Part shown: piece by piece, positions 1 through 64,000 of the stretch | How the letters are laid out: each line of letters starts with the position of its first letter | Numbering within the stretch: position 1 is the stretch's first letter | From: Hymenobacter edaphi | GTDB taxonomy: Bacteria; Bacteroidota; Bacteroidia; Cytophagales; Hymenobacteraceae | Direction: 5' to 3' | Assembly (NCBI RefSeq): GCF_003258365.1 | Contig: NZ_QHKM01000012.1 | Coordinates: forward strand, 1-64,000 | DNA length: 64,000 nt | Notes under the pieces: model-generated | Told to the model about the DNA's origin: nothing | What the model saw: the letters and a program-made list of their open reading frames with translations, nothing else | The model's database searches: none | Translations under genes and position numbers: made by a program

Positions 1-111
1 TGGCTCAACTTCTTCCGACGGGTAGTCATGGACTACGAGTACACGCCCGAAAGCCACGCCGCCTGGATTCTCTGGGCAAACGTCACCCTGTGCCTCAACC
101 GACTACCTTAA
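1..111 (+). CDS. C-terminal fragment of an unknown protein
   Basis: An open frame enters from the left edge and ends at TAA (109-111). The visible 36 residues include the stretch RRVVMDYEYTPESHAAW followed by a short hydrophobic part and end in CLNRLP. I recognise no family. The fragment is too short to assign a role, and the start lies outside the window. The following lipoprotein starts 17 bp downstream on the same strand, so the two may be cotranscribed. Confidence 0.45.
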   Translation, partial: WLNFFRRVVMDYEYTPESHAAWILWANVTLCLNRLP

Positions 112-128
112 TTCCCCAACAGGCTCTT

Positions 129-311
129 ATGCTCCGTTTGCTTCACCGCGCCGCCGCGCTGGCGCTGGCCGCCGCCCTGCTCGCCGCCTGCGACGCCAAC
201 CACGACACCGACCAGATTTCCACCGAGTCGCCGACCACGCGCCACAGCACCGCGCCCGCACCCGACAGCAGCGGCTACGCGGTGGACAGCTCCACGACGG
301 TGCAGGAATAG
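129..311 (+). CDS. Small secreted lipoprotein, unknown function
   Basis: This is a 60-residue protein. I chose the ATG at 129 because it puts a classic lipoprotein signal at the N-terminus: a basic MLRLLHR start, a hydrophobic Ala/Leu core, then the lipobox LLAAC with the lipidated Cys near residue 20. The mature part is short, polar and rich in Ser, Thr, Asp and Pro, so it is probably a disordered tail on a membrane anchor. An in-frame ATG at 90 would lengthen the n-region without improving the signal. No conserved domain is visible and function is unknown. The stop lies on the left arm of an inverted repeat. Confidence 0.6.
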   Translation: MLRLLHRAAALALAAALLAACDANHDTDQISTESPTTRHSTAPAPDSSGYAVDSSTTVQE

Positions 312-410
312 GGTATGAGGGTAGGAGAGTATGGTGGGATGAGTCATTGTTTAAAAAACGCTTGACCTTTTACCTTCTTCAACTCCTACCCTCCTACCCG
401 CACACCCTAT
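308..410. repeat. Inverted repeat between convergent genes
   Basis: The left arm starts at 308 (ATAGGGTATGAGGGTAGGAG) and the right arm ends at 410. The reverse complement of the right arm reads ATAGGGTGTGCGGGTAGGAG, so the first 20 positions differ at two. The arms repeat the word GGGTAGGA or GGGTA and are separated by an A/T-rich stretch with TTTAAAAAA. The arms touch the stop codons of the lipoprotein (+) and the barrel protein (-), so the element may act as a bidirectional terminator. It resembles the elements at 5004-5113 and 12996-13080. Confidence 0.6.
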
Positions 411-2293
411 CAAAACCGGCTGGTGATGCCGAAGTGAATCTTGGAGGCGTTGAAGGCAAACGCCTGGCTGTTGGTGCGCCCCACCGAGTACACAAACTGG
501 AACAGGCCCGCGCCGGTGCGGAAGCTCAGGCCCGCGCCGAGGCCGGTGGGCGCATCCTCGCCGGGCGCGCCGGGCAGCCCCTGGCGCAGGTAGGCCTGAT
601 CGGCGAAGAGGAACACGTAGGCCTCGGGGCCGGTGAACTGCCGCAGTTCCACGGTGCCCACGCCGTACTGCGCGGCGTAAAACTGCAGCTCGTTGAAGCC
701 GCGCAGGGTGGAGAGGCCGCCGAGGCGAAACAAATCGTTCTGAAACAGGCGCTGGTTTACCAGGGCCTCGCCGCGCAGGCGGGTGAGCAGCACGCCCTGC
801 TGGCCCACGCGGAAGTAGTGCTCGGCCCGGCCGCTGAAGCTCACCTGGGTGGTGCGCAGCGGCAGCCCGTCGTAGAGCTCGGGCCGGATATCGGCGTTTT
901 TGCTGATAATCTTGGTGCCCACGGCGCCCTGGGCAATCAGCAGGGTGCCCCGGCGCGGAAACAGCGGGTCGTCGAGCGAGGAGCGGGTCACGTCGAGGCC
1001 GTAGGCGGTGTAGCGCGAGTCGATGTTGTCGGGCAGCATCTGCAGAGTGGGCAGGCGGCGCTGGGCCAGCAGGCGGGAGTTGCGCTGCTCCACAAACACG
1101 CTGATGCGCCCGGTGCGGGCATTGACGTGGCTGAGCTGCAGGCGCGGGCGCAGGGTCAGAAACGTGCTGTCCTGCTTGAACAGGTTGAAGGTGGCGGCCA
1201 CGTCGATGGGCGTGCCGAAGAAGTTGGGGTGCTGGTAGGCCGCGTCGAGCACCTGGGAGGCGGCATCCACCTTGCGCCACTGCAAGCCCAGCTGCTTGCC
1301 CCCGCCGCCGATGTTGCGCAGGTTCAGCGTCACGTCGCCCGTCACCTGCACGCGCTTCTGCCCGGCCGTCGGATTCGCGTTCGGCAACACGCCCACGATG
1401 GCGTCGAACTGGTTGGCGTTGCGGTCATCGAGCAAGAGATAAAGCCGGGCCCGGCCGCGGGCAAAGCGCACCTGCGGCTCCTCGCGCAGCTGCACGTAGG
1501 GCAGCAGGCGCAAGAGCCGGGCCGCGTCGTCGATGCGCTGCTGGCTGTAGGGCTGGCCGGGCACGATCTGCAGATACTTCATCAGAAAGCGCGCCTTGGT
1601 TTTGGTCTTGCCGAGCACCCGCACCGAATCGAACACCACCACCGGGCCACGGTCGAGCAGCAGGCGGGCGGAAATGTCGGCCCCGTGCAGCTGCACCGAG
1701 TCGAGGCGCACCTGGGCGAAGGGGTAGCCCTCGTTTTCGGCCCCGTCGAGCACGCGCTGCTGCAGGCGGGCCAGTTCGGCGGGCTGCAGGGGCTGGCCGG
1801 CGTAGAGCCGCTCGCGGAAGCCCGAGCGGCTGAGCACGTCCTCGCTCACGTTGCCGCGCTGCAGCCGGGCCCAGCGAAACTTCTCGCCCACGTACAGGCG
1901 CACGGCCAGCGTGTCGTGGCGCCAGTGCAGCTCGTCGGCCGAGGCGGTCAGGTAGGCGTCGGTTTGCAGGGCCAGCACCAGCTCGCGCACCTGCTCCAGG
2001 GCCGCCAGCGTGTCGGCCGCCATCAGGCGCGGGCGGTAGCGGTTGACGAGCGGTTGGTCGGCGGCTTCCACGTCGAGGCGAATGACCTTGGGGCGGGCGG
2101 GTGGCAGGCGGCGGGCGGCGCGGGCCGAGTCGCGCGGGACGCGGGGGCGCGGGGGCAGCGGCGGAGCCTGGGTGCCGGGCAGGTTGGGCGAGGTTACCGG
2201 CGAGGTCGTCTGGGCCCGGGCCGCGCGCGGGCCGCCCAGCAGCAGCCAGGGCAGCAGGAGCAGCAGAGCAAAAACGCGGGTATACCTTTGCAT
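410..2293 (-). CDS. Omp85/BamA-family outer-membrane barrel protein
   Basis: This is about 627 residues with a signal peptide (MQRYTRVFALLLLLPWLLLG, cleavage near ARAQ). A Pro-rich linker is followed by POTRA-like segments over roughly residues 60-290 and then a C-terminal beta-barrel. Near residue 525 the motif GGLSTLRGFNE matches the conserved LRGF/VRGF loop of the Omp85 surface-antigen family, and the protein ends in Phe (TSRF), as barrel proteins do. Family members insert or translocate outer-membrane proteins; this one is shorter than BamA and closer to TamA or D15-like paralogues, so its client is unknown. In-frame ATGs at 2326 and 2413 would only extend the n-region ahead of the signal peptide, which is why I chose 2293. 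Confidence 0.8.
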   Translation of the reverse strand: MQRYTRVFALLLLLPWLLLGGPRAARAQTTSPVTSPNLPGTQAPPLPPRPRVPRDSARAARRLPPARPKVIRLDVEAADQPLVNRYRPRLMAADTLAALEQVRELVLALQTDAYLTASADELHWRHDTLAVRLYVGEKFRWARLQRGNVSEDVLSRSGFRERLYAGQPLQPAELARLQQRVLDGAENEGYPFAQVRLDSVQLHGADISARLLLDRGPVVVFDSVRVLGKTKTKARFLMKYLQIVPGQPYSQQRIDDAARLLRLLPYVQLREEPQVRFARGRARLYLLLDDRNANQFDAIVGVLPNANPTAGQKRVQVTGDVTLNLRNIGGGGKQLGLQWRKVDAASQVLDAAYQHPNFFGTPIDVAATFNLFKQDSTFLTLRPRLQLSHVNARTGRISVFVEQRNSRLLAQRRLPTLQMLPDNIDSRYTAYGLDVTRSSLDDPLFPRRGTLLIAQGAVGTKIISKNADIRPELYDGLPLRTTQVSFSGRAEHYFRVGQQGVLLTRLRGEALVNQRLFQNDLFRLGGLSTLRGFNELQFYAAQYGVGTVELRQFTGPEAYVFLFADQAYLRQGLPGAPGEDAPTGLGAGLSFRTGAGLFQFVYSVGRTNSQAFAFNASKIHFGITSRF

Positions 2294-2572
2294 GTGGGGC
2301 CAGAACGCGGCGGCGCACGTTTTCATTTCGCCCGGCGCCGGATGTTCGGTTTTGGGGCCGGATAAGTCAGCCAGGGCGCCGAGCGAACCAGACGGGGCGC
2401 CGCGCGGTTTCACAATTTTACGGCTGATTTGGCGCCGGGCCCGTCGACTGCGGCGCGAAACGTCGCCCGGCGTAAATCAGGCGCTGCTTCGCGCATCAGG
2501 GAACGACCAGTTGCCGGCCGCCAGCACCCCGACATCAGCAACGATACGCGAACGGCAAGTTCGCGCTACCCC

Positions 2573-3715
2573 ATGGCCGGACTTTACCTCCACATTCCCT
2601 TCTGCAAGCAGGCCTGCCACTACTGCGACTTTCACTTCAGCACCGCGCTGGGACGCAAGCCGCAGGTGGTGGAAGCGCTGTTGCGCGAGCTGGAGCTGCG
2701 CCAGGACTACCTCGGCGGGGCGGCGCTGGGCACCATCTACTTCGGCGGCGGCACGCCCTCGTTGCTGTCGGAGGCCGAGCTTATGACGTTGTTCGAGGCC
2801 CTTTACCGGCGCTTCGATGTGGCCCCGGACGCGGAAATTACCCTGGAAGCCAACCCCGACGACCTCACGCGCGAGAAGCTGCGCGAGTTGGCGGCTTCGC
2901 CCGTCAACCGCCTGAGCATCGGCCTGCAGAGCTTCCACGAGCCGCATTTGCGCCTGATGAACCGCGCCCATTCGGCGCAGGAGTCGCGCCGCTCGGTGCT
3001 GGCCGCCCAGGATGCGGGCTTCGATAACCTCAGCATCGACTTGATTTACGGCGTGCCGGCGCCCGGGCCCGGCCACGGCATCTGGCAGCACGATCTGGCC
3101 CAGGCCCTGGAGCTGCAGGTGCCGCACCTTTCCTGCTACGCCCTCACCATCGAGCCGCAGACGGTGTTTGGGCGCCGCCTGCAGAAGGGGCAGTTTCGCG
3201 CCGCGCCCGAGGAGTTTGTGGCCCGGGAGTTTGAGCTGCTGCTCGAGGCCAGCCGCGCCGCCGGCTACGAGCAGTACGAAATCAGCAACTTCGCCCGGCC
3301 CGGCCACCACTCGCGCCACAACAGCAGCTACTGGCAGGGCACGCCCTACCTCGGCCTGGGCCCCAGCGCCCACTCCTTCGACGGGCGGAGCCGGCAGTAC
3401 ACCGTGGCCAGCAACGCGCAGTACGTGCAGGGCTTGCTGGAGCGCGGTGAGCTGCCCGCCACCCGCGAGGACCTCTCCCCGACCGACCGCGCCAACGAGT
3501 ACCTGATGACCAGCCTGCGCACCGCCGCCGGCTGCAGCCTGGCCTACCTGCGCCAGCTGGGCGTGGACCTGGCCACCGCCCGCGCCGCCTACCTGCAGCA
3601 GCTGCAGCACGACGGCTGGGCCACCGTCACGCCCGACCTCGTGCGCCTTACCGACCGCGGCAAGCTGCTGGCCGACCAGATTACGCTGGAGCTGTTTCTG
3701 GAGGCGCCGGAGTAA
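2573..3715 (+). CDS. hemW: HemW-like radical SAM heme chaperone
   Basis: This 380-residue protein starts MAGLYLHIPFC. The radical-SAM cluster motif CX3CX2C is at residues 11, 15 and 18 (CKQACHYC), followed by the glycine motif YFGGGTPS. The usual HemW segments then follow: EANPDD, NRLSIGLQSF, DLIYGVP and YEQYEISNFARPG. HemW was long annotated as oxygen-independent coproporphyrinogen oxidase but acts as a heme-binding chaperone. The N-terminus lacks the extra residues of true HemN, which supports HemW. The frame stays open upstream to 2429, but those residues look non-coding and the chosen start fits the family. Confidence 0.88.
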   Translation: MAGLYLHIPFCKQACHYCDFHFSTALGRKPQVVEALLRELELRQDYLGGAALGTIYFGGGTPSLLSEAELMTLFEALYRRFDVAPDAEITLEANPDDLTREKLRELAASPVNRLSIGLQSFHEPHLRLMNRAHSAQESRRSVLAAQDAGFDNLSIDLIYGVPAPGPGHGIWQHDLAQALELQVPHLSCYALTIEPQTVFGRRLQKGQFRAAPEEFVAREFELLLEASRAAGYEQYEISNFARPGHHSRHNSSYWQGTPYLGLGPSAHSFDGRSRQYTVASNAQYVQGLLERGELPATREDLSPTDRANEYLMTSLRTAAGCSLAYLRQLGVDLATARAAYLQQLQHDGWATVTPDLVRLTDRGKLLADQITLELFLEAPE

Positions 3716-3730
3716 GCGGGCGGCCCACGG

Positions 3731-3781
3731 CAGGCATTGCCGCGCTTGACGACGTCGACCTTCGGTTCGCTTGCAATGACT
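3731..3781. repeat. Imperfect dyad, possible dispersed repeat
   Basis: Between hemW and the next gene, GGCATTGCCGCGCTTG is followed after about 20 bp by CGCTTGCAATGAC, an imperfect inverted repeat around the word GCATTGC/GCAATG. The form resembles small dispersed palindromes common in Bacteroidota intergenic DNA. It may also act as the 3' end of the hemW transcript. The support is weak. Confidence 0.3.
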
Positions 3782-3866
3782 GCGGGGTGAACCGTTGGCC
3801 GGGCTGGCCTGGCGCCGCGCCGCTGCGTAGCTTGCCCTATTCCCCCGCCCCGCGTACCTTCCCCCC

Positions 3867-4313
3867 ATGCAACGCCTCATTGACGCCGTCGAATACGGAG
3901 CCGACTTTTTCGTGGAGGAAATCCACCTGCGCGCCATCGTGTTCGACAACTCCGACGACGTGACCCTGTGGGCCACCACCGTTTACGACGGCGACACCTA
4001 CTTTTTTCACCTCGGCCTGCCCTTCGGCCAGCTCGATATCCTGCTGCGCCACGCCGGCCCGCGCGCCGGCGAGCTGCAGGAGGAAGTGGCCGATGCCCTA
4101 GCCCACGCCCCGCGGCCCTGCCTGCTGGAGTACACCAACGCCGAAGTCGAGCCCATCGGGTTGCCCGGCATTGCCCTGAAGCTCTCCTTCACCTACCCCG
4201 CCGACGAGGACGAATTTCTCAGCGAAGACGAGGAGGAGGACTTTAGTGAGGAGCGCGCCGCCGCCGACAACGTGTTTTACCTCGAAGGCATTTACCGCCG
4301 CCTCGATGCCTGA
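3867..4313 (+). CDS. Conserved-looking hypothetical acidic protein
   Basis: This is 148 residues with no signal peptide or membrane segment. The N-terminal two thirds alternate hydrophobic and polar residues like a mixed alpha/beta domain. A strongly acidic run (DEDEFLSEDEEEDFSEE, about residues 110-130) precedes a hydrophobic C-terminus (VFYLEGIYRRLDA). I do not recognise the family. Its stop overlaps the start of the following hydrolase in ATGCCTGA, so the two are translationally coupled and may work together. Confidence 0.65.
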   Translation: MQRLIDAVEYGADFFVEEIHLRAIVFDNSDDVTLWATTVYDGDTYFFHLGLPFGQLDILLRHAGPRAGELQEEVADALAHAPRPCLLEYTNAEVEPIGLPGIALKLSFTYPADEDEFLSEDEEEDFSEERAAADNVFYLEGIYRRLDA

Positions 4314-5001
4314 TTCTGCGGAAACCCAGCCCGTTTTCTACCTGATTTCCGGCCTCGGCGCCGACGAGCGGGTGTTTCAGCGCCTCATTCCGCAGCTGCG
4401 CGGCACGGTGCACTACCTACCCTGGCTCGCGCCCGCCGACCCCGACGAGCCCATCACGGCCTATGCCGCGCGCATGGCCGAGAGCATTCCGCTCGAGCAA
4501 CGCTGCTGGCTGGTCGGCGTGTCGTTTGGGGGCACGGTGGCGCTGGAAATGGCCCGCCTGCGGCCCTTGGCCCTGGTGGCGCTGGTATCGAGCATTCCCG
4601 GCGCCGACCAACTGCCCGCGCTGCTCAGGCTCGTGCGGGCTACCGGGGTGCAGCACTGGTTGCCCCCGCAGATTCTGCACTACCTGCCGCGCCTGGGGCA
4701 GTGGTATTTCGGGGTGAGCAACGGGCCGGAGTACGAGCTGTTTCGCCGGATTCTGAAGGACCAGGAGCCGCGCTACACCCGCTGGGCCATCCGGAGCCTG
4801 TTTCGCTGGGAGAGCCGCGACATCGGCCCGGCCGTGCAGATCCGCGGCACGCACGACCGGGTGTTTCCGCCCGGCCCGGCCCGGGTGGAGTACCTTATCC
4901 AGGGCGGCACGCACTTCATGATCTACAGCCGCGCCGACGAAGTAGCGCGCATCCTCAACCAACTCGCCGGCGAATTCCGCACCGAGCCGCCGGTCGTCTA
5001 A
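4306..5001 (+). CDS. Alpha/beta hydrolase
   Basis: This 231-residue cytosolic protein has the alpha/beta hydrolase fold. The nucleophile elbow GVSFGG puts Ser at residue 73, an acid lies in the segment THDRVFP, and the catalytic His is in GGTHFMI. The early motif LISGLGADERVF supplies the oxyanion-hole region. The start at 4306 overlaps the preceding stop by eight bases, so coupling supports it. The substrate cannot be told from sequence; similar small hydrolases in Bacteroidota are mostly uncharacterised esterases. Confidence 0.75.
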   Translation: MPDSAETQPVFYLISGLGADERVFQRLIPQLRGTVHYLPWLAPADPDEPITAYAARMAESIPLEQRCWLVGVSFGGTVALEMARLRPLALVALVSSIPGADQLPALLRLVRATGVQHWLPPQILHYLPRLGQWYFGVSNGPEYELFRRILKDQEPRYTRWAIRSLFRWESRDIGPAVQIRGTHDRVFPPGPARVEYLIQGGTHFMIYSRADEVARILNQLAGEFRTEPPVV

Positions 5002-5003
5002 CT

Positions 5004-5113
5004 GGTGAACTGGTGAGATGGTGAAATAGTGAGTGCCGTTCTAGCTGCGCAACCTGCGCGGCTCTGGCCTCCCGGACATCAAACTCACCAGTTCACCACC
5101 TCACCAGTTCACC
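5004..5113. repeat. Hairpin built from repeats of GGTGAACT
   Basis: The arms are 5004-5033 and 5084-5113. They pair at 27 of 30 positions and are separated by a 50-bp loop. Each arm is made of near-tandem copies of a 9-10 bp word (GGTGAACTG, GGTGAGATG, GGTGAAATA). The element begins at the hydrolase stop codon and ends 2 bp before the ATG of the cyclase gene, filling the whole intergenic space. The architecture is the same as at 308-410 and 12996-13080, but with a different word. Confidence 0.75.
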
Positions 5114-5115
5114 GC

Positions 5116-5895
5116 ATGTTCACCCTTCAGCACCACGGCCGCACGTTTCGCTTCGATGCCACGGCGCCGCTCGACATTGCCCTGCCGCTGGCGCCGGGGC
5201 CCGACCAGGTCAACTGCTTCTGGGCCGAGCCGGTTGGCATCGACGTGATTCGCGTCGGCAGCTTCGTGGGCTCGGTGGCCGAGGGCGGCAGCACCAACTA
5301 CAAGCGCGTACACCTGACGCCCCACGGCAACGGCACCCACACCGAATGCTACGGCCACATCAGCCCCGACCCCGCGGCCACCCTACCCGCCTGCCTGGAG
5401 CGCTTCTTGTTCGTGGCCTGGCTGGTGTCCGTCGAGCCCCGCCACCGCGCCGACGGCGACTTGGTGGTGGAGTTGGCCGACGTGCAGCCGCTGCTACAAG
5501 CCGCCCCGGTGCCGCCCGAGGCCCTGGTGCTGCGTACCGTGCCCAACGACGAGGCCAAGCGCCACCGGCAGTATTCGGGCCAAAACCCGCCCTACATCAG
5601 CGCCGAGCTGGCCCAGTACCTCGTGGCGCAGGGCATCGAGCACCTGCTGCTCGATCTGCCGAGCGTCGACCGGGAGCTGGACGCGGGCGTGCTGGCCGCC
5701 CACCACGCTTTCTGGCAGTATCCCGACCACATTCGCCGCGGCGCCACCATCACCGAGCTCATCTTCGTGCCCGATGCGGTGCCCGATGGCCTGTACCTGC
5801 TCAACCTGCAGGTGACCATGCTGGCCCTCGACGCCAGCCCCAGCCGGCCGGTGCTCTATGCCCTGACCGAGGCCGATAGCTGGGCCGGGCATTGA
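5116..5895 (+). CDS. Cyclase-family metal-dependent hydrolase (kynurenine formamidase-like)
   Basis: This is 259 residues and cytosolic. It belongs to the cyclase family (PF04199), which includes bacterial kynurenine formamidase. The metal-site motif is visible as HGNGTHTE (His70, His75, Glu77), followed by CYGHI, and the later segment HHAFWQYPD carries further conserved histidines. Family enzymes hydrolyse an amide or ester with a divalent metal. No tryptophan-degradation genes are nearby, so the substrate is open. The ATG at 5116 follows the right arm of the hairpin by 2 bp, and upstream in-frame codons run through that repeat, so they were rejected. Confidence 0.7.
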   Translation: MFTLQHHGRTFRFDATAPLDIALPLAPGPDQVNCFWAEPVGIDVIRVGSFVGSVAEGGSTNYKRVHLTPHGNGTHTECYGHISPDPAATLPACLERFLFVAWLVSVEPRHRADGDLVVELADVQPLLQAAPVPPEALVLRTVPNDEAKRHRQYSGQNPPYISAELAQYLVAQGIEHLLLDLPSVDRELDAGVLAAHHAFWQYPDHIRRGATITELIFVPDAVPDGLYLLNLQVTMLALDASPSRPVLYALTEADSWAGH

Positions 5896-6016
5896 GTGGT
5901 TAGCAAGAATTTCAATTTTGGAAGCTCGTCCTTGAAATTTTGCGCTATAAACAGGCTTGTAGGATAATATAACGAAGAAAAAATATAGGCTTAGTCGATT
6001 AGCTGCCAGGCCCTTG

Positions 6017-6024
6017 TACCTTTG
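6017..6024 (+). promoter_or_regulatory. -7 promoter element TACCTTTG for the giant adhesin
   Basis: TACCTTTG matches the Bacteroidota sigma-ABfr -7 consensus TAnnTTTG exactly. It lies 72 bp before the chosen ATG at 6097, giving a leader of about 65 nt. A clear TTTG at -33 was not found. The A/T-rich block 5905-6000 just upstream may serve as an upstream promoter element. Confidence 0.6.
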
Positions 6025-6096
6025 CAGGAATGTAAAATCGGCTGTGGGAAGCTCTCCGGGCTTTTTACAGGCGGCTTTGAGTCTTCAGGTACCATT

Positions 6097-9000
6097 ATGG
6101 GAAAAACAGTACGCATTACCTGCTTAGTCCTACTCTGGCTAAGCGCCTTATCCATTCGAGCCCAGGCCCAGGCCGACGTAGCCACCAGCCTCAGCGGTGC
6201 AGCGACGGCGCCGGCGGGCAGCACGGTCACCTACACCTTATCGGTGGCCAACGGCAGCGGCAACCAGGCCGACGGCGTGAGCCCGCAGCTGCGCTTTACC
6301 GGCGTGGTGCCCACCAACGTGAGCATCTCCAACCAGGGCACCATCAACGGCAGCGGCGTGGTAACCTTCCCCAGCCTGAGCATCGGCGGGGGTGGCACAT
6401 TCCAGCCCACGGTGCGCTTCACCATGCCGGCCAGCGGCTCGGTTAGCGCTACGGCTTCGAGCACCGCCACCACCACCGACCCCAACGCGGCCAACAACAA
6501 CGGCTCGGCCGCCGCCGCCCAGATTACCACCTCCGCTACCCAGGTAGCCGACGTGGTAACGAGCATCGGGGGGCCGAACGTGGCCTCGGCCGGTCGCTCG
6601 GTAACGTACCAGGTGGTGGTGACCAACTACGGCCCCTCCACCGCCACCGGCGTGACGGCCCAGCTGACGTTGACCGGCAGCCCCACCGGCATCACGGTGA
6701 GCAGCGGCTCGGTCAGCGGCAACATCGTGACCCTCACCGCGCCCGGTTCGCTGGCCAACGGGGCCTCGACGGCCTACACGGTGCGCTTCACCATGCCCGC
6801 CGGCGGCAACGTGACGGGCCGGGTAACGGCGGCTTCGACCACCGCCAACGGTGACCCGGCCGCCGACAACAACAACGGCAACGCGCCCGGCTCCAACATT
6901 CAGACCACGCTGGTAACGCAGACGGCCAGCGAGCTGTGCGCGGCCCCCGGCAGCGACGGAACGACCACCACCGCGGCCAACCAGCTGCTGAATACTTACT
7001 ACCCCGGCCAGGGCAGCCCGGCCGCCGGTACGAGCACCCTGACGGTTGGCTCGCCCTCGGGCAGCAACGTCCTGCTGCGCGCCGGCGACTTGATCATGAT
7101 CATGCAGATGCAGGGCGCCGATATCAGCACCACCAACTCCACGGCCTACGGCAGCGGCTCGACCAGCGGCTACGGCCGTGGTACGCTGGGCACCAACCTC
7201 ACGGCCGGCCAGTACGAATACCGCATCGTGCAGACGGTATCGGGCAGCACCGTGACGCTGACCACCCCGCTGACCTATTCTTACCAGGACGCCGACGCGA
7301 CCGGCAGCGCCGGTCAGCGCCGCTACCAGGTTATCCGGGTGCCGCAGTACCAGGCCCTGACGCTGGGCGCCACGCTGACGGCCCCGCGCTGGAACGGCCG
7401 CACCGGCGGCGTGCTGGCCCTCGACGTGGCCGGTACGTTTGATTTCAACGGCAACATTATCGACCTGAGCGGGCGGGGCTTCCGCGGCGGCGCCGGCCGG
7501 GGCCTGACCGGCTCGGGCACGGCCGGGCTGTCGGCCAACGACTTTCTGACCCTGGCTACGCTGGCCACCAACGCCTCCAAGGGCGAAGGCATTGCCGGCA
7601 CCCCGCGCTACGTAAACAACGGGGGCAGCCTGCTCGATACGGGTGTGGAAGGCTACCCCGGCGGCAGCTACGGCCGCGGCGCCCCCGGCAACGCCGGCGG
7701 CGGCGGCACCGACGGCCGCCCCACGGCAAACGATGAAAATACGGGCGGCGGCGGCGGCGCCAACGCCGGCGTGGGCGGCTTCGGCGGCAACGCCTGGAAC
7801 TCCAACCTGCCCTCGGGCGGGGTGGGCGGGGGCGCCTTCACCCAGGCTTCGCCGAGCCGCCTCATCATGGGCGGCGGCGGCGGGGCCGGCACCACCAACA
7901 ACTCCACCGGTACGCCGGGCTCGGGCTTCGCCAGCTCCGGCGGCGCGGGTGGCGGCATCGTGATTCTGCGCGCTACGGCGGTCAGCAGCTCGGGTACTAT
8001 CAACGTCGACGGCGAAACGATGGGCTACGTGCCCGACAACGACGGCTCGGGCGGCGGCGGCGGCGGCGGCAGCGTGCTGGTATTGGCTAATAACTCGCTG
8101 GGCAACGTCCGGATAACGGTGCGCGGCGGCCGGGGCGGTACCAACAACGGGGGCGGTGCTCCGCACGGCCCCGGCGGGGGCGGTTCAGCCGGGGTGATTT
8201 ACGTTTCTTCGACGGCCGCAGGCAGTTCGTCAGAAACGCCCGGCAACAACGGCGTTACTGCCGGCAACAATGCCTATGGGGCTACGGCCGGTGGCAGCAG
8301 CATTGTGGCATCGAAAATCGATGTAACGCCCAGCGAAACCACCAATACCCCCTCGGGAGCCAACTGCGTGGCCGACGTAACGACTACGCTCATCGGCTTT
8401 ACCAACCTGGCGGCCGGCCAGCCCGTGGCGGCGTTTGAAGTAACCTTCAGCAACAACGGCCCGAACGTGGCCCAGCAGGTAACGCGTCGGGTGGTGCTGC
8501 CCACCGGAGCCACACTCACGGCTGCTCAACAGGCAGCCCTGCCCAGCGGTGCCACCTACGCCGGCGGCGTTATCGATTTTGGCACGCTAATTACCCTAGC
8601 CAGCGGTGCCGGCGACACGTACCAGTTCACCTTCACGGCTCCGGATACCCCTGGCACCGGCTCCATCAGTAGCCTGGTGACGACGACGACCAACCAGGGC
8701 AGCGACGCGGCCCCGAACCAGGCCACGCTGAACGTGACCGTTTCGACGGCCGCCGACGTGTTCACGACCGTTGTGGCGCCGGCCAGTGCCACGGCCGGCA
8801 GCACCGTCAGCGTAACGGCGACGTTTGGCAATAACGGCCCGCAACAGGCCACGGGCGTTACCCAGCGACTGCTGCTGCAGGCCGGGGTGAGCAACGTGGT
8901 GGCTCCGGGCGGCACGATTTCGGGCAACCCCGGCGGGCTCTACACCATCACGTACCAAACGAATGGCACGCTGGAGCCCAATACCAGCGCCCAGTACAAC

Positions 9001-12000
9001 GTAACGTACACGGCACCGGGCTCGGGCTCCATTCAGGCGCTGTCGCAAATCAGCACTTCCTCCAACGAAGGCAGCAGCACGGCCAACAACTCCGCTTCGG
9101 CGACAACTACTTTCACCGAACTAGCCGACGTGGCTGTGGCCGTAACGGCACCGGTGTCGCTGAACCAGAACAGCAATTCCAGCACCTCAATCGTATTCAC
9201 CAACAACGGCCCTTCGAACGCCGACGGCATCACCCGCTCGGTGGTGCTGACGACGGCCACGCTGACCAACGTCACAGCCTCGAACGGCGGCACCGTGGTG
9301 CGTAACGCGGGCAGTAACACTTACACCATTACCTGGGCGTCGCCTACTACGCTGACCAGCGGGCAGAGCATCACCGAAACGGTGAACTTCCGTACGGCCA
9401 ATCCGGCTGTTGAGTTTGCCGTTACGGCCACCATCGGCACCAGCACCGACGAGGGCGGCGCCACGGCTAACAACACGGCCACCCGTATCGTCAACGACAA
9501 CCAGCGGGCCGATGTGACAACCAGCTTCCAGACGGGCGGTACGACCATCAGCGCCGGGCAGGCTACGGGCAACTACACCGTGCGCTACCTGAACAACGGC
9601 CCGGATCCGGCCCTGAACGTGACGCGCCGCGTAACGCTGCCCACCGGGGCTACGCTGTCGGCCGCGCAGGAAGCGGCCCTGCCCAGCGGTGCCTCCTTCA
9701 ACAACGGCGTCATCGATTTCGGCACGCTGGCCTTCCTCAATGCCAGTGCTACGTCCGACGTCACGTTCAGCTTCACCGCGCCGACCACGACCGGGGCGGG
9801 CAGCCTGGTGAGCAACACCAGCATGAGCACGCGGCAGAATACCACCACCAACCAGCCGGATCAGGCCACGCTGAACGTAACCACCGCCGCCGCCGCCGAT
9901 GCCTACGTAACCCTGAGCGGCCCGACGTCGGTGACGGCGGGCGGCACGGTGAACCTGACGGCCACCTTCGGCAACAACGGCCCGTCGGACGCGGCCGTGA
10001 CCAACCGCACGGTAACGCTGCCGGCCGGCGTGACCAACATCGTGGCGTCCGGCGGCACCATCAACGGCACCGTCATCACCTACGGCGCGGCCACGGTGGG
10101 CAACGGCGTCGCCACGGGCTTCGGCATCAGCTACACGGCGCCCACCACGGGCTCGGTAACGGCGCAGGGCTCGGTGACGACCAGCACCAACCAGGCTGGC
10201 CGCACCGCCAATGACACCAACTCGCTGACGACGACCGTTACGGAAGTCGCCGATGTGACCACCACGCTCACCGGTCCGGCCTCGGCGGTGCAGGGCCAAA
10301 CGGCGGGCCCGTACACGGTCACGTTCATCAATAACGGTCCCTCGGCCGCCAGCAACGTGACGCGCCGCGTGACGCTGCCCGCCGGTGCCACCGTCACGGC
10401 GGCTCAGCTGCCCGGCGGTGCCACCTTCGCCACCACCGGCAGCGGCAGCAGCGCCGTCACCACCATCGACTTCGGCACGCTGACCTCGCTGGCCTCGGGT
10501 ACGGCCAACCAGACCCAGCTGCAGTTCCGCTTTACGGCCCCCGACTACGCCAGCAACAACGCCCCGCTGACCAGCACGGTGGGCACCGGCACCGGCCAGG
10601 GCGCCAATGCCGCCGCCGACCAGGCCACGCTCAGCCTGACGCTGGAAGCCGCCGCCGACGTGGTACTCGCCGTGTCGGCCCCGGCTTCGGTGCAGGCCAC
10701 GCTGAACCCGGCCAGCCCGGCGACGTTTGCCTACCAATTCTCGCTGACCAACAACGGCCCGGCCTTCGCCAGCAACGTTGCCACCTCGGCGCAGCTGGCG
10801 CGCGGCCTGCGCCCCTCGGGCTCCCTGCCCGAAGGCGCCGCCTACAACCCGGAAACCGGCGTGCTCACCCTGCCCACGGTGGCTACGGTGTACGCCAACG
10901 CGGCGCCCCTCGTCTACACCGTCAATTTCCTGGTGCCGAGCAGCAACTACGCCTACTCGGCCCCGACCAATGGCAGCGGTACGCCCACGGTAGTGCCCCT
11001 GCCGGCCACCGGCAATGCCGCGGCCCAGACCGTCGACCCGACCGCGGGCAACAACACCAACCGCGTGGCCAACGTGACGGTGACCATGCCGGCGGGCGCC
11101 TGCGGCGGCAACTCCTTCAACGGCACGGCCACCACGCAGGGCCTGTACGCGGAGTACTACAGCGGCGACTTCTCCGGCTCCAACGACCCGGCCTTCTTCA
11201 CCAGCAACGCGCCCCGCTTCGCCCGCACCGAAAGCACCGTCAGCTTCTCCGACAACCTGCGCAGCGGCTACAGCACCTGGGGCGAAACCGGGGCCAACGC
11301 CGCCACGGTGCAGCCCGTGAACCTGAGCGCGCGCTACCGCGGCTACCTCATCATCCAGAACGCGGGTAACTACACCTTCACCCTGGGCAGCGACGACGCC
11401 TCGTACCTGTGGGTGGGCAACCGCGCCCAGGACAGCCCGCTGAACACCAGCCGGGCCCAGGTAAACAACGGCGGCTCGCACGGCGTGGTCAACGTCAGCA
11501 GCGCCCCGATCTACCTGAATGCCGGCTCCTACCCGGTGGTTATCCTCTACGGCCAGGGCAACGGCGGCACCGAGCTGCGCTTCGAGTACTCCGGCCCCGA
11601 TACCAACGGCAGCAGCGTGCTGGTGCCGGCTTCGGCGCTGTGCTCCCGCTCGTTTATCGGCGCGCCGCTGCCGGTGGAGCTGACGCTGTTTACGGCCCGC
11701 GCCCAGGAGCGCGACGCCCTGCTGAACTGGACCACGGCCCAGGAGAAAAACAACGCCCGCTTCGAGGTGGAACGCTCCCTGGACGGCCGCCGCTTTGAGA
11801 AGGTGGCGGAAGTAGCCGGTCGTGGCACCAGCACGGTGCAGCAGCAGTACCGCTACACCGAAACCGGCGCGGCCCGCTTCGGCACCCGCCTTTACTACCG
11901 CCTCAAGCAGGTAGATTTCGACGGCACCAGCGCCTACAGCGACGTGCGCGCCGTGGAGTTCAAGGCCGTGGCGGCCGTGGCTTACCTCGCGCCGAACCCG

Positions 12001-12216
12001 AGCACGGAAACCACCACGCTCGACCTCACCGCCCTGCCGGCGGGCCGCTACCGCATCAGCCTGCACGACGTGCAGGGCCGGGTGCTACGCGGCTTCGAGC
12101 AGGAAGGCGGCACGGCCGCGGCCCTCGACGTACGCGCCCTGCCCGCGGGCGTGTACGTGGTGCGGGTGCGCAGCGGCGAGTACCTGACCACGCTGCGCCT
12201 GGTGAAGCACAACTAA
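6097..12216 (+). CDS. Giant T9SS-secreted adhesin with DUF11 repeats, Gly-rich domain and PA14 domain
   Basis: This is 2039 residues. A signal peptide (ITCLVLLWLSALSIRAQAQA) leads to nine DUF11-like beta-sandwich modules of about 125 residues, each opening ADV or ADA. Two come first (residues 26-280) and seven after a Gly-rich block (about 458-714). A PA14/GLEYA-like domain follows (about 1680-1848, GLYAEYYSGDF and YTFTLGSDDASYLWV). Then comes a fibronectin-like segment (LPVELTLFTARAQERDALLNW) and a type A sorting domain (from about 1964, APNPSTETTTLDL to VVRVRSGEYLTTLRLVK). The type IX system should carry it to the cell surface. The PA14 part suggests glycan binding; the DUF11 array is probably a stalk. 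The ATG at 6097 gives the signal peptide. Confidence 0.85.
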   Translation: MGKTVRITCLVLLWLSALSIRAQAQADVATSLSGAATAPAGSTVTYTLSVANGSGNQADGVSPQLRFTGVVPTNVSISNQGTINGSGVVTFPSLSIGGGGTFQPTVRFTMPASGSVSATASSTATTTDPNAANNNGSAAAAQITTSATQVADVVTSIGGPNVASAGRSVTYQVVVTNYGPSTATGVTAQLTLTGSPTGITVSSGSVSGNIVTLTAPGSLANGASTAYTVRFTMPAGGNVTGRVTAASTTANGDPAADNNNGNAPGSNIQTTLVTQTASELCAAPGSDGTTTTAANQLLNTYYPGQGSPAAGTSTLTVGSPSGSNVLLRAGDLIMIMQMQGADISTTNSTAYGSGSTSGYGRGTLGTNLTAGQYEYRIVQTVSGSTVTLTTPLTYSYQDADATGSAGQRRYQVIRVPQYQALTLGATLTAPRWNGRTGGVLALDVAGTFDFNGNIIDLSGRGFRGGAGRGLTGSGTAGLSANDFLTLATLATNASKGEGIAGTPRYVNNGGSLLDTGVEGYPGGSYGRGAPGNAGGGGTDGRPTANDENTGGGGGANAGVGGFGGNAWNSNLPSGGVGGGAFTQASPSRLIMGGGGGAGTTNNSTGTPGSGFASSGGAGGGIVILRATAVSSSGTINVDGETMGYVPDNDGSGGGGGGGSVLVLANNSLGNVRITVRGGRGGTNNGGGAPHGPGGGGSAGVIYVSSTAAGSSSETPGNNGVTAGNNAYGATAGGSSIVASKIDVTPSETTNTPSGANCVADVTTTLIGFTNLAAGQPVAAFEVTFSNNGPNVAQQVTRRVVLPTGATLTAAQQAALPSGATYAGGVIDFGTLITLASGAGDTYQFTFTAPDTPGTGSISSLVTTTTNQGSDAAPNQATLNVTVSTAADVFTTVVAPASATAGSTVSVTATFGNNGPQQATGVTQRLLLQAGVSNVVAPGGTISGNPGGLYTITYQTNGTLEPNTSAQYNVTYTAPGSGSIQALSQISTSSNEGSSTANNSASATTTFTELADVAVAVTAPVSLNQNSNSSTSIVFTNNGPSNADGITRSVVLTTATLTNVTASNGGTVVRNAGSNTYTITWASPTTLTSGQSITETVNFRTANPAVEFAVTATIGTSTDEGGATANNTATRIVNDNQRADVTTSFQTGGTTISAGQATGNYTVRYLNNGPDPALNVTRRVTLPTGATLSAAQEAALPSGASFNNGVIDFGTLAFLNASATSDVTFSFTAPTTTGAGSLVSNTSMSTRQNTTTNQPDQATLNVTTAAAADAYVTLSGPTSVTAGGTVNLTATFGNNGPSDAAVTNRTVTLPAGVTNIVASGGTINGTVITYGAATVGNGVATGFGISYTAPTTGSVTAQGSVTTSTNQAGRTANDTNSLTTTVTEVADVTTTLTGPASAVQGQTAGPYTVTFINNGPSAASNVTRRVTLPAGATVTAAQLPGGATFATTGSGSSAVTTIDFGTLTSLASGTANQTQLQFRFTAPDYASNNAPLTSTVGTGTGQGANAAADQATLSLTLEAAADVVLAVSAPASVQATLNPASPATFAYQFSLTNNGPAFASNVATSAQLARGLRPSGSLPEGAAYNPETGVLTLPTVATVYANAAPLVYTVNFLVPSSNYAYSAPTNGSGTPTVVPLPATGNAAAQTVDPTAGNNTNRVANVTVTMPAGACGGNSFNGTATTQGLYAEYYSGDFSGSNDPAFFTSNAPRFARTESTVSFSDNLRSGYSTWGETGANAATVQPVNLSARYRGYLIIQNAGNYTFTLGSDDASYLWVGNRAQDSPLNTSRAQVNNGGSHGVVNVSSAPIYLNAGSYPVVILYGQGNGGTELRFEYSGPDTNGSSVLVPASALCSRSFIGAPLPVELTLFTARAQERDALLNWTTAQEKNNARFEVERSLDGRRFEKVAEVAGRGTSTVQQQYRYTETGAARFGTRLYYRLKQVDFDGTSAYSDVRAVEFKAVAAVAYLAPNPSTETTTLDLTALPAGRYRISLHDVQGRVLRGFEQEGGTAAALDVRALPAGVYVVRVRSGEYLTTLRLVKHN

Positions 12217-12234
12217 TTCCCGTCCGCAGTCCTC

Positions 12235-12299
12235 GCGGCGCCGGCCCGGCAAGTGTCTCCCGTTACGCGGAGCGCTTGCCGGCGCCGGCGCCGCTTTTT
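12235..12299 (+). terminator. Strong terminator after the adhesin gene
   Basis: A 19-nt arm (12235-12253) pairs with 12275-12294 with one bulge; the right arm reads CTTGCCGGCGCCGGCGCCGC. It is followed directly by TTTTT. It begins 19 bp after the adhesin stop codon, as expected for an intrinsic terminator of a very long transcript. Confidence 0.85.
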
Positions 12300-12647
12300 G
12301 GGGGCTACCGGGCCAGCGGCCGCGTACCAGCCGGCGCTGGCCAATACGCGGCCGCCGGCCCGGGCCCAGTCGCCGGCCGCTGAAGCCGGCCAACGGCGGC
12401 TGGCGCCCGCCTCCCGGGGCACTGGCGCTACGCAACGGGCGCGGCAGACCCGGGCGGTGCCTGCGGGCCGCGGAGGCCGCTACGCCCCCGCGGTGGCCCC
12501 AGGCCGAAGCCCTGCCCGGGGCCACCGCGGGAACTGCAGGGCAGAAGCGCCCGGCCGAGCGTAACCGACTGCGCCGGGCGGGCCGGCGTGCGCGGCAGCC
12601 GGGCCAGCGGCGGGGCCGGTTGTCCTATTGCCGACCCGTCCGGGCAC
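12300..12647. other. Gene-free GC-rich stretch, nothing recognised
   Basis: The open frames here are of the kind that occur by chance in very GC-rich DNA. None shows a signal peptide, a promoter word or a recognisable motif. I see no repeat with a second copy in this window. It may be decayed sequence between two convergent units. Confidence 0.5.
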
Positions 12648-12679
12648 AATAAAAAAAGCCCGCCGGGAAGGCGGGCTTT
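12648..12679 (-). terminator. Terminator of the rplU-rpmA operon
   Basis: On the minus strand AAAGCCCGCC (12679-12670) pairs with GGCGGGCTTT (12664-12655) around a 5-nt loop and runs into a T tract (12657-12648). It lies 25 bp beyond the rpmA stop, on the correct side. Confidence 0.9.
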
Positions 12680-12704
12680 CTTATGCTTGGGGAGGCGGAG
12701 CTAC

Positions 12705-12983
12705 TTAAGCAGCAACTTCCTCGGCAGCGGCGGCCGGAACCACCGTCACGAACGAACGGTCTTTGCGGCCCTTGCGGAACTGCACCGTGCCGTCAATCAG
12801 GGCGAACAGGGTGTGGTCTTTGCCGATACCCACGTTCTGGCCGGGGTGGTGCTTGGTACCGCGCTGACGCACGATTACGTTGCCGGCAATGGCCAGCTGA
12901 CCACCGTAAAGTTTTACGCCGAGACGCTTAGCATGCGATTCGCGGCCGTTGTTGGAAGAGCCTACGCCTTTCTTGTGTGCCAT
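12705..12983 (-). CDS. rpmA: 50S ribosomal protein L27
   Basis: This is 92 residues with the L27 signature [16 protein letters not shown] at the N-terminus and [21 protein letters not shown] in the core. L27 lies at the peptidyl-transferase centre, where its N-terminal tail reaches the P-site tRNA. Unlike Firmicutes L27 there is no cleaved N-terminal prepeptide, because the mature AHKK start is encoded directly. It has a normal core and an Ala/Glu-rich C-terminus. It follows rplU on the same strand, the standard L21-L27 pair, with a 99-bp spacer almost filled by an inverted repeat. Confidence 0.97.
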
Positions 12984-12995
12984 GGTATTTAGAAG

Positions 12996-13080
12996 AGTTG
13001 TCGGTGGGTAGTTGTCGGTTGTCAGTCTGGTTTACCAGCGCCTCGCGGCCCTGACAACTGACAACTCAGGACTGACAACT
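12996..13080. repeat. Inverted repeat of the word GTTGTC between rplU and rpmA
   Basis: The arms are 12996-13025 and 13051-13080. The reverse complement of the right arm matches the left at 24 of 30 positions. The arms repeat AGTTGTC and GTTGTCAG. The element begins 2 bp after the rplU stop and ends 12 bp before the rpmA start, so any hairpin forms inside the mRNA of a two-gene ribosomal operon. Confidence 0.65.
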
Positions 13081-13082
13081 AA

Positions 13083-13391
13083 TTAACCGATGCTGTTGAT
13101 CATTACTTTGGTGTAGTCCTGGCGGTGCGTGTTGAGCTTCTTGTAGCCCTTACGACGCTTCTTCTTGAAGACAATCACCTTATCGCCGCGCACGTGGCCG
13201 AGGATGGTGCCTTTCACTTTGATGTCCGACAGAAACGGGGCGCCCACGCTCAGGGTGCCGTTGTTATCGGTCAGCAGTACATTGCCCAGCTCTACTTCGT
13301 CGCCGACGTTGCCGGCCAGTTTGTGGGCGTACACAAATTTATTGGCTTCGACTTTCGTCTGCTTGCCGGCTATGTCTACAATTGCGTACAT
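13083..13391 (-). CDS. rplU: 50S ribosomal protein L21
   Basis: This is 102 residues with the L21 fold signature: MYAIVDIAGKQTKVEANKF at the start, DEVELGNVLLTDN in the middle, and VIVFKKKRRKGYKKLNTHRQ, the basic 23S-binding signature, near the end. It binds 23S rRNA in the large subunit. It is the first gene of the rplU-rpmA operon. A good promoter lies 33 bp upstream of the ATG, confirming this start. Confidence 0.97.
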   Translation of the reverse strand: MYAIVDIAGKQTKVEANKFVYAHKLAGNVGDEVELGNVLLTDNNGTLSVGAPFLSDIKVKGTILGHVRGDKVIVFKKKRRKGYKKLNTHRQDYTKVMINSIG

Positions 13392-13423
13392 CGGTTCTCC
13401 GCGGGTTTTCTGAAAATGGAAGG

Positions 13424-13455
13424 CAAAAGTACGAGGTGGGTTTCACATTACCAAA
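13424..13455 (-). promoter_or_regulatory. Promoter of rplU-rpmA
   Basis: On the minus strand TTTG (13455-13452) is followed after 20 bp by TACTTTTG (13431-13424). These match the Bacteroidota -33 (TTTG) and -7 (TAnnTTTG) elements, and the spacing is within the accepted range. Transcription should start near 13417, giving a leader of about 25 nt before the rplU ATG. It is the most complete promoter in the window. Confidence 0.8.
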
Positions 13456-13546
13456 CCTAACGCGTTAATCCTCTTGTACTCGCCTGATTTTCGGCCCGGC
13501 AGACCACAGGCAGGAACGCGTTGCGCCGGTACGCGCATAGCATTTT

Positions 13547-13586
13547 TGTGGACAACTTGAATTGTTAACAGGTAAAATGTGGATAA
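13547..13586. promoter_or_regulatory. DnaA-box-like words upstream of nrdB
   Basis: TGTGGATAA at 13578-13586 is an exact reverse complement of the consensus DnaA box TTATCCACA. TGTGGACAA at 13547-13555 differs at one position. They lie in the divergent space between rplU and nrdB, about 140-180 bp upstream of the nrdB -7 element. DnaA regulates nrdAB directly in Escherichia coli, so a similar role here is plausible but not shown. Confidence 0.45.
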
Positions 13587-13724
13587 CTAGTTGCAAATGC
13601 TGGGTTATTCGCAGAAACGTTGGCTTTTGCCGGGAAATCAGCGGGGTAGCGGCCGGGCGGCGCGTAGCAAAAAAATAACAGACAAAAAAGCCCCGGGCAG
13701 CCGGGTGGCTTGGGCCGGTCGGGC

Positions 13725-13732
13725 TATCTTTG
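13725..13732 (+). promoter_or_regulatory. -7 element TATCTTTG upstream of nrdB
   Basis: This is an exact match to TAnnTTTG, 142 bp before the nrdB ATG. The leader would be about 135 nt and contains a GC-rich stretch. No convincing -33 TTTG was found at the expected spacing. Confidence 0.55.
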
Positions 13733-13873
13733 GACTTCGGTGCGGCGGCCTCGGCCGCGTTGGCGGGCGGCTGCACTGCCCCAAACAATTGCCGCGGCCG
13801 GTGGTTGCAGAGGCCCGCGCCGCCCGCCGGCGTCCTGCTTCTTTCCGACCGTTTCATCCCTGTTGCCCAGCCT

Positions 13874-14836
13874 ATGGAACCGCTGCTCGTAGAAAATCCC
13901 AACCGCTTCGTGCTCTTCCCCATTCAGCACGACGACGTGTGGCAGATGTACAAGAAAGCCGAAGCCTCCTTCTGGACGGCCGAGGAAATTGACCTCTCGC
14001 AGGACCAGAAAGACTGGGAGGCGCTCAACGACAACGAGCGGCACTTCATCTCGCACGTGCTGGCCTTCTTCGCCGCCTCCGACGGCATCGTGAACGAAAA
14101 CCTGGCCGTCAACTTCATGCAGGAGGTGCAGATGCCCGAGGCGCGCTGCTTCTACGGCTTCCAGGTGATGATGGAAAACATCCACTCGGAAACCTACTCC
14201 CTGCTGATCGATACCTACATCAAAGACCCCAAGCAGAAGGACTACCTCTTCAACGCGCTCGAAACCGTGCCGGCCGTGACCAAGAAGGGCAACTGGGCCC
14301 TGAAGTGGATCAACTCGGAAAACTTCACCGAGCGCCTGATTGCCTTTGCCGCCGTGGAGGGCATTTTCTTCTCCGGCTCGTTCTGCTCCATCTTCTGGCT
14401 GAAAAAGCGCGGCCTGATGCCGGGCCTGACCTTCTCCAACGAGCTGATCAGCCGCGACGAGGGCCTGCACTGCGACTTCGCCTGCCTGCTCTACGAGAAA
14501 TACCTCGTCAGCAAGCTGCCCGAAGCCCGGGTGCACGACATCATCCGCGACGCGGTGAACATCGAGCAGGAATTCGTGACCGACGCGCTGCCGGTAAACC
14601 TGATCGGGATGAATGCGCAGGCCATGTCGCAGTACATCGAGTTTGTGGCCGACCGCCTGCTGTTGTCGCTGGGCTACAGCAAGATCTACAACGCCACCAA
14701 TCCCTTCGACTTCATGGAAATGATTTCGCTGCAGGGCAAGACCAACTTCTTCGAGAAGCGCGTGGCCGAGTACCAGAAGGCCGGCGTGATGAGCGACCGG
14801 GACCAGAACGTCTTCTCGCTCGACGAGGACTTTTAA
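13874..14836 (+). CDS. nrdB: Class Ia ribonucleotide reductase small subunit (R2)
   Basis: This is 320 residues. It supplies the tyrosyl radical to NrdA for reduction of ribonucleotides. The di-iron ligands can be placed: Asp40 (EEIDLS), Glu101 and His104 (MENIHSETY), Glu162 ([10 protein letters not shown]), Glu196 and His199 (RDEGLHCDF). The radical Tyr is Tyr108. The C-terminal tail FSLDEDF is the peptide that docks onto the large subunit. The sequence resembles eukaryotic-type R2. The frame is open back to 13730, but the ATG at 13874 gives the normal family N-terminus. nrdA lies 2.4 kb downstream with two unrelated genes between, and a terminator follows nrdB at once. Confidence 0.95.
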
Positions 14837-14857
14837 GCGGCGCGAACTGCCGAAAAA

Positions 14858-14891
14858 CCAAAAGCCCGCGGCCCCGGTCGCGGGCTTTTTT
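14858..14891 (+). terminator. Terminator of nrdB
   Basis: AAAGCCCGCG (14861-14870) and CGCGGGCTTT (14879-14888) form a perfect 10-bp stem with an 8-nt loop followed by a T run. It shows that nrdB is transcribed separately from nrdA. Confidence 0.9.
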
Positions 14892-14969
14892 GCGCGTCAG
14901 GCGGGCGTTGCAACACTACCGGCCGACGCACGTCGTTGGCGTATTCATCAACTGCTATTTCTTGATTCC

Positions 14970-15899
14970 ATGCTCAAAAAACTACTCCTCGGGGGCGGGC
15001 TGCTGCTCTCCGTCACGCTCACGCAGGCCCAAACGGCCACTTTCGCCACGCTGAGTGGCAAGGCCATGAGCGCCTACCAGGACAAGCGCTACGCCGAGGC
15101 GGGCAAGCTGTTCGATCAGGCCTTCAACGACAAACAGGCCCACCCCGGCGCGGGCGACTACTACAACGCGGCCTGCACCTGGGCGCTGGCCGGCAACAAA
15201 GACCAAGCCTTTCGCTACCTCGACCTGGCCACCGCGGCCGGCTGGGAAAACGTGGCCCACCTCAAGCAGGACACCGACCTGAGCAGCCTGCACGCCGACC
15301 GGCGCTGGCAGCCCATGCTCACCAAGCTGGACGCGGCCGTGGCCCGCATCCAGGCCGGCTACGACAAGCCCCTGAAGCAGCAGCTGGACTCCATCTACGC
15401 CTCCGACCAGGGCGGGCGCCAGCAGTACAACAGCATCCGGGAGAAATACGGCGAACATTCGCCCGAAATGCAGGCCCTGTGGAAGCAGATGGCCGAAACC
15501 GACGCCCGCAACCTGAAGAAAATTACTGCGCTGCTCGACCGGCACGGCTGGCCCAGCAAGGCCAAGGTGGGCAACATGGGTACCCAGACGGTGTTCCTCG
15601 TCATCCAGCACTCCGACCTGCCAACCATGCAGAAGTACTTCCCCGTGGCCCGGCAGGCCATGGAGCGGGGCGACCTGGCGAAGTCGGCCTTTGCCTTGAT
15701 GCAGGACCGGCTGCTGATGTGGCAGGGCAAGCCCCAGATCTACGGCAGCCAGCTCAGCAGCGACGCGAAAACCGGCAAAATGGCCTTCCACCCCATTGAA
15801 GACGAGGCCCACGTGGACGAGCGCCGCGCCACCATGGGCCTGGGCCCGCTGGCCGACTACGCCAAGGGCTTCGGGCTGGACTACCAGCCGAAAAAGTAA
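14970..15899 (+). CDS. Secreted TPR-like protein with C-terminal DUF6624-type domain
   Basis: This is 309 residues with a signal peptide (MLKKLLLGGGLLLSVTLTQAQ). Residues 25-130 look like tetratricopeptide helices (SAYQDKRYAEAGKLFDQAF, YYNAACTWALAGNKDQAFRYL). The C-terminal half, from YNSIREKYGEHSPEMQALW through HGWPSKAKVGNMGTQTVFLVIQHSD to DRLLMWQGKPQIYGSQL, has the conserved pattern I associate with DUF6624, whose function is unknown. It is probably periplasmic. It sits between nrdB and nrdA but is cut off from nrdB by a terminator. Confidence 0.7.
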   Translation: MLKKLLLGGGLLLSVTLTQAQTATFATLSGKAMSAYQDKRYAEAGKLFDQAFNDKQAHPGAGDYYNAACTWALAGNKDQAFRYLDLATAAGWENVAHLKQDTDLSSLHADRRWQPMLTKLDAAVARIQAGYDKPLKQQLDSIYASDQGGRQQYNSIREKYGEHSPEMQALWKQMAETDARNLKKITALLDRHGWPSKAKVGNMGTQTVFLVIQHSDLPTMQKYFPVARQAMERGDLAKSAFALMQDRLLMWQGKPQIYGSQLSSDAKTGKMAFHPIEDEAHVDERRATMGLGPLADYAKGFGLDYQPKK

Positions 15900-15934
15900 C
15901 GGCTCCTGCACCGCTTCAGAGGATGAAAATTCGG

Positions 15935-15978
15935 GGCCCCAACAAGCCGGCAGCAAGTGCCGCCGGCTTGTTGGGGCC
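15935..15978. terminator. Perfect 17-bp hairpin between two + strand genes
   Basis: The arms 15935-15951 (GGCCCCAACAAGCCGGC) and 15962-15978 are perfectly complementary, with a 10-nt loop. The hairpin begins 36 bp after the DUF6624 stop. No T tract follows, so it is either a factor-assisted terminator or a mRNA 3'-end structure. Confidence 0.65.
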
Positions 15979-16007
15979 GTGCCGGACGCCGCGGCCGGTG
16001 CCAGCGC

Positions 16008-16892
16008 ATGATCAGACGACTATTCCACCGCCTCCGCCCGCTGCTGCCCTACCTGAATATCCTGCTGGCCGGCGGCGCCTACGTGGCCAACCAGTACTTC
16101 ATTCAGGGCTTCTGCCAGCCGGTGCGCTGGGCGGCCTGGGTGCTGGCGCTCAGCACCGCGGCCTTTTTGGGGTGGCCCTGGCTGCTGCGGGCGCCGCGGG
16201 CGGTGCGGGCCACGGCCCTGCTGCTGCAGGGGCTGGCCTTTACGGTGTGCCTGTACTGCGCCTGGTTTATCGGGCTGGAATGGACCTACTACCTGCTGAG
16301 CCTGTTCATGGGCTGGCTGCTGTTTCCGCTGCTGCTGTGGGTGCCGGTGTTCTTCGGGGTGCAGCTCTGGCAGCGGATGCGCACGGCGGCGCTGCCCTAC
16401 GCCCGGCTCTGGTTTGCCCTCGGGGCGCTGGCGCCGCTGCCCGCCCAGCTCGGGGCCGAATGGCAGTACCGACAGTTCCGGGCGGCCATCCGCCAGGTGC
16501 GCATCAATCCCGACTACGACTTCCCCGGCTACACCGCGGCAATGCGGCGGGTGCTGCCGCGCAGCTACGTCACGGAGCGGGTGCTGGGGCTGCGGTTTCG
16601 CTACCACACCTACCCCAATTTCCTGGAAGACGGCTGGCGCCCGCCCCTGCACGACCCCTTGCTCACCGTGCTCATGCGGGGCGAGGTGTACTGGAGCGAC
16701 CCGCTGCACAAGCTGGGCAACGAGCGGCGGGCGCTGCTGTACCGGCTGGTCTTCCCGGAACGGCCCGTCAAGGCCGACTGTGCCTGCGCCCACGTCGGCG
16801 ATGCGCAGAGCTACCTCTACTGGCACCCGGAATGGAACCCGCCGGGCATGCCGCGCTCCTGGGCCGGGCTGGATAGCCTCCACGCCCTGTAG
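16008..16892 (+). CDS. Inner-membrane protein with four predicted helices, unknown function
   Basis: This is 294 residues. The first half has four hydrophobic segments (around residues 10-28, 40-58, 65-90 and 95-125, with Trp- and Leu-rich cores such as LLSLFMGWLLFPLLLWV). A soluble half of about 150 residues follows (EWQYRQFRAAIRQVRINPDYDFPGY onward) with a Cys pair (DCACAH) near the end. The ATG at 16008 places the first helix properly. I do not recognise the family. It lies just upstream of nrdA, but a 314-bp regulatory gap separates them. Confidence 0.6.
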   Translation: MIRRLFHRLRPLLPYLNILLAGGAYVANQYFIQGFCQPVRWAAWVLALSTAAFLGWPWLLRAPRAVRATALLLQGLAFTVCLYCAWFIGLEWTYYLLSLFMGWLLFPLLLWVPVFFGVQLWQRMRTAALPYARLWFALGALAPLPAQLGAEWQYRQFRAAIRQVRINPDYDFPGYTAAMRRVLPRSYVTERVLGLRFRYHTYPNFLEDGWRPPLHDPLLTVLMRGEVYWSDPLHKLGNERRALLYRLVFPERPVKADCACAHVGDAQSYLYWHPEWNPPGMPRSWAGLDSLHAL

Positions 16893-17206
16893 CTGCTGCC
16901 GGCGCGCCCCCAACCAGCTTAGCAAAACCGCCTCAAACGCGCAACCCGACTTTGCCCGTTTTGCGGGCCAAACCGGCGCTGTGGATAACCGGAAAAAATC
17001 GGCCCGCACGGCATCATTAACGCATTGTGGAAAACTTTCCGGCCGCGAGTTGATTCAGGCAACCAACGCGGCTGGCTATATTCGGACAGTATCGGCGCGG
17101 GCCTGGTAGGAAATGGAGGGGCAGTACGCCGCTTCCGCTCTGCCAGGCCCGCGCCGCCGCAACCTGCACACCTCCAACCTTTTTACGCCAAACCTCACCC
17201 CCGCCT
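16893..17206. promoter_or_regulatory. nrdA upstream region with two DnaA-box-like words
   Basis: This 314-bp gap contains TGTGGATAA (16980-16988), an exact reverse complement of the DnaA box consensus, and TGTGGAAAA (17026-17034), one mismatch away. TATATTCG near 17077 is a near match to the TAnnTTTG -7 word. No NrdR-box pair was recognised. nrdB carries the same 9-bp word upstream, which suggests shared control. Confidence 0.45.
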
Positions 17207-19576
17207 ATGCTGGTAATTAAACGCGACGGTCGGCGCGAGTCCGTCAAGTTCGATAAAGTCACGGCCCGCATCGAGAAGCTGTGCTACGGGCTGAACATGC
17301 TCTTCGTCTCCCCCATCGAAGTGGCCAAAAAGGTCATCGACGGGATTTACGACGGCGTAACGACCGTGGAGCTGGACAACCTGGCGGCCGAAACCGCCGC
17401 CTCGCTCACCACCAAGCACCCGGACTACGCCATCCTGGCGGCCCGCATTGCGGTGAGCAACCTGCACAAAGTCACGTCGAAGTCTTTCTCCTCGACGATG
17501 AAGCGCCTCTACACCTACGAGGACCCCAAAAACGGCGACAACGCCTCGCTCGTCGCCCGCGACGTGTGGGAAGTGGTGCACAAGCACGCCGCCCAGCTCG
17601 ACTCGGCCATCATCTACGACCGGGACTACAACTACGACTACTTCGGCTTCAAGACGCTGGAGCGCTCCTACCTGCTGCGCCTCGACGGCAAGGTGGTGGA
17701 ACGCCCCCAGCACATGCTGATGCGCGTGGCCGTGGGCATTCACAAGGACGACATCGAGCAGGCCATCGAGACCTACAACCTGATGTCGGAGCGCTGGTTC
17801 ACCCACGCTACGCCCACCCTCTTCAACGCCGGTACGCCCAAGCCGCAGCTCTCGTCGTGCTTCCTGCTGACGATGAAGGACGACTCGATTGAGGGCATCT
17901 ACGACACGCTGAAGAACTGCGCGCTGATTTCGCAGTCGGCCGGCGGTATCGGGCTGGCCGTGCATAACGTGCGGGCTACGGGTAGCTACATCAAGGGCAC
18001 CAACGGCACCTCCAACGGGCTGGTGCCCATGCTGAAGGTGTTCAACGACACGGCCCGCTACGTGGACCAGGGTGGCGGCAAGCGCAAGGGCGCCTTCGCC
18101 ATCTACATCGAGCCCTGGCACGCCGACATCATCGACTTCCTGGACCTGAAAAAGAACCACGGCAAGGAGGAAAACCGCGCCCGCGACCTGTTCTACGCCC
18201 TCTGGATCAACGACCTGTTCATGAAGCGGGTGGAGAGCAACGGCGAGTGGACGCTGATGTGCCCCCACGAGTGCCCGGGCCTCGACACCAGCTGGGGCGA
18301 GGACTTCGAGAAGCTCTACCAGAAGTACGAGCGCGAAGGCCGCGGCCGCAAGACCATCAAGGCCCAGGAGCTGTGGTTTGCCATCCTGGAAAGCCAGACC
18401 GAGACGGGCACGCCCTACATGCTGTTTAAGGACGCGGCCAACCGCAAATCCAACCAGCAGAACCTGGGCACCATCAAGTCGTCGAACCTGTGCACCGAAA
18501 TCATGGAGTACACGGATGCCGACGAAATTGCCGTCTGCAACCTGGCTTCCTTGGCCCTGCCGCGCTACGTATCGGAAAAGGACGGCCGCGCCTTCTTCGA
18601 CCACCAGCGCCTGTTCGAGGTGACCTACCACGCCACCAAGAACCTCAACAAGGTTATCGACATCAACTACTACCCCGTGCCGGAAGCGGAGCGCTCGAAC
18701 AAGCGCCACCGCCCCATCGGCCTGGGCGTGCAGGGCCTGGCCGATACCTTCATTGCCCTGCGCATGCCCTTCGAGAGCGAGGAAGCCAAGGGCCTGAACA
18801 AGGACATCTTCGAGACCATCTATTTCGCCGCCGTGACGGCCTCCAAGGACCTGGCCAAGCGCGACGGGCACTACGAGACCTTCCCCGGCTCGCCCATCAG
18901 CAAGGGCCAGTTCCAGTTCGACATGTGGGGCGTGACGCCCGAGTCGGGCCGCTGGGACTGGAACGCGCTGCGCGCCGAGGTGATGGAGCACGGCGTGCGC
19001 AACTCCCTGCTGGTGGCGCCCATGCCCACCGCCAGCACCGCCCAGATCCTGGGCAACAACGAGTCATTTGAGCCTTACACCTCCAACATCTACGTGCGCC
19101 GCGTGCTCAGCGGGGAGTTTATGGTGGTGAACAAGCACCTGCTCAAGGACCTGGTGAAGCTGGGCCTCTGGAACGACCAGATGAAGCAGGACATCATTGC
19201 CGCCAACGGCTCGGTGCAGGACATTCCCAGCATCCCGCAGTCCATCAAGGACCTCTACAAGACGGTCTGGGAAATCTCGCAGCGCACCATCATCGACATG
19301 GCCGCCGACCGCGGGGCCTACATCTGCCAGAGCCAGAGCCTGAACCTGCACGTGCAGAACCCCAACTTCGGCAAGCTGACCTCGATGCACTTCCACAGCT
19401 GGAAGCGCGGCCTGAAAACCGGCATGTACTACCTGCGCACCAAAGCCGCTGCCGACGCCATCAAGTTCACCGTGCAGAAGCAAGCCGCCGAAACGCTGGA
19501 ACCCGTCTACGACCAGGCCGCCGCTATGGCCTGCTCCCTGGATAACCCGGACGCCTGCGAAGCTTGCAGCGCGTAG
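17207..19576 (+). CDS. nrdA: Class Ia ribonucleotide reductase large subunit (R1)
   Basis: This is 789 residues. An N-terminal ATP-cone ([25 protein letters not shown]) provides allosteric activity control. The catalytic set is visible: Cys218 (QLSSCFLL), Asn427-Cys429-Glu431 (NLCTEI), and Cys444 ([10 protein letters not shown]) as the second redox-active cysteine. The radical-transfer region [23 protein letters not shown] and the C-terminal shuttle cysteines CEACSA are present. Together with NrdB it makes deoxyribonucleotides for DNA synthesis in aerobic conditions. The length is normal for the class, and a terminator follows directly. Confidence 0.97.
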
Positions 19577-19585
19577 ATTTTAATA

Positions 19586-19613
19586 GGGGAAGCAAGGTGC
19601 TTCCCCTTTTTTT
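19586..19613 (+). terminator. Terminator of nrdA
   Basis: GGGGAAGCA (19586-19594) pairs with TGCTTCCCC (19598-19606) around a 3-nt loop and is followed by seven T residues. It separates nrdA from the AT-richer helicase gene 20 bp further on. Confidence 0.92.
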
Positions 19614-19633
19614 CTCCTTACCCTTTTATTCCT

Positions 19634-21628
19634 ATGGACGACCAGCAACAACCTGCTGCAACAGCAGATAATTGGTCAAAAGATTTGACTGGCCCTCACC
19701 TAGAGCTTGCTGCTTACAGTGATGGTAAGTTTTTGCGCGTCAAAGCCGGTCCTGGCACTGGTAAGACTTTCGCCTTGATGCGTCGAGTTACTAGACTTCT
19801 TGATGAAGGCGTTGCGCCGGAGTCAATTCTGGCAGTAAGCTTCACTAGAACGGCTGCAGAGGATCTTGTAGCTAAGCTGAAAGCCCTTGGCGCACCAGGA
19901 GCAGACCGAGTAGAAGCAACAACATTGCACAGCTTGGCTTTGCGGATGCTCTCCCAAGAAGCCGTGTTTCAAACTTTACAGCGTAGCCCAAGAATGCTGA
20001 TGGAGTTTGAAAAAGCCTGCATGATTGCCGACCTAGCCGAACAAATTGGCGGAGTTCGGAAGACCAAAAAACTACTAAAGGAGTTTGAGTCTTACTGGGC
20101 AACTCTACAGAGCGAGGAGCCGGGTGAAGTTCAAGATGAGGAAAAGCAAAAATTCCAACGAATCTTGGGAGACTGGTTGAAGCGGCACGATGCCGTATTG
20201 TTGGACGAATTGATTGTTCTAATGATACGATACATCCGCCAGAACCCAGTAGCGGCGTCTTTCTTGGGCTACAAGCATGTTCTTGTTGACGAATACCAAG
20301 ACCTGAACCGTGCAGACCAAGAGTTGATTGATTTGCTCGCTCAAGATGGTACGTTGACAGTCATTGGTGATGACGACCAATCAATTTACAGTTTCCGCCA
20401 TGCTCGTCCAGAGGGTATCATTACCTTTAATGAGAGCCATGACCCAACGAAAGATGTAGCAATTCTCACCTGCCGTCGTTGTCCAAAGCAGGTTGTGAAT
20501 ATGGTCAATCACCTCATCAAGCATAATAAGCACCGCTTTGCAGGTGCTCCAGAGCTTGGTGTTCACACGTCGAATCCGGACGGAGAAACATTCATCGTTC
20601 AACACCCTGACATGTACGATGAAATTGACTCTATCGCGTCGTACATCAAGTGGTACATCACTAATAAAGGAGTGGGCGCCGGCCAAGTCCTTGTACTGGC
20701 TCCCCGTCGAAAGCTCGGACTAGCTATCCGCAATCAACTCTTTCGGCTACAAGTTCCAGCAAGAAGTTTCTTCAATGAAGATGCTCTTGAAGAAGCAGTA
20801 GCGCAGGAAGGGTTGTGCTTGTTGAACCTTCTTGTAAACCCAAGCGACAACGTTGCTCTTAGGACTTGGCTTGGACTGCATGTAGACAGTAAACTGGTAA
20901 AGCAGTACGCTGCGATAGAGCAGTTAGCCGGTAGTTCAGGAGTGACTGTCGGAGATTGTTTTGCCAAAGCTGTGAAGGGAGAAATAAAAGCTCCTGGCAA
21001 GTGTGCTCCTATTCTTGCTCGCTTTTCGGTTCTGTTGGACAAAATTGCTTTAGCTGAAGGGAAAACCTTAGCTGAAGTCGTTGATATCTGTTGGCCTGGC
21101 AACGAGCCGAATTGTGATGATGTGCGTGTACTCGCGCTTAGTCTCGTAGCTAAACATGAGACTTTAGAATCATTCCGGGATGCATTGGTTATTAGTATCA
21201 GCCAGCCCGAAATACCTAGCGAAGAGGACGGCATTGTCCGAATCATGAGTCTGCACAAGTCAAAAGGCTTGACTGCGAAATGCGTAATTGTGGCTGGATG
21301 TAATGCAGGGGCTTTACCCCGTGTAAAAGGAGACACCCCTCTTGAACGAGAACTGTCTATTGAGGAGCAACGGCGGCTGTTCTATGTTGCTTTGACTCGG
21401 CCTACTCAAACTTTGGTGATAAGTGCAGCCGCTAAAATGCCTGCGGTAGAAGCGGTACGCCAAAATATTGACGTTCATCGCAACGAGGGAGTTGATGCGA
21501 TTTTGCAAATGAGCCCATTTGTTGCCGAATTAGGTGCTGCTGCTCCAAGAACCATAGTCACCTCTCAGTGGGCTACCCAGGTGGGTTTTACCGTCGAAAG
21601 GACGTTGCCCACTCCTACGGCTGAATAA
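19634..21628 (+). CDS. UvrD/Rep-type superfamily 1 helicase, orphan
   Basis: This is 664 residues. It has the full SF1A motif set: Walker A AGPGTGKT (38-45), SFTRTAAEDL (Ia), DEYQD (II), GDDDQSIYSFRHA (III), LTCRRCP (IV, where most relatives have a NYRS-like motif), RIMSLHKSKGL (V) and RRLFYVALTRP (VI). Such enzymes unwind DNA 3' to 5' with ATP in repair, or act in phage defence, as in GajB of Gabija. No nuclease partner gene adjoins it. Base composition and codons (frequent AAA, TTA, AGA) differ visibly from the flanking GC-rich genes, suggesting acquisition by transfer. Housekeeping UvrD is usually longer. Confidence 0.85.
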   Translation: MDDQQQPAATADNWSKDLTGPHLELAAYSDGKFLRVKAGPGTGKTFALMRRVTRLLDEGVAPESILAVSFTRTAAEDLVAKLKALGAPGADRVEATTLHSLALRMLSQEAVFQTLQRSPRMLMEFEKACMIADLAEQIGGVRKTKKLLKEFESYWATLQSEEPGEVQDEEKQKFQRILGDWLKRHDAVLLDELIVLMIRYIRQNPVAASFLGYKHVLVDEYQDLNRADQELIDLLAQDGTLTVIGDDDQSIYSFRHARPEGIITFNESHDPTKDVAILTCRRCPKQVVNMVNHLIKHNKHRFAGAPELGVHTSNPDGETFIVQHPDMYDEIDSIASYIKWYITNKGVGAGQVLVLAPRRKLGLAIRNQLFRLQVPARSFFNEDALEEAVAQEGLCLLNLLVNPSDNVALRTWLGLHVDSKLVKQYAAIEQLAGSSGVTVGDCFAKAVKGEIKAPGKCAPILARFSVLLDKIALAEGKTLAEVVDICWPGNEPNCDDVRVLALSLVAKHETLESFRDALVISISQPEIPSEEDGIVRIMSLHKSKGLTAKCVIVAGCNAGALPRVKGDTPLERELSIEEQRRLFYVALTRPTQTLVISAAAKMPAVEAVRQNIDVHRNEGVDAILQMSPFVAELGAAAPRTIVTSQWATQVGFTVERTLPTPTAE

Positions 21629-21639
21629 ACAATTCCCCC

Positions 21640-21706
21640 GCGGCCCCTAGACATACCCGCCGCCCGGATACTGGCTATCCGGGCGGCGGTGTTCGTTCTG
21701 GCGGGA
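21640..21706. repeat. 67-bp palindromic repeat, copy A
   Basis: A perfect 14-bp stem (CCGCCGCCCGGATA, 21657-21670, with 21676-21689) with loop CTGGC lies inside a 67-bp unit ending GTTCGTTCTGGCGGGA. The same unit recurs at 22724-22790 with few differences. It follows the helicase stop by 11 bp, so it could terminate that transcript. The presence of a second copy says it is a dispersed element. Confidence 0.85.
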
Positions 21707-21794
21707 TGGTAACAATTCCCTGGGGGTGAGAATACATTAGCATCGTCCACCAAGCTGCTTGTTTTCCCAAAGCAGCTGCCTAAATAGTACGAGT

Positions 21795-22085
21795 ATGTTC
21801 GATTCCTACGAAACCGACTTTGGCAAAGTCAACTGGAACTGGTGCCACAGCGTGTGTATTCAGATGCACGAGATAGAAGAGCTGCTTGGGCTGCCGAAAC
21901 GAGCGGAGCTTTACCTGAAGTCGGCACATGAGTATGAAGTGGTTGGCTACACGGGCGAACGAAAATTTCTTTCCGTTACTTTCATTTTAGCAGCCGACCG
22001 CATCGTCATTGAAAACGTAAACCTGCCCAGTTATGAAAGCATCCGAGACGTCATCATCCGCCAATTCCTCGCCGCGGCCGAGTGA
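21795..22085 (+). CDS. Small hypothetical protein of the AT-richer island
   Basis: This is 96 residues with no signal peptide. Start MFDSYETDFGKVNWNWCHS; contains the segment CIQMHEIEELLGLPKRAELYLKSAHEY and a hydrophobic strand FLSVTFILAADRIVIENVNLP. The mixed composition suggests a small alpha/beta domain. I do not recognise the family. It lies between the two copies of the 67-bp repeat with two other small unknown genes. An in-frame ATG at 21759 is possible but precedes a low-complexity Ser-rich stretch. Confidence 0.5.
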   Translation: MFDSYETDFGKVNWNWCHSVCIQMHEIEELLGLPKRAELYLKSAHEYEVVGYTGERKFLSVTFILAADRIVIENVNLPSYESIRDVIIRQFLAAAE

Positions 22086-22092
22086 TTTCAGC

Positions 22093-22239
22093 ATGACCGG
22101 CGAGTCCGTGGAAGCAGTAGAGGCCAAGCGCATCAGCGGGCCGCTCTCGAAGCAGGAGTTTCTGGCCTACCTGCGCAAAATTGGCAAGCTGCCGCCGGGG
22201 GCGGAGTGGCAGGTGACGCCAAAAACAGATTCCCGCTAA
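22093..22239 (+). CDS. Very small hypothetical protein
   Basis: This is 48 residues: MTGESVEAVEAKRISGPLSK, followed by a segment EFLAYLRKIGKLPPGAEWQ that looks like an amphipathic helix and turn. The ATG at 22093 lies 8 bp after the preceding stop, which suggests an operon pair. An ATG at 22033 in the same frame would overlap the preceding gene. No family is recognised, and it could also be non-coding. Confidence 0.4.
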   Translation: MTGESVEAVEAKRISGPLSKQEFLAYLRKIGKLPPGAEWQVTPKTDSR

Positions 22240-22285
22240 CTTGAACGCCCTGGCCGGATGGTCGGGGCGTTATCATTATCACGTT

Positions 22286-22705
22286 ATGAAGCGGAAAGTC
22301 TATTTGCTTGGGCTGTGCGTAGCTATTGTAGGGGCTGCTGCTACAACAGCGCCTGTTGGTTCAGGGCAACACGTCACACTAGCCCGTGACTACCTGGAAG
22401 CGTGTGAAATTGGTGAAGGGGAATGCCCGCCAGTGGTCATTAAACGCACAAAAGGCGAGCGAGTCAGCGTGGGATTTTTCCCCATTCCGCGAGCTTCTGT
22501 TATGCTGTGGGACTCGTTAAGGTATCAGCAGCGCATGGCGCGGGAACCAGTCAAGTGGCTAGAGCGACAAGGCTCCGGCTCTGATGTAGAAAACCCGAAG
22601 CCTATTGCCTTCGATCTGACCCGCCGTATCGACGGCACTTACTACTTGTGGCTGACTTCGTGTGGTGTTGGGGGCGTGTATGTAGTAAGACTAAAGACTC
22701 TGTAA
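22286..22705 (+). CDS. Small secreted hypothetical protein
   Basis: This is 139 residues. The N-terminus MKRKVYLLGLCVAIVGAAATTAP reads as a signal peptide and decides the start. The mature part has four cysteines (CEIGEGEC and others) and a C-terminal segment YYLWLTSCGVGGVYVVRL of strand-like character. Function is unknown. It lies 47 bp after the previous small gene and 19 bp before copy B of the palindromic repeat. Confidence 0.5.
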   Translation: MKRKVYLLGLCVAIVGAAATTAPVGSGQHVTLARDYLEACEIGEGECPPVVIKRTKGERVSVGFFPIPRASVMLWDSLRYQQRMAREPVKWLERQGSGSDVENPKPIAFDLTRRIDGTYYLWLTSCGVGGVYVVRLKTL

Positions 22706-22723
22706 AAGGATTGCCGCCCGCCA

Positions 22724-22790
22724 GCGGCCCCAAGACACCCCCGCCGCCCGGATACTGGCTATCCGGGCGGCGGGGTTCGTTCTGGTGGGA
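22724..22790. repeat. 67-bp palindromic repeat, copy B
   Basis: This copy has the same stem CCGCCGCCCGGATA (22741-22754) with TATCCGGGCGGCGG (22760-22773) and loop CTGGC as copy A, and the same trailing GTTCGTTCTGG. It is in the same orientation. The two copies bracket three small genes (21707-22723). Confidence 0.85.
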
Positions 22791-22860
22791 GCCAATCGGA
22801 AGTGCGGTAGCCTGCAAACCATGGATAGCAGGCTACCAGGGTTCTGGTTGAGGTGGGTGC

Positions 22861-23075
22861 ATTGGTTTCCGGGCCGATGTGACGTCACACGTGCCCGGAA
22901 ACCATGGTTTTTGCCCTCATGTGACGTCACAGTTGTCCGAAAACCATTGATTTTGCCCAAATGCGACGTCACAGGTGCTCGAAACCAACGGTTTTTCCCT
23001 GCATGGGAAGTCATAGGGGCCCGAAAACGATGGTTTCCGGACAACTGTGACTTCCTAGTGGCCCGGAAACCACTG
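22861..23075. repeat. 42-bp tandem repeat array
   Basis: There are four full 42-bp units at 22878, 22920, 22962 and 23004, with a half unit before (22861-22877) and a partial unit after (23046-23075). Each unit opens with a copy or variant of TGTGACGTCACA, a perfect palindrome in units 1 and 2. The second half carries CCGGAAACCATGG/TTTCCGG words. Units are diverged but keep length exactly. Frames run open through it on both strands because 42 is a multiple of 3; the resulting 14-residue peptide repeats look like by-products. There are no spacers, so it is not CRISPR. Confidence 0.85.
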
Positions 23076-23235
23076 TAGCGGTAGTAGGGCGGCTGGGGGT
23101 GGCTGTTATTTGCGAAGTTTATTGCTGTATGGGGTGTTTCATTATGGGAAAGGCAAAAAATATCAGTTGCTGATGCGCAAGTTGCCTGGCCGGGCTTCTA
23201 TATTCCCTCAGAAGTACCACAATCCAAACCCATTT

Positions 23236-23940
23236 ATGTCAACTCTACTTAACGGGTCGGACGCTACGGCGTCGACCACCAAGACCAAGACCGTGCGGCG
23301 CACGGCGCAACTTCCCACCAAAGACGTGCCGCTGGGCATCCTGGCTACCACCGTAGCGGAGAAGTGGCAGGCCTCCCCGCTGCCGCCGCTGATGTGGCTC
23401 AGCAAAGACAACTTCGCGGCGCAGGTAGCGGCTTTCGTGCTCAGCCACCAGGAAGCCGACGACACGGGCGACGCCCGCACCCCGCAGTCGAAGCGCCTCA
23501 AGGTGCTGGACAAAACCCTTGATACCAGTCTGCGCTACGTGAAGGGCTACCTGGAAGAAGAGTACGACGACCACGAAGCTTACTACGGCGAGTTCGGTAT
23601 TGAGAAGCAGGGCAAGAATTACAAGCTGCCGCTCGGCCGGCCCGAGCGAGTAAAGGCCCTCGGCAAGCTGCTGGCGGCCCTGCGCAAGCACAAGTTCGAC
23701 AAGAAGAAGTACGGCCTGGCCTACTGGCAGCCGCTCTACGACGAGTACCAGCCGCTGGTGGCCGGCAGCACCGAAACGGCCGGGGCCCGCAGCGGCAAGG
23801 TGAGCCAGAAGGACCAGGGCGCGGCCCAGGTGCGCAAGGGCCTGCGCAGCATCATTCACCACATCAAGGCCAACTACCCCGATACCTGGGAGGCCGAGCT
23901 GCGCGGCTTCGGGTTCCAGAAGGAGTCGTTTGGGGGGTAG
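23236..23940 (+). CDS. Hypothetical protein, cytosolic, Lys-rich
   Basis: This is 234 residues. The N-terminal 40 are Ser/Thr/Lys-rich and probably disordered (MSTLLNGSDATASTTKTKTV). The rest alternates helices such as QVAAFVLSHQEADDTG, RLKVLDKTLDTSLRYVKGYLEEEYDD and VRKGLRSIIHHIKANYPDTWEAELRGFG. There is no signal peptide, membrane segment or catalytic motif I can name. The ATG at 23236 is preferred over an upstream frame opening at 23110, whose residues look non-coding. Codon use returns to the GC-rich norm here, so this gene lies outside the AT-richer island. Confidence 0.6.
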   Translation: MSTLLNGSDATASTTKTKTVRRTAQLPTKDVPLGILATTVAEKWQASPLPPLMWLSKDNFAAQVAAFVLSHQEADDTGDARTPQSKRLKVLDKTLDTSLRYVKGYLEEEYDDHEAYYGEFGIEKQGKNYKLPLGRPERVKALGKLLAALRKHKFDKKKYGLAYWQPLYDEYQPLVAGSTETAGARSGKVSQKDQGAAQVRKGLRSIIHHIKANYPDTWEAELRGFGFQKESFGG

Positions 23941-24127
23941 CGGCCCGCTGCTGCCGCCCAGTGAGGACCGGCCCGGTTGCCCTGCGGGGGCGGCCGGGCC
24001 GGGTTGCGTAAGTGGGGCGGGGAGGGTAGTATTGTAAGAAGAATGGCCGGGACTTTGGCCGGGAGCCGCCACCGGAAAAGGCCGCGGCGGAGGGGCGGCC
24101 GGGGTCTGTTTGTTTAGCTCGCTTGAT

Positions 24128-25645
24128 ATGATGCAGCGTTACGTAGTGCGCGCCGGCGCGGCGCTTATTGGGGGCTGGCTGCTGGCGGCCCCGGCGGCCC
24201 AGGCCCAGACCGGCGGTGTGGGCATCGGTACCAGCACGGTGGAGCCCTCGGCGGCGCTGGAGGTGAAATCGGCCAGCAAGGGCCTGCTGCCCCCGCGCAT
24301 GGACGAGGCGGCCCGCAACCTGATCGGCAACCCGGCCCCGGGCCTGACCATCTTCAACACCACCAGCGGGGTGCTCAACGTGTGGAACGGCACCAGCTGG
24401 CAGGCCTACCTGGCCGAGTCCATTCCGGCCGGCCTCTACCCGCCCAACACCTACGCCCCCGTGGCCTTTGCCTACACCGGCGCGCCGCAGACCTACACCG
24501 TGCCCGCGGGCGTCACCCAGCTGCGCGTGGACATGGCCGGGGCGGGCGGCATCGTCAACGGCCCGTTCTACCGCGGGGGCAACGGGGGCCGGCTGCAGGC
24601 CCAGCTCACGGTCACGCCGGGCGAGGTGCTCACGATTTACGTGGGGGGCATGGCCACCGGCTACGACTCGGGCAGCGCCGGCTACAACGGGGCCGCCAAC
24701 GGCGGCGGCGGGGCCACCGATATCCGGCGCGGGGGCGGGGCCCTGGCTGGCCGCGTGCTGGTAGCGGGCGGCGGCGGCGGCGGGGGCCAAAACAGCGCGG
24801 GCGGCTGCGGCGGCGGCACCCAGGCCTGCTCCGGCGCCAGCTCCGGCAGCGGCATCGGGGGAAGTGCGGGCGGGGGCGCGGGCGGCGGCCAGACGGGCCC
24901 GGCGGCCGGCGGCAGCAGCTCCATCAACCAGCCCGGGCAGCCCGGGGGCCTCGGCGTCGGGGGGGCGGGCAACACCGGCGGGGGCGGGGGCGGCGGCGGC
25001 TACTACGGTGGCGGCGGCGGCGGCTACGACGGCATTGCGGGCGCGGGCGGCGGGGGCGGCTCGTCGTTTGCCCTGGCCGGCAGCACCACGGCGGTGGTAC
25101 ACTCGCCGGGCACCCAGGTCGGCAACGGCTACGTGCGCCTGGGCCCGCTGCTGCCCGCCCCCGTGCTCGACGGCAGCAACATCGTGAACCTGCGCGGCCT
25201 GGGCGACCACACGGCCACCCAGAACCTGGACCTGGCCACCTACCAGCTGGTGGGCAACGGCGGCAGCCAGGGCCTGCGCATCAGCAGCACCGGCAACGTA
25301 GGCATCGGCAGCAGCGCGCCCACCGCCCGGCTGGAAGTCGACGGCTTCACCCGGCTGGGCGCCAACGCGCCGGCCATCAAGACCCTAGAGCTGGCGGGCA
25401 CGCTGCCCGGCGGCCAGGGCCAGGCCTTCGTGGCCCACGGCCTCGACGAAAACAAAATCCTGAGCGTGACGGCCATAGCCACGGCCGGCGCCAACTACAT
25501 TCCGCCCGGCTACACCCTCAACAGCGGCGTGCTCTACGGCGTGTACATCAACAACGACAACGTGGTGCTGCAAACCGGCAACAGCATCAGCTCCGGCACG
25601 GCGTACGGCAAACCGGTGCGCATCCTGATCATCTACCGGGACTAG
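24128..25645 (+). CDS. Secreted glycine-rich surface protein, tail-fibre-like
   Basis: This is about 505 residues. The signal peptide runs to AAPAAQAQ. A segment GVGIGTSTVEPSAALEVKSASKGLLPPRM is typical of Bacteroidota tail-fibre-like and collagen-like surface proteins, followed by LTIFNTTSGVLNVWNGTSWQ. A beta-rich segment (PQTYTVPAGVTQLRVDMAGAGG) leads into a Gly-rich block of about 150 residues (many GGGGG runs, residues 160-330). The motif returns (SSTGNVGIGSSAPTARLEVDGF) before a C-terminal domain. It is probably exported and surface-exposed; no T9SS sorting domain is visible. Two adjacent ATGs (24128 and 24131) are equally possible starts. Confidence 0.65.
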   Translation: MMQRYVVRAGAALIGGWLLAAPAAQAQTGGVGIGTSTVEPSAALEVKSASKGLLPPRMDEAARNLIGNPAPGLTIFNTTSGVLNVWNGTSWQAYLAESIPAGLYPPNTYAPVAFAYTGAPQTYTVPAGVTQLRVDMAGAGGIVNGPFYRGGNGGRLQAQLTVTPGEVLTIYVGGMATGYDSGSAGYNGAANGGGGATDIRRGGGALAGRVLVAGGGGGGGQNSAGGCGGGTQACSGASSGSGIGGSAGGGAGGGQTGPAAGGSSSINQPGQPGGLGVGGAGNTGGGGGGGGYYGGGGGGYDGIAGAGGGGGSSFALAGSTTAVVHSPGTQVGNGYVRLGPLLPAPVLDGSNIVNLRGLGDHTATQNLDLATYQLVGNGGSQGLRISSTGNVGIGSSAPTARLEVDGFTRLGANAPAIKTLELAGTLPGGQGQAFVAHGLDENKILSVTAIATAGANYIPPGYTLNSGVLYGVYINNDNVVLQTGNSISSGTAYGKPVRILIIYRD

Positions 25646-25704
25646 CGCCTGGCCGGCACCGGCGGGGCCAGACCAGGAGTGGGGGAGGAGGCCAGGGCCG
25701 GCAG

Positions 25705-27000
25705 CTACCGCGCCGCCGTGCCCAGGCGCGCTTTGCCGCCCCGGTCGTCCACCCGGTACTCCGCGCCGTTTTCGATCAGCAGGCCCTGAGTCCGGCCCGT
25801 GTTCTTGGCCTGCCCGTGCTTGACGTCGATTTTGAGCACCCGCCCGTCGTAGTCGGCCGTGACGTTGGCGACGACCGAGTGGCCGATGACCAGGCGCTGG
25901 GCCCGGTAAAACCGCAGCACCCGCGTCAGCTCGGCCGGGGTGGTGCGGTGGTAGGCGGCGCCCCGCGGGTCGCGGAAGAAAAAGAACGCCCGGTACAGCC
26001 AGTTCATGGCCAGGCTCCGGTCCCAGTAGGGGCTGTGGTAGGAGCTGAGAACGAGGCCCGCGCGGGTGCCGGCCAGGCGCCGGGCGGCGCGGTGGCCGTA
26101 GTGCTGGCGGGCAATGCGGTTGAGGTCGGGGAGGGTGAGGCCCTGCTGCACCAGCTGAGCTTTGAGGCCCGCGTGCACGAACAGGTAGGGGCCGAGGCGC
26201 TCGGCCACGTTCTTGCTGCGCAGCCAGCGGCCCAGCTCGGTATCGGCGCCGAACAGGGCGGGGCCGGCCTGGTCCCAGCGCGGCCGGCCGCTGATCTGCC
26301 GGGCCGCTTCGATGTACTTGTACTGGGCGTAGGACTGGTCGCCGTAGAGCATCATCACCTCGTGGTTGCCGAGCACGTAATGCACCTGCCCGCCGGCCTG
26401 CGCAGCCTGGGCTTCCAGCCGGTAAATCAGCCAGAGCACCGGCGTCACGTACCCGCCGCGGTCCACGAAGTCGCCGTTGAGCACCAGGTGGCCGCGGCCG
26501 AAGCTCCAGTTGAAGCCCGCATCCACCACGCCCTGCCGGCGCAGCAGGCTCACGAAGCCGTCGAAGTTGCCCTCGATGTCGGAAACGGCCAGCAGCCGGG
26601 TGGGCAGCGGATAGGTTTCGGGCGGCCGGGCGTGGGCGGGGCGCAGCGCCACCAGGAAGCTGTCCTGGTCGGCATTGCCCACGCGCACCGGCAGCGGCTG
26701 CCCGGCCCGCAGCGGAGCGCTGCGCAGCCGGCTGCGGGCATCCACCGTGAAGACGCGCCGGCCCACCACGTAGGGGCCGTCCACGCCGTCGAGGGCGGTG
26801 GGCACGGGCTGGTCAATGAAAAAGCCCAAGGGCTCGTCGTTGACCAGCGCATCCAGCCCCGACCAGTTGTAGGTGTAGCGGCCCGCCTGCTCGTCCACCG
26901 CGTTCTGGCCCAGCAGCAGGGTGGTCAGCACCCCGTAGCCCACGGCCCCGATCAGGCCCCACTTCACGATGATTTTCAGGATAGTCCTGGGTCTTTTCAC
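25705..27000 (-). CDS. Membrane-anchored calcineurin-like metallophosphoesterase
   Basis: This is 431 residues starting at GTG 27000 (VKRPRTILKIIVKWG), with one membrane helix at about 8-30. Metal-site motifs are SDIEGNFDGF (near 140), NGDFVDRGG (near 178), LGNHE (near 210), then HAGL and IGHS, the order seen in PPP-type and ApaH-like phosphatases. The first motif has Glu where the family norm is His (DxH). The frame is open to 27183, but a -7 element at 27067-27060 lies inside that extension, so translation must start downstream of it. The substrate is unknown, and the catalytic domain probably faces the periplasm. Confidence 0.75.
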   Translation of the reverse strand: MKRPRTILKIIVKWGLIGAVGYGVLTTLLLGQNAVDEQAGRYTYNWSGLDALVNDEPLGFFIDQPVPTALDGVDGPYVVGRRVFTVDARSRLRSAPLRAGQPLPVRVGNADQDSFLVALRPAHARPPETYPLPTRLLAVSDIEGNFDGFVSLLRRQGVVDAGFNWSFGRGHLVLNGDFVDRGGYVTPVLWLIYRLEAQAAQAGGQVHYVLGNHEVMMLYGDQSYAQYKYIEAARQISGRPRWDQAGPALFGADTELGRWLRSKNVAERLGPYLFVHAGLKAQLVQQGLTLPDLNRIARQHYGHRAARRLAGTRAGLVLSSYHSPYWDRSLAMNWLYRAFFFFRDPRGAAYHRTTPAELTRVLRFYRAQRLVIGHSVVANVTADYDGRVLKIDVKHGQAKNTGRTQGLLIENGAEYRVDDRGGKARLGTAAR

Positions 27001-27059
27001 GGTAGCGGAGGTGGGTTGAGGGGAGGCGAAGGGCCCGCGGCCGGGGCGGCCGGGGCGGC

Positions 27060-27067
27060 CAAAGGTA
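27060..27067 (-). promoter_or_regulatory. -7 element TACCTTTG of the metallophosphoesterase gene
   Basis: The minus strand carries TACCTTTG, an exact TAnnTTTG match. Transcription would start near 27053, about 50 nt before the GTG at 27000. This position excludes the upstream ATG at 27183 as the start. Confidence 0.6.
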
Positions 27068-27215
27068 TGGCGCCCGGGCCCGCGCTGCTGCCCGGGCGGG
27101 CCATTTGAGCCATTCGGGGCCCCTGGATGGTGGCGTAACGGCCTGCGCGTAAAAAGGCAGCAGCCGGCTTCTGCGCTGTGCAAAAGCCGGCTGCCGGAAG
27201 AGGGCGTGGGGCGGC

Positions 27216-27497
27216 CTAGTGGCGGCCGTGCCCGTGGCCCCGGCCGTGGCCTTTGTGCTTGCCGCCGGGCGCGTAGTACACCGGCTGGGCCGGTACCAGC
27301 ATCACCGGGCGCGGCTGGTAGTAATGGTGGTGTTTTTTGTATTTATACTTGACGGGGCGCGCCTCGTGCACCACGATTACCGGGGGCGGCGGGGCCGGGC
27401 GGCCGATGTTGATGGTCACCTGGGCCCGCGCAGGAGCCGCGCTGAGGGCCAGGGCGCCTCCCGTCAGCAGGATGGTGAGGAGAATGGATGGTCGCAT
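27216..27497 (-). CDS. Small secreted His/Lys/Gly-rich protein
   Basis: This is 93 residues with a signal peptide (MRPSILLTILLTGGALALSA, cleavage near ARAQ). The mature part has a Pro-rich stretch (GRPAPPPPVIVVHEARPVKY), a KYKKHHHYYQPRP segment and a C-terminal tail GGKHKGHGRGHGHGRH. The His clusters suggest metal binding or an envelope role, but this is only composition. A near-consensus -7 word (TAATCTTTG, one extra spacer base) lies at 27541-27549 upstream. Confidence 0.55.
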   Translation of the reverse strand: MRPSILLTILLTGGALALSAAPARAQVTINIGRPAPPPPVIVVHEARPVKYKYKKHHHYYQPRPVMLVPAQPVYYAPGGKHKGHGRGHGHGRH

Positions 27498-27709
27498 ATG
27501 GGGAAAGAGAAAAGTGGACAATAGCGGCCTCGGGCCCGGGCAAAGATTACGCCAAGTTACCGATTTCGGCGAGACGCGGGCCGGGCGGGCTTGACGCAAG
27601 CATAACCCTGCGGTACCGCGGGCGCAACACTGCTGCCGCACCTTTGTCGCGGCCAACGCCTGCCGGGCGGCGCCGCTTTTTCCCCTTGCCAACCAACCCC
27701 CACACTGCT

Positions 27710-28090
27710 ATGAAACTGCTGCTGCAAACCGCCGCCCTGATGAGCCTGCTGCTGATCGGCACGGGCCGGGCGGCCACCGCCCAGGAGCCCGCCGGCCAGC
27801 CCGTGTGCCTCGACCAGGTGGCCGCGTGCGTGTACCTGGTGCGCGTGAGCAACCCCACCCAGCTGCCCAGCCGCCTGCAGCTGGTGCGCGCCACCGACGG
27901 GGCCGTGCTCTACGAGCAGGCCAGCGCGGCGCCCGCCTTCGGCCAGAAGCTGAACGTGGGCCACCTGGCCGACGGGCGCTACGCCGTGGTGGTGAAGCTG
28001 GGCCCCGCCACCCACCGCTTCGCCCTCGATCTGCACACCACCCAGACGCGCAGCGCCCGCCTGATCAGCCTGGCCACGCCCGCCCGCTAG
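27710..28090 (+). CDS. Small secreted beta-rich protein, paralogue 1 of 3
   Basis: This is 126 residues with a signal peptide ending near ATAQ. The mature part follows the pattern PVCxDxV, then YLVRVSNPTQ, LVRATDGAVLYEQ, LNVGHLADGRYAVVVKLG and HRFALDL. The same pattern recurs in the genes at 31710 and 34039. Its order (NP, a strand with an xGxVLY turn, LNVxxLxDGxYAxxV, a last strand) is like a stand-alone version of the T9SS C-terminal sorting fold. Function is unknown. CACCTTTG at 27639-27646 is one base from the -7 consensus. Confidence 0.65.
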   Translation: MKLLLQTAALMSLLLIGTGRAATAQEPAGQPVCLDQVAACVYLVRVSNPTQLPSRLQLVRATDGAVLYEQASAAPAFGQKLNVGHLADGRYAVVVKLGPATHRFALDLHTTQTRSARLISLATPAR

Positions 28091-28141
28091 GGCCGGCCGC
28101 GCAACGCGCACCACCCTCCGTTGCGTAGGTACTACCATTCT

Positions 28142-28179
28142 GTGCCGCCGGCGAGCCGTACGCGCTCCACCGGCGGCAC
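28142..28179. promoter_or_regulatory. 10-bp hairpin ahead of the DUF389 gene
   Basis: GTGCCGCCGG (28142-28151) and CCGGCGGCAC (28170-28179) are perfect complements with an 18-nt loop. The hairpin ends 19 bp before the ATG of the DUF389 gene. It could be the 3' end of the preceding transcript or a leader structure. Confidence 0.4.
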
Positions 28180-28198
28180 CATTGTGTAAAAGCTGCCT

Positions 28199-29128
28199 AT
28201 GCACCGTACCCTGGAAATTACCGTTCCGCCCGCCGTCACCGAGTCGCTCGGCGCCGAGCTCACCACCCTGGAAGAAGTTATCGGGCTGACGCTGCAGCGC
28301 GGCGGCTCGCTCAAGCCCGTCGGCGACGTGCTCACCGTGCACGTGCTCAACACCGGCGCCGACGAAGTGCTGCGCCGCGTGCGGGCTGCCGTGCCCGACA
28401 AAGCGGCGCTGAGCGTCGTCACGGCCGAGGCCACCAGCTTTATCAGCCCCAATGACCACCACCTCGTGCGCGACGACCGGGACGAGGCCATCTGGGAGGA
28501 AATGGAAAGCGGCCTGCGCCACCAGGGGCGCATCACCGTCAATTACCTGCTGCTGATGGCGCTGGGCGGCATCATTGCCACGGTGGGGCTGGTGTCGGAG
28601 CCGGTGCCGCAGGCGGTGGCGTTTGTGGCCTCGGCCATCATCGCGCCGGGCTTCGACCCGATGACCACCGTGGCGCTGGGGGTGGTGCTGCGCCGCGGGC
28701 CGCTGGTGCGTCGGGGCTTCACCTCGGCGCTGGCCGGCTACGCCGTGCTGATTGGGGCGGCGGCCCTCACCATGTGGGCCATGGTGGCCGCGGGCGAAGC
28801 CGATGCCGCCCTGCTGGCCACCAACAAGGAAGTGCAGCACCTGGCCCACCCCATGCTGATGGAGCTGGCCGTGGCCGGGGCCGGCGCGCTGGCGGGCGTG
28901 GTGATGCTGGCCGCCTTCCGGCGCAGCTTTCAGGCCGGGCCGCTCATTGCCATGGCCTTTATCCCGGCCGCGGCCCTCATCGGCGCCGCCCCCGTGGTCG
29001 GCCGCTTCGATCTGGCCCTGGAAGGCCTGGAGCGGTTCGGGGCCGACTGGGGCTTTATCCTGGCGCTGGGTATTCCGTTTCTGTGGCTGAAGCAGCGGTT
29101 TCTGCACCGGCGGCCCCCGCTCGTCTGA
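28199..29128 (+). CDS. DUF389-family membrane protein
   Basis: This is 309 residues. The N-terminal third is soluble (LEITVPPAVTESLGAEL, VIGLTLQRGGSLKPVGDVLTVHV), as in DUF389 proteins. Several hydrophobic helices follow (LLMALGGIIATVGLV, AVAFVASAIIAPGFDPMTTVALG, AVLIGAAALTMWAMVAAG, LAVAGAGALAGVVML, LIAMAFIPAAALIGAAPVVG, WGFILALGIPFLWL). The motif IIAPGFDPM is the family's conserved loop (usually IxPLMxPI-like). Molecular function is unknown. A UUCG-loop hairpin closes the transcript. Confidence 0.75.
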   Translation: MHRTLEITVPPAVTESLGAELTTLEEVIGLTLQRGGSLKPVGDVLTVHVLNTGADEVLRRVRAAVPDKAALSVVTAEATSFISPNDHHLVRDDRDEAIWEEMESGLRHQGRITVNYLLLMALGGIIATVGLVSEPVPQAVAFVASAIIAPGFDPMTTVALGVVLRRGPLVRRGFTSALAGYAVLIGAAALTMWAMVAAGEADAALLATNKEVQHLAHPMLMELAVAGAGALAGVVMLAAFRRSFQAGPLIAMAFIPAAALIGAAPVVGRFDLALEGLERFGADWGFILALGIPFLWLKQRFLHRRPPLV

Positions 29129-29147
29129 GCCCGGGGGCGCTAACAGC

Positions 29148-29185
29148 CGCGCCGCCCCCGCGCCTTCGGGCGTGGGGGCGGCGCG
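29148..29185. terminator. Bidirectional hairpin with a UUCG tetraloop
   Basis: The arms 29148-29164 and 29169-29185 pair over 17 positions with one G-U wobble and enclose TTCG, which gives a stable C(UUCG)G tetraloop on the plus-strand RNA. It lies between the convergent DUF389 gene and the minus-strand gene ending at 29207 and can serve both. Confidence 0.75.
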
Positions 29186-29206
29186 GGCATTTGGGGGGTA
29201 CGCGGC

Positions 29207-29674
29207 TTAGCGGCCCAGAGCGGTGGCCGTGGGCGTGGGGGCCAGCAGCTCCTGCAGGGCGGGCGTGGCGGCCACGGTCTGGTCGAAGCACGCGGCCCGG
29301 TAGTAGCGGTCGGTTTGCGGGTTCAGGCGCACGAAGAGGGCTTTGCGGGCCTGGCTGGGGCGGCGGTGCTCGGCGGCCGTTTCCTGGTAGATAACCTCCT
29401 TGCCGGTTTTGGGCTGGGTAAACACCAGCACGTACACCCGCTGGGTGCTGACCTGGTGCGTCTGCGGGTTGTAGCGCAGCAGCACCAGCTCCTCGTTGGG
29501 GTGGGCCCGGGCCGTGCGAATGGCGGCGGGCATGTCCTTTTTCAGGTAGGTCAGGGGCAGGTCGAGCGCGCAGGTGGCCAGCTGCAGCTCACCGGGAAAC
29601 AGTTCGGGGGCGCGGGGCGCGGCGGGCGCCCCGGGCAGGAGGGCCAGCGAGGCCCAGAGTAGAATGGCGTACAT
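29207..29674 (-). CDS. Small secreted hypothetical protein
   Basis: This is 155 residues with a probable signal peptide (MYAILLWASLALLPGAPAA). The mature part contains LFPGELQLATCALDLPLTYLKKD, a beta-rich centre (QVSTQRVYVLVFTQPKTGKEVIY) and RYYRAACFDQTV, with two Cys that could pair. I do not recognise the family. It ends 34 bp upstream of the catalase-like gene stop-side boundary on the same strand, so the two may be cotranscribed. Confidence 0.5.
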   Translation of the reverse strand: MYAILLWASLALLPGAPAAPRAPELFPGELQLATCALDLPLTYLKKDMPAAIRTARAHPNEELVLLRYNPQTHQVSTQRVYVLVFTQPKTGKEVIYQETAAEHRRPSQARKALFVRLNPQTDRYYRAACFDQTVAATPALQELLAPTPTATALGR

Positions 29675-29708
29675 GGGGAGGCGGTGGAGAGTGAGGGCGG
29701 CCCGGGAG

Positions 29709-30812
29709 TTAGTCGGGCAGCTGGCTGATGTCGCGGGGCTCCAGGCGGGGCTGCGCGTTCATGTGGTGGCGGTAGGCCGCCGACCGTTCGTAGGCCTTGA
29801 TGCGGGCCCGGTTGATGGAGCCCAGGGGCTGGTGCGCCGGCAGGCAATGGAAAGGGTTGAACGACAGCACGTCGTCGGCAAACACCCGGCGGGCGGGGCT
29901 GTAGGCGTCCTGCGCCGGAACAACGAGCTTGCCCACCGGCTGGTGGGGGCTCTGGTCGGCGGGCCACTCCACGGAGGCATCCTCCACGGGCATGGTCTGC
30001 AGGTCGGTGCAGAGCTGGGCGCGCAGCTCGTACTCGGCGCCCTGCTCCCGGAAGAAATCCACCACCAGGTCGCGCCAGGTGCCGTCTTCCTGCACGTCCA
30101 CCGGCTGGCAGGTCAGGGCTTGCACGTTGGCGGAAAGCGGAGCCACGCTGAGCTTGGCCACGTAGTCGCCGTAGCGGAGGGCGCCGAGCGTGTGGTAGGT
30201 TTCGCCCAGCAGGTGGTGGTTTTGGTCGCCCGGCCCGATGGGGTTCAGGTTGGGGTGTACGCCCACGGCGTTCAGGGCCTTGGTGGCCACGCGGGCCGCC
30301 GTCGACAGGGCCTGCTGCAGGCCCTCCGGCGTGTGGGCCAGCTGCTCCAGCTTCAGCTGCATGTCGCGGTAGCTTTTGATGTCGCCGGTGGGAATGATGG
30401 TGTCGTTGACCAGCAGAAAGTCCTGGGTGACTTCGTCCTTTTTACCGGCCAGAAACTTCTCGCCGGCCACCCCGATTATTTTGATGGCCAGGCCTTTATT
30501 GGTCGACTGCTTGTCGGAGCCGATGGCGCCGGGGGCGGAGGAGAGGCGGATAATGACCGGGTAGGTGCGCGCCTCGCCAAACACGCCCTGGGCCAGGTGC
30601 GCGGGCAAATTGGGGTAGATGTGCAGCTCGCCGCGCAGGATGCCGTGGCTTTTGGCGTGGGCGTCGCGGATGGCGTGGCGGTGCTTCTCGAACATGTAGC
30701 GGTTCAGCCGCGCCATCGACTCCACGGTTTCGTCGGTGAGCTGTTCTTCGTTGGGCTGAATTTCTTCGACGCCGTCGGCGAAGCGGATGTAAGAAGCAGG
30801 GATAGAGGGCAT
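29709..30812 (-). CDS. Catalase-fold heme protein
   Basis: This is 367 residues starting MPSIPASYIRFADGVEE. The distal-side segment RDAHAKSHGILRGEL contains the catalase His with its usual HAK start. The conserved NKGLAIKIIGV, QDFLLVND and FFREQGAEYELRAQL regions follow, and near the C-terminus INRARIKAYERSAAYR has the R-x-x-x-Y arrangement of the proximal heme ligand. It lacks the flavodoxin tail and is shorter than true catalases (about 480 or more), so it belongs to the catalase-like subgroup whose activity may be peroxidatic. The ATG at 30812 starts the conserved part; an upstream ATG at 30848 adds only 12 residues. Confidence 0.75.
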   Translation of the reverse strand: MPSIPASYIRFADGVEEIQPNEEQLTDETVESMARLNRYMFEKHRHAIRDAHAKSHGILRGELHIYPNLPAHLAQGVFGEARTYPVIIRLSSAPGAIGSDKQSTNKGLAIKIIGVAGEKFLAGKKDEVTQDFLLVNDTIIPTGDIKSYRDMQLKLEQLAHTPEGLQQALSTAARVATKALNAVGVHPNLNPIGPGDQNHHLLGETYHTLGALRYGDYVAKLSVAPLSANVQALTCQPVDVQEDGTWRDLVVDFFREQGAEYELRAQLCTDLQTMPVEDASVEWPADQSPHQPVGKLVVPAQDAYSPARRVFADDVLSFNPFHCLPAHQPLGSINRARIKAYERSAAYRHHMNAQPRLEPRDISQLPD

Positions 30813-30928
30813 AACTGCAAGGAAAAAAGGGCAACGGGCCGGGGCCACGCTGTCTGTACGCCGGCCCGCGGCATTGGTTGAGCGGCGGCGGGCGGGCCGG
30901 CGGCCGCGGGCCGGCGTTACCTTGCGCC

Positions 30929-31507
30929 ATGCACAACTGGCACGACCCCGACTACCTGCAAACCGGGACGCCCCGGCAGCGGGCAGCCCACGCGGCGCTG
31001 CAGCAGCTGGGCATCCTGGCCACGCTGCAGCCCTACGGCCCGGTGCTGGCCGGCACCATTCCGCTGGCCGTCGACGTGGCCGGCAGCGACCTGGACCTGA
31101 TCTGCCAGGCCGCCGAGGCGCAGCAGCCGGTCCTGGCCCGGCTGCTGCGCCGCCACTACGGGGCGCTGCCGGGCTTCGAGCTGCACTGCACCCGGTGGCA
31201 GGAGCAGCCCACGGTGGTGAGCCGCTTCCGGGCCGTGGGCTTCGCCTGGGAAATCTTCGCGCAGCCGCTGCCCGCGCCGCAGCAGCAGGCCGTGCGGCAC
31301 CTGCAGGTGGAGCACGCGGTGCTGCAGGCCGGCGGCGAGGCCTGGCGCCGGGCGGTGCGGCAGCTCAAGCAGCAGGGCCTGAAAACCGAGCCGGCCTTTG
31401 CCCGGCTGCTCGGGCTGCCCGGCGACCCGTACGCGGCCCTGCTGGCGCTGGAAAGCTGGTCGGCGGAAACGTTGCGGGCCTACGTGGCCGCCCGCCCGCT
31501 GCCCTAA
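30929..31507 (+). CDS. DUF4269-type nucleotidyltransferase-like protein
   Basis: This is 192 residues starting MHNWHDPDYLQTGTPRQRAA. The segment AGTIPLAVDVAGSDLDLIC has the GSxxDxD motif of the nucleotidyltransferase fold, as found in DUF4269 proteins. The rest is helical (HYGALPGFELHCTRW, GFAWEIFAQPLP). Cytosolic. The reaction is unknown. It diverges from the catalase-like gene across a 116-bp gap containing an 8-bp hairpin CGGGCCGG/CCGGCCCG near 30836. Confidence 0.65.
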   Translation: MHNWHDPDYLQTGTPRQRAAHAALQQLGILATLQPYGPVLAGTIPLAVDVAGSDLDLICQAAEAQQPVLARLLRRHYGALPGFELHCTRWQEQPTVVSRFRAVGFAWEIFAQPLPAPQQQAVRHLQVEHAVLQAGGEAWRRAVRQLKQQGLKTEPAFARLLGLPGDPYAALLALESWSAETLRAYVAARPLP

Positions 31508-31709
31508 GCCGCCGGCCCGGGCCCGCCGATTGCCCGCTTGCCCCGGGCCGGGCGCGCAACTTTCTGGGAAGTACCAAGCTCGCCGAAAAATGCAAGGCCC
31601 GGCAGGCAACGGTGCGGGCCGCGGCGACGCCTATACGAATGTTTTCGTTGAAGCCGCCTGCGGCGCTCAGCGCGTTCCAACCTTCCAACCCTTTTACCAC
31701 CTAACCGCT

Positions 31710-32117
31710 ATGAAAACCCGCATCCAAACCGCACCCCGCCTCGTGCTGCTGGCCGCCGGCCTCAGCTTCGGCGCCAGCCTGCCGGCCCCGGCCCAAACCT
31801 CCAGCCGGCCCCAGCCGGTGTGCATCGATCAGGTTGGCCCGTTCACCTACCTGGTGCGCGTGAGCAACCCCACCCGGCTGCAGGGCGAAGTGCAGCTGGT
31901 GAAAATGAGCAACAACAAAGTGCTCTACCAGCAGTACAGCCGCGGCACCGTGTTCGGCAACCGCCTGAACGTGCAGGAGCTGGCCGATGGCCAGTACGCG
32001 TTCCTGGTGAAAGTGGGCAAGCAGACCTACAACTACACCCTGGACATTCATTCCTCCCGCGACCGGGTGGCCCGCCTTGGCTCGGTCTCGACCACGGCCC
32101 TGGCCGCGGCCGACTAA
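31710..32117 (+). CDS. Small secreted beta-rich protein, paralogue 2 of 3
   Basis: This is 135 residues. The signal peptide runs MKTRIQTAPRLVLLAAGLSF to about PAPAQ. The mature pattern PVCIDQVGPFTYLVRVSNPT, LVKMSNNKVLYQQY, LNVQELADGQYAFLVKVG and YNYTLDIH matches the genes at 27710 and 34039. The 5' leader CCTTCCAACCCTTTTACCAC resembles that of the gene at 34039. Function is unknown; see the findings for the comparison with T9SS sorting domains. Confidence 0.65.
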   Translation: MKTRIQTAPRLVLLAAGLSFGASLPAPAQTSSRPQPVCIDQVGPFTYLVRVSNPTRLQGEVQLVKMSNNKVLYQQYSRGTVFGNRLNVQELADGQYAFLVKVGKQTYNYTLDIHSSRDRVARLGSVSTTALAAAD

Positions 32118-32313
32118 GGTGTGCAGGACCGTGAGCACCCAAAACGTCCCGCTGAGCGCAGTCGAAGCATCTCTACTTGATGGTAGTTGCTTATTCAGCG
32201 AAGCGGTAGAGCTGCTTGGCTACGCCTTCCTGCGCTTCGACAAGCGGCCACTAAATGAGCAGGACGGCCTGAGTAGCAGCAGGAGCCCATGTTCAGTTAC
32301 TGTCCGCACACCC
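32115..32313. repeat. Palindromic intergenic element, REP/MITE-like
   Basis: This gap has nested imperfect inverted repeats. The outer ends are GGTGTGCAGGAC near 32119 and GTCCGCACACC near 32302. Inner ends CGTCCCGCT (near 32145) and AGCAGGACG (near 32258) bracket about 120 bp that includes GCGCAGTCGAAGCATCTCTAC and, inverted, GTAGAGCTGCTTGG with GCGCTTCGAC. The words TCGAAGCATCTC and GCTTCG are typical of dispersed repeats in Hymenobacter-like genomes. No gene is seen between 32118 and 32481. Confidence 0.55.
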
Positions 32314-32481
32314 TAAGCCCCGCGCCATTCGTGGCCGGTCTTGCCGCAGCGCCCCTGCCCCCGTCGGGCAGGGGCGCTGCTGGTAGTGGCCGGGCGGTGC
32401 CCGGCCCGCGGACCGGGCCAGCCGCGGGCGCACGCGGGGCGTACAAGGAAAAACATCCATCCACTTCCCTGCTTTTCGCCT

Positions 32482-33801
32482 ATGTACCGCTTCCTGCTCC
32501 TGCTGTTCCTCGGCCTGGCGGCCGCCTGGGCCCCGCCCGCATCCGCGGCCCCGGCCGACGAGCTGCCGCCGCGCCCCGTTCCGTTCCGGTTTGTCACCGA
32601 CCAGGCCCAGCTGCTGCAGCCGGCCGATGCGCAGAAGCTGGAGAGCGGCCTGCGCCGCTACGCCGACAACACCGGCACCCAGGTGGTGGTCGTCACCGTG
32701 CCTACCCTCGGCGGGCGCGAGGTGGCCGATTACGCCCGGGCGCTGGGCACTGCCTGGGGCCTGGGCCAGCGCGACAAAGACAACGGCGTGGTGGTGCTGC
32801 TGGCCGGGCAGGAGCGCCAGGTGTCCATTCAGGCCGGAAACGGCCTGCGCCAGCAGCTGCCGCCGGAGCTGATCAAGCGCATCATCAACGAGCAGATGAC
32901 GCCCGGCTTCAAGCAGGGCAACTACTTTTTGGGCCTGCGCACCGGCCTGAACACGCTGATGCTGGCCGCCAACCCCGACTCGGACCCGCGCAAAAACCAG
33001 CCGGCCGCTCCCGGTGCTGCCCCCGCCGATGCTGCCTCGGCGGACGCGGCGGGCACTGACCTGGGCGCCGCCGCTCCCGGCCTGGACGAGCCCGCTGCGG
33101 CCCCGGCCGACGTGCCGTTTTCGCCCACCGAGCCGGCCGCGACGCCCAGCTCCAGTCCCGGCTCGGGCGCGGGCTTCAGCCTCGGGGCTATGGCCCTGGG
33201 GGCCCTGGTGCTCGGCGGCGGGGTGTGGCTGCTGCTGCGGCTGTTTCGCCGGCGGGCGGCGGCCAGCGCCGGCTACGGCACCAACCCGCCCGCCGGCTAC
33301 GGCCCCGGCGGAAGCTACGACTCCAATGCCCCCGTCGGACCGGCCGGGCCGGCGGGCGGTTATGGCCGCGGCCCGGCCGGCCAGCCGGCCCCCGATTTCT
33401 ACCCCAACCGCGGTGGCGGCGGCTTCGGGGGCAGCACGGGCAGCGGCCTGGGCGGCGCGCTGCTGACGGGCGCGGCGGCCGCGGCCGGCGCCTACATCGG
33501 CAACCGCATGGCCACCGGCTCCGAAGCGGGCCACCACGACAGTCTCGGGGCCGATGTGCCTGCCACTCCGCCGCTGCCCACCGGCAGCGGGGCGGCCTCC
33601 GGGGGCTTCCCGCTGCTCGACCACTCCGGCAGCGACCAGGCCGGCCCCGGCGACAATGCCCCCGACTATTTCGCCGATGATGCGGCCGACAGCTCACCGG
33701 ACTATTTCTCTCCCGGCAGCGGCTCCTACGACGACTCTTCTTCCGGCGACACCGGCGGCGGCGGCTTCGACGACACCAACGACAACAACGGCTCGTGGTA
33801 A
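32482..33801 (+). CDS. Secreted, membrane-anchored TPM-domain protein
   Basis: This is 439 residues with a signal peptide (MYRFLLLLFLGLAAAWAPPA). The TPM domain covers about residues 35-155 (FVTDQAQLLQPADAQKLESGL, NTGTQVVVVTVPTLGG, DNGVVVLLAGQERQVSIQAGNGL). A Pro/Ala-rich linker leads to one membrane helix (LGAMALGALVLGGGVWLLLRLF, near 235-256). A long Gly-, Asp- and Ser-rich tail (SPDYFSPGSGSYDDSSSG, ending FDDTNDNNGSW) closes it. TPM proteins bind metals in the periplasm and some have phosphatase activity. Upstream frame to 32341 runs through repeat sequence and was rejected. Confidence 0.8.
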   Translation: MYRFLLLLFLGLAAAWAPPASAAPADELPPRPVPFRFVTDQAQLLQPADAQKLESGLRRYADNTGTQVVVVTVPTLGGREVADYARALGTAWGLGQRDKDNGVVVLLAGQERQVSIQAGNGLRQQLPPELIKRIINEQMTPGFKQGNYFLGLRTGLNTLMLAANPDSDPRKNQPAAPGAAPADAASADAAGTDLGAAAPGLDEPAAAPADVPFSPTEPAATPSSSPGSGAGFSLGAMALGALVLGGGVWLLLRLFRRRAAASAGYGTNPPAGYGPGGSYDSNAPVGPAGPAGGYGRGPAGQPAPDFYPNRGGGGFGGSTGSGLGGALLTGAAAAAGAYIGNRMATGSEAGHHDSLGADVPATPPLPTGSGAASGGFPLLDHSGSDQAGPGDNAPDYFADDAADSSPDYFSPGSGSYDDSSSGDTGGGGFDDTNDNNGSW

Positions 33802-33948
33802 ACGGGGGCGGGGCATCACATCTTTGGGGACGCCTCGGCAGCGGCTAACCGCGTTTGGACGCGGCAGAGCGGGTTTAAGGGCTGGCCTTCAGGCCAATTA
33901 GAGCGGCAAGGCCCCGATGATGTGAATGCGCCAGGCAACGGGTGGGTC

Positions 33949-33956
33949 TACCTTTG
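33949..33956 (+). promoter_or_regulatory. -7 element TACCTTTG of paralogue 3
   Basis: This is an exact TAnnTTTG match, 82 bp ahead of the ATG at 34039. The rest of the 33802-34038 gap is rich in short dyads such as TGGCCT/AGGCCA at 33883-33896; no gene is seen there. Confidence 0.6.
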
Positions 33957-34038
33957 CATCTGTCAATCAGCAACACAGTCGCCTGATGGTCAGGTCCCGC
34001 TGCTGGTGCCCCGTCCAACCCTTCCAACCTTACCCGCT

Positions 34039-34446
34039 ATGAAAACCGCCCTGCTCAACACCCGCTTCCTGCTCCTGGCCGCCACCGCCTGCGCCCTGGG
34101 CTTTGCCCGGCCCGCCGCTGCCGCCGACAAGACCAACAACACCGACGGCCAGCCCGTCTGCGTCGACAAGGTGGCCGACTTCACCTACGTGGTGCGCGTG
34201 AGCAACCCCTCGCAGAAAGCCAGCCAGCTGTGGCTGGAGCGCGTCGATACCGGCGCCCGCCTCTACCGCAGCAGCGACAAAGCCCCCTCGTTCGGCCGCA
34301 AGCTGAACGTGAAAAACCTCGAAGACGGGCAGTACGCCATTGTGGTGCAGACTGGCAAGGCCACCCGCCGCTACACCCTGGAGCTGGCCACGCAGCCGAC
34401 GCAGCGCGTGGCGCTGCTGCACGAAAACGCCGTGGCAGCGCGCTAA
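34039..34446 (+). CDS. Small secreted beta-rich protein, paralogue 3 of 3
   Basis: This is 135 residues. The signal peptide MKTALLNTRFLLLAATACAL ends near PAAAA. The mature pattern PVCVDKVADFTYVVRVSNPS, LERVDTGARLYR, LNVKNLEDGQYAIVVQTG and RRYTLELA matches the paralogues at 27710 and 31710. It has its own promoter, so the three paralogues are separate transcription units. Function is unknown. Confidence 0.65.
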   Translation: MKTALLNTRFLLLAATACALGFARPAAAADKTNNTDGQPVCVDKVADFTYVVRVSNPSQKASQLWLERVDTGARLYRSSDKAPSFGRKLNVKNLEDGQYAIVVQTGKATRRYTLELATQPTQRVALLHENAVAAR

Positions 34447-34472
34447 CGCCGCTGGTTTTCACCACCCTGCCC

Positions 34473-34519
34473 CCGACGCCCCGGTCTGGCTGCTGCCCGC
34501 AGCCGGACCGGGGCGTCGG
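34473..34519. terminator. Perfect 14-bp hairpin after paralogue 3
   Basis: CCGACGCCCCGGTC (34473-34486) and its complement at 34506-34519 form a 14-bp stem with a 19-nt loop. It starts 27 bp after the stop. No T tract follows at once. Between here and the pectinesterase start at 34821 I see no gene; TATCTTGG near 34597 is a near match to the -7 word. Confidence 0.6.
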
Positions 34520-34820
34520 CGTTGCCGGGGCAGCCCGCTCCGGCGGCAACGCGGGTTTTTGTAAGTCAAGTGGCCTGTATTTCGTCCTATTCTGGTATCT
34601 TGGCCGCTGATCTATTGGGAGCCGCCCGATTACGGTGATTCCACGTCTTTGAAGCCCGCTTCCGGGACGTGGGCACCGGCCAGCTAGTATAAAAAAACTG
34701 CGCAACAATTCGGCTAAGCGGCTTCGTTAGGCCTCGCCGCGGCTTAGGTACTCCGGCCAGCCACCGCCGCCCACTGCGGCGGCTCTCCCCTGCTCTGATT
34801 TTCCACCCGTCCTTTTTGCT

Positions 34821-35807
34821 ATGAAAAAAGTACTACTTCTTTGTTTGTTGCTCTGCCTGACTGCCGGCCTGGCCCGGGCCCAACAGCTGGGGCAGCGCGT
34901 CGTGGTGGCGCGCGACGGCAGCGGCAACTACCGCACCGTGCAGGAGGCCCTCAACGCCGTGCCCAAAAACAACCCCGCGCTCATCACCATCTTCATCAAG
35001 AAGGGCGTGTACAAGGAAAAGCTGAACCTGGCCAAAAAGCAGGACAACGTGCGCCTGGTGGGCGAGGCCCTGGAAGAAACCATCCTGGTGTACGACGACT
35101 ACAACGGCCGCGTGGTGGAAGGCGCCGCCGAGCCCCTGGGTACGTCGGAAGCCGCCTCGTTCCGGGTGTTCAGCAACAACTTCTCGGCCGAAAACCTCAC
35201 CTTCCAGAACACGGCCGCGCACACCGCCGGCCAGGGCCCGGCCATGTGGGTATACGGCGACAAGGCGCAGTTCCGCAACTGCCGCTTCCTCGGCTTCCGC
35301 GACACGCTGTACGTGTACGGCTACGGCTCGCGCCAGTACTACAAGAACTGCTACATCGAAGGCACCACCGACTTTATCCTGGGCTCCGGCACGGCCTGGT
35401 TCGAGGACTGCACGCTGTTCTGCAAGCCCAAGGGCACCTGCATCATGGCCCCTTCCACCCCCGACACGGTCACGTTCGGCTTCGTACTGCAGCGCTGCAA
35501 AATCGTGGGCGACGCTCCCGACGACTCGTATTTCCTGGCCCGACCCTGGAAGCCCTTCGGCAAGGCCGTGCTCCTGAACTGCGAGCTGGGCCCCATGATC
35601 AAGCCCAAGGGCTGGGACCATTGGGGCAAGGAAACCAACAAGCAGGACGCCTTCTTCGCCGAGTTTAAGTCGAAGGGCCCGGGCGCGGCCAAGGCCAAGC
35701 AGCGTGCCCTGTGGTCGAAGCAGCTGAACGCCCAGCAGGCCGCCCTCTACACCCCCGCCGCCGCCATGCACGGCTGGGACCCCACCGCGACGCCGGCCGC
35801 CGAATAG
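34821..35807 (+). CDS. Secreted pectinesterase (CE8 family)
   Basis: This is 328 residues with a signal peptide (MKKVLLLCLLLCLTAGLARAQ). It has the right-handed beta-helix of pectin methylesterases: ARDGSGNYRTVQEALNAVP at the start, GFRDTLYVYG with the first catalytic Asp, GTTDFILGSGTAWFEDC with the second Asp, and ARPWKPFGKAVLL with the conserved Arg and Trp. It removes methyl groups from pectin outside the cytoplasm. The usual FIFGNA is FILGSG here, a moderate change next to the active site. No polysaccharide-utilisation locus surrounds it. A terminator follows. Confidence 0.88.
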   Translation: MKKVLLLCLLLCLTAGLARAQQLGQRVVVARDGSGNYRTVQEALNAVPKNNPALITIFIKKGVYKEKLNLAKKQDNVRLVGEALEETILVYDDYNGRVVEGAAEPLGTSEAASFRVFSNNFSAENLTFQNTAAHTAGQGPAMWVYGDKAQFRNCRFLGFRDTLYVYGYGSRQYYKNCYIEGTTDFILGSGTAWFEDCTLFCKPKGTCIMAPSTPDTVTFGFVLQRCKIVGDAPDDSYFLARPWKPFGKAVLLNCELGPMIKPKGWDHWGKETNKQDAFFAEFKSKGPGAAKAKQRALWSKQLNAQQAALYTPAAAMHGWDPTATPAAE

Positions 35808-35827
35808 ACGAGCCAGCTGCTACAACG

Positions 35828-35862
35828 CCACGGCCCCGGTGCTCAGCGCACCGGGGCCGTGG
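35828..35862. terminator. Perfect 15-bp hairpin between convergent genes
   Basis: CCACGGCCCCGGTGC (35828-35842) pairs with 35848-35862 around a 5-nt loop. It lies between the pectinesterase stop (+) and the aspartase stop (-), so it can terminate both, although neither side has a T run. Confidence 0.7.
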
Positions 35863-35889
35863 CGTGTTGGCCCGAAGCGTGGCCGCCCG

Positions 35890-37296
35890 CTACTGAATGA
35901 AGTGCGGGCGAATCAGGTTTTCGAAGGTGAAAATTTCGTCCCACTTGGCCTGGGTGAGCAGCTGCCGCTCGGTCACGGCAATCTGGTACACCGACTTGCC
36001 GGTCTTGAGCGCCTCCTTGGCAATTTCGGCCGCGGTTTCGTAGCCGAGCACCGGGTTCAGCTGCGTGACGATGCCCACGCTGTTGCGCACCAGGTTTTCG
36101 GCGTGCGCGGCGTTGGCGGTGATGCCCACCACGCACTTCTCGCGCAGGGTGTGCACGGCGTTGGTCAGGTAGCTGATGCTGGTAAACAACGCGAAGCTGA
36201 TAACGGGCTCCATCACGTTCAGCTGCAGCTGCCCGGCCTCGGCGGCCATGGTCACCGTCAGGTCGGCCCCGATAACGTAAAAGGCCGTCTGGTTGACCAC
36301 CTCGGGCACCACCGGGTTCACCTTCCCGGGCATGATGCTGGAGCCCGGCTGCAGCGGTGGCAGGTTGATTTCGTTGATACCGGTGCGCGGGCCCGAGGAG
36401 AGCAGGCGCAGGTCGTTGCAGATTTTGGAGAGCTTCACGGCGGTGCGCTTCAGCACGCCCGAGAGCTGCACGTAGGCCCCGGTGTCGTAGGTGGCCTCGA
36501 TCAGGTCGCCGGCCAGCACCAGCTCCAGCCCGGTGATGTCGCGCAGGTGCTGCGTCACCAGCTCGGCGTAGCCTTCGGGGGCATTCACGCGGGTGCCGAT
36601 GGCGGTGGCGCCCATGTTGATTTCGCTGATGAGCCGGCGCGAGTCGTCGATGCGCAGCAGCTCCTCGCGCAGGTTGGTGGCAAAGGCCTTGAATTCGTCG
36701 CCCATGCTCATGGGCACCGCGTCCTGCAGCTGGGTGCGCCCCATTTTCAGCACGTTGCGGAATTCCTCGCCCTTGGCGGCAAAGGCGTCGGCCAGTTGGG
36801 CCAGGGCGTCGCGGTAGCTCTGCAGCTTGTTGTTCAGCGCGATGCGGAAGGCCGTGGGGTAGGCGTCGTTGGTGCTCTGCGAGCAGTTGACGTGGTTGTT
36901 CGGGTGGCAGAACTGGTACTCGCCCTTGGCCTTGCCCATCAGCTCCAGGGCCACGTTGGCAATGACCTCGTTGGCGTTCATGTTCACCGAGGTGCCGGCC
37001 CCGCCCTGAATCATGTCGGTCAGGAACTGGTCGTCCAGCTCGCCGGTCATCACCCGGTCGCAGGCCCGGGCGATGTGGCCGGCCAGGGTGGCGTCGAGCA
37101 CGCCCAGGTCGCGGTTGGCCAGGGCTGCGCCCTTCTTCACGTAGGCCAGGGCCTGCACAAACAGCGGCTCGGCCTTGAGTGGAATGCCGGTAATGTGGAA
37201 GTTTTCGAGGGCGCGCAGCGTCTGGATGCCGTAGTAGGCGTCGGCCGGAATGGCCCGCTCGCCCAGAAAATCGTGCTCGATCCGGGATGCGTTCAT
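35890..37296 (-). CDS. aspA: Aspartate ammonia-lyase
   Basis: This is 468 residues. It converts L-aspartate reversibly to fumarate and ammonia. Family signatures are present: GGAGTSVNMNANEVIANVAL near 100, NNHVNCSQSTNDAYPTAFRI, KMGRTQLQDAVPMSMG and the catalytic SS loop PGSSIMPGKVNPVVPE, whose serine acts as base. The length is normal. MNASRIEHDFLGERAIPADAYYG is the standard start. The related fumarase gene begins at the right edge of the window. It has its own promoter upstream. Confidence 0.93.
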   Translation of the reverse strand: MNASRIEHDFLGERAIPADAYYGIQTLRALENFHITGIPLKAEPLFVQALAYVKKGAALANRDLGVLDATLAGHIARACDRVMTGELDDQFLTDMIQGGAGTSVNMNANEVIANVALELMGKAKGEYQFCHPNNHVNCSQSTNDAYPTAFRIALNNKLQSYRDALAQLADAFAAKGEEFRNVLKMGRTQLQDAVPMSMGDEFKAFATNLREELLRIDDSRRLISEINMGATAIGTRVNAPEGYAELVTQHLRDITGLELVLAGDLIEATYDTGAYVQLSGVLKRTAVKLSKICNDLRLLSSGPRTGINEINLPPLQPGSSIMPGKVNPVVPEVVNQTAFYVIGADLTVTMAAEAGQLQLNVMEPVISFALFTSISYLTNAVHTLREKCVVGITANAAHAENLVRNSVGIVTQLNPVLGYETAAEIAKEALKTGKSVYQIAVTERQLLTQAKWDEIFTFENLIRPHFIQ

Positions 37297-37361
37297 GAAG
37301 TCGATGGGGTGGGAAGTAGGGAATGGAAGAGGCGCCGCGGCCCGCCGGGCAAGCCGCCGGG

Positions 37362-37369
37362 CAAAGGTA
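37362..37369 (-). promoter_or_regulatory. -7 element TACCTTTG of aspA
   Basis: This is an exact TAnnTTTG match on the minus strand, 65 bp before the aspA ATG at 37296. The extended context is TATACCTTTG. No clear -33 TTTG was seen. Confidence 0.65.
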
Positions 37370-37413
37370 TACGGCGCTCGGCAGTTGGGCGGGCGGGCGG
37401 CGGCCCAAAACAG

Positions 37414-37449
37414 GCCGCGCCGGCTACCCTGCGGGGTAGCCGGCGCGGC
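37414..37449. terminator. Perfect 16-bp hairpin
   Basis: GCCGCGCCGGCTACCC (37414-37429) and its complement (37434-37449) form a stem with a 4-nt loop. It lies 19 bp downstream of the stop of the small minus-strand gene 37468-37728 and upstream of the aspA promoter, so it probably ends that small transcript. Confidence 0.7.
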
Positions 37450-37467
37450 AGCGCGGCAGCAGCGGCG

Positions 37468-37728
37468 CTAGTTGTTGCGGATCGGCGCGTCGATGGTGAT
37501 AACGCCCTTGGGCTTGCGGCGGAACAGGCCGCGGTTCTTTTTCTGCTTGCGGGCCTTGCGCTTGGCTTTGCGGGTTTTGGCCTTGTGGCGGTAGTATTTG
37601 TAGCGCGGCCGCGGGATGGCCTGCGTTTCCAGGGCCGTTTCGGGGGCGGCAGAAGTGCTGGCGGCCGCTTCGGCGGGGTCCAGCACGGCCAGGAAGATGC
37701 CCAGCCAGAGAACAAAGATTCTGTACAT
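37468..37728 (-). CDS. Small secreted basic protein
   Basis: This is 86 residues. Start MYRIFVLWLGIFLAVLDPAEA gives a signal peptide. The mature part is strongly basic (RPRYKYYRHKAKTRKAKRKARKQKKNRGLFRRK), ending GVITIDAPIRNN. The composition suggests binding to acidic polymers or DNA outside the membrane, but no family is recognised. The frame stays open to 37875; the ATG at 37728 is the one that makes the signal peptide. Confidence 0.5.
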   Translation of the reverse strand: MYRIFVLWLGIFLAVLDPAEAAASTSAAPETALETQAIPRPRYKYYRHKAKTRKAKRKARKQKKNRGLFRRKPKGVITIDAPIRNN

Positions 37729-37926
37729 GCGAAAGCTCAGGAGAGTGGGCCGCCGAAACGGTAAAAAGTACCTGCGTGCGGAAATAGTCCTACTGCGGAC
37801 CGCCCTCAGCGGTAAGTTAGTAGATTCAGCTGATTGAATGCTACCTACGGCGAAAACCGCTGCGCGGGTTGTCAAGGCAACTGCGTTAAGACGTTTTTTA
37901 TTGTCGAGCCTCGCAAAGGTAAGGCA

Positions 37927-37960
37927 TATTCAGGGTATGAGGGAGCTTGATTCCTGAATA
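37927..37960. terminator. 8-bp hairpin in the gap 37729-37983
   Basis: TATTCAGG (37927-37934) and CCTGAATA (37953-37960) pair around an 18-nt loop, just downstream of the minus-strand gene ending at 37984. It may terminate the MFS operon. The rest of this 255-bp gap shows nothing else. Confidence 0.45.
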
Positions 37961-37983
37961 AGTACCAAAGCATCAGCGGCCGG

Positions 37984-38466
37984 TCAGCGCGCCTGAGCCA
38001 GCAGCCAGGCCGCGGCGTCCTCGTCGCGCTCGAACGAGCGGTAGAGCAGGGGCAGGCCTTGCACGTGGGTGGTGATGTAGGCCGTGGCCAGGCGCGTGAG
38101 CACCTGCGGCGACACCACCACGGCCCCGAAGCGGTAGCCGGCCTGCTGCACGGCCTGCGGCAGCCAGTGGCGGGCCACCCACTGCTGCTCCGGGGTGGTG
38201 AAGGGCGGCATCTCCACCTGATTGATCAGGATGCGGCCCCAGCCCTGCTCCTGCAGAGCCCGGGCCATGTGCTCGAACAGCGCCTGGGTATCGGCGAGGC
38301 GGCGGGGGCCGCGGCTCCAGTGCGCCCGCAGAAAGCCGGCCGGGTCGAGGGACAGGCGGCCGGCGGCGTTGGCAAAGTAGGGGCTGGGGGCAGAAGCGGC
38401 GGGCATCGGCGCAAAGGTAGCGGGCGCGGCGGACGGCGCCACTGCCGGGCCGGCCGCGGGGCTCAT
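37984..38466 (-). CDS. STAS-like small cytosolic protein
   Basis: This is up to 160 residues. The core (GRLSLDPAGFLRAHWSRGPR, WGRILINQVEMPPFTTPEQQ, YRFGAVVVSPQVLTRLATAYI) and the C-terminal DEDAAAWLLAQ follow the alternating strand-helix layout of STAS/SpoIIAA-like proteins; a remote resemblance to the gene at 46449 is visible at the C-terminus. The start at 38466 overlaps the MFS stop as ATGA, suggesting coupling. However, an exact -7 word TACCTTTG (38419-38412) sits just before an internal ATG at 38406, which would give an almost leaderless second product of 140 residues. Confidence 0.55.
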   Translation of the reverse strand: MSPAAGPAVAPSAAPATFAPMPAASAPSPYFANAAGRLSLDPAGFLRAHWSRGPRRLADTQALFEHMARALQEQGWGRILINQVEMPPFTTPEQQWVARHWLPQAVQQAGYRFGAVVVSPQVLTRLATAYITTHVQGLPLLYRSFERDEDAAAWLLAQAR

Positions 38467-40124
38467 TGCTGGCCCGGCAGGGCTTCGGGCGGGGTGGGGG
38501 CCTCCACGTTGGGCGTCTTGGGAAAGGCCAGGAAGTGGGTGACGCGCGGCGGCTCGGGGCCCTGGTGAAACTGCCGTACCTGAGCTTCCACCAGCTGGTC
38601 TTCGCGGGTAAAGCGGTGGTGCTGGCGCTGATGCTCACCCCAGGTGGCCACGTAGAAAAACTCGGTAATCTGCTCGGGGCGGGCCAGATCGGCAAACACG
38701 CCGGCGCGCAGGGCCCCGTCGCGCAGGCGCAGGCGGGTGAGCGGGCCCACGGCCTGCCGGAAAGCGGGCTGGGCGGCCACCGGCACCCGGTACTCCACCA
38801 TCACCACCACCGGCCCGTCGTCGGGGTCGACGGCGCCGTGCACCTCCGGCTCGGGCCAGTGCTCGGCGGGGGCCAGGTCGAGGTCTTCGGCGGCGCGCAT
38901 GGGGAAGGGCAGGGCCAGCAGCAAACTCAGCAGCATCCAGCCGGCGGCCCCGAGCAGGGAATACACCAGGCCCAGGCGGTCGGCCAGCTCGCCCCACACG
39001 ATGCTGCCCAGCGAGAGGCCCGCCTGAAACACGAGCATGTACAGGCTCACCACCCGCGCCTGCACCCACCGGGGCACGTGCAGCTGCACGGTGGTGCTGA
39101 AGGCCGTCATCGTGAGCAGCCAGGCCACGCCCGAAAGGAACATCACCGGAAACAGGCCGTACTCCGTCGGCATCAGGGCCAGGCTTACGTTGGTGCCCAC
39201 GAACACCAGCGCCCCGAGCAGGGCGCGCTGGTTGAAGTTCAGCCGCCGCCCGATGCGCCCCACCAGAAAGGCCCCGGTAATGGCGCCCGCGCCCAGCCAG
39301 GAAAGCAGCACGCCGTAGGAGCCCGACTGCAGGTGCAGGCGCTGGGCCGTGACCACCGACAGCAGCGCCCACATGGCCGCCGCCCCGAACGAAAACGCGA
39401 AGGCCCGCACCAGCACCGCGTAAATGGCCGGCGAGTACTGCACGTAGCGCAGGCCGGCGCGCAAGGCCCCGGCAAAGTTTTCGGCCGGCCCGCTGACCTC
39501 AGGCTGCACGCGCCGCCAGCGGTACACCACCACCCAGGTGCCCACAAACGACACGCCGTTGAGCAAGAACACGTAGCCCGGCGAGTAGTAAGCAATGATG
39601 AGTCCGCCCAGCGCCGGCCCGATGGCCCGGGCAATGTTGTTGCTGACCCCGTTCAGGGTAATGGCGAAGGGCAGAATGGGCCGCGGCACCAGCTCGGCGG
39701 GCAGCGTTTGCCACACCGGCGCGTTCAGGGCCGAGCCGATGCCGAGCACAAACGTGAAGCCCAGCACGCTAAAGGCCGATACCTGATTCGAGAGGGTGAG
39801 CACGCCGAGCACGAAGGCCACCACGCCCATGAAGCCCTGGGTGACCAGCAGCAGGCGGCGCCGGTCAATCAGGTCGCCAAGGGCGCCGGCGGGCATGCTC
39901 AGCAGAAAGGCCGGCAGCGAGGTGGCGGCCTGCATCAGGGCCACCAGCAGGGCCGAGGTGGTCAGCGTCGTTACCAGCCACACGCCGGCCACGTTCTGCA
40001 TCCAGGTGCCCACGTTCGACACCACCGAGGCCAGCCAGATGGCCCGGAACATGGAAACAGCCAGCGGCGACCAAAGCGTGGCCGGGGCGGCGGGGGCGGG
40101 AGCAGCGGTGGACGGATCGGACAT
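38463..40124 (-). CDS. MFS transporter with fused C-terminal monooxygenase-like domain
   Basis: This is 553 residues. Residues 20-420 form a 12-helix major facilitator of the MFS_3 (EntS-like) group, with the loop motif GDLIDRRRLLL after helix 2. The last 120 residues (VVVMVEYRVPVAAQPAFRQAV, TRLRLRDGALRAGVFADLARPEQITEFFYV) look like a ferredoxin-like ABM-type domain, which is known in this group. Transporters of this type export siderophores or drugs, but no siderophore genes are nearby. A perfect 18-bp hairpin sits 4 bp upstream of the ATG. The next gene overlaps it by 4 bp. Confidence 0.82.
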   Translation of the reverse strand: MSDPSTAAPAPAAPATLWSPLAVSMFRAIWLASVVSNVGTWMQNVAGVWLVTTLTTSALLVALMQAATSLPAFLLSMPAGALGDLIDRRRLLLVTQGFMGVVAFVLGVLTLSNQVSAFSVLGFTFVLGIGSALNAPVWQTLPAELVPRPILPFAITLNGVSNNIARAIGPALGGLIIAYYSPGYVFLLNGVSFVGTWVVVYRWRRVQPEVSGPAENFAGALRAGLRYVQYSPAIYAVLVRAFAFSFGAAAMWALLSVVTAQRLHLQSGSYGVLLSWLGAGAITGAFLVGRIGRRLNFNQRALLGALVFVGTNVSLALMPTEYGLFPVMFLSGVAWLLTMTAFSTTVQLHVPRWVQARVVSLYMLVFQAGLSLGSIVWGELADRLGLVYSLLGAAGWMLLSLLLALPFPMRAAEDLDLAPAEHWPEPEVHGAVDPDDGPVVVMVEYRVPVAAQPAFRQAVGPLTRLRLRDGALRAGVFADLARPEQITEFFYVATWGEHQRQHHRFTREDQLVEAQVRQFHQGPEPPRVTHFLAFPKTPNVEAPTPPEALPGQQ

Positions 40125-40128
40125 AAAA

Positions 40129-40168
40129 CAGCACTGCCCGGGGCCGGCGGCGGCCCCGGGCAGTGCTG
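40129..40168. promoter_or_regulatory. Perfect 18-bp hairpin abutting the MFS start codon
   Basis: CAGCACTGCCCGGGGCCG (40129-40146) and its complement (40151-40168) enclose 4 nt. In the minus-strand RNA the stem is followed by UUUU and then the AUG at 40124. It has the form of an intrinsic terminator or attenuator, or a structure that blocks translation initiation. It may also be a mobile palindrome. Confidence 0.65.
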
Positions 40169-40254
40169 CGTACGGGATTTGGCCGCGCCGGGGTGGGCCG
40201 AAGGGCCGGGCGCCGGTAATGATTTCATAATTAGCAGCCCGGCCGCCGGCGGGG

Positions 40255-40262
40255 TAGTTTTG
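40255..40262 (+). promoter_or_regulatory. -7 element TAGTTTTG
   Basis: This is an exact TAnnTTTG match 25 bp before the ATG at 40288, giving a short leader of about 20 nt. Confidence 0.55.
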
Positions 40263-40287
40263 GGCCGCATCAGCTTCGGTTTATTCC

Positions 40288-40632
40288 ATGCGTCGTGCTT
40301 TTCTTCTGCTGCTGCCGGTTGTCGGCCTGGTCGCCGGGCGCGCTGTGGCCCAGGCCCCGGCGCCGCGCCCGGTGCTCGGCGGCGTGGTGCTGAGCGGGGC
40401 CCGGCAGCCGCTGGCGGGCGTGAGCGTGCTGGTGCGCGGTACCACCCTGGTCACCAGCACCAACGCCGAAGGCCGGTTTCTGCTGCCCGAGCTGCCCCGC
40501 GGCCCGCTCACGCTGCGCTTTGAGCTGAGCGGCTTCGTCGTCACCGACGTGGCCGTGGCCGACACCGCCCGCGCCCCGCTGCAGGTGCGCCTGCTCTCGA
40601 CGCGCCCGCCGGTGCGCACCCGGCGCAACTAG
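40288..40632 (+). CDS. Small secreted carboxypeptidase-regulatory-like domain protein
   Basis: This is 114 residues with a signal peptide (MRRAFLLLLPVVGLVAGRAVAQ). One CarboxypepD_reg-like beta-sandwich follows: VLGGVVLSGARQPLAGVSVLVRGTTLVTSTNAEGRFLLPELP and LTLRFELSGFVVTDVAV. In Bacteroidota this domain normally heads SusC/TonB-dependent receptors; here it stands alone. Function is unknown. It has its own promoter. Confidence 0.7.
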   Translation: MRRAFLLLLPVVGLVAGRAVAQAPAPRPVLGGVVLSGARQPLAGVSVLVRGTTLVTSTNAEGRFLLPELPRGPLTLRFELSGFVVTDVAVADTARAPLQVRLLSTRPPVRTRRN

Positions 40633-40685
40633 CTCCGGCCGCCAACCCGGCTTGGTTCGAAAGGCCCGCCTTCCGCCGGCGCGGC

Positions 40686-41666
40686 TTATTTCCCGCGCGG
40701 CAGCTGGCCCACGAAGTCGGCAACGGCCTGCTGAAACGCCCGCGGATTTTCCTGGAAGGGGTAGTGCTTGCCGGGCAGCACCACGGCCTGCTGCCTGGGG
40801 AAGCGGAACGACTTGTAGTGGTCGGGGCCGGTGACGTAGTCTTCGCGGCCGCTGATGACGAGCACGGGCATGGTCAGCTGGGCCGAGGCGGCGGTGAAGT
40901 CCTGTAGGTACTCGGGGCGCTGAAACACGGCGGAGGCAAACTCCTGGTTGCGCTGGGGCTGGCTGCGCACCACCTGGCTGGCGCGCGCCGCGGCCGTGTC
41001 GGCGGCGTACATGAGCTTGCCCAGCAGCTTCTGCTGGCCGAGCAGCCCCATCACCATGCCCCAGCGCTGGGGCAGCGGGGCGGCCGGGTCGAGGGGCGGG
41101 CGGCCCTCGGCGGGCAGCAGGGCGTAGCCGTAGGTGGTGGTGGCCTCCATGGTGGCCGGCAGGTTCAGAATGCCGTTGACCAGAATCAGCGCCTGCACGC
41201 GCTCGGGGTGCCGGGCGGCGTAGGCCGTGGCAATGGTGCCGCCGAAGCTGTGCGCCATCACCACCCATTTGTCCAGCCCCAGCTGCTGACGCACGTCCTC
41301 CAGGTCCTGCACCAGGCGGTCCAGCGAGTAGTCCTTGGAGGGGGCGCTGGCCGAGCGGCCGCTGCCGCGCTGGTCCAGGTAAATCATCTGCAGCCGGGGC
41401 TCCAGCGCCCGGCCGCCCAGGGCCTCGAAACCGTAGCTGCCCGCGCCGGGCCCGCCGTGCACAAACACGCAGGGCAGCCCCTGGCCCGCCACCTGCACGA
41501 ACAGCCGCACGCCGTCGGTGGTGGTGATGGTGGGCGTGCCGCTGGTGAGTTGGGCGGCGGCGCGGGCGGGTTTGGCCGGCTGGGCCAGCAGCGGGGCCGC
41601 GCCCAGCAACAACGCGCAGCAGGTGGCCGCCGAAACGGCGCGGCGGAGGGAAGGCAGCTTTATCAT
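40686..41666 (-). CDS. Secreted alpha/beta hydrolase, proline iminopeptidase-like (S33)
   Basis: This is 326 residues with a signal peptide (LRRAVSAATCCALLLGAAPLLAQ). The motifs are VHGGPGAGS (oxyanion hole, HGGPG typical of S33 peptidases), LDQRGSGRS, AHSFGGT with the nucleophile Ser, SGREDYVTG with Asp and PGKHYPF with His. It probably hydrolyses peptides or small esters in the periplasm. The ATG at 41666 gives the signal peptide; upstream frame to 41723 was rejected. Confidence 0.75.
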   Translation of the reverse strand: MIKLPSLRRAVSAATCCALLLGAAPLLAQPAKPARAAAQLTSGTPTITTTDGVRLFVQVAGQGLPCVFVHGGPGAGSYGFEALGGRALEPRLQMIYLDQRGSGRSASAPSKDYSLDRLVQDLEDVRQQLGLDKWVVMAHSFGGTIATAYAARHPERVQALILVNGILNLPATMEATTTYGYALLPAEGRPPLDPAAPLPQRWGMVMGLLGQQKLLGKLMYAADTAAARASQVVRSQPQRNQEFASAVFQRPEYLQDFTAASAQLTMPVLVISGREDYVTGPDHYKSFRFPRQQAVVLPGKHYPFQENPRAFQQAVADFVGQLPRGK

Positions 41667-41789
41667 GGCAGCTCGGGAACTGGGGAAGGATGAGGCCGGA
41701 AGATAGAGCCCGAGGCCGCCCACCCGCCACCCAAACCGGGTGAACCGTCCCGATGGCCGGGGTGAAGCCCCCCCAAAGCGCCGCGAACG

Positions 41790-42554
41790 TTACACGGGCC
41801 GCGCGGCTTTGGAGGCCGGAAAATCCGGGTTCAGTCGCGCTAGCGTGTCGCGCAGGGTGGCGGCCACCGCGTAGGCCTTGTACCAGTTCTGGTCGGCGGG
41901 CACGATGTGCCAGGGCGCCTCGGCGGGACTGCAGTGGCGGAACACGTCCTCGTACACGGCGCGGTACTGGGGCCACTGCTGGGTTTTGTCTTCGTCGCCG
42001 GCCTCGTATTTCCACTGCTTGGCCGGGTCGTGCACGCGCTCCAGCAGGCGCTTGCGCTGCTCTTCTTCCGAGACGTGCAGGTAGAACTTGAGGATGGTGG
42101 TGCCGGCCTGCTGCAGCAGCCGCTCGAAGTCGTTGATGCGGGCAAAGCGGCGGCGGGCTTCGGCGGCGCCCACCAGCCCCTGCACGCGGGTGATGAGCAC
42201 GTCCTCGTAGTGCGAGCGGTTGAAGACCTGAATCATGCCCTTGGGCGGCGTGCGCTGATGAATGCGCCAGAGGAAGTCGTGGGCCAGCTCGTCCTTGCTG
42301 GGCTCCTTGAAGGAGTGCACCGCCACGCCCTGCGGGTTCAGCCCGCTGAACACGCTGCGAATCAGCCCGTCCTTGCCGCTGGCGTCCATGCCCTGCAGGA
42401 TGATGAGCAGGCTGCGGCGGTTTTCGGCGTAGAGGCGCTCCTGCCAGCTCACCAGCTCCTGCCGGATGCGCTCCAACTCGCGCTGGGTTTCGCGTTTGTG
42501 AAAGCCGGCCGGGGCGCGGGTGGTCAGCTGGGTCAGGTCGAGGTCGGGAGTCAT
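41790..42554 (-). CDS. ppk2: Polyphosphate kinase 2
   Basis: This is 254 residues of class I PPK2. Walker A is GMDASGKDG (55-63). The lid and Walker B regions read HSFKEPSKDELAHDFLWRIHQ and QVFNRSHYEDVLITRV, and later KFYLHVSEEEQRKRLLER and WHIVPADQNWYKAY are typical. It transfers phosphate between polyphosphate and nucleoside diphosphates, mostly making ATP or GTP from polyphosphate. Cytosolic. It is followed by no partner gene; its neighbour upstream is the CZB-like gene 61 bp away on the same strand. Confidence 0.9.
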   Translation of the reverse strand: MTPDLDLTQLTTRAPAGFHKRETQRELERIRQELVSWQERLYAENRRSLLIILQGMDASGKDGLIRSVFSGLNPQGVAVHSFKEPSKDELAHDFLWRIHQRTPPKGMIQVFNRSHYEDVLITRVQGLVGAAEARRRFARINDFERLLQQAGTTILKFYLHVSEEEQRKRLLERVHDPAKQWKYEAGDEDKTQQWPQYRAVYEDVFRHCSPAEAPWHIVPADQNWYKAYAVAATLRDTLARLNPDFPASKAARPV

Positions 42555-42615
42555 GCCGGGGCGGCGCGTAAAGGGCGCTCCGTCCCGCTACGCGCCCGGC
42601 CGCGAAAAGGCTGGC

Positions 42616-42981
42616 TTACACCACCTCGCGCTCCAGCGCCAGCAGCAGCGCGTCGATGCGGTCGGCGTGGGTGTTAAGCTGGTCGAGGCCGGCGCGGGCT
42701 TCCTCGATCTGGCCGCGCTGGTAGAGGCGCACCAAGTCGCGGCCGGTGTCGAGCAGGCGCTGCAGTTGCGCGTCGATCTGCGTCACCTCGGGCCGGGCGC
42801 CGTACTTGGGCTTCACCACCGCGTCGAGCCACTGGCCCAGCGGGTTATCGGCGCGTGCGAACAGGGCCGAGTCGGCCTCGCGCACGCCGTAAAGCACCGA
42901 GCGCAGCCGGGATTTAAACAGCACCTGCTTGATGCGGGCCTGCTGGAAATCCAGGCTGGTAATGTCGAAGGCCAATGCCAT
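42616..42981 (-). CDS. Degenerate CZB-domain protein lacking zinc ligands
   Basis: This is 121 residues. The layout DFQQARIKQVLFKSRLRSVL, DNPLGQWLDAVV, PEVTQIDAQLQRLLDTG and AGLDQLNTHADRI matches the chemoreceptor zinc-binding (CZB) four-helix domain. However, the expected ligands are replaced: His of the xxDHxxWK-type motif is Gln, Cys of CxLGxW is Asn, and the HxxxH pair is missing. The ATG at 42981 lies 10 bp after the stop of the PAS protein gene, so the two form an operon and probably a signalling pair. The start is supported by the family N-terminus. Confidence 0.6.
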   Translation of the reverse strand: MALAFDITSLDFQQARIKQVLFKSRLRSVLYGVREADSALFARADNPLGQWLDAVVKPKYGARPEVTQIDAQLQRLLDTGRDLVRLYQRGQIEEARAGLDQLNTHADRIDALLLALEREVV

Positions 42982-42991
42982 TGAGGAGGAG

Positions 42992-44290
42992 TTAGGCGCC
43001 GGAATGAGCGGCCGGGCCGGCGCCATGCAGGCGCTCCAACACCTGACGGGCCCGAACAAGTTCAGTTACGTCGAAGGCAAAGCAGAATAAGCCCACCACC
43101 TGGCCGTGTTCACGGAAGGGCTGGTACACGAAGTTCAGGTACAGGGGCTCGGGTGCGGTGCCCACGGTCAGCGGCACTTCCTGGCCGTAGTACGGCTCGC
43201 CGGTGCGGTATACCTGCTCGATCAGCTGCTGAAAGCCCTGCTCCACCGCCTCGGGTATGGCCTCGGCCACCGGCCGCCCCAGCAACTGCCGGCCGGGGAA
43301 CAGGGTGTGCTGGTACCGCTCGTTCACGAACTCGAAGCGGTGCTCCGGCCCGCGCACAATGGCAATGAGGGCCGGCGCCTGCTGAAACAGCTGCAAAAAG
43401 GTTTCGCGCTGGGCCACGGCGTGCTGCTGGGCGGCGTAGGCCTGGTCGGAGAGGGCCGCGTGCTGCTCGCTGGCGGCCAGCAGCTCCTGTACCAGCTGCT
43501 TCTGGTCGTGAATGTCGGTGGCGCTACCGACCCACATGGTCGTCTGGCCAGTCTCGCTGCGGCGGGGCACGGCGCGGGCCAGCACCCAGCGGTACTGCCC
43601 GTCGTGGCGGCGCAGGCGGTACTCGGCCTGAAAAACGTCGTGCCCGGCCAGGGCCTGCGCCCAGGCCGCGTTGAGGGCCGCGGCGTCGTCGGGGTGTACC
43701 ACGGCGCCGGCGGTCTGCTCAATGGACTGGTCGAGTAGGTCGTAGCCCGTAAACTGTCGCCAGCGCGAGTTAAAGTAATCGGTGTGGCCGTCGGGGCGGG
43801 TGGTCCACACCATCACGGGCAGGGCCTCCAGCACAAACTGCGCCTGCGCCTGGGCCTCGGCCAAGGCCTGCTGCATCTGCTGATTTTGCTGCCGGGCCAG
43901 CTGCTGCTCGGTCACGTCTTCGGGCGTCTGCAGGATGTAGAGCAGCCGGCCGTCGTCGTCGAGAATGGGGTGGTGGGTGAGCTGCCAGTAGCGCACCTCC
44001 GTGCCGCCGCCCTGGGCGGCGGGCCGCTCCAGGTCGTAGCGCAGCAGCGCCATGGTGTGCGGGCGCAGGGTGCGGCGCACCTCCTCCTGCGACGCAAACA
44101 GCTCGCGCTGGCTTTCCGGGGCCGAGGGATACGCTTCGAAAATGCTGCGCCCGATGCCCTGCTCCCGCGGCAGCATCGAGACGCGCTGGTGGGCGTCGGA
44201 GTTATCGAGGACGGTGCCATCGGCCGCGAGTAGCAGAAAATTGCCGGGCAGCCGGTGAAACAGGCGGTGGTAATCGACGGAAACGGGCAT
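42992..44290 (-). CDS. Three-PAS sensor protein without output domain
   Basis: This is 432 residues and cytosolic. There are three PAS folds: about 5-130 (LLLAADGTVLDNSDAHQRVS to LLYILQTPEDVTEQQ), 145-280 (LEALPVMVWTTRPDGHTDYF to MWVGSATDIHDQK) and 310-425 (APALIAIVRGPEHRFEFVN to LFCFAFDVTELVRA). Short coiled-coil linkers (QQLARQQNQQMQQALAEAQAQ) join them. No kinase, GGDEF or methyl-acceptor domain follows; the protein ends after the third PAS. Output may go through the CZB-like partner downstream. TATCTTCG at 44331-44324 is one base off the -7 word. Confidence 0.75.
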   Translation of the reverse strand: MPVSVDYHRLFHRLPGNFLLLAADGTVLDNSDAHQRVSMLPREQGIGRSIFEAYPSAPESQRELFASQEEVRRTLRPHTMALLRYDLERPAAQGGGTEVRYWQLTHHPILDDDGRLLYILQTPEDVTEQQLARQQNQQMQQALAEAQAQAQFVLEALPVMVWTTRPDGHTDYFNSRWRQFTGYDLLDQSIEQTAGAVVHPDDAAALNAAWAQALAGHDVFQAEYRLRRHDGQYRWVLARAVPRRSETGQTTMWVGSATDIHDQKQLVQELLAASEQHAALSDQAYAAQQHAVAQRETFLQLFQQAPALIAIVRGPEHRFEFVNERYQHTLFPGRQLLGRPVAEAIPEAVEQGFQQLIEQVYRTGEPYYGQEVPLTVGTAPEPLYLNFVYQPFREHGQVVGLFCFAFDVTELVRARQVLERLHGAGPAAHSGA

Positions 44291-44486
44291 ACGTGAGCGG
44301 TAAGGAAATGCGCGCAGGCAGGACGAAGATAGCAGATGCCGCGGGCCGCTCACCGGCCCGCCCAAGCACTTGCCTGCCCCATACGAAGGCGGGGTAGCTG
44401 CCGTCGAGCTTTCCTGAAAAAACCTTGGCAATAAGCCGAATAATGCAGACGTTGCAGCAGTTCCTACCGCTTATTACTGGCCCGTT

Positions 44487-46439
44487 ATGCTCCGACGCTA
44501 CTCCTCCTTAGTACTGACACTGAGCCTGCTGGCCTGCGCCCGCCCCGACGATTCTACCGTCGGCCGCAGCGGCCAGCCCGGCCGTTCTGCCGCTGCTTCA
44601 TTGCCTGCTTCGCCTCCCGCGCGCGTGGCGCCGACTGCCGCCGCCGGCGCACCGACGACGCCGGCCGGTGCAGGCCAAGCGCCGCTGAGCGTGGCCGAAG
44701 AGCCGGCCGCGCGCGTGGCTGCATCGGCCGCGGCCAGTAGTCCGTACGGTCGCCGCGCCAACAGCTTGGCCGCCGGGCCCGAACCCTCGGCCGCCCAGGC
44801 GGCCAACGCGGAGCGCCCTTCCACGTCGCGGGCGGCTCGCCGCCGCGCCGGGCGCCCGGCGCCGGCCGGGGCCAACAAGCCGGCTGCCGGGGCCGCCACG
44901 GCGGCCACGCGACCAGTAATCCATGCGGCTGCGCCGGCACTAGCGGCCGAGGCCGCGGCTCCCGGCCGCTCCGACCTTCCAACGCAATTCGCCGCTTCGG
45001 AGAGTAGCCTGGCCGCGGGCAGCGCCGAGCTGCTGCCCGAAACGGCCTGGGCGGGCCTGCCCGGGCCCCCCACCCAGGTATTCCGGCTGCAGGCCGCCCT
45101 CGATACCGCCGTGGTGGGCGTGCGCGGGACCCTGCTGGCATTGCCGGCCAACGCCTTTGCCGACGCCGACGACCCCGAGCAGAAGCCGGTGACGGGCACG
45201 GTGGAAGTCCGGCTGCGCGAGTTCTACACCGTGGCCGACATGGTGCTCAACCAGCTGCACACCGCCTCCGGCGACAAGCTGCTCGAAACCGGGGGCATGG
45301 TGCAGCTCACCGTGCGTACCCCCGACGGCCGCCCCTGCCGGCTGCGGCCCGGGGCCTCGCTGCTGATGCGCGTGCCCGCGGCCCGGCCGGCCGCGGGCAT
45401 GCAGCTGTTCAGCGGCGTTGCCACCCGCACGGGCCGCATCGACTGGCAACGGCCGCGCCGGGCCCTGAACATCCGGCGGCTGCGCGGGGGCGGGCCCCTG
45501 CTGCGCGGCTCGGTGTCGCTGCAGCGCTTTCTGCAGCAGCGCGTTACCTGTTCGGCGGCCACTCTGCGCGCGCTGAAGCGGAGTCCAACGCGGCTGCGGC
45601 ACGCCAAATGGTTTGCCCAGCGGCGCTACCGCCTGCTGACGCAGTGGCGGGCCGTGCTCTTCGTCGACTCCACTGGGCGGGTGGCCCGGGTGAAGCAGAC
45701 CGGCAGCGCCCCTGCCGAGTTGCGTGCGGCCGTCGACCAGGCGGTGAGCCAGCTGCCCCTGTTTGTGCCGGGCTACGTGCTGGGGCCCACTACCGCCCCG
45801 GCGCGGCGGCTGCGGCGCGGGCAGGTGCGGGTGAAGCCCCCGCGGCTGGCCACCCGCAGCGTGGTGCCGGTGTGGCTGGGCGTCGACCGTAAGGGGCGCG
45901 TGCTGGTGTACAGCGACCGGCTGGCGCGTACGCCGGTGGTCGGCAATGCCCTGCGCACGGAGTTTATCAGCCAGCAGGACGCCCAGCAGCGCTTGGGGCG
46001 GCTGAGCCAGCAGGAGGCCAACGCCATGGATGCCGGGCAAATGGGCGGCTACCTCTTCGCCGCCACCGACCTGGGCTGGATCAACTGCGACCAGTTTTAC
46101 TACTCGCCTCAGCCCAAAATTCAGTTCACCGTGCGCGGCTCCCGGCCCGATGAAGTGGTCAGCCTGGTGTTTCGCAACATCCGCGCGGTCATGGCCGGGC
46201 AGGCCTACGACGGCGGGCACGTCTTCCATAATATTCCGCGCAACGAACCCGTGACGGTAGTGGCCCTGCGCCGCCGCGGCACGCAGCTGGAGCTGGCCCT
46301 GCAGACTACCACCGTCGACAAGGCGCCGCTCACCGGCCTGAGCTACCAGCCCGTCACGCCCGAGCAGCTGCGGGTGGCTCTGGCCCAACTCAACGGGGCC
46401 GGGCAACCGGCCGCGCCGCCGGCGCTGAGCCGGCGCTAA
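44487..46439 (+). CDS. Large lipoprotein with Ala/Pro-rich linker
   Basis: This is 650 residues. Start MLRRYSSLVLTLSLLACARP gives lipobox LLAC with lipidated Cys at 17. Residues 20-160 are an Ala/Pro/Arg-rich, probably disordered stretch. The following part (GVRGTLLALPANAFADADD, VTGTVEVRLREFYTVADMVL, KLLETGGMVQLTVRTPDGRP) and the end part (MGGYLFAATDLGWINCDQFY) are patterns I have seen in uncharacterised Bacteroidota lipoproteins. There is no catalytic motif. It is probably anchored in the outer membrane and faces the periplasm. Confidence 0.6.
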   Translation: MLRRYSSLVLTLSLLACARPDDSTVGRSGQPGRSAAASLPASPPARVAPTAAAGAPTTPAGAGQAPLSVAEEPAARVAASAAASSPYGRRANSLAAGPEPSAAQAANAERPSTSRAARRRAGRPAPAGANKPAAGAATAATRPVIHAAAPALAAEAAAPGRSDLPTQFAASESSLAAGSAELLPETAWAGLPGPPTQVFRLQAALDTAVVGVRGTLLALPANAFADADDPEQKPVTGTVEVRLREFYTVADMVLNQLHTASGDKLLETGGMVQLTVRTPDGRPCRLRPGASLLMRVPAARPAAGMQLFSGVATRTGRIDWQRPRRALNIRRLRGGGPLLRGSVSLQRFLQQRVTCSAATLRALKRSPTRLRHAKWFAQRRYRLLTQWRAVLFVDSTGRVARVKQTGSAPAELRAAVDQAVSQLPLFVPGYVLGPTTAPARRLRRGQVRVKPPRLATRSVVPVWLGVDRKGRVLVYSDRLARTPVVGNALRTEFISQQDAQQRLGRLSQQEANAMDAGQMGGYLFAATDLGWINCDQFYYSPQPKIQFTVRGSRPDEVVSLVFRNIRAVMAGQAYDGGHVFHNIPRNEPVTVVALRRRGTQLELALQTTTVDKAPLTGLSYQPVTPEQLRVALAQLNGAGQPAAPPALSRR

Positions 46440-46448
46440 CCACGGGCA

Positions 46449-46865
46449 TCAGCGCTGCGCCACCAGCCAGCGCACGGCTTCGCCTTCGTCGGTAAACTGG
46501 TTCACCGAGCAGTTGTCGCCGTGGGTGTGGGGCAGGGGCGGCAGCGACTCGTCCTGCACGTCATCGGCCTGGTGCGGGCCGATGAGGAAGGCCAGGTACA
46601 CGTGCCCGTGCAGGTGCTGGCGCAGCGTGGGGTAAAACACCGACGTGAGCCAGTGCACGTCGCGGGCATCCACTTCCACCCGGCGGCGCGCGTCGATCAG
46701 CCAGCGCCGGCAGGTGTCGCAGCCGCCGGCGTAGCGCAGAATTTCCTGGTAGCCCGTCCGCAGTTCCTGGGAGCCGACGGGGCGCGTCCAGCGGGCCGTC
46801 ACCAACCCCAGGTCGGGGCGGTGCTGCAGCAGCAAGTAATCGGTAACGGCAACGGGTGACTCCAT
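46449..46865 (-). CDS. STAS-like hypothetical protein
   Basis: This is 138 residues starting MESPVAVTDYLLLQHRPDLG. The sequence alternates strands and helices (LVTARWTRPVGSQELRTGY, CRRWLIDARRRVEVDARDVH, HVYLAFLIGPHQADD) and ends DEGEAVRWLVAQR, similar to the end of the gene at 37984. Proteins of this shape in Bacteroidota are often called SpoIIAA-like. Function is unknown. The ATG at 46865 is chosen because the frame further upstream is low-complexity. Confidence 0.5.
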   Translation of the reverse strand: MESPVAVTDYLLLQHRPDLGLVTARWTRPVGSQELRTGYQEILRYAGGCDTCRRWLIDARRRVEVDARDVHWLTSVFYPTLRQHLHGHVYLAFLIGPHQADDVQDESLPPLPHTHGDNCSVNQFTDEGEAVRWLVAQR

Positions 46866-47227
46866 ACGCAAATCAGCAGGTGGATGAATGGCGCGGCAAG
46901 CGGAGGTACGGGAGCGGTTGCGCCAGTGTTCGATCGGGGCCGCGCCGCCGGCTTCGGCCGCCGCGTGGCTGGCCTGGGCAGCACCTAAGGTAAGGGAGCC
47001 GCACCCAACAGGGCGCACCTGCCGGGTGGGTGCGGGGCCCTGGTAAGGTTGTCGAAAGAAGGCAAAACATTGGCACTGAGTGGGTTACCCGGCGCTGGCT
47101 GGCTTTATTCGGTACTGCTGACGACCGCGCCGGGGTAGCCTTTGCGCCGTATTTCCCGGTGGCGCGGGCGGGCATACGCCGCATCCTGCGCAGGGCAGGC
47201 TTTGCCCGAAAAATCGTAAAGCGCACG
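46866..47227. other. Intergenic region, nothing recognised
   Basis: This 362-bp space between the STAS-like gene start and the M13 peptidase terminator shows no convincing gene, promoter word or repeated element. A short open frame on the plus strand runs into the antisense of the peptidase gene and is judged accidental. Confidence 0.4.
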
Positions 47228-47261
47228 AAAAAAGGCGCCCTGCATGGTGCAGGGCGCCTTT
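47228..47261 (-). terminator. Terminator of the first M13 peptidase gene
   Basis: AAAGGCGCCCTGCA (47231-47244) pairs perfectly with 47248-47261 around 3 nt. On the minus strand the stem runs into a T tract. It lies 32 bp beyond the peptidase stop. Confidence 0.9.
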
Positions 47262-47292
47262 GGCTCGGCAGTAGCAGCGCGCCGCCCGGCGC

Positions 47293-49413
47293 TTACCAGA
47301 TGGTGGCGCGCTGCTGCTCGTTGCGCACCATCTTGTCGCCGGGCTTGCAGCCGAAGGCCTGGTAGAACTCGGGCATGTTCATCAGCGGGCCGTTCACCCG
47401 GAACTGGGCCGGGGAGTGCGGGTCCGTCAGCACCTGCTGGCGCAGGTACTCGGGGCGGGCGTTGGTGCGCCAGATCTGGGCCCAGGCCAGGAAGAAGCGC
47501 TGCTCGGGCGTGAAGCCGTCGTAGCGGGGGCGCGGGGCGTTGCCGTATTTCTGCTGCAGCTGCTTCTGCAGGGCCGAGTAAGCCAGGGCCGTGCCGCCGA
47601 AGTCGGCCAGGTTTTCGCCCATCGTGAGCTTGCCGTTCACAAACACCGAGTCGAGCGGGGCGAAGGCCGAGTACTGGCTGCCCACCAGGTCGGCGCGCTT
47701 CTGAAATTCGGCCGCGTCCTCCTTGGTCCACCAGTCGCGCAGGTTGCCCTCCGCGTCCGACTGCCGGCCCCGGTCGTCGAAGCCGTGGGTGATTTCGTGG
47801 CCGATGACGGCGCCCATGCCGCCGTAGTTGACCGCGTCGTCGGCCTTGGGGTCGAAGAACGGGGGCTGCATGATGCCGGCCGGGAAGACGATTTCGTTGA
47901 GCGAGGAGTTGTAGTAGGCATTCACCGTGGGCGGCGTCATGCCCCACACCGAGCGGTCGATGGGCTTGCCGTAGCGGCTCACGTTGTCCTTGGCGTCCCA
48001 GAGCCGGGCGTTGATAACGTTCTGCAGGTAGGACTCGCGCGAGATGCTCAGCGCCGAGTAGTCTTTCCACTTATCGGGGTAGCCGATTTTCACCGTGAAG
48101 GCATTGAGCTTCTTCAGCGCCTCCTGCTTGGTGCCCGCGCTCATCCAGGGCAGCTGCTGGATGTGGTCGGCCATGGCGGCTTTGATGTTGGCCACCATTT
48201 CCAGGGCCTTGGTCTTGGTTTCGGGCGTGAAGGCCTTGTCGACGTACAGCTGGCCGAAGGCCTCGCCCAAAGCTCCGTCGGTGGCGCGCAGCATGCGCTT
48301 CCAGCGCGGCTGCTGCTGCTTGGCCCCGCTCAGCACCTGCTGAAAGCGGAAGGCCTCGTCGACGTAGGCCTGGGGCAGGGCCGCGGCAAACGACGACGCG
48401 ACGTGCCAGCGCAGGTAGGTTTTCCAGTCGCCGAGCAGCTCGGCTTTCAGGGCGGCGCTGGCGTCCTTCAGGAAGTCGGGCTGGCCCACGATGACCTCCC
48501 GGGCCGCGCCCAGGCCCAGCTGCTGCAGCATGGCCGTCACGCCCAGGTTCGGAAACTGCTGGCTGGCCTCGGCCACCGTCATCTTGTTGTAGTTGGCGTA
48601 CGGGTCGCGCAGGGCCACGCGGTCCTTGGAGGCCCGGGCGAGGCGCGTTTCCAGGCGCAGCACCGTGGCGGCGTTTTTCTCGGCCGCGGCCGCGTTGTCG
48701 CCCAGCATCTTAAAGGTGTTGACCAGGTAGGTCTGGTAGGCCGCGCGAATGGTCTTCGAGCGCGCGTCGTCCTTGAGGTAGTAGTCGCGGTCGGGCAGCG
48801 TCAGGCCGCCCTGCGAGAGGTACACGGCGTACTGCGTGCTGATTTTGCGGTCCTGGTTGACGCCCACGCCCAGCACCGAGCGCGTCTGTAGCTGCTGCTG
48901 GCGCACCAGCGCGTTCTGCAGGCCTTTCAGGTCCTTGATAGCCGCGATGCGCGCCAACTCGGGCTGCAGGTACTTCAGCCCGGCCTTCTCGATGGCCACG
49001 GTGTCCATGGCCGAGGCGTAGAAGTCGCCGACTTTTTGCAGGTTGGAGCCCTTGGCGGCGGTTTGGTTGGCGGCCGCGTCGGTCAGAATCTGCCGCAGCA
49101 CGGCGTTGTTCTGGTCGATAAGCGTGTTCCACGAGCCCCAGGTCGACTCCGAGGCCGGAATGGGCGTGTTCTTCAGCCAGGTGCCCGAGGCGAACTGGAA
49201 AAAGTTGTCGCAGGGCGACACCGAGCGGTCGATGTTGGCCACTTCGAGGCCGATGCCGGGCTGGCTGGGCTGCTCGGCCTGGGCGGGCGTGGCCGTGGCC
49301 GCCGTGGGGGCCGTAGCGGTGACGGTGGCGGGGGTGGAGCTACTGGACGCGCAGCTGCTGAGGAAGCCGGCCAGGGCGCCGGCGGCCAGCAGGAGGTACT
49401 TGGGATTGGACAT
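47293..49413 (-). CDS. pepO: M13 (neprilysin-like) metallopeptidase, lipoprotein, copy 1
   Basis: This is 706 residues. Start MSNPKYLLLAAGALAGFLSSC makes a lipoprotein with Cys at 21. The M13 N-terminal domain begins VSPCDNFFQFASGTWLKN. The zinc site is VIGHEITHGFDD with GENLADFGG supplying the third ligand, and NAYYNSSLNEIVFPAG holds the substrate-binding NAYY. It cleaves short peptides outside the inner membrane. The copy at 50429 has the same length and order of motifs, with an outer-membrane barrel gene between them. TTTCTTTG at 49446-49439 is one base off the -7 consensus. Confidence 0.9.
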   Translation of the reverse strand: MSNPKYLLLAAGALAGFLSSCASSSSTPATVTATAPTAATATPAQAEQPSQPGIGLEVANIDRSVSPCDNFFQFASGTWLKNTPIPASESTWGSWNTLIDQNNAVLRQILTDAAANQTAAKGSNLQKVGDFYASAMDTVAIEKAGLKYLQPELARIAAIKDLKGLQNALVRQQQLQTRSVLGVGVNQDRKISTQYAVYLSQGGLTLPDRDYYLKDDARSKTIRAAYQTYLVNTFKMLGDNAAAAEKNAATVLRLETRLARASKDRVALRDPYANYNKMTVAEASQQFPNLGVTAMLQQLGLGAAREVIVGQPDFLKDASAALKAELLGDWKTYLRWHVASSFAAALPQAYVDEAFRFQQVLSGAKQQQPRWKRMLRATDGALGEAFGQLYVDKAFTPETKTKALEMVANIKAAMADHIQQLPWMSAGTKQEALKKLNAFTVKIGYPDKWKDYSALSISRESYLQNVINARLWDAKDNVSRYGKPIDRSVWGMTPPTVNAYYNSSLNEIVFPAGIMQPPFFDPKADDAVNYGGMGAVIGHEITHGFDDRGRQSDAEGNLRDWWTKEDAAEFQKRADLVGSQYSAFAPLDSVFVNGKLTMGENLADFGGTALAYSALQKQLQQKYGNAPRPRYDGFTPEQRFFLAWAQIWRTNARPEYLRQQVLTDPHSPAQFRVNGPLMNMPEFYQAFGCKPGDKMVRNEQQRATIW

Positions 49414-49559
49414 GAAACGAAACGAACGGTGGTACGAGCAAAGAAAGTAGTGAAGAATTTGGAAAGGCTGCTGCGCGGGGCGGCGCCGGTCCAAATATTC
49501 ACATCGTTCGGCCTGCTTTTTTGCGTACCTCGCATTCGGCGGGGCGGCTGCGGGGCGGG

Positions 49560-50279
49560 CTAGGCGCCGCCCCGCAGCCGGTAGCTTACCTGCACCTGCA
49601 AGGCGGCGTTGCGGGCCCGGGTCAGGTTGTAGTGGTCGGCGTAGGCGCGGGGAATGGGGCGGGCGGGGCCGAATACCGGCGCCGGGTACAGCGACGTGAG
49701 GGCGCCGGCGTAGCGCAGGCCCACGCTCAGCGCCGGGGTCAGCGCCAGGCCCAGCCCGGCCGCGTAGCCGGCTTCCCAGCGGCGAAAGTCCGCCGTCGAC
49801 TCGCTGGCGGAATGGAGCAGGTACTCGTAGGCGCCGCTGTTGCGCACGTAGTCCCGGGTCTGCAGCGCGTTGCGACCCGCGGTCAGGTAGCTCAGCTGGG
49901 GGCCGGCTTCGGCAAAAACCTTCCCGAAGCGCACGCGCACCAGCACGGGCAGCGTCAGGTAGTGCAGGCGGCTTTTCTCCTCGTGCTCGTAGTAGCCCAA
50001 GGAGCCTTCCCAGCCCAGCACGCCCTCCGACTGAAAACGGGCGCCGCGGCTTTCGTACAGCAACTCGGCCTGCAGGGCTACGCGGGGGCTCAGCGGCTGG
50101 CGGAGCCAGGCCCCGGCCACGGGCCCCGGGCGGCCGTTTATCCGGTGGTTGGCCGGCAGCTGAGCGTCGTGATAAGCGCTGGCCAGTACCCCGCCCTTAA
50201 CGCCGAATTCCGGCGTCTGGGCCTGGAGGGGCGCCGCGGCGGCCAGCAGCGCCGGCAATACGAGTGAGCGAGTATGCAT
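49560..50279 (-). CDS. Outer-membrane beta-barrel protein
   Basis: This is 239 residues with a signal peptide (MHTRSLVLPALLAAAAPLQAQ). The pattern FGVKGGVLASAY, RVALQAELLYESRGARF, LTLPVLVRVRFGKVFAEAGPQLSYL and LSVGLRYAGAL is that of the small porin-like barrel family PF13568 of Bacteroidota. The C-terminus QVQVSYRLRGGA is less typical because it does not end in an aromatic residue. Role unknown. It lies between the two M13 peptidase genes on the same strand. Confidence 0.7.
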   Translation of the reverse strand: MHTRSLVLPALLAAAAPLQAQTPEFGVKGGVLASAYHDAQLPANHRINGRPGPVAGAWLRQPLSPRVALQAELLYESRGARFQSEGVLGWEGSLGYYEHEEKSRLHYLTLPVLVRVRFGKVFAEAGPQLSYLTAGRNALQTRDYVRNSGAYEYLLHSASESTADFRRWEAGYAAGLGLALTPALSVGLRYAGALTSLYPAPVFGPARPIPRAYADHYNLTRARNAALQVQVSYRLRGGA

Positions 50280-50375
50280 GGGGCAGAATAGCAGGGGTTA
50301 ACGCACCAGGGTATCAGCAACAGGAGCCCGGTTGGTAAAGCAAGGTTGCATCGGCCCACCGGCCCCGAACGCGCA

Positions 50376-50405
50376 ACGGGCAGCCCGCACCAGCAGGCTG
50401 CCCGT
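50376..50405. terminator. 10-bp hairpin after the second M13 gene
   Basis: ACGGGCAGCC (50376-50385) and GGCTGCCCGT (50396-50405) pair with a 10-nt loop, 24 bp beyond the stop of the minus-strand M13 gene. No T tract follows. Confidence 0.5.
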
Positions 50406-50428
50406 CGGAAAAAGGGGGCGCCCGGCGC

Positions 50429-52549
50429 CTACCAGATATTGGCGCGGTCGGCTTCGGCGCGCACCATTTTCTGGCCCGGCTGGCAGCCGAAGGCCTGGTA
50501 GAACTCGGGCATGTTCATCAGCGGGCCGATGGTGCGGTACTGGCCGGGGGAGTGCGGGTCGGTCAGGATCTGCTGGCGCAGGGCTTCGGGGCGGATGTTG
50601 GTGCGGCGCAGCTGGGCCCAGGCCAGGAAAAAGCGCTGCTCGGGGGTGAAGCCGTCGATTTTGGGGCGGGGGCCGTTGCCGTAGGTCTTTTGCAGCTGCT
50701 TCTGCAGGGCCCCGTACACGATGGTGAGGCCGGCGAAGTCGGCCAGGTTTTCGCCCATCGTGAGCTTGCCGTTCACGTGCACCGAGTCGAGGGGGGAGAA
50801 GGCGTCGTACTGGCGGCCCACCACGGCGGCGCGGCGGTTAAACTCGTCGTTGTCGGCCTGCGTCCACCAGTCGCGCAGGTTGCCGGCGGCGTCGTACTGG
50901 CGGCCCTGGTCGTCGAAGCCGTGGGTCATTTCGTGGCCCATCACCCCGCCGATGGCCCCGTAGTTGACCGCGTCGTCGGCGTCGGGGTTGAAGAACGGGG
51001 GCTGCAGGTAGCCGGCCGGAAACACGATTTCGTTCATCGGCGGGTTGTAGTAGGCATTCACCGTGGGCGGCGTCATGCCCCACTCGTTGCGGTCGATGGG
51101 CTGGCCGAGGTGGCGGGCTTCGTCGCGGAAGTCCCACCGGCGGGCCGCCAGCAGGTTTTGCAGGTAGGACTCGCGCGAAATGCTCAGCGCCGAGTAGTCC
51201 TTCCACACGTCGGGGTAGCCGATTTTGACGCGCAGGGCGTTGAGTTTCTTCAGTGCCTCTTCTTTGGTGGCCGGGCTCATCCAGGTGTTGGTCTGGATGT
51301 GGTCGGCCATGGAGGCCTTCACGTTGGCCACCATTTCCAGGGCCTTGGCCTTGGCGCGGGGCGGGAAGGCCTCGTCGACGTACAGCTGCCCGAAGGCCTC
51401 ACCGAGGTAGTTGTCGGTGGCGGCCAGCATGCGTTTCCAGCGCACGGTCTGCGTTTTGGCCCCGCCCAGCACCTGCTGAAAGCGGAATGCCTCGTCGGCG
51501 TAGGCCCGGGGCAGGGCGCTGCTGGCAGTGCGCACCAGGTGCCAGCGCAGGTAGGTCTTCTGATCGGCCACGGGCTCGGTCTGCACCAGCTTGTCGACTT
51601 CGGCCAGGAAAGCCGGCTGGCCCACCACCACTTCCTTGGCGGCCGCCAACTGCAGGGCTGGCAGCAGGCGCGGCAGCTCCAGGTGCGGGTACTGCTTGGC
51701 GGCCGCGGCCACGGTCATTTTGTTGTAGTTGCTCTGCGGGTCGCGCAGCTCCACGCGGGTGCGGGAGGCGCGGGCCAGGCGCGTTTCGAGGCGCTCCACC
51801 GCTTCGGCGTTTTTGCGGGCGGTGGCCTCGTTGTCGCCGAGTAGCTGGAAGGTGTTGCGCAGGTAGGTGCGGTAGGCCTCGCGGATTTTCTTGCTCCGCT
51901 CGTCGTCTTTCAGGTAATAGTCGCGGTCGGGCAGCGTCAGGCCGCCCTGGGCCATGCCCACGATGTACTGCGCGGAGTTCTTCTCGTCCACCTCCACGCC
52001 GATGTTGAAGTAGGCGCCGGTCTGCAGCATTTTCTGGTGGGCCAGCGCGTCGATGAGGCCGCGGCGGTCCTTCACGGCGGCCACGCGGGCCAGCTCGGGC
52101 TGCAGGTATTTCAGGCCCGCCGCTTCGATGGCCACGGTGTCCATGGCCGAGGCGTAGAAGTCGCCGACTTTCTGGGCGTTGGAGCCCGCTGCGGCGGCGC
52201 GGTTGGCGGCGGCCGCGTCGAGGATGCGGCGCATCAGGGCCTGGTTGCGGTCCTGCAGCAGGTTGCGCGGGCCCCAGCTGGAGGCGTAGCCCGGAATGGG
52301 ATTGGCCTTGAGCCAGGCCCCGCCGGCAAACTGGAAAAAGTCGTCGCAAGGCGCGGCCGCGCGGTCGATGTCGGCCACGCTGATGCTCAGGCCGCGGACT
52401 TCGGGCTCGGCGGCAGGCGCTGCAGTGGTAGCCGCTGTCGGCGGCGCAGCGGTATTGGTAGAGGCCGAGGGAGCAGAAGCGGCGCAGCCACCGAGGGCCA
52501 GCAGGCCGGCCGCCGTGGCCAGGCGCGGAAGCAGGGTAAAGGTGTTCAT
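50429..52549 (-). CDS. pepO: M13 (neprilysin-like) metallopeptidase, lipoprotein, copy 2
   Basis: This is 706 residues, the same length as copy 1. Start MNTFTLLPRLATAAGLLALGGC gives a lipoprotein with Cys at 22. The zinc motif is VMGHEMTHGFDD, with GENLADFAG and NAYYNPPMNEIVFPAG following. The two copies are alike along their whole length (for example ISRESYLQN, PLMNMPEFYQAFGC), so they arose by duplication. The frame is open back to 52687, but the lipoprotein signal sets the start. Confidence 0.9.
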   Translation of the reverse strand: MNTFTLLPRLATAAGLLALGGCAASAPSASTNTAAPPTAATTAAPAAEPEVRGLSISVADIDRAAAPCDDFFQFAGGAWLKANPIPGYASSWGPRNLLQDRNQALMRRILDAAAANRAAAAGSNAQKVGDFYASAMDTVAIEAAGLKYLQPELARVAAVKDRRGLIDALAHQKMLQTGAYFNIGVEVDEKNSAQYIVGMAQGGLTLPDRDYYLKDDERSKKIREAYRTYLRNTFQLLGDNEATARKNAEAVERLETRLARASRTRVELRDPQSNYNKMTVAAAAKQYPHLELPRLLPALQLAAAKEVVVGQPAFLAEVDKLVQTEPVADQKTYLRWHLVRTASSALPRAYADEAFRFQQVLGGAKTQTVRWKRMLAATDNYLGEAFGQLYVDEAFPPRAKAKALEMVANVKASMADHIQTNTWMSPATKEEALKKLNALRVKIGYPDVWKDYSALSISRESYLQNLLAARRWDFRDEARHLGQPIDRNEWGMTPPTVNAYYNPPMNEIVFPAGYLQPPFFNPDADDAVNYGAIGGVMGHEMTHGFDDQGRQYDAAGNLRDWWTQADNDEFNRRAAVVGRQYDAFSPLDSVHVNGKLTMGENLADFAGLTIVYGALQKQLQKTYGNGPRPKIDGFTPEQRFFLAWAQLRRTNIRPEALRQQILTDPHSPGQYRTIGPLMNMPEFYQAFGCQPGQKMVRAEADRANIW

Positions 52550-52622
52550 GGGCTGAGGGGGAACGAGGGAGAACGGAAGGTAGGAACGGATGCGAAAGAC
52601 CGCGCCCGCCCGGGCGGGCTGC

Positions 52623-52653
52623 ACGGTGCGCGAAGCTCCGCTTCGTGCACCGT
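52623..52653. repeat. 14-bp palindrome with CGAAGC words
   Basis: ACGGTGCGCGAAGC (52623-52636) and GCTTCGTGCACCGT (52640-52653) pair with one G-U wobble around TCC. It lies in the divergent gap between the M13 gene and the plus-strand gene at 52775. The words CGAAGC/GCTTCG recall the dispersed element at 32115-32313. TATCTTGC at 52733-52740 is a near -7 match for the gene at 52775. Confidence 0.5.
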
Positions 52654-52774
52654 TGCCGACATCCGGGCGACAATTGGGCACCGACACGCGCAGCGGGGCG
52701 TCCTACTGGATCAGGTTGGCGCATACCGTGCTTATCTTGCCCGGTAAACGTCGCTCCTCCATCCTGCCGCTCGC

Positions 52775-53230
52775 ATGAAACACGCTCTACTCCTGTCGCT
52801 GGCCTTGCTGCTCACGGCCGGTGCGGCCCGCGCCCAGGCCCCGGCCAGCCCCGCTGCCGCCCCCCCGGCCGCCGCGGTGCCCGCCAGCGTCGAAACCGAC
52901 TTTCTGGCCGTGGCCAACGCCGCCGCGGGGCTGATGAAGCGCCTGATGGCCCAGCCCGCCACCGCCGCCGCCGAGGCCCCGCTGCTGCGCGAGTGCAACG
53001 CCCTGTGCCAGCGCGGGCGGCGCGTCACGCCGGCCTACGCGCAGTGGCTGCGCGGCCTCTCGCGGCCCGAGCTGCAAACGGCCGTGCAGCACCTGAAAGC
53101 CAGCGCCTTCGTGCAGTACTTCGGCCCCTTGCAGTACGATCCGCAGTTCGAGGCCCGCTACAAGCGCAGCCCCGCCGCGGCGGATATGATGCTGGCCCTG
53201 CTCAACGCCCTGGACTTCGAGCGGCAGTAG
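52775..53230 (+). CDS. Small secreted hypothetical protein
   Basis: This is 151 residues with a signal peptide (MKHALLLSLALLLTAGAARAQ). A Pro/Ala linker precedes a helical domain (ETDFLAVANAAAGLMKRLMAQ, LLRECNALCQRGRRVTPAYAQWL, LKASAFVQYFGPLQYDPQFEARY) with two Cys. I do not recognise the family. Confidence 0.5.
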   Translation: MKHALLLSLALLLTAGAARAQAPASPAAAPPAAAVPASVETDFLAVANAAAGLMKRLMAQPATAAAEAPLLRECNALCQRGRRVTPAYAQWLRGLSRPELQTAVQHLKASAFVQYFGPLQYDPQFEARYKRSPAAADMMLALLNALDFERQ

Positions 53231-53272
53231 GCGCCCGGCGTCGGGGCTTGCTACTGCTCGTCACCGGCACCG

Positions 53273-54358
53273 CTACTCGTTCATCACCCGGTCCTGGTGC
53301 TGGATGGATTCCAGGTGAATGGCGTCGAGGAAGCGGTGAATGAATCCCTCGCTGAGGCCCAGCTTGGCGCCTTTCCGCACGCCTCGGTCCACGATTTCCT
53401 GCCAGCGGCCGGGCTGCAGGATGGTGATGCTGTTGTCCTTCTTGTAGCGCCCGATCTGCTCGGCCACCCCCATCCGCTTGCTGATCAGCTGCAGGATTTC
53501 GTCGTCGAGGTGGTTGATTCGCTCCCGCAGCTGGGCCAGGGCGCTGAGGTAGTCCGGCTGGTCGGTGGTTTCGCGGCGCCACACGATGCCGGCCAGCAGC
53601 TCGGCCAGGCGCTCGGGCGTCACCTGCTGGGCCGCGTCGCTCCAGGCCGCGTCGGGGTCCTGGTGGGCCTCGATCATCAGGCCGTCGAAGTCGAGGTCGG
53701 CGGCCTGCTGGGCTATGCCGTGGAGCAGCTCGCGGCGGCCGGCAATGTGGCTGGGGTCGCAGAGAATGGGCAGCTCGGGAAAGCGGCGCTTCATTTCGAT
53801 GGGCAGGTGCCACATGGGCGCGTTGCGGAATTCCGTCTGCCCGTAGCTGCTGAAGCCGCGGTGAATCAGGCCCAGCGGCCCGGTGCCCACCTGGCGCAGG
53901 CGCTCCACGGCCCCGGTCCACAGCTCCACGTCGGGGTTGAGCGGGTTTTTGATGAGCACCGGCCGGTCCACCCCGCGCAGGGCGGCGGCCACTTCCTGCA
54001 CCGAGAAGGGGTTGACGGTGGTGCGCGCCCCCAGCCAGAGCACGTCCACATCGAAGGCCAGGCAGTCCTCCACGTGCTTGGCGGTGGCCACTTCCACGGC
54101 CACGGGCAGGCCCGTCAGCTCGCGGGCCCGCACCAGCCAGGGCAGCCCCTTGGTGCCGATGCCCTCGAACAGGCCGGGCTTGGTGCGCGGCTTCCAGATG
54201 CCGGCGCGCAGCATGTTTACGCGCCCGGTGGCGGCCAGGCGCTGGCAGGTATCAAGGACCTGCGCCTCGGTTTCGGCCGAGCACGGCCCGGCAATGACCA
54301 GGGGCTTATCGGCAAGGAGCGGGTTGGTTTTCGTGGTAAGCGGGGCCGTGGGGTTCAT
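53273..54358 (-). CDS. aroG: Bifunctional DAHP synthase / chorismate mutase
   Basis: This is 361 residues. Residues 15-260 are a type I-beta DAHP synthase (AGPCSAE, RAGIWKPRTKPG, LGARTTVNPFSVQE, CDPSHIAGRRELL). The last 90 (ALAQLRERINHLDDEILQLIS, RMGVAEQIGRYKKDNSITI) are an AroQ-type chorismate mutase. It makes 3-deoxy-arabino-heptulosonate-7-phosphate from PEP and erythrose-4-phosphate and also converts chorismate to prephenate. It is the last gene of the operon with pheA, the aminotransferase and tyrA. The C-terminal chorismate mutase feeds the products of the other enzymes of the operon directly. Confidence 0.92.
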   Translation of the reverse strand: MNPTAPLTTKTNPLLADKPLVIAGPCSAETEAQVLDTCQRLAATGRVNMLRAGIWKPRTKPGLFEGIGTKGLPWLVRARELTGLPVAVEVATAKHVEDCLAFDVDVLWLGARTTVNPFSVQEVAAALRGVDRPVLIKNPLNPDVELWTGAVERLRQVGTGPLGLIHRGFSSYGQTEFRNAPMWHLPIEMKRRFPELPILCDPSHIAGRRELLHGIAQQAADLDFDGLMIEAHQDPDAAWSDAAQQVTPERLAELLAGIVWRRETTDQPDYLSALAQLRERINHLDDEILQLISKRMGVAEQIGRYKKDNSITILQPGRWQEIVDRGVRKGAKLGLSEGFIHRFLDAIHLESIQHQDRVMNE

Positions 54359-54413
54359 GGCTGGGAAGACAGAGTTGAGGACGAGAGAAAAGCAGGGGAA
54401 GTGGTTGTTCGGC

Positions 54414-55259
54414 TCACTTGATGATGCGGCGGATGTGGTTGGCCTGCTCGATGAGCCGGGCGAAGGCGGCGTAGTCTTCCTGCTGTAGCAATTCGCGCAT
54501 GCGCTGCAGCTGGTGCAGGTGCTCGTCGAGCACGTCGAGCACGTTCAGGCGGTTTTGACGGAAGATGGGCACCCACATGGCGGGCGAGCTTTTGGCCAGG
54601 CGCACCGTGGAGGCGAAGCCCCCGCTGGCCAGGTCGAAAATGCGCTGTTCCTCCTTCTCTTTTTCCAGCACCGTGAGGGCCAGGGCAAAGGAGGTGATGT
54701 GCGAAATGTGCGAGACGTAGGCCGTGTGCACGTCGTGCTCGGCCGCGTCGAGGTACACCAGGCGCATGGGCAGCTGCCGAAACAGCGTTTCCACCCGTTG
54801 CAGCGCGTCCGGGTCGCTGCCCGCGGCGTCGCAGATGACGAGGGTGCGGCCCGCAAACAGCTCGGCCAAGGCGGCTTCGGGGCCCGAGTACTCGGTGCCA
54901 GCCATGGGGTGCACGGCCACAAAGCGGCCCCGGCGCGGGTGCCCGGCCACGGCGGCCAGCAGGGCGGCCTTGGTCGAGCCCGCGTCGATGACGATTTGCC
55001 GCTCGGTCACGAGGTCGAGCACCTGCGGCAGCAGCGTGAGCAGCCCGTCCACCGGCACGGCGGCTACCACGAGGTCGGCCGGCTGCACGGCCGCCGTCAG
55101 GTCGGGCGCGGCTTCGTCGATGAGGCCCAGCGCCAGGGCTTTCTGCAGGTGCGCCGGGTTCTGGTCGACGCCGATGATGCGCCTAGCCAGGCCCTGCTGC
55201 TTCAGGCTCAGAGCCAGGGAGCCGCCGATGAGCCCCACGCCGATTACAGTTACTATCAT
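54414..55259 (-). CDS. tyrA: Prephenate dehydrogenase
   Basis: This is 281 residues. The NAD-binding motif is GVGLIGGS (7-14). The family signature HPMAGTEYSGPEAA, then HISHITSFALAL and LASGGFASTVRLAKSSPAMWV follow. It oxidises and decarboxylates prephenate to 4-hydroxyphenylpyruvate for tyrosine synthesis. The length is typical of the stand-alone form without ACT domain. It sits between the aminotransferase and aroG in the operon, with the gap on its upstream side occupied by a REP-like palindrome. Confidence 0.93.
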   Translation of the reverse strand: MIVTVIGVGLIGGSLALSLKQQGLARRIIGVDQNPAHLQKALALGLIDEAAPDLTAAVQPADLVVAAVPVDGLLTLLPQVLDLVTERQIVIDAGSTKAALLAAVAGHPRRGRFVAVHPMAGTEYSGPEAALAELFAGRTLVICDAAGSDPDALQRVETLFRQLPMRLVYLDAAEHDVHTAYVSHISHITSFALALTVLEKEKEEQRIFDLASGGFASTVRLAKSSPAMWVPIFRQNRLNVLDVLDEHLHQLQRMRELLQQEDYAAFARLIEQANHIRRIIK

Positions 55260-55263
55260 GGCA

Positions 55264-55360
55264 GTAGCGTGGGCTTCAGCCCGCGTTTTTCAGAACGAAA
55301 TCAGGAACGAGAATCAGCCGCGGCGGTATCCGGGAGGACGCGGGCGGAAGCCCGCGCTAC
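55264..55360. repeat. REP-like palindrome overlapping the aminotransferase 3' end
   Basis: The arms are GTAGCGTGGGCTTCAGCCCG.. (55264-55286) and the matching complement (55338-55360), which differ at two of 23 positions. The word GTAGCGCGGGCTTCAGCCCG also forms both arms of the element at 63620-63695. The right arm lies inside the coding sequence of the aminotransferase and encodes its last residues; the left arm reaches to 4 bp before the tyrA start. Confidence 0.8.
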
Positions 55361-56524
55361 GGGCCAGCCCGCTTCGGCCAGACGCTGCTGCGCCTCCGTG
55401 AGTACCGCCGCCGGCTGGCACAAACTCACCCGCACGAACCCGTTGCCGTTGGAGCCGAAAATGCCGCCGGGCGTGATGAACACCCGCGCCCGGGCCAGCA
55501 CCGCGTCGCTGAGGGCGTAGCCGTCGGCGTCAGCGGCCGGCACCCGCGCCCACACGAACAGGCCGACCTGTGCGCGGTCGAAGGAGCAGCCCAGCGCGTC
55601 GAGCAGGCCGAACACCTGCTCGCGGCGGGCGCGGTAGGTGGCGTTCAGCTCGGCCGACCACTCCGGGCCGAGCTGCAGGGCGGCGGCGGCGGCCAGCTGC
55701 ACCGGCAAGAACATGCCCGAGTCCATGTTGCTCTTGAAGCGCAGCACCTGCTGCAAGAGGTCGGCGCGGCCGGCCAGCAGGCCCACCCGCCAGCCCGCCA
55801 GGTTATGCGACTTGCTGAGCGAGTTCAGCTCCAGGGCCACCTCGCGGGCGCCCGGCACGGCCAGCAGGCTCAGCGGCTCGTCGTTGAGAATGAAGCTGTA
55901 GGGGTTGTCGTGGACCAGCAAAATGCCGTGCTGCCGGGCAAACGCCACCAACTCGGCCAGCGCCGGCGCCGAGGCCCGGGCGCCGGTGGGCATGTGCGGG
56001 TAGTTCAGCCACATAAGCTTCACGCGGCTCAGGTCGCGCCGGGCCAGGGCGGCTAGGTCGGGCAGCCAGTCGTGGTCGGCCGTCAGGTCGTAGTCGAGGG
56101 GCGTGGCGCCGCTGAGCTGCACGGCGGCGCGGTAGGTGGGGTAGCCGGGGTTGGGAATGAGCGCCTCGTCGCCGGGCTGCAGAAAGGTCATGCACACGTG
56201 CACGATGCCCTCCTTGGAGCCCAGCAGCGGCAGCACTTCCGTTTCGGGGTCCAGCGTCACGCCGTAGCTGCGCCGGTACCAGTCGGCCACGGCCTGGCGC
56301 AGGGCGGGCACGCCCCGGTAGCTCTGGTAGGCGTGGGCATCGGGGCGCAGGGCAGCGGCGGTCAGCGCCTCCACCACGCTCGGGTGCGGCGGCAGGTCAG
56401 GGCTGCCGATGCCGAGGTTGATGACGCGGGCGCCGGCCTGGTTCAGCGCCTCAATTTCGCGCAGCTTCTGCGAGAAGTAGTATTCCTGAATGGGCGCCAG
56501 GCGGTCGGCTACGGGTATGTTCAT
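55301..56524 (-). CDS. Class I/II aminotransferase, probably aromatic
   Basis: This is 407 residues of fold-type I PLP enzyme. The PLP-Lys motif is LNSLSKSHNLAGWRVG; other conserved parts are GIGSPDLPPHPSVVEAL, NPGYPTYRAAVQLSGA and VLVHDNPYSF-like. It resembles LL-diaminopimelate/aspartate aminotransferases. In this operon it would transaminate phenylpyruvate and 4-hydroxyphenylpyruvate to Phe and Tyr, or prephenate to arogenate. Its last 18 or so residues (VARASARVLPDTAAADSRS) are encoded by the REP-like element. The ATG at 56524 is the conserved start (MNIPVADRLAPIQEYYFS). Confidence 0.82.
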   Translation of the reverse strand: MNIPVADRLAPIQEYYFSQKLREIEALNQAGARVINLGIGSPDLPPHPSVVEALTAAALRPDAHAYQSYRGVPALRQAVADWYRRSYGVTLDPETEVLPLLGSKEGIVHVCMTFLQPGDEALIPNPGYPTYRAAVQLSGATPLDYDLTADHDWLPDLAALARRDLSRVKLMWLNYPHMPTGARASAPALAELVAFARQHGILLVHDNPYSFILNDEPLSLLAVPGAREVALELNSLSKSHNLAGWRVGLLAGRADLLQQVLRFKSNMDSGMFLPVQLAAAAALQLGPEWSAELNATYRARREQVFGLLDALGCSFDRAQVGLFVWARVPAADADGYALSDAVLARARVFITPGGIFGSNGNGFVRVSLCQPAAVLTEAQQRLAEAGWPVARASARVLPDTAAADSRS

Positions 56525-56633
56525 GGTCGTTGGGGGGCGTGGTTCTGGGTGCCGGGGCACAGCGTGTATTCAGGTTGTTATGTCGAGATGTGACGTGCTG
56601 AGGCCTGAGGATGAGGTTTTTATTGCGTGTCGT

Positions 56634-57467
56634 TCAGTAAGTCTCTCCCTTTCGGTACAGGCCCAGCACCCGCACGCTCTCCGCCACTTCGTTCAGCTCG
56701 GCCAGGGCGCGCTCGAAATCCTCGGGCGCGTCGAATTCCAGGTCGGCGTGGAAGAAGTACTCCCACATGGTGCCGGGCCGCGGAAACGACTGCAGCTTGC
56801 TGAGGTTGATGCCGTGGGCCGCCACCCGCGTGAGTACCTCGGCCAGCGCCCCGCGCCGGTGGGCGGTGTGGAAGTACAGCGAGGCCTTGCTGGCGCCCTC
56901 GGCCGGCGCGGCATCGGCGGCGCGCTGCACCACCAGAAAGCGCGTGTAGTTGTCGGCGGCGGAGTGAATGTCGGCGGCCACGATATCCAGCCCAAACAGC
57001 CGGGCGGCCAGCTCGCCGGCTACGGCGGCCACGCCCGTCAGGCCTTGCTCCCGGATGCGCTGGGCGCTCAGGGCCGTGTCCTCCGTCTCGACGAGGCGCC
57101 AGTGCGGGTGCTGGCCAAGGAAGCCGGTGCACTGCTGCAGGGCCATGGGGTGGGAGTGAACCTCGCGCAGGGCGGCCAGCGTCTGGCCGGGCAGGGCCAT
57201 CAGGTGCTGGCGGATCTGCAGGTACACTTCGCCAGTGATGCGCAGCTCGGCTTGCTGCAGCAGGCGGTAGTTGGGCAGAATGCTCCCGGCAATGGAGTTT
57301 TCAATGGCCATCAGTCCGGCCCCGGCCTCGCCCTGCGCCACCTGCCGCAGCACCTCGGCGAAGGTGGCGCAGGGGCGCACGGCGCCGAGCTGGGGCCCGA
57401 AGTAGTGGCCGGCGGCAATCTGGTGGAAGCTGCCGGCGAAGCCCTGAATGGCAACGGAATGCGTCAT
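56634..57467 (-). CDS. pheA: Prephenate dehydratase
   Basis: This is 277 residues. The catalytic domain runs 1-180 (VAIQGFAGSFHQIAAGHYF, GLMAIENSIAGSILPNYRLL, HSHPMALQQCTGFL, and NYTRF with the catalytic Thr). A C-terminal ACT domain (ASLYFHTAHRRGALAEVLTRV, INLSKLQSFPRPGTMWEYFF) binds phenylalanine for feedback control; the usual ESRP is SFPRP here. It decarboxylates and dehydrates prephenate to phenylpyruvate. It is the first structural gene of the operon, preceded by two leader peptides and terminators. Confidence 0.94.
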   Translation of the reverse strand: MTHSVAIQGFAGSFHQIAAGHYFGPQLGAVRPCATFAEVLRQVAQGEAGAGLMAIENSIAGSILPNYRLLQQAELRITGEVYLQIRQHLMALPGQTLAALREVHSHPMALQQCTGFLGQHPHWRLVETEDTALSAQRIREQGLTGVAAVAGELAARLFGLDIVAADIHSAADNYTRFLVVQRAADAAPAEGASKASLYFHTAHRRGALAEVLTRVAAHGINLSKLQSFPRPGTMWEYFFHADLEFDAPEDFERALAELNEVAESVRVLGLYRKGETY

Positions 57468-57474
57468 GCGAACG

Positions 57475-57509
57475 GAAATAAAAAAGGGCCTCCGCGCTGC
57501 GGGGCCCTT
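57475..57509 (-). terminator. Attenuator terminator 2, just before pheA
   Basis: On the minus strand AAGGGCCCCGC (57509-57499), loop AGC, then GCGGAGGCCCTT form an 11-bp stem with a bulged A, followed by TTTTTATTT. The T run ends 8 bp before the pheA ATG. It lies downstream of leader peptide 2. Its 5' arm also pairs with 57550-57558 (see antiterminator). Confidence 0.85.
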
Positions 57510-57558
57510 GGGGTGCTGGTCGAGAAAACTGCCTCAGACTGCGCAATAGGGGCCCCGC
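57499..57558 (-). promoter_or_regulatory. Candidate antiterminator of attenuator 2
   Basis: The RNA word GCGGGGCCC (57558-57550), inside leader 2 codons 20-22, is exactly complementary over 9 nt to GGGCCCCGC (57507-57499), the 5' arm of terminator 2. The two pairings exclude each other. A ribosome stalled at the Phe/Tyr run (codons 7-16) leaves the upper word free; one that reaches the stop at 57536 covers it. Confidence 0.7.
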
Positions 57559-57614
57559 TGCTGCCGGTAGAAGCAGTAATAGCAGCCAAAAAAGAAGCAG
57601 GCGGAGCGGAGCAT
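57534..57614 (-). CDS. Phe/Tyr leader peptide 2
   Basis: This is 26 residues from ATG 57614 to TGA 57534. It reads MLRSACFFFGCYYCFYRQQR and then GPYCAV. Residues 7-16 hold four Phe and three Tyr (FFF, YY, FY), followed by one more Tyr at 23. The dense aromatic run, position directly ahead of terminator 2 and pheA, and the perfect antiterminator pairing are the reasons to call it an attenuation leader. No ribosome-binding site was needed for the call; Bacteroidota rarely show one. Confidence 0.8.
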   Translation of the reverse strand: MLRSACFFFGCYYCFYRQQRGPYCAV

Positions 57615-57634
57615 GAGCGGGTTGAAGTCGGGCG

Positions 57635-57666
57635 AAAAAAAAGCGCCTCCGGGGCAGGAGGCGCTT
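57635..57666 (-). terminator. Attenuator terminator 1
   Basis: On the minus strand AAGCGCCTCC (57666-57657) pairs perfectly with GGAGGCGCTT (57650-57641) around 6 nt and runs into eight T residues. It lies 41 bp after the stop of leader 1 and 21 bp before the start of leader 2. A competing pairing of the terminator 5' arm GCCTC with GAGGC at 57702-57698 is possible but short. Confidence 0.88.
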
Positions 57667-57706
57667 GTAAAGTCAGGGTTGATGCTGCTACAAAGAGGCC
57701 TCGCTG

Positions 57707-57766
57707 CTACGCGTGAGCGTAGTAGAAGTAGTAGCTAAAAAAGTACTGGGCCTTGGAAGTCAGCAT
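57707..57766 (-). CDS. Phe/Tyr leader peptide 1
   Basis: This is 19 residues from ATG 57766 to TAG 57707: MLTSKAQYFFSYYFYYAHA. Eight of the nine residues 8-16 are aromatic, three Phe and five Tyr. It lies directly after a promoter-like sequence and before terminator 1. The bias fits exactly the end products of the operon (Phe and Tyr), as in classical phe, his or trp leaders. Confidence 0.85.
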   Translation of the reverse strand: MLTSKAQYFFSYYFYYAHA

Positions 57767-57789
57767 GGGGGTATTCGATGCGAATAAGC

Positions 57790-57820
57790 CAAAGATGGAG
57801 AAGCCCGGCGAGGAATGCAA
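57790..57820 (-). promoter_or_regulatory. Promoter of the Phe/Tyr operon leader
   Basis: On the minus strand TTGC (57820-57817) is followed after 19 bp by CATCTTTG (57797-57790), one base from the -7 consensus TAnnTTTG. Transcription would begin near 57783, about 17 nt before leader 1. The upstream stretch 57821-57994 shows no gene. Confidence 0.5.
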
Positions 57821-57994
57821 GCTTTTTTTCGGGCCAATGGATTAACCGGCTGTCAATACCCGCAGCCCAGAGCCGCTACGGCAAGAACTGCAACGGCGCC
57901 TGTTTCCGGCCGGCCCACACACGCAGCGACCCGCCAGAAGCGGGCCGTTGCGGAGGTGAGTGAATGGTGAGTGAGCATGAGGCGGGCGGCGGGC

Positions 57995-58813
57995 TTACCC
58001 GCGCCCGGTGAGGCGGCGAGGCAAGGCGCGCAGCTGGCTCCACCAAGTGCGCGGCGAGTACCAAGGACCGGGGTAGCGTGTGATGACGACTTCGCCCATC
58101 CAAAGGGTCTCCATTTTCAGTTCGAGGTGCAACGGACGCCCGTCGTACTGGGACAGGCGACGGTACTGCGTCTGGTAGCCAATCGAGGCTATTACCAGCG
58201 TCGCCGAATCTGAAAGCGGCAACTGTCCCTCAAAGCGGCCGTCCAGGCCTGTGCTGACCCCGTATTTGGTACCCCGCAATAACACTGTCACCCCCGGCAG
58301 CCCCTCCCCACTAGCTTGGTCGATTACCCGGCCCGAAATACGGCCCGCTGCCCTGGCGGCCGGCCTTGACTCCTCTGGCGTAACTACTGGGGCGTCCGGA
58401 GTGGTTCCGGCTGGCGCCAAATTGGTGGCTGGCAGCTGCTGGGTGGCCGCCCGGCTCCCGCCCGCCGGTACCGGCCCGCCCGAATGACTGCCGCGCAGCT
58501 CCTGGCTGCGGGCGGCCGTGGGCAGCAGGCCCCCGAGCGCAGCGGCGGCCAGCACCCAGGCCCGCCAGCGCGGAGCAGCCGCCGGCGCATGCACCAGCGC
58601 CCGGTCAAGCTGCTCCGCCCGGAACCGACCGCACACCCTGCCGCCGGCGGCCTGCCGCAGCTGGGCCAGAATTTCGGCGTCGGTGCGCTGGGTGAAGTCG
58701 GTGACGGTGTGCTGGCAGGCGGCACAGTGGCGGCCCTGGGCGGTCGGCGTCATGGCCTCCCACGCCTCCCCGCAGGGCCGCGGAATCTGCACGTGTATCG
58801 TGGCACGAGTCAT
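57995..58813 (-). CDS. Membrane protein with Cys cluster and CarboxypepD_reg-like domain
   Basis: This is 272 residues. The N-terminal cytosolic part has CGEAWEAMTPTAQGRHCAACQHTVTDFTQ and VCGRF, a Cys arrangement seen in many Bacteroidota proteins of this type and probably a metal-binding knuckle. One membrane helix follows (WRAWVLAAAALGGLLPTAA, near 85-105). A Pro/Ala linker then leads to a CarboxypepD_reg domain (GRISGRVIDQASGEGLPGVTVLL) in the periplasm. Role unknown. The ATG at 58813 gives the family N-terminus (MTRATIHVQIPRPC). Confidence 0.7.
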   Translation of the reverse strand: MTRATIHVQIPRPCGEAWEAMTPTAQGRHCAACQHTVTDFTQRTDAEILAQLRQAAGGRVCGRFRAEQLDRALVHAPAAAPRWRAWVLAAAALGGLLPTAARSQELRGSHSGGPVPAGGSRAATQQLPATNLAPAGTTPDAPVVTPEESRPAARAAGRISGRVIDQASGEGLPGVTVLLRGTKYGVSTGLDGRFEGQLPLSDSATLVIASIGYQTQYRRLSQYDGRPLHLELKMETLWMGEVVITRYPGPWYSPRTWWSQLRALPRRLTGRG

Positions 58814-58980
58814 AAAACGAATGGAATGGTACGCGTTAGGGGTTTCGGGTTTTCCAGGCTTCAGAGCCGTGCGAACCGCAGGCCGACGTGGCACCGGGCC
58901 TTCTCACGTCAGGTATTGGCTGACGGTAGTCGAGCTGCGGTTCGCTTTGCTCTGAATGGTCTTGTTTCGGGTTTCCTCGG

Positions 58981-60921
58981 CTAGCGGCGGCCGTAGGCGC
59001 CGGGCGTGAGGCTGGCGGCGGTTTCCATCAGGCGGATGCACTCGGCGCGGTAGCCGTCGTCGTCCTTGCCGCGGGCGGTGCGGGCCAGCTCCACGGTATT
59101 CTGCCAGGTGGCCTCGCCGCGCCGCTCCGACTGGCGCAGCAGCAGGCTCATTTGAGCCACGGCCGCCGCCCAGCGCAGGTTGTTGGAGGCCCCGGCCAGC
59201 GCGGCGGGGGCGGCAGCGGGCAGCGCCCGGCTGAGCAGGCTGCTCGTCCGGCCCTGGGGCTGCTTGTAGCGCATTTTTACCGTCAATAACTCGGTGGCCG
59301 CGGCTCCGGCGGTTGTCGGCGGGGCGGGCTGGTACTTCAGCCCATCCACCACCGGCGGGGCACCCACGGGCACCACTTCGTACAGGGCCGTCACCTGCTG
59401 GCCGGCGCCCAGCTCGCCCGCGTCCTTCTGGTCGTTGTTGAAGTCTTCGTCGGCCAGCAGGCGGTTTTCGTAGCCGATGAGGCGGTAGGCCTGCACCTGG
59501 GCGGGGTTGAATTCCACCTGCAGCTTCACGTCCTTGGCCAGGGTGAACAAGGTGCCGCCGAACTGCTGCACCAGCACCCGCCGGGCCTCGCCGAGCTGGT
59601 CGATGTAGGCGTAGTTGCCGTTGCCCTTGTCGGCCAGGCGCTCCATCTTGCTGTCCTGCAGGTTGCCGGTGCCGAAGCCGAGCACCGACAAGAACACGCC
59701 CGATTCCCGCTCCTGCGTGATGAGGTGCTCCATGGCGTCGTCGGAGGATTCGCCCACGTTGAAGTCGCCGTCGGAGCACAGAATCACGCGGTTGTTGCCC
59801 TCCTTATTATAGTGCTGCCGGGCCGTGGCGTAAGCCAGGCGCAATCCTTCCCCGCCGGCCGTCGAGCCGCCGGCCTCCAGCCGGTCCAGCGCCGCCACGA
59901 TGTCGCCCTTGCGGGTGCCGGGCGTGGGCGGCAGCACCACCCCGGCGGCCCCGGCATACACCACCAATGATACCTGGTCCTGCGGGCGCAGCTGCTGCAC
60001 CAGCTGCTTCAGGCCGGCCTTCACCAGCGGCAGCTTGTCCTCGCTCTGCATCGAGCCCGACACGTCGATGAGGAACACCAGGTTGGCCGCCGGCAGATTT
60101 TCCACCGGCACGGTGCGCGCCTGCAGCCCGATGAGCACCAGCTGGTGGGCGGGAGCCCAGGGGCAGCGGGCCTGCTCCAGGTGCAGGGCGGCCGGGGCCT
60201 CGGCGGCGGGCTGGGGGTAGTCGTAGCGGAAGTAATTCACCAGCTCCTCGGTGCGCACCGCGTCGGCGGGCGGCAGCTGGGCCTGCTCGGTGAGGTAACG
60301 GCGCACGTTGGAGTAGCTGGCCGCGTCCACGTCGATACTGAAAGTGCTCAGCGGGGCCTTGCTCACCGGCTGAAACGGGTTTTCGGTCTGGTGGGCGTAA
60401 GCTTCGCCCTCGGTGCGGCGCCGGGCTTTTTCTTCCTTGCTGAAGTAGGCCGGGCCCGCAGCCCGTTTGGCTTTGCTCGGCGCCATAGAGCGGTTGCCCC
60501 GAACCCGGACGCCGGCCACGCGGCCCGCCAGCCCGTAACCCGTCACCACGCATTCACTCAGAGCCTTGGCGTCGGCAGACAGAGCTACGTTCAATGCCTG
60601 GCCGCCGCGGGCTGGTTGCTCCTGGGTGAGGTAGCCCACGCTGGAAAACTGCAGCGTGACTTTGCGCGCCCCCGGGGTGAGCAGCAGGCTGTAGCGGCCG
60701 TCGTGGCTGGTGCTGACGCCGTTCGTCGTGCCCTTCACGAGCACCGTCACGCCGGGAATGCCCTGGCCGCTGGCCCGGTCCGTCACCCGCCCGCGGACGG
60801 TGAGCGAATCCACGACGGCCGATTCGGGCCGCACGCCCAGGGGCGTTTGCGCCGTAGCCGAGTGAACGTAAGCGCTGCTGAGGGCGGCAGCGAGTAAGGA
60901 GCAACATAAAACGGTGCGCAT
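58981..60921 (-). CDS. Secreted VWA-domain protein with CarboxypepD_reg-like N-terminus
   Basis: This is 646 residues. A signal peptide (MRTVLCCSLLAAALSSAYVHS) is followed by a CarboxypepD_reg-like domain (VRGRVTDRASGQGIPGVTVLV, near 40-125). A linker leads to the VWF-type A domain (about 280-460) whose MIDAS reads LIDVSGSMQSE, with STAGGEGLRLAY and CSDGDFNVG as the other metal loops. The segment NPFQPVSKAPLSTFSIDVDAASYSNVRRYL and the C-terminal DUF3520-like part are typical of this exported VWA family. Such proteins bind ligands through the metal; the partner is unknown. It diverges from the sigma factor gene across the palindrome and tandem array. Confidence 0.85.
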   Translation of the reverse strand: MRTVLCCSLLAAALSSAYVHSATAQTPLGVRPESAVVDSLTVRGRVTDRASGQGIPGVTVLVKGTTNGVSTSHDGRYSLLLTPGARKVTLQFSSVGYLTQEQPARGGQALNVALSADAKALSECVVTGYGLAGRVAGVRVRGNRSMAPSKAKRAAGPAYFSKEEKARRRTEGEAYAHQTENPFQPVSKAPLSTFSIDVDAASYSNVRRYLTEQAQLPPADAVRTEELVNYFRYDYPQPAAEAPAALHLEQARCPWAPAHQLVLIGLQARTVPVENLPAANLVFLIDVSGSMQSEDKLPLVKAGLKQLVQQLRPQDQVSLVVYAGAAGVVLPPTPGTRKGDIVAALDRLEAGGSTAGGEGLRLAYATARQHYNKEGNNRVILCSDGDFNVGESSDDAMEHLITQERESGVFLSVLGFGTGNLQDSKMERLADKGNGNYAYIDQLGEARRVLVQQFGGTLFTLAKDVKLQVEFNPAQVQAYRLIGYENRLLADEDFNNDQKDAGELGAGQQVTALYEVVPVGAPPVVDGLKYQPAPPTTAGAAATELLTVKMRYKQPQGRTSSLLSRALPAAAPAALAGASNNLRWAAAVAQMSLLLRQSERRGEATWQNTVELARTARGKDDDGYRAECIRLMETAASLTPGAYGRR

Positions 60922-60988
60922 CGAGCCAGGCAGTTAGAAGGTGATAGATGCCTGGTTGATGCGGGCCCCGGCGGGATTCCACAAGCGG

Positions 60989-61045
60989 GGGTAAAAAAGA
61001 TGCGGCGCCGGGTAAATTTTACCCGGCGCCGCATCTTTTTTACCC
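60989..61045. repeat. 57-bp perfect palindrome
   Basis: The arms 60989-61016 and 61018-61045 are perfect reverse complements over 28 bp with a single central T. The left arm starts GGGTAAAAAAGATGCGGCGC. It lies 67 bp upstream of the VWA gene start in the divergent gap to the sigma factor. Its right half overlaps the first unit of the 42-bp tandem array. Confidence 0.92.
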
Positions 61046-61260
61046 GAGGCCGGGTGGATTTTACCCGACCGCGCATCTTATTTACCCGAGCTTGGGGGAA
61101 TTTTACCCAACGTCGCGTCTTTTTTATCCGAGTTCGGGTGAGTTTTACCCGATGCCGCGTCTTCACTACCCGATGTCAGGTAAAAAAGACGCACCGGGGC
61201 GTGCCGGGAATCGGTAGTCGGGTAAATGCTACCCAACGCCGCCTCTTTTCACCCAGCTGC
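61010..61260. repeat. Tandem array of 42-bp (2 x 21-bp) units
   Basis: Units begin at 61010, 61052, 61094, 61136, 61178 and 61220. The first four share GGGTRRATTTTACCC and CGCGTCTTTTTTACCCGAG-like halves; each unit is two diverged 21-bp halves built on TTTTACCCG. The fifth is more diverged and the sixth is nearly complete. The array fills the divergent gap upstream of the sigma factor promoter. Open frames through it give heptad peptides (RRRVNFT, RGRVDFT) on one strand and similar ones on the other and are judged by-products. Confidence 0.85.
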
Positions 61261-61308
61261 TGCTCCGACCTTGGTGATGGAGTTGGAAGGCTGCCTGCCC
61301 CGGCTCCG

Positions 61309-61316
61309 TATCTTTA
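61309..61316 (+). promoter_or_regulatory. -7-like element TATCTTTA of the sigma factor gene
   Basis: TATCTTTA is one base off TAnnTTTG. TTG at 61283-61285 lies 23 bp upstream as a possible -33. Transcription would start near 61323, 14 nt before the ATG at 61337. Confidence 0.5.
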
Positions 61317-61336
61317 GCATTCCGTTTCTGCGCCCG

Positions 61337-61951
61337 ATGTTTTCCCTGTTTCGCCGCCCCAAGACGCCCGCCGCCGCCGCGCCGCCCACCGAGGCGGAGC
61401 TGCTGGCGCGCTACCGGGCCGACGGCGACGTGCAGGACCTCGGCCGGCTCTACGAGCCCTACTTCCACCTCGTCTACGGCGTGTGCCTGCGCTACCTGCG
61501 CGCCGAGGACGACGCCAAGGACGCGGTCATGCAGATTTTCGAGAAGCTCATCGTCGATTTGCGCCGCCACGAGGTGCAGAACCTGAGCAGCTGGCTGCAC
61601 ACCACCGCCCGCAACTACTGCCTGATGGAGCTGCGCCGCCGCAAATCAGCCCCCGATACCGTGGAATTTGGCCTGCCGGGCGCCCCGGGTGTGGAATCCG
61701 AAGCGGCCCTGCATCTGGTAAGCGACGATGACGACGACTTTCCCACCGAGGAGCACTTGCAGCAGCTGGAAGCGGCCCTGGCCCGCCTCCCGCCGGAGCA
61801 GCACCGCTGCCTCGAACTATTCTACCGCCAGCAGCTCTCGTACCAGGAAATTGCCGCCGCCACCGGCTACGACCTCAAACAGGTGAAAAGCTTCCTGCAA
61901 AACGGGAAGCGCAACCTCAAACTCTCCCTTGCCAGCCATGTCGCCCGCTGA
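61337..61951 (+). CDS. ECF-type RNA polymerase sigma factor
   Basis: This is 204 residues. Region 2 reads LYEPYFHLVYGVCLRYLRAEDDAKDAVMQIFEKL (about 35-70) and region 4 LPPEQHRCLELFYRQQLSYQEIAAATGYDLKQVKSFLQNGKRNLK (about 155-200), whose helix-turn-helix contacts the -35-type element. An acidic loop (SDDDDDFPTEEHL) joins them. The downstream anti-sigma gene overlaps its end by 14 bp. The frame is open to 61226, but upstream codons run through the tandem array. Confidence 0.9.
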   Translation: MFSLFRRPKTPAAAAPPTEAELLARYRADGDVQDLGRLYEPYFHLVYGVCLRYLRAEDDAKDAVMQIFEKLIVDLRRHEVQNLSSWLHTTARNYCLMELRRRKSAPDTVEFGLPGAPGVESEAALHLVSDDDDDFPTEEHLQQLEAALARLPPEQHRCLELFYRQQLSYQEIAAATGYDLKQVKSFLQNGKRNLKLSLASHVAR

Positions 61952-63044
61952 TCCGCACTTTCAGGCTCCCGCGCCCGCCGCCGCGCACCTCTCCGCAGCC
62001 CTGCTGCGGCAGTACGCGGCCGGTACCCTCGGTGCCGCCGAGCGCCGGCAGGTGGAGCACCATACGCTGAGCTGTGCCCTCTGCGCCGATGCCCTCGACG
62101 GCTACGCGCAGGCGGCGCCCGCGGCCGTCACGCCCGCCGCCCTGGCCGAACTGCAGCAGCGCCTGCACGCCCGTGTAGCTGCCGAGCCGGCCGCCACCCG
62201 CGGCGGAGCCTGGTGGCTGGCCGCCGCCGCCGCGGTGGCCCTGCTGCTGACCTTCGTCGGCCTGTGGCAGTGGCCGGCGTCTGCCCCGCCGGCGCCCGTG
62301 GCCGTTCGCCAGCGCACCGCCGCGCCCGCCGCCGAGCCGGCAATAGCCGCCGCTCCCGCCCCCATCACACCCGCCGCGCCCGTCCCGCCGGCCGTACAGC
62401 CCGAAACGGCGGCGCCTGCGGCCGCCCCGGCGGCCCCGCGGCGGCGGCAGGTTCGGCCGCGGCCGGCCCTGGCGGCCCGCCCGGTCGCCCCGAAAACGGC
62501 CCTCGGGCCGCGCAGTACGATGCCCCCCGTCGCCAGCGCCGCGGCCGATAGCAGCCAGCAGGCGGGCATGGTGGCCGCTGCCCCCGTCCCCCCGGCAGCC
62601 GCCCCAGCGCCGGCCGCCGAAGTGGCCGCAGATGCCCCGGCCAAATCCATCAGCATGGCCCGGATGGCTACCGCCGCCCCGACGGACACCGCTCCCGCAT
62701 TTCGGGAGGAAGCGGGCAAGCGCAAGGCCGAACTGCCGCCCGCGCCCGCGCTGGCCCCGTTTCCGGTGGGCGGCTACCCCGCCCTGCGTACTTACCTGCG
62801 CCGCGAGCAGCAGCGCCCCGAAACCGGCATCGGAGGCCAACATCATTCCGACGGCATCGTCAAGCTCAAGTTCATGGTCGCGGCCGATGGCACGGTGCAC
62901 GACATTCAGGTGGTGCGCGGCATCAACGCCGAGTACGACGAGGAAGCAATTCGTCTGATCTGCGAGGGCCCCGCCTGGCGCCCGGCCATCGTCAACGGCC
63001 GCCGCGCCGCCCAGGCCGTGCGCCTCGACGTGCCCTTCCACTAA
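61938..63044 (+). CDS. Anti-sigma factor fused to a TonB C-terminal domain
   Basis: This is 368 residues. Near residues 35-55 RQVEHHTLSCALCADALDGY has the HxxxCxxC of zinc-binding (ZAS) anti-sigma factors. One membrane helix follows (WWLAAAAAVALLLTFVGLW, near 90-110). A Pro/Ala-rich periplasmic linker of about 150 residues leads to a TonB C-terminal domain (IVKLKFMVAADGTVHDIQVVR, AEYDEEAIRLICEGPAWRPAIVNGRRAAQAVRL). The cytosolic domain should hold the sigma factor. The ATG at 61938 overlaps the sigma stop; a TTG at 61929 is the only alternative. The TonB-type end is unusual for an anti-sigma factor. Confidence 0.82.
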   Translation: MSPADPHFQAPAPAAAHLSAALLRQYAAGTLGAAERRQVEHHTLSCALCADALDGYAQAAPAAVTPAALAELQQRLHARVAAEPAATRGGAWWLAAAAAVALLLTFVGLWQWPASAPPAPVAVRQRTAAPAAEPAIAAAPAPITPAAPVPPAVQPETAAPAAAPAAPRRRQVRPRPALAARPVAPKTALGPRSTMPPVASAAADSSQQAGMVAAAPVPPAAAPAPAAEVAADAPAKSISMARMATAAPTDTAPAFREEAGKRKAELPPAPALAPFPVGGYPALRTYLRREQQRPETGIGGQHHSDGIVKLKFMVAADGTVHDIQVVRGINAEYDEEAIRLICEGPAWRPAIVNGRRAAQAVRLDVPFH

Positions 63045-63058
63045 GCCCAATCAAACGC

Positions 63059-63105
63059 GGCGGCCCGGCGTGGCAGCTCCCGCAGGAGCCCCGCGCCGGG
63101 CCGCC
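63059..63105. terminator. 15-bp hairpin after the anti-sigma gene
   Basis: GGCGGCCCGGCGTGG (63059-63073) and CCGCGCCGGGCCGCC (63091-63105) pair with one G-U wobble around 17 nt. It begins 15 bp after the stop. No T tract follows. Confidence 0.65.
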
Positions 63106-63219
63106 GTGTTCGTCGGGCCAGGGTGGACGGTGCTTGGAACGAGTGTTGTGCTGCTTTTCCGGGGCGTCATGCTCCGCATGACGTTCATGCTGCTTGCTGG
63201 CCACACGGTCTAAGCTGGC

Positions 63220-63525
63220 TTAGCCGCTGTAGCCGCCGCCGTTTTCGGGCGAGGTGGCGCTGCCGCTGGGGTGGGGCGCTTCCGCTGCGGCCGGACTGAC
63301 GGCGTGGGTCGGCTCCCAGCGGTGCATCACCTCAAAGGAAATCTTGGCGGTGATGCGGTATTCCACGATTTTATTGTCGCGCACCCGGCAGCTCTGGTCC
63401 TTGATGTAGATGGATTTGATGCCCTGCACGGTGGTGCTGGCTTCGGTCAGGGCTCGTTGCAGGGCATCTTCAAAGCTCTTGTCAGACGAGGCCAGCACTT
63501 CGATGACTTTCTTGATGGTGCTCAT
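63220..63525 (-). CDS. Dodecin with C-terminal extension
   Basis: This is 101 residues. Residues 1-67 are a canonical dodecin (MSTIKKVIEVLASSDKSFED, QGIKSIYIKDQSCRVRDNKI, YRITAKISFEV). Dodecins form 12-subunit shells that store flavins. Most are about 65-75 residues; this one adds about 30 residues of Pro/Ala/Ser/Gly (THAVSPAAAEAPHPSGSATS and onward), probably disordered. No partner gene is adjacent. Confidence 0.88.
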   Translation of the reverse strand: MSTIKKVIEVLASSDKSFEDALQRALTEASTTVQGIKSIYIKDQSCRVRDNKIVEYRITAKISFEVMHRWEPTHAVSPAAAEAPHPSGSATSPENGGGYSG

Positions 63526-63619
63526 GGGGACGGTCAGTTAGCGGTAGAACAATCAAGCGACGGGGCGCGGAGCCCCGTCGGGCCTATACGCAAAACCACC
63601 TGGCCGCGTCGTCGCTGCC

Positions 63620-63695
63620 TTGTAGCGCGGGCTTCAGCCCGCGTCCGCCCGGACGATACCGTTTTAGCGGACGCGGGCTGAAGCCCGCGCTACAA
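63620..63695. repeat. REP-like perfect 29-bp palindrome
   Basis: The arms 63620-63648 (beginning TTGTAGCGCGGGCTTCAGCC) and 63667-63695 are perfect complements with an 18-nt loop. Each arm is itself nearly palindromic around GCGGGCTTCAGCCCGC. The same word builds the element at 55264-55360. REP elements of this form are usually moved by RAYT transposases; none is encoded in this window. Confidence 0.9.
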
Positions 63696-63899
63696 GTCTG
63701 GTTATGTACTTGTAAGTAATTGCTGATTACCAATACCTTCAATAATGATAAATGAGTTTACAAGTTGAATAACTTGCTTTAAGAATCATTTGGTAAACAT
63801 ATTTACATAGTATCATTAATGCGTTGTCGCGTCCGTTCTGGCGGCTCATAAACCTTGGCTTTTGTTGCCGGGCACCGCCCCTGCTTCGGCCCCGGGTGC
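63696..63899. other. AT-rich intergenic stretch before fumarase
   Basis: 63696-63820 is much richer in A and T than the rest of the window and contains short dyads such as CAAGTT/AACTTG (63762-63777). No gene is seen. It may be the upstream control region of the fumarase gene or simply foreign DNA beside the REP element. Confidence 0.4.
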
Positions 63900-63907
63900 T
63901 ACCTTTG
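63900..63907 (+). promoter_or_regulatory. -7 element TACCTTTG of the fumarase gene
   Basis: This is an exact TAnnTTTG match, 41 bp before the ATG at 63949. No TTTG at the -33 spacing was found. Confidence 0.65.
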
Positions 63908-63948
63908 CCGCGCCTAATTCCCATCGTTTCACCGAGTCTGTTCGCCTG

Positions 63949-64000
63949 ATGCAATTCCGCACCGAAAAAGACACCATGGGCACCGTGCAGGTCCCCGCCG
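63949..64000 (+). CDS. fumC: Class II fumarate hydratase, N-terminal fragment
   Basis: Only 17 codons lie in the window: MQFRTEKDTMGTVQVPA. This is the characteristic start of class II fumarases (RxExDTMGxVxVPA). The enzyme hydrates fumarate to malate in the TCA cycle. The rest lies beyond the right edge. It belongs to the same superfamily as aspA at 35890. Confidence 0.8.
   Translation, partial: MQFRTEKDTMGTVQVPA

Follow-up and report, generated by a model that had tools for sequence, protein, structure and literature searches.

Textbooks present attenuation as the model case of ribosome-coupled control, and the single leader-peptide attenuators of the trp, his and pheA type combine cognate codons with a switch between terminator and antiterminator. 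The leaders analyzed here fit this ribosome-mediated, amino-acid class, as they are short ORFs dense in cognate codons that precede the cognate operon.

The closest described systems are given here as they appear in the available parts of the respective papers. In Bacteroides thetaiotaomicron, a prediction database places an attenuator before pheA>hisHb>aroA-aroQ>tyrA, while 'two attenuator units' were predicted for the aromatic supraoperon of Streptococcus pneumoniae (PMC1173090). The tandem attenuators of Salmonella mgtCBR were called a singular case, and their structures are unlike intrinsic terminators (PMC3641672). For msrD, the authors considered the two attenuators to be a double-lock against basal expression (PMC10314930), and in some Gammaproteobacteria the rimP-leader carries two terminators in tandem (PMC2965389). 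In Flavobacterium psychrophilum, a structured element with no Rfam match was found before pheA, and leader-peptide attenuation was suggested for amino-acid operons (PMC9723704). How steeply a single gate can respond is the subject of theoretical work (Elf and Ehrenberg 2005, PMC1183508).

Upstream of pheA in the window (the whole 64,000-nt stretch of Hymenobacter edaphi DNA that was analyzed), we find two gates. Judging from sequence comparison, we give a probability of roughly 0.75 to the reading that two complete ribosome-mediated attenuators lie in series on one pheA-aminotransferase-tyrA-DAHP synthase/chorismate mutase leader transcript, where they would form a double lock.

Two leader modules and the operon they precede

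All features of the locus lie on the minus strand. Leader peptide 1 (57766-57707), an ORF that is kept in relatives, has 19 amino acids, MLTSKAQYFFSYYFYYAHA, with five Tyr and three Phe within nine codons (aromatics at codons 8-10 and 12-16). Leader peptide 2 (57614-57534), defined by its ORF and by alignment, has 26 amino acids, MLRSACFFFGCYYCFYRQQRGPYCAV, with four Phe and three Tyr within ten codons (aromatics at codons 7-9, 12-13 and 15-16). At both gates, an intrinsic terminator is present between the leader ORF and the first gene. Terminator 1 (57635-57666), identified by folding and by covariation in 59 aligned relatives, consists of the hairpin AAGCGCCTCC-TGCCCC-GGAGGCGCTT and a T run reaching 57635; folded alone, the hairpin has -19.4 kcal/mol (z -5.8 versus shuffles). 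Terminator 2 (57475-57509), identified by folding and alignment, consists of AAGGGCCCCGC-AGC-GCGGAGGCCCTT followed by a T run (57509-57475), and its hairpin folded alone has -19.6 kcal/mol (z -3.7 versus shuffles). Both ORFs and both folds of the original prediction, namely two minus-strand leader peptides each with its own terminator hairpin, were thus recovered, and its counts of eight aromatics in nine codons and of four Phe plus three Tyr in ten codons were reproduced. The window's leader 2 carries Cys (TGC) at two sites where loci L002 and L003 carry Phe. Cys is likewise found in genome G003 (locus L111), where pheA itself is in two frame-split pieces.

The leaders are followed by pheA, a prephenate dehydratase with an ACT domain (56634-57467), a class I/II aminotransferase that is presumably aromatic, its substrate being taken from context (55301-56560), tyrA, a prephenate dehydrogenase (54414-55259), and a DAHP synthase fused to a type II chorismate mutase (53273-54358). 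These identities hold by Pfam and NCBIfam, in agreement with the pheA-aminotransferase-tyrA-aroG operon that had been proposed. The order pheA-aminotransferase-tyrA-DAHP synthase is present in every tandem locus (18 of 18) found in the best 80 of 569 relatives. It also holds for 43 of 47 one-module loci for which 4.2 kb or more of downstream sequence was available. As the order is kept in tandem and in most one-module loci, gate number does not track operon content.

The operon shows further variation in its occurrence and ancestry. No pheA match at E 0.001 was obtained in four of eight genomes of the window's genus and, among the matches listed, in 37 of 204 family genomes, some of which are incomplete; loss of Phe synthesis is possible in the genomes lacking a match. 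In the PheA tree, the Hymenobacter-type PheA groups with a Chitinophagaceae set (joint clade support 99) and does not join PheA from other genera in its own family, so that transfer or replacement of the operon is possible. Elsewhere in the window, repeated RVKxTR or RVNFTR-like units are encoded by ORFs of both strands at 60783-61317, beside which an ORF at 61226-61951 appears sigma factor-like by eye only.

Occurrence of tandem modules and controls for chance

Our analysis was based on overlapping samples of pheA loci, with matches in 4 of 8 genomes of the genus, at least 167 of 204 of the family, 40 of 58 relatives and 340 of 395 of the phylum, and on a further sample of GTDB contigs (the best 80 of 569 relatives). 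Upstream DNA was taken for part of the family and phylum matches. The resulting 302 loci, after removal of nine duplicates or second pieces (L009, L112, L119, L125, L132, L133, L137, L143 and L218), yielded 293 distinct upstream regions. A module was defined as a short ORF with at least five Phe, Tyr or Trp in nine residues together with a folding-based terminator. Two modules were detected in 102 regions, one in 173 and none in 18, and it should be considered that some one-module scores (e.g. L129 and L211) may be misses of the detector. Reverse complements of the same regions yielded one module in 1 of 293 cases, dinucleotide shuffles in 5 of 1465, and neither control ever yielded two. Tandem modules before pheA are not due to chance, and the original proposal of two gates in series before pheA is supported, the arrangement being kept in relatives.

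These controls, which exclude chance peptides, also bear on the alternative that another RNA sensor, a T-box or a known riboswitch, operates here. No supporting point was found for it, and no Rfam family, leader families and T-box included, matched within the 64 kb window at the gathering score; we consider it scarcely credible. A tRNA search of the window found none. In the window's own genome, runs of five consecutive Phe/Tyr codons occur at 13 positions, versus 20 for the backwards pattern used as a control. Among these 13 loci, the pheA pair alone combines a short aromatic ORF with a strong T-run terminator downstream, and no other convincing Phe/Tyr leader was found among them; one other, L306, has a weak hairpin of -11 kcal. 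We also considered a hidden first leader of other composition before the upstream terminators of 21 loci, mostly of Chitinophagaceae. The short ORFs found there have no aromatic run, for which reason this candidate was rejected and we take these terminators to be the ends of upstream genes.

Tandem modules are concentrated in three clades, while a single gate is the usual form among the other Bacteroidia loci sampled. The detector found 83 in the Hymenobacter PheA clade, including 7 of 7 Hymenobacter loci among the best 80 of 569 GTDB contigs. For the tree, this becomes 84 of 109 leaves, as L111, the upstream pheA piece of G003, was scored as one module by the detector and set to two by hand because both leaders are visible. 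Another 11 are Chitinophaga loci, which are all of the loci so named among the best 80 of 569 GTDB contigs, and seven belong to a second clade of the family (L215, L283, L284, L286, L292, L299 and L301). One further tandem locus (L232) lies outside the three clades. On the PheA tree, which was built with FastTree and has several poorly supported inner nodes, at least 10 changes between tandem and not tandem are required, a count that does not separate gain from loss.

In the Hymenobacter clade, 25 of 109 leaves were scored with one module and are nested among tandem leaves. In six one-module loci (L144, L151, L152, L154, L164 and L173), the leader begins like leader 1 and ends with LPGSRAAVL or a near match to it, which looks like the outcome of a merger of two gates. 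In L006, L007 and a 16-leaf one-module clade, the terminator resembles terminator 1 (AGCGCC...GGCGCT), which suggests that gate 2 was lost.

The number of changes on the tree, the 25 one-module leaves and the two Cys sites of leader 2 in the window, where L002 and L003 carry Phe, would be in line with the second gate being redundant, a duplicate kept by drift while one gate does the measurable work. As aromatic runs, terminators and arms that match them are maintained in both modules across 83 loci, we regard such redundancy as unlikely.

Alternative pairing and the residues probably read at each gate

Each module contains a candidate antiterminator. Arm 1 (57689-57707) opens with the final base of the stop codon of leader 1, and its pairing partner at 57669-57654 comprises the 5' strand of terminator 1 together with the loop (duplex -19.6 kcal/mol). 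Arm 2, GCGGGGCCC (57550-57558), lies within leader 2 codons 19-22, directly past the aromatic run, and pairs with GGGCCCCGC in terminator 2 (57507-57499; duplex -27.1 kcal/mol). The unconstrained folds differ between the modules: in module 2, the minimum-energy fold of 57585-57470 contains the antiterminator pairing, while in module 1, that of 57740-57635 contains the terminator and a possible protector stem, in which CUACGC (57717-57722) pairs with GCGUAG (57712-57707). In the same fold, a near-invariant TTGTAGC farther downstream pairs with GCUAC of leader 1.

Covariation was examined among the 83 tandem loci of the Hymenobacter clade, from which near-duplicates had been removed, with 59 loci in one alignment and 58 in a second that also lacks L118, whose second ORF is over-long. 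Columns were counted for terminator 1 only. In the alignment of 59 loci, its covariation score was 0.133, versus 0.086 for shuffled alignments, none of which (0 of 500) scored as high. Changes on both sides were seen at four pairs, a number that 2 of 500 shuffles attained. Of the counted pairs, the outermost is open in 45 of 59 loci and an inner one in 22 of 57. For the antiterminators, duplex permutation was used rather than column counting because the register shifts between clades, and it should be noted that shared ancestry remains in these permutations. In the Hymenobacter set, own arm:terminator duplexes were stronger than permuted ones at gate 1 (-17.9 versus -13.8; 0 of 2000 permutations) and at gate 2 (-17.1 versus -15.7; 0 of 2000), and gate 1 of Chitinophaga also gave 0 of 2000. 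Arm covariation was not significant for gate 2 of Chitinophaga (213 of 2000) or for the two modules of the seven-locus clade (446 and 1470 of 2000). For both gates of the Hymenobacter set and for gate 1 of Chitinophaga, the arm, as predicted from sequence, is mutually exclusive with the terminator and covaries with it. The leader conservation and the covariation by which the original prediction was to be checked are present in the Hymenobacter set, the covariation for terminator 1 and for the arms.

The arms also tend to match their own gate. In the Hymenobacter set, arm 1 prefers its own terminator over that of the other gate in 73 of 83 loci and arm 2 in 67 of 83; in Chitinophaga, both do so in 11 of 11, and in the seven-locus clade, arm 1 favors its own in 4 of 7. 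The gate 1 arm varies together with its target between clades (e.g. L001, L005 and L008). This specificity has limits: compared with the terminators of other loci, the own terminator was better in only 72% (gate 1) and 60% (gate 2) of swaps, 72% and 45% of arms, respectively, beat shuffled arms by more than 2 sd, and some arms have a stronger partner in the terminator of another clade than in their own (L165, L034 and L035 at gate 1, L008 at gate 2). In the window, arm 1 pairs with terminator 2 at -18.1 kcal/mol, versus -19.6 for its own, so that by energy the insulation of the gates is imperfect.

How a ribosome would bear on this pairing was modeled by masking an assumed footprint around the first nucleotide of the A-site codon, reaching from 18 nt upstream to 12 nt downstream of it. 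In the model, antiterminator capture at gate 1 was 0.78 and 0.77 at Phe and Tyr codons versus 0.46 at the stop codon, and at gate 2 it was 0.72 for both residues versus 0.48; in the model lacking a ribosome, capture was also high (0.68 and 0.67, respectively). An aromatic stall exceeded the stop state in 74 of 83 loci at gate 1 and in 72 of 83 at gate 2, and in 9 and 11 loci, respectively, no aromatic stall exceeded it by 0.1.

As for the residues sensed, the original prediction held that a Tyr-rich first gate and a Phe-rich second gate could check the two branch products in turn. Such a division of labor, with leader 1 reading Tyr and leader 2 reading Phe, agrees with the window's own counts of 5Y:3F and 4F:3Y. 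It also agrees with a slight trend among the 83 Hymenobacter-clade pairs, which are related sequences: the Phe share of leader 1 is lower than that of leader 2 in 49, higher in 19 and equal in 15, and the last four aromatics are mostly YFYY or YYFY in leader 1 and YFFY or YFFF in leader 2. However, in all 102 tandem loci each leader contains Phe as well as Tyr, and the Phe shares of leaders 1 and 2 are nearly equal in the Hymenobacter clade (0.49/0.53), in Chitinophaga (0.58/0.60) and in the seven-locus clade (0.71/0.72), which is Phe-rich in both. Phe and Tyr also swap at the same sites. In the 74 of 83 loci that remain when other leader lengths are excluded, codon -12 of leader 1 is F in 38 and Y in 33 and codon -5 is F in 36 and Y in 37, although codons -10 (F in 71 of 74) and -4 (Y in 68 of 74) are nearly fixed; because of such swaps, the second codon position of the leader 1 aromatic run is the most variable (entropy by codon position 0.25/0.79/0.56). 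As the stall model, too, gives equal release for Phe and Tyr, divided labor is distinctly improbable and the claim of a Tyr gate followed by a Phe gate fails, with the slight compositional trend being what is left of it. Each gate instead appears to read Phe and Tyr together. Trp is found in leader 1 of 11 of 11 Chitinophaga loci and in leader 2 of 0 of 11, as well as in four leader 2 cores of the Hymenobacter clade. Its presence in Chitinophaga leader 1 fits the fact that DAHP synthase feeds all three aromatic amino acids.

Probable series arrangement and comparison with described systems

For a double lock, both gates would have to lie on the same RNA. The gap from the end of terminator 1 to the leader 2 ATG is short (median 23 nt). 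In Chitinophaga, the motif TAnnTTTG, which we take to be the consensus of the Bacteroidota -7 element, precedes leader 1 in 10 of 11 loci and leader 2 in 1 of 11. Given this gap and motif distribution, one promoter followed by two gates is likely, with the best support in Chitinophaga. The alternative that each gate has its own promoter, such that the gates are not in series, could draw on the rarity of the motif before leader 1 in the Hymenobacter clade (4 of 83, and 0 before leader 2) and on its absence before either leader in the seven-locus clade (0 of 7). With about 23 nt between terminator 1 and the leader 2 ATG and with the Chitinophaga distribution, we consider separate promoters very improbable. 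The looser motif NAnnTTTG occurs in the Hymenobacter clade before leader 1 in 25 and before leader 2 in 1 of 83 loci, versus 4 and 11 on the opposite strand. In the window itself, a weak promoter candidate of the Bacteroidota type (57790-57820) consists of TTG (57820-57818), 20 nt and CATCTTTG (57797-57790), the latter being one base off TAnnTTTG.

For two attenuators in series, we infer a single transcript, ribosome stalling, multiplicative gating and a resulting benefit, as follows. A ribosome waiting for Phe or Tyr would leave the downstream arm free, the free arm would capture the 5' strand of the terminator, and RNA polymerase would read on. A ribosome that finishes the peptide would cover or disrupt the arm, allowing the terminator to form; at gate 1, the arm would lie beneath a ribosome positioned on the stop codon and stay clear of one on the aromatic run. 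As RNA polymerase would have to pass both gates, the probabilities of read-through would multiply. Such a double lock would leak less when Phe and Tyr are plentiful and would respond more steeply to their shortage. Counting against this reading, many relatives make do with a single gate.

More broadly, serial attenuation by the same signal may be evolvable for steepness and leak, with gates repeatedly gained or lost in Bacteroidota before a largely unchanged operon and open to retuning, as for Trp at gate 1 of Chitinophaga, although we put this forward tentatively, at somewhat less than even odds. If true, Chitinophaga would sense all three end products fed by DAHP synthase, with Trp sensed at gate 1 only and Phe and Tyr at gate 2. 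The 275 of 293 pheA loci with one (173) or two (102) gates offer a naturally graded set for measuring what a second gate does to leak, range and sensitivity.

The comparative evidence makes a strong case for the anatomy and an inferential one for the function. In the literature searched, mostly open-access and among the matches listed, we found no tandem leader-peptide attenuators with the same signal and intrinsic terminators before an amino-acid operon. The original statement that no such tandem pair had been described thus stands for the same signal and operon but not for tandem leader-ORF attenuators in general, which are known in mgtCBR and msrD. The mgtCBR leader likewise has two short ORFs that both control elongation into the same operon, but as described in the available part of that paper, its signals are ATP and proline, their effect is additive and the operon is non-biosynthetic (PMC3641672). 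An mgtCBR-type tandem attenuator was therefore rejected for this locus, as the pheA leaders carry the same residues and have intrinsic terminators. In the rimP-leader, too, one terminator follows another, and a potential antiterminator accompanies the first of them; amino-acid leader peptides are not mentioned in the portion of the paper available (PMC2965389). The Flavobacterium psychrophilum pheA element is, like the window, from Bacteroidota; a tandem pair is not mentioned in the available text (PMC9723704). Streptococcus pneumoniae also has two predicted attenuators in one aromatic amino-acid cluster, but in the available material the second unit lies inside the cluster after tyrA (Table 7) and not in tandem before the first gene (PMC1173090). 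The logic of msrD, as far as the accessible sections describe it, is the same double-lock, although the leader peptides there sense macrolides and the gene confers resistance (PMC10314930). Closest in gene content is the predicted attenuator of Bacteroides thetaiotaomicron, which, in the part of the source available, precedes nearly the same operon with one gate, versus two here (PMC1173090).
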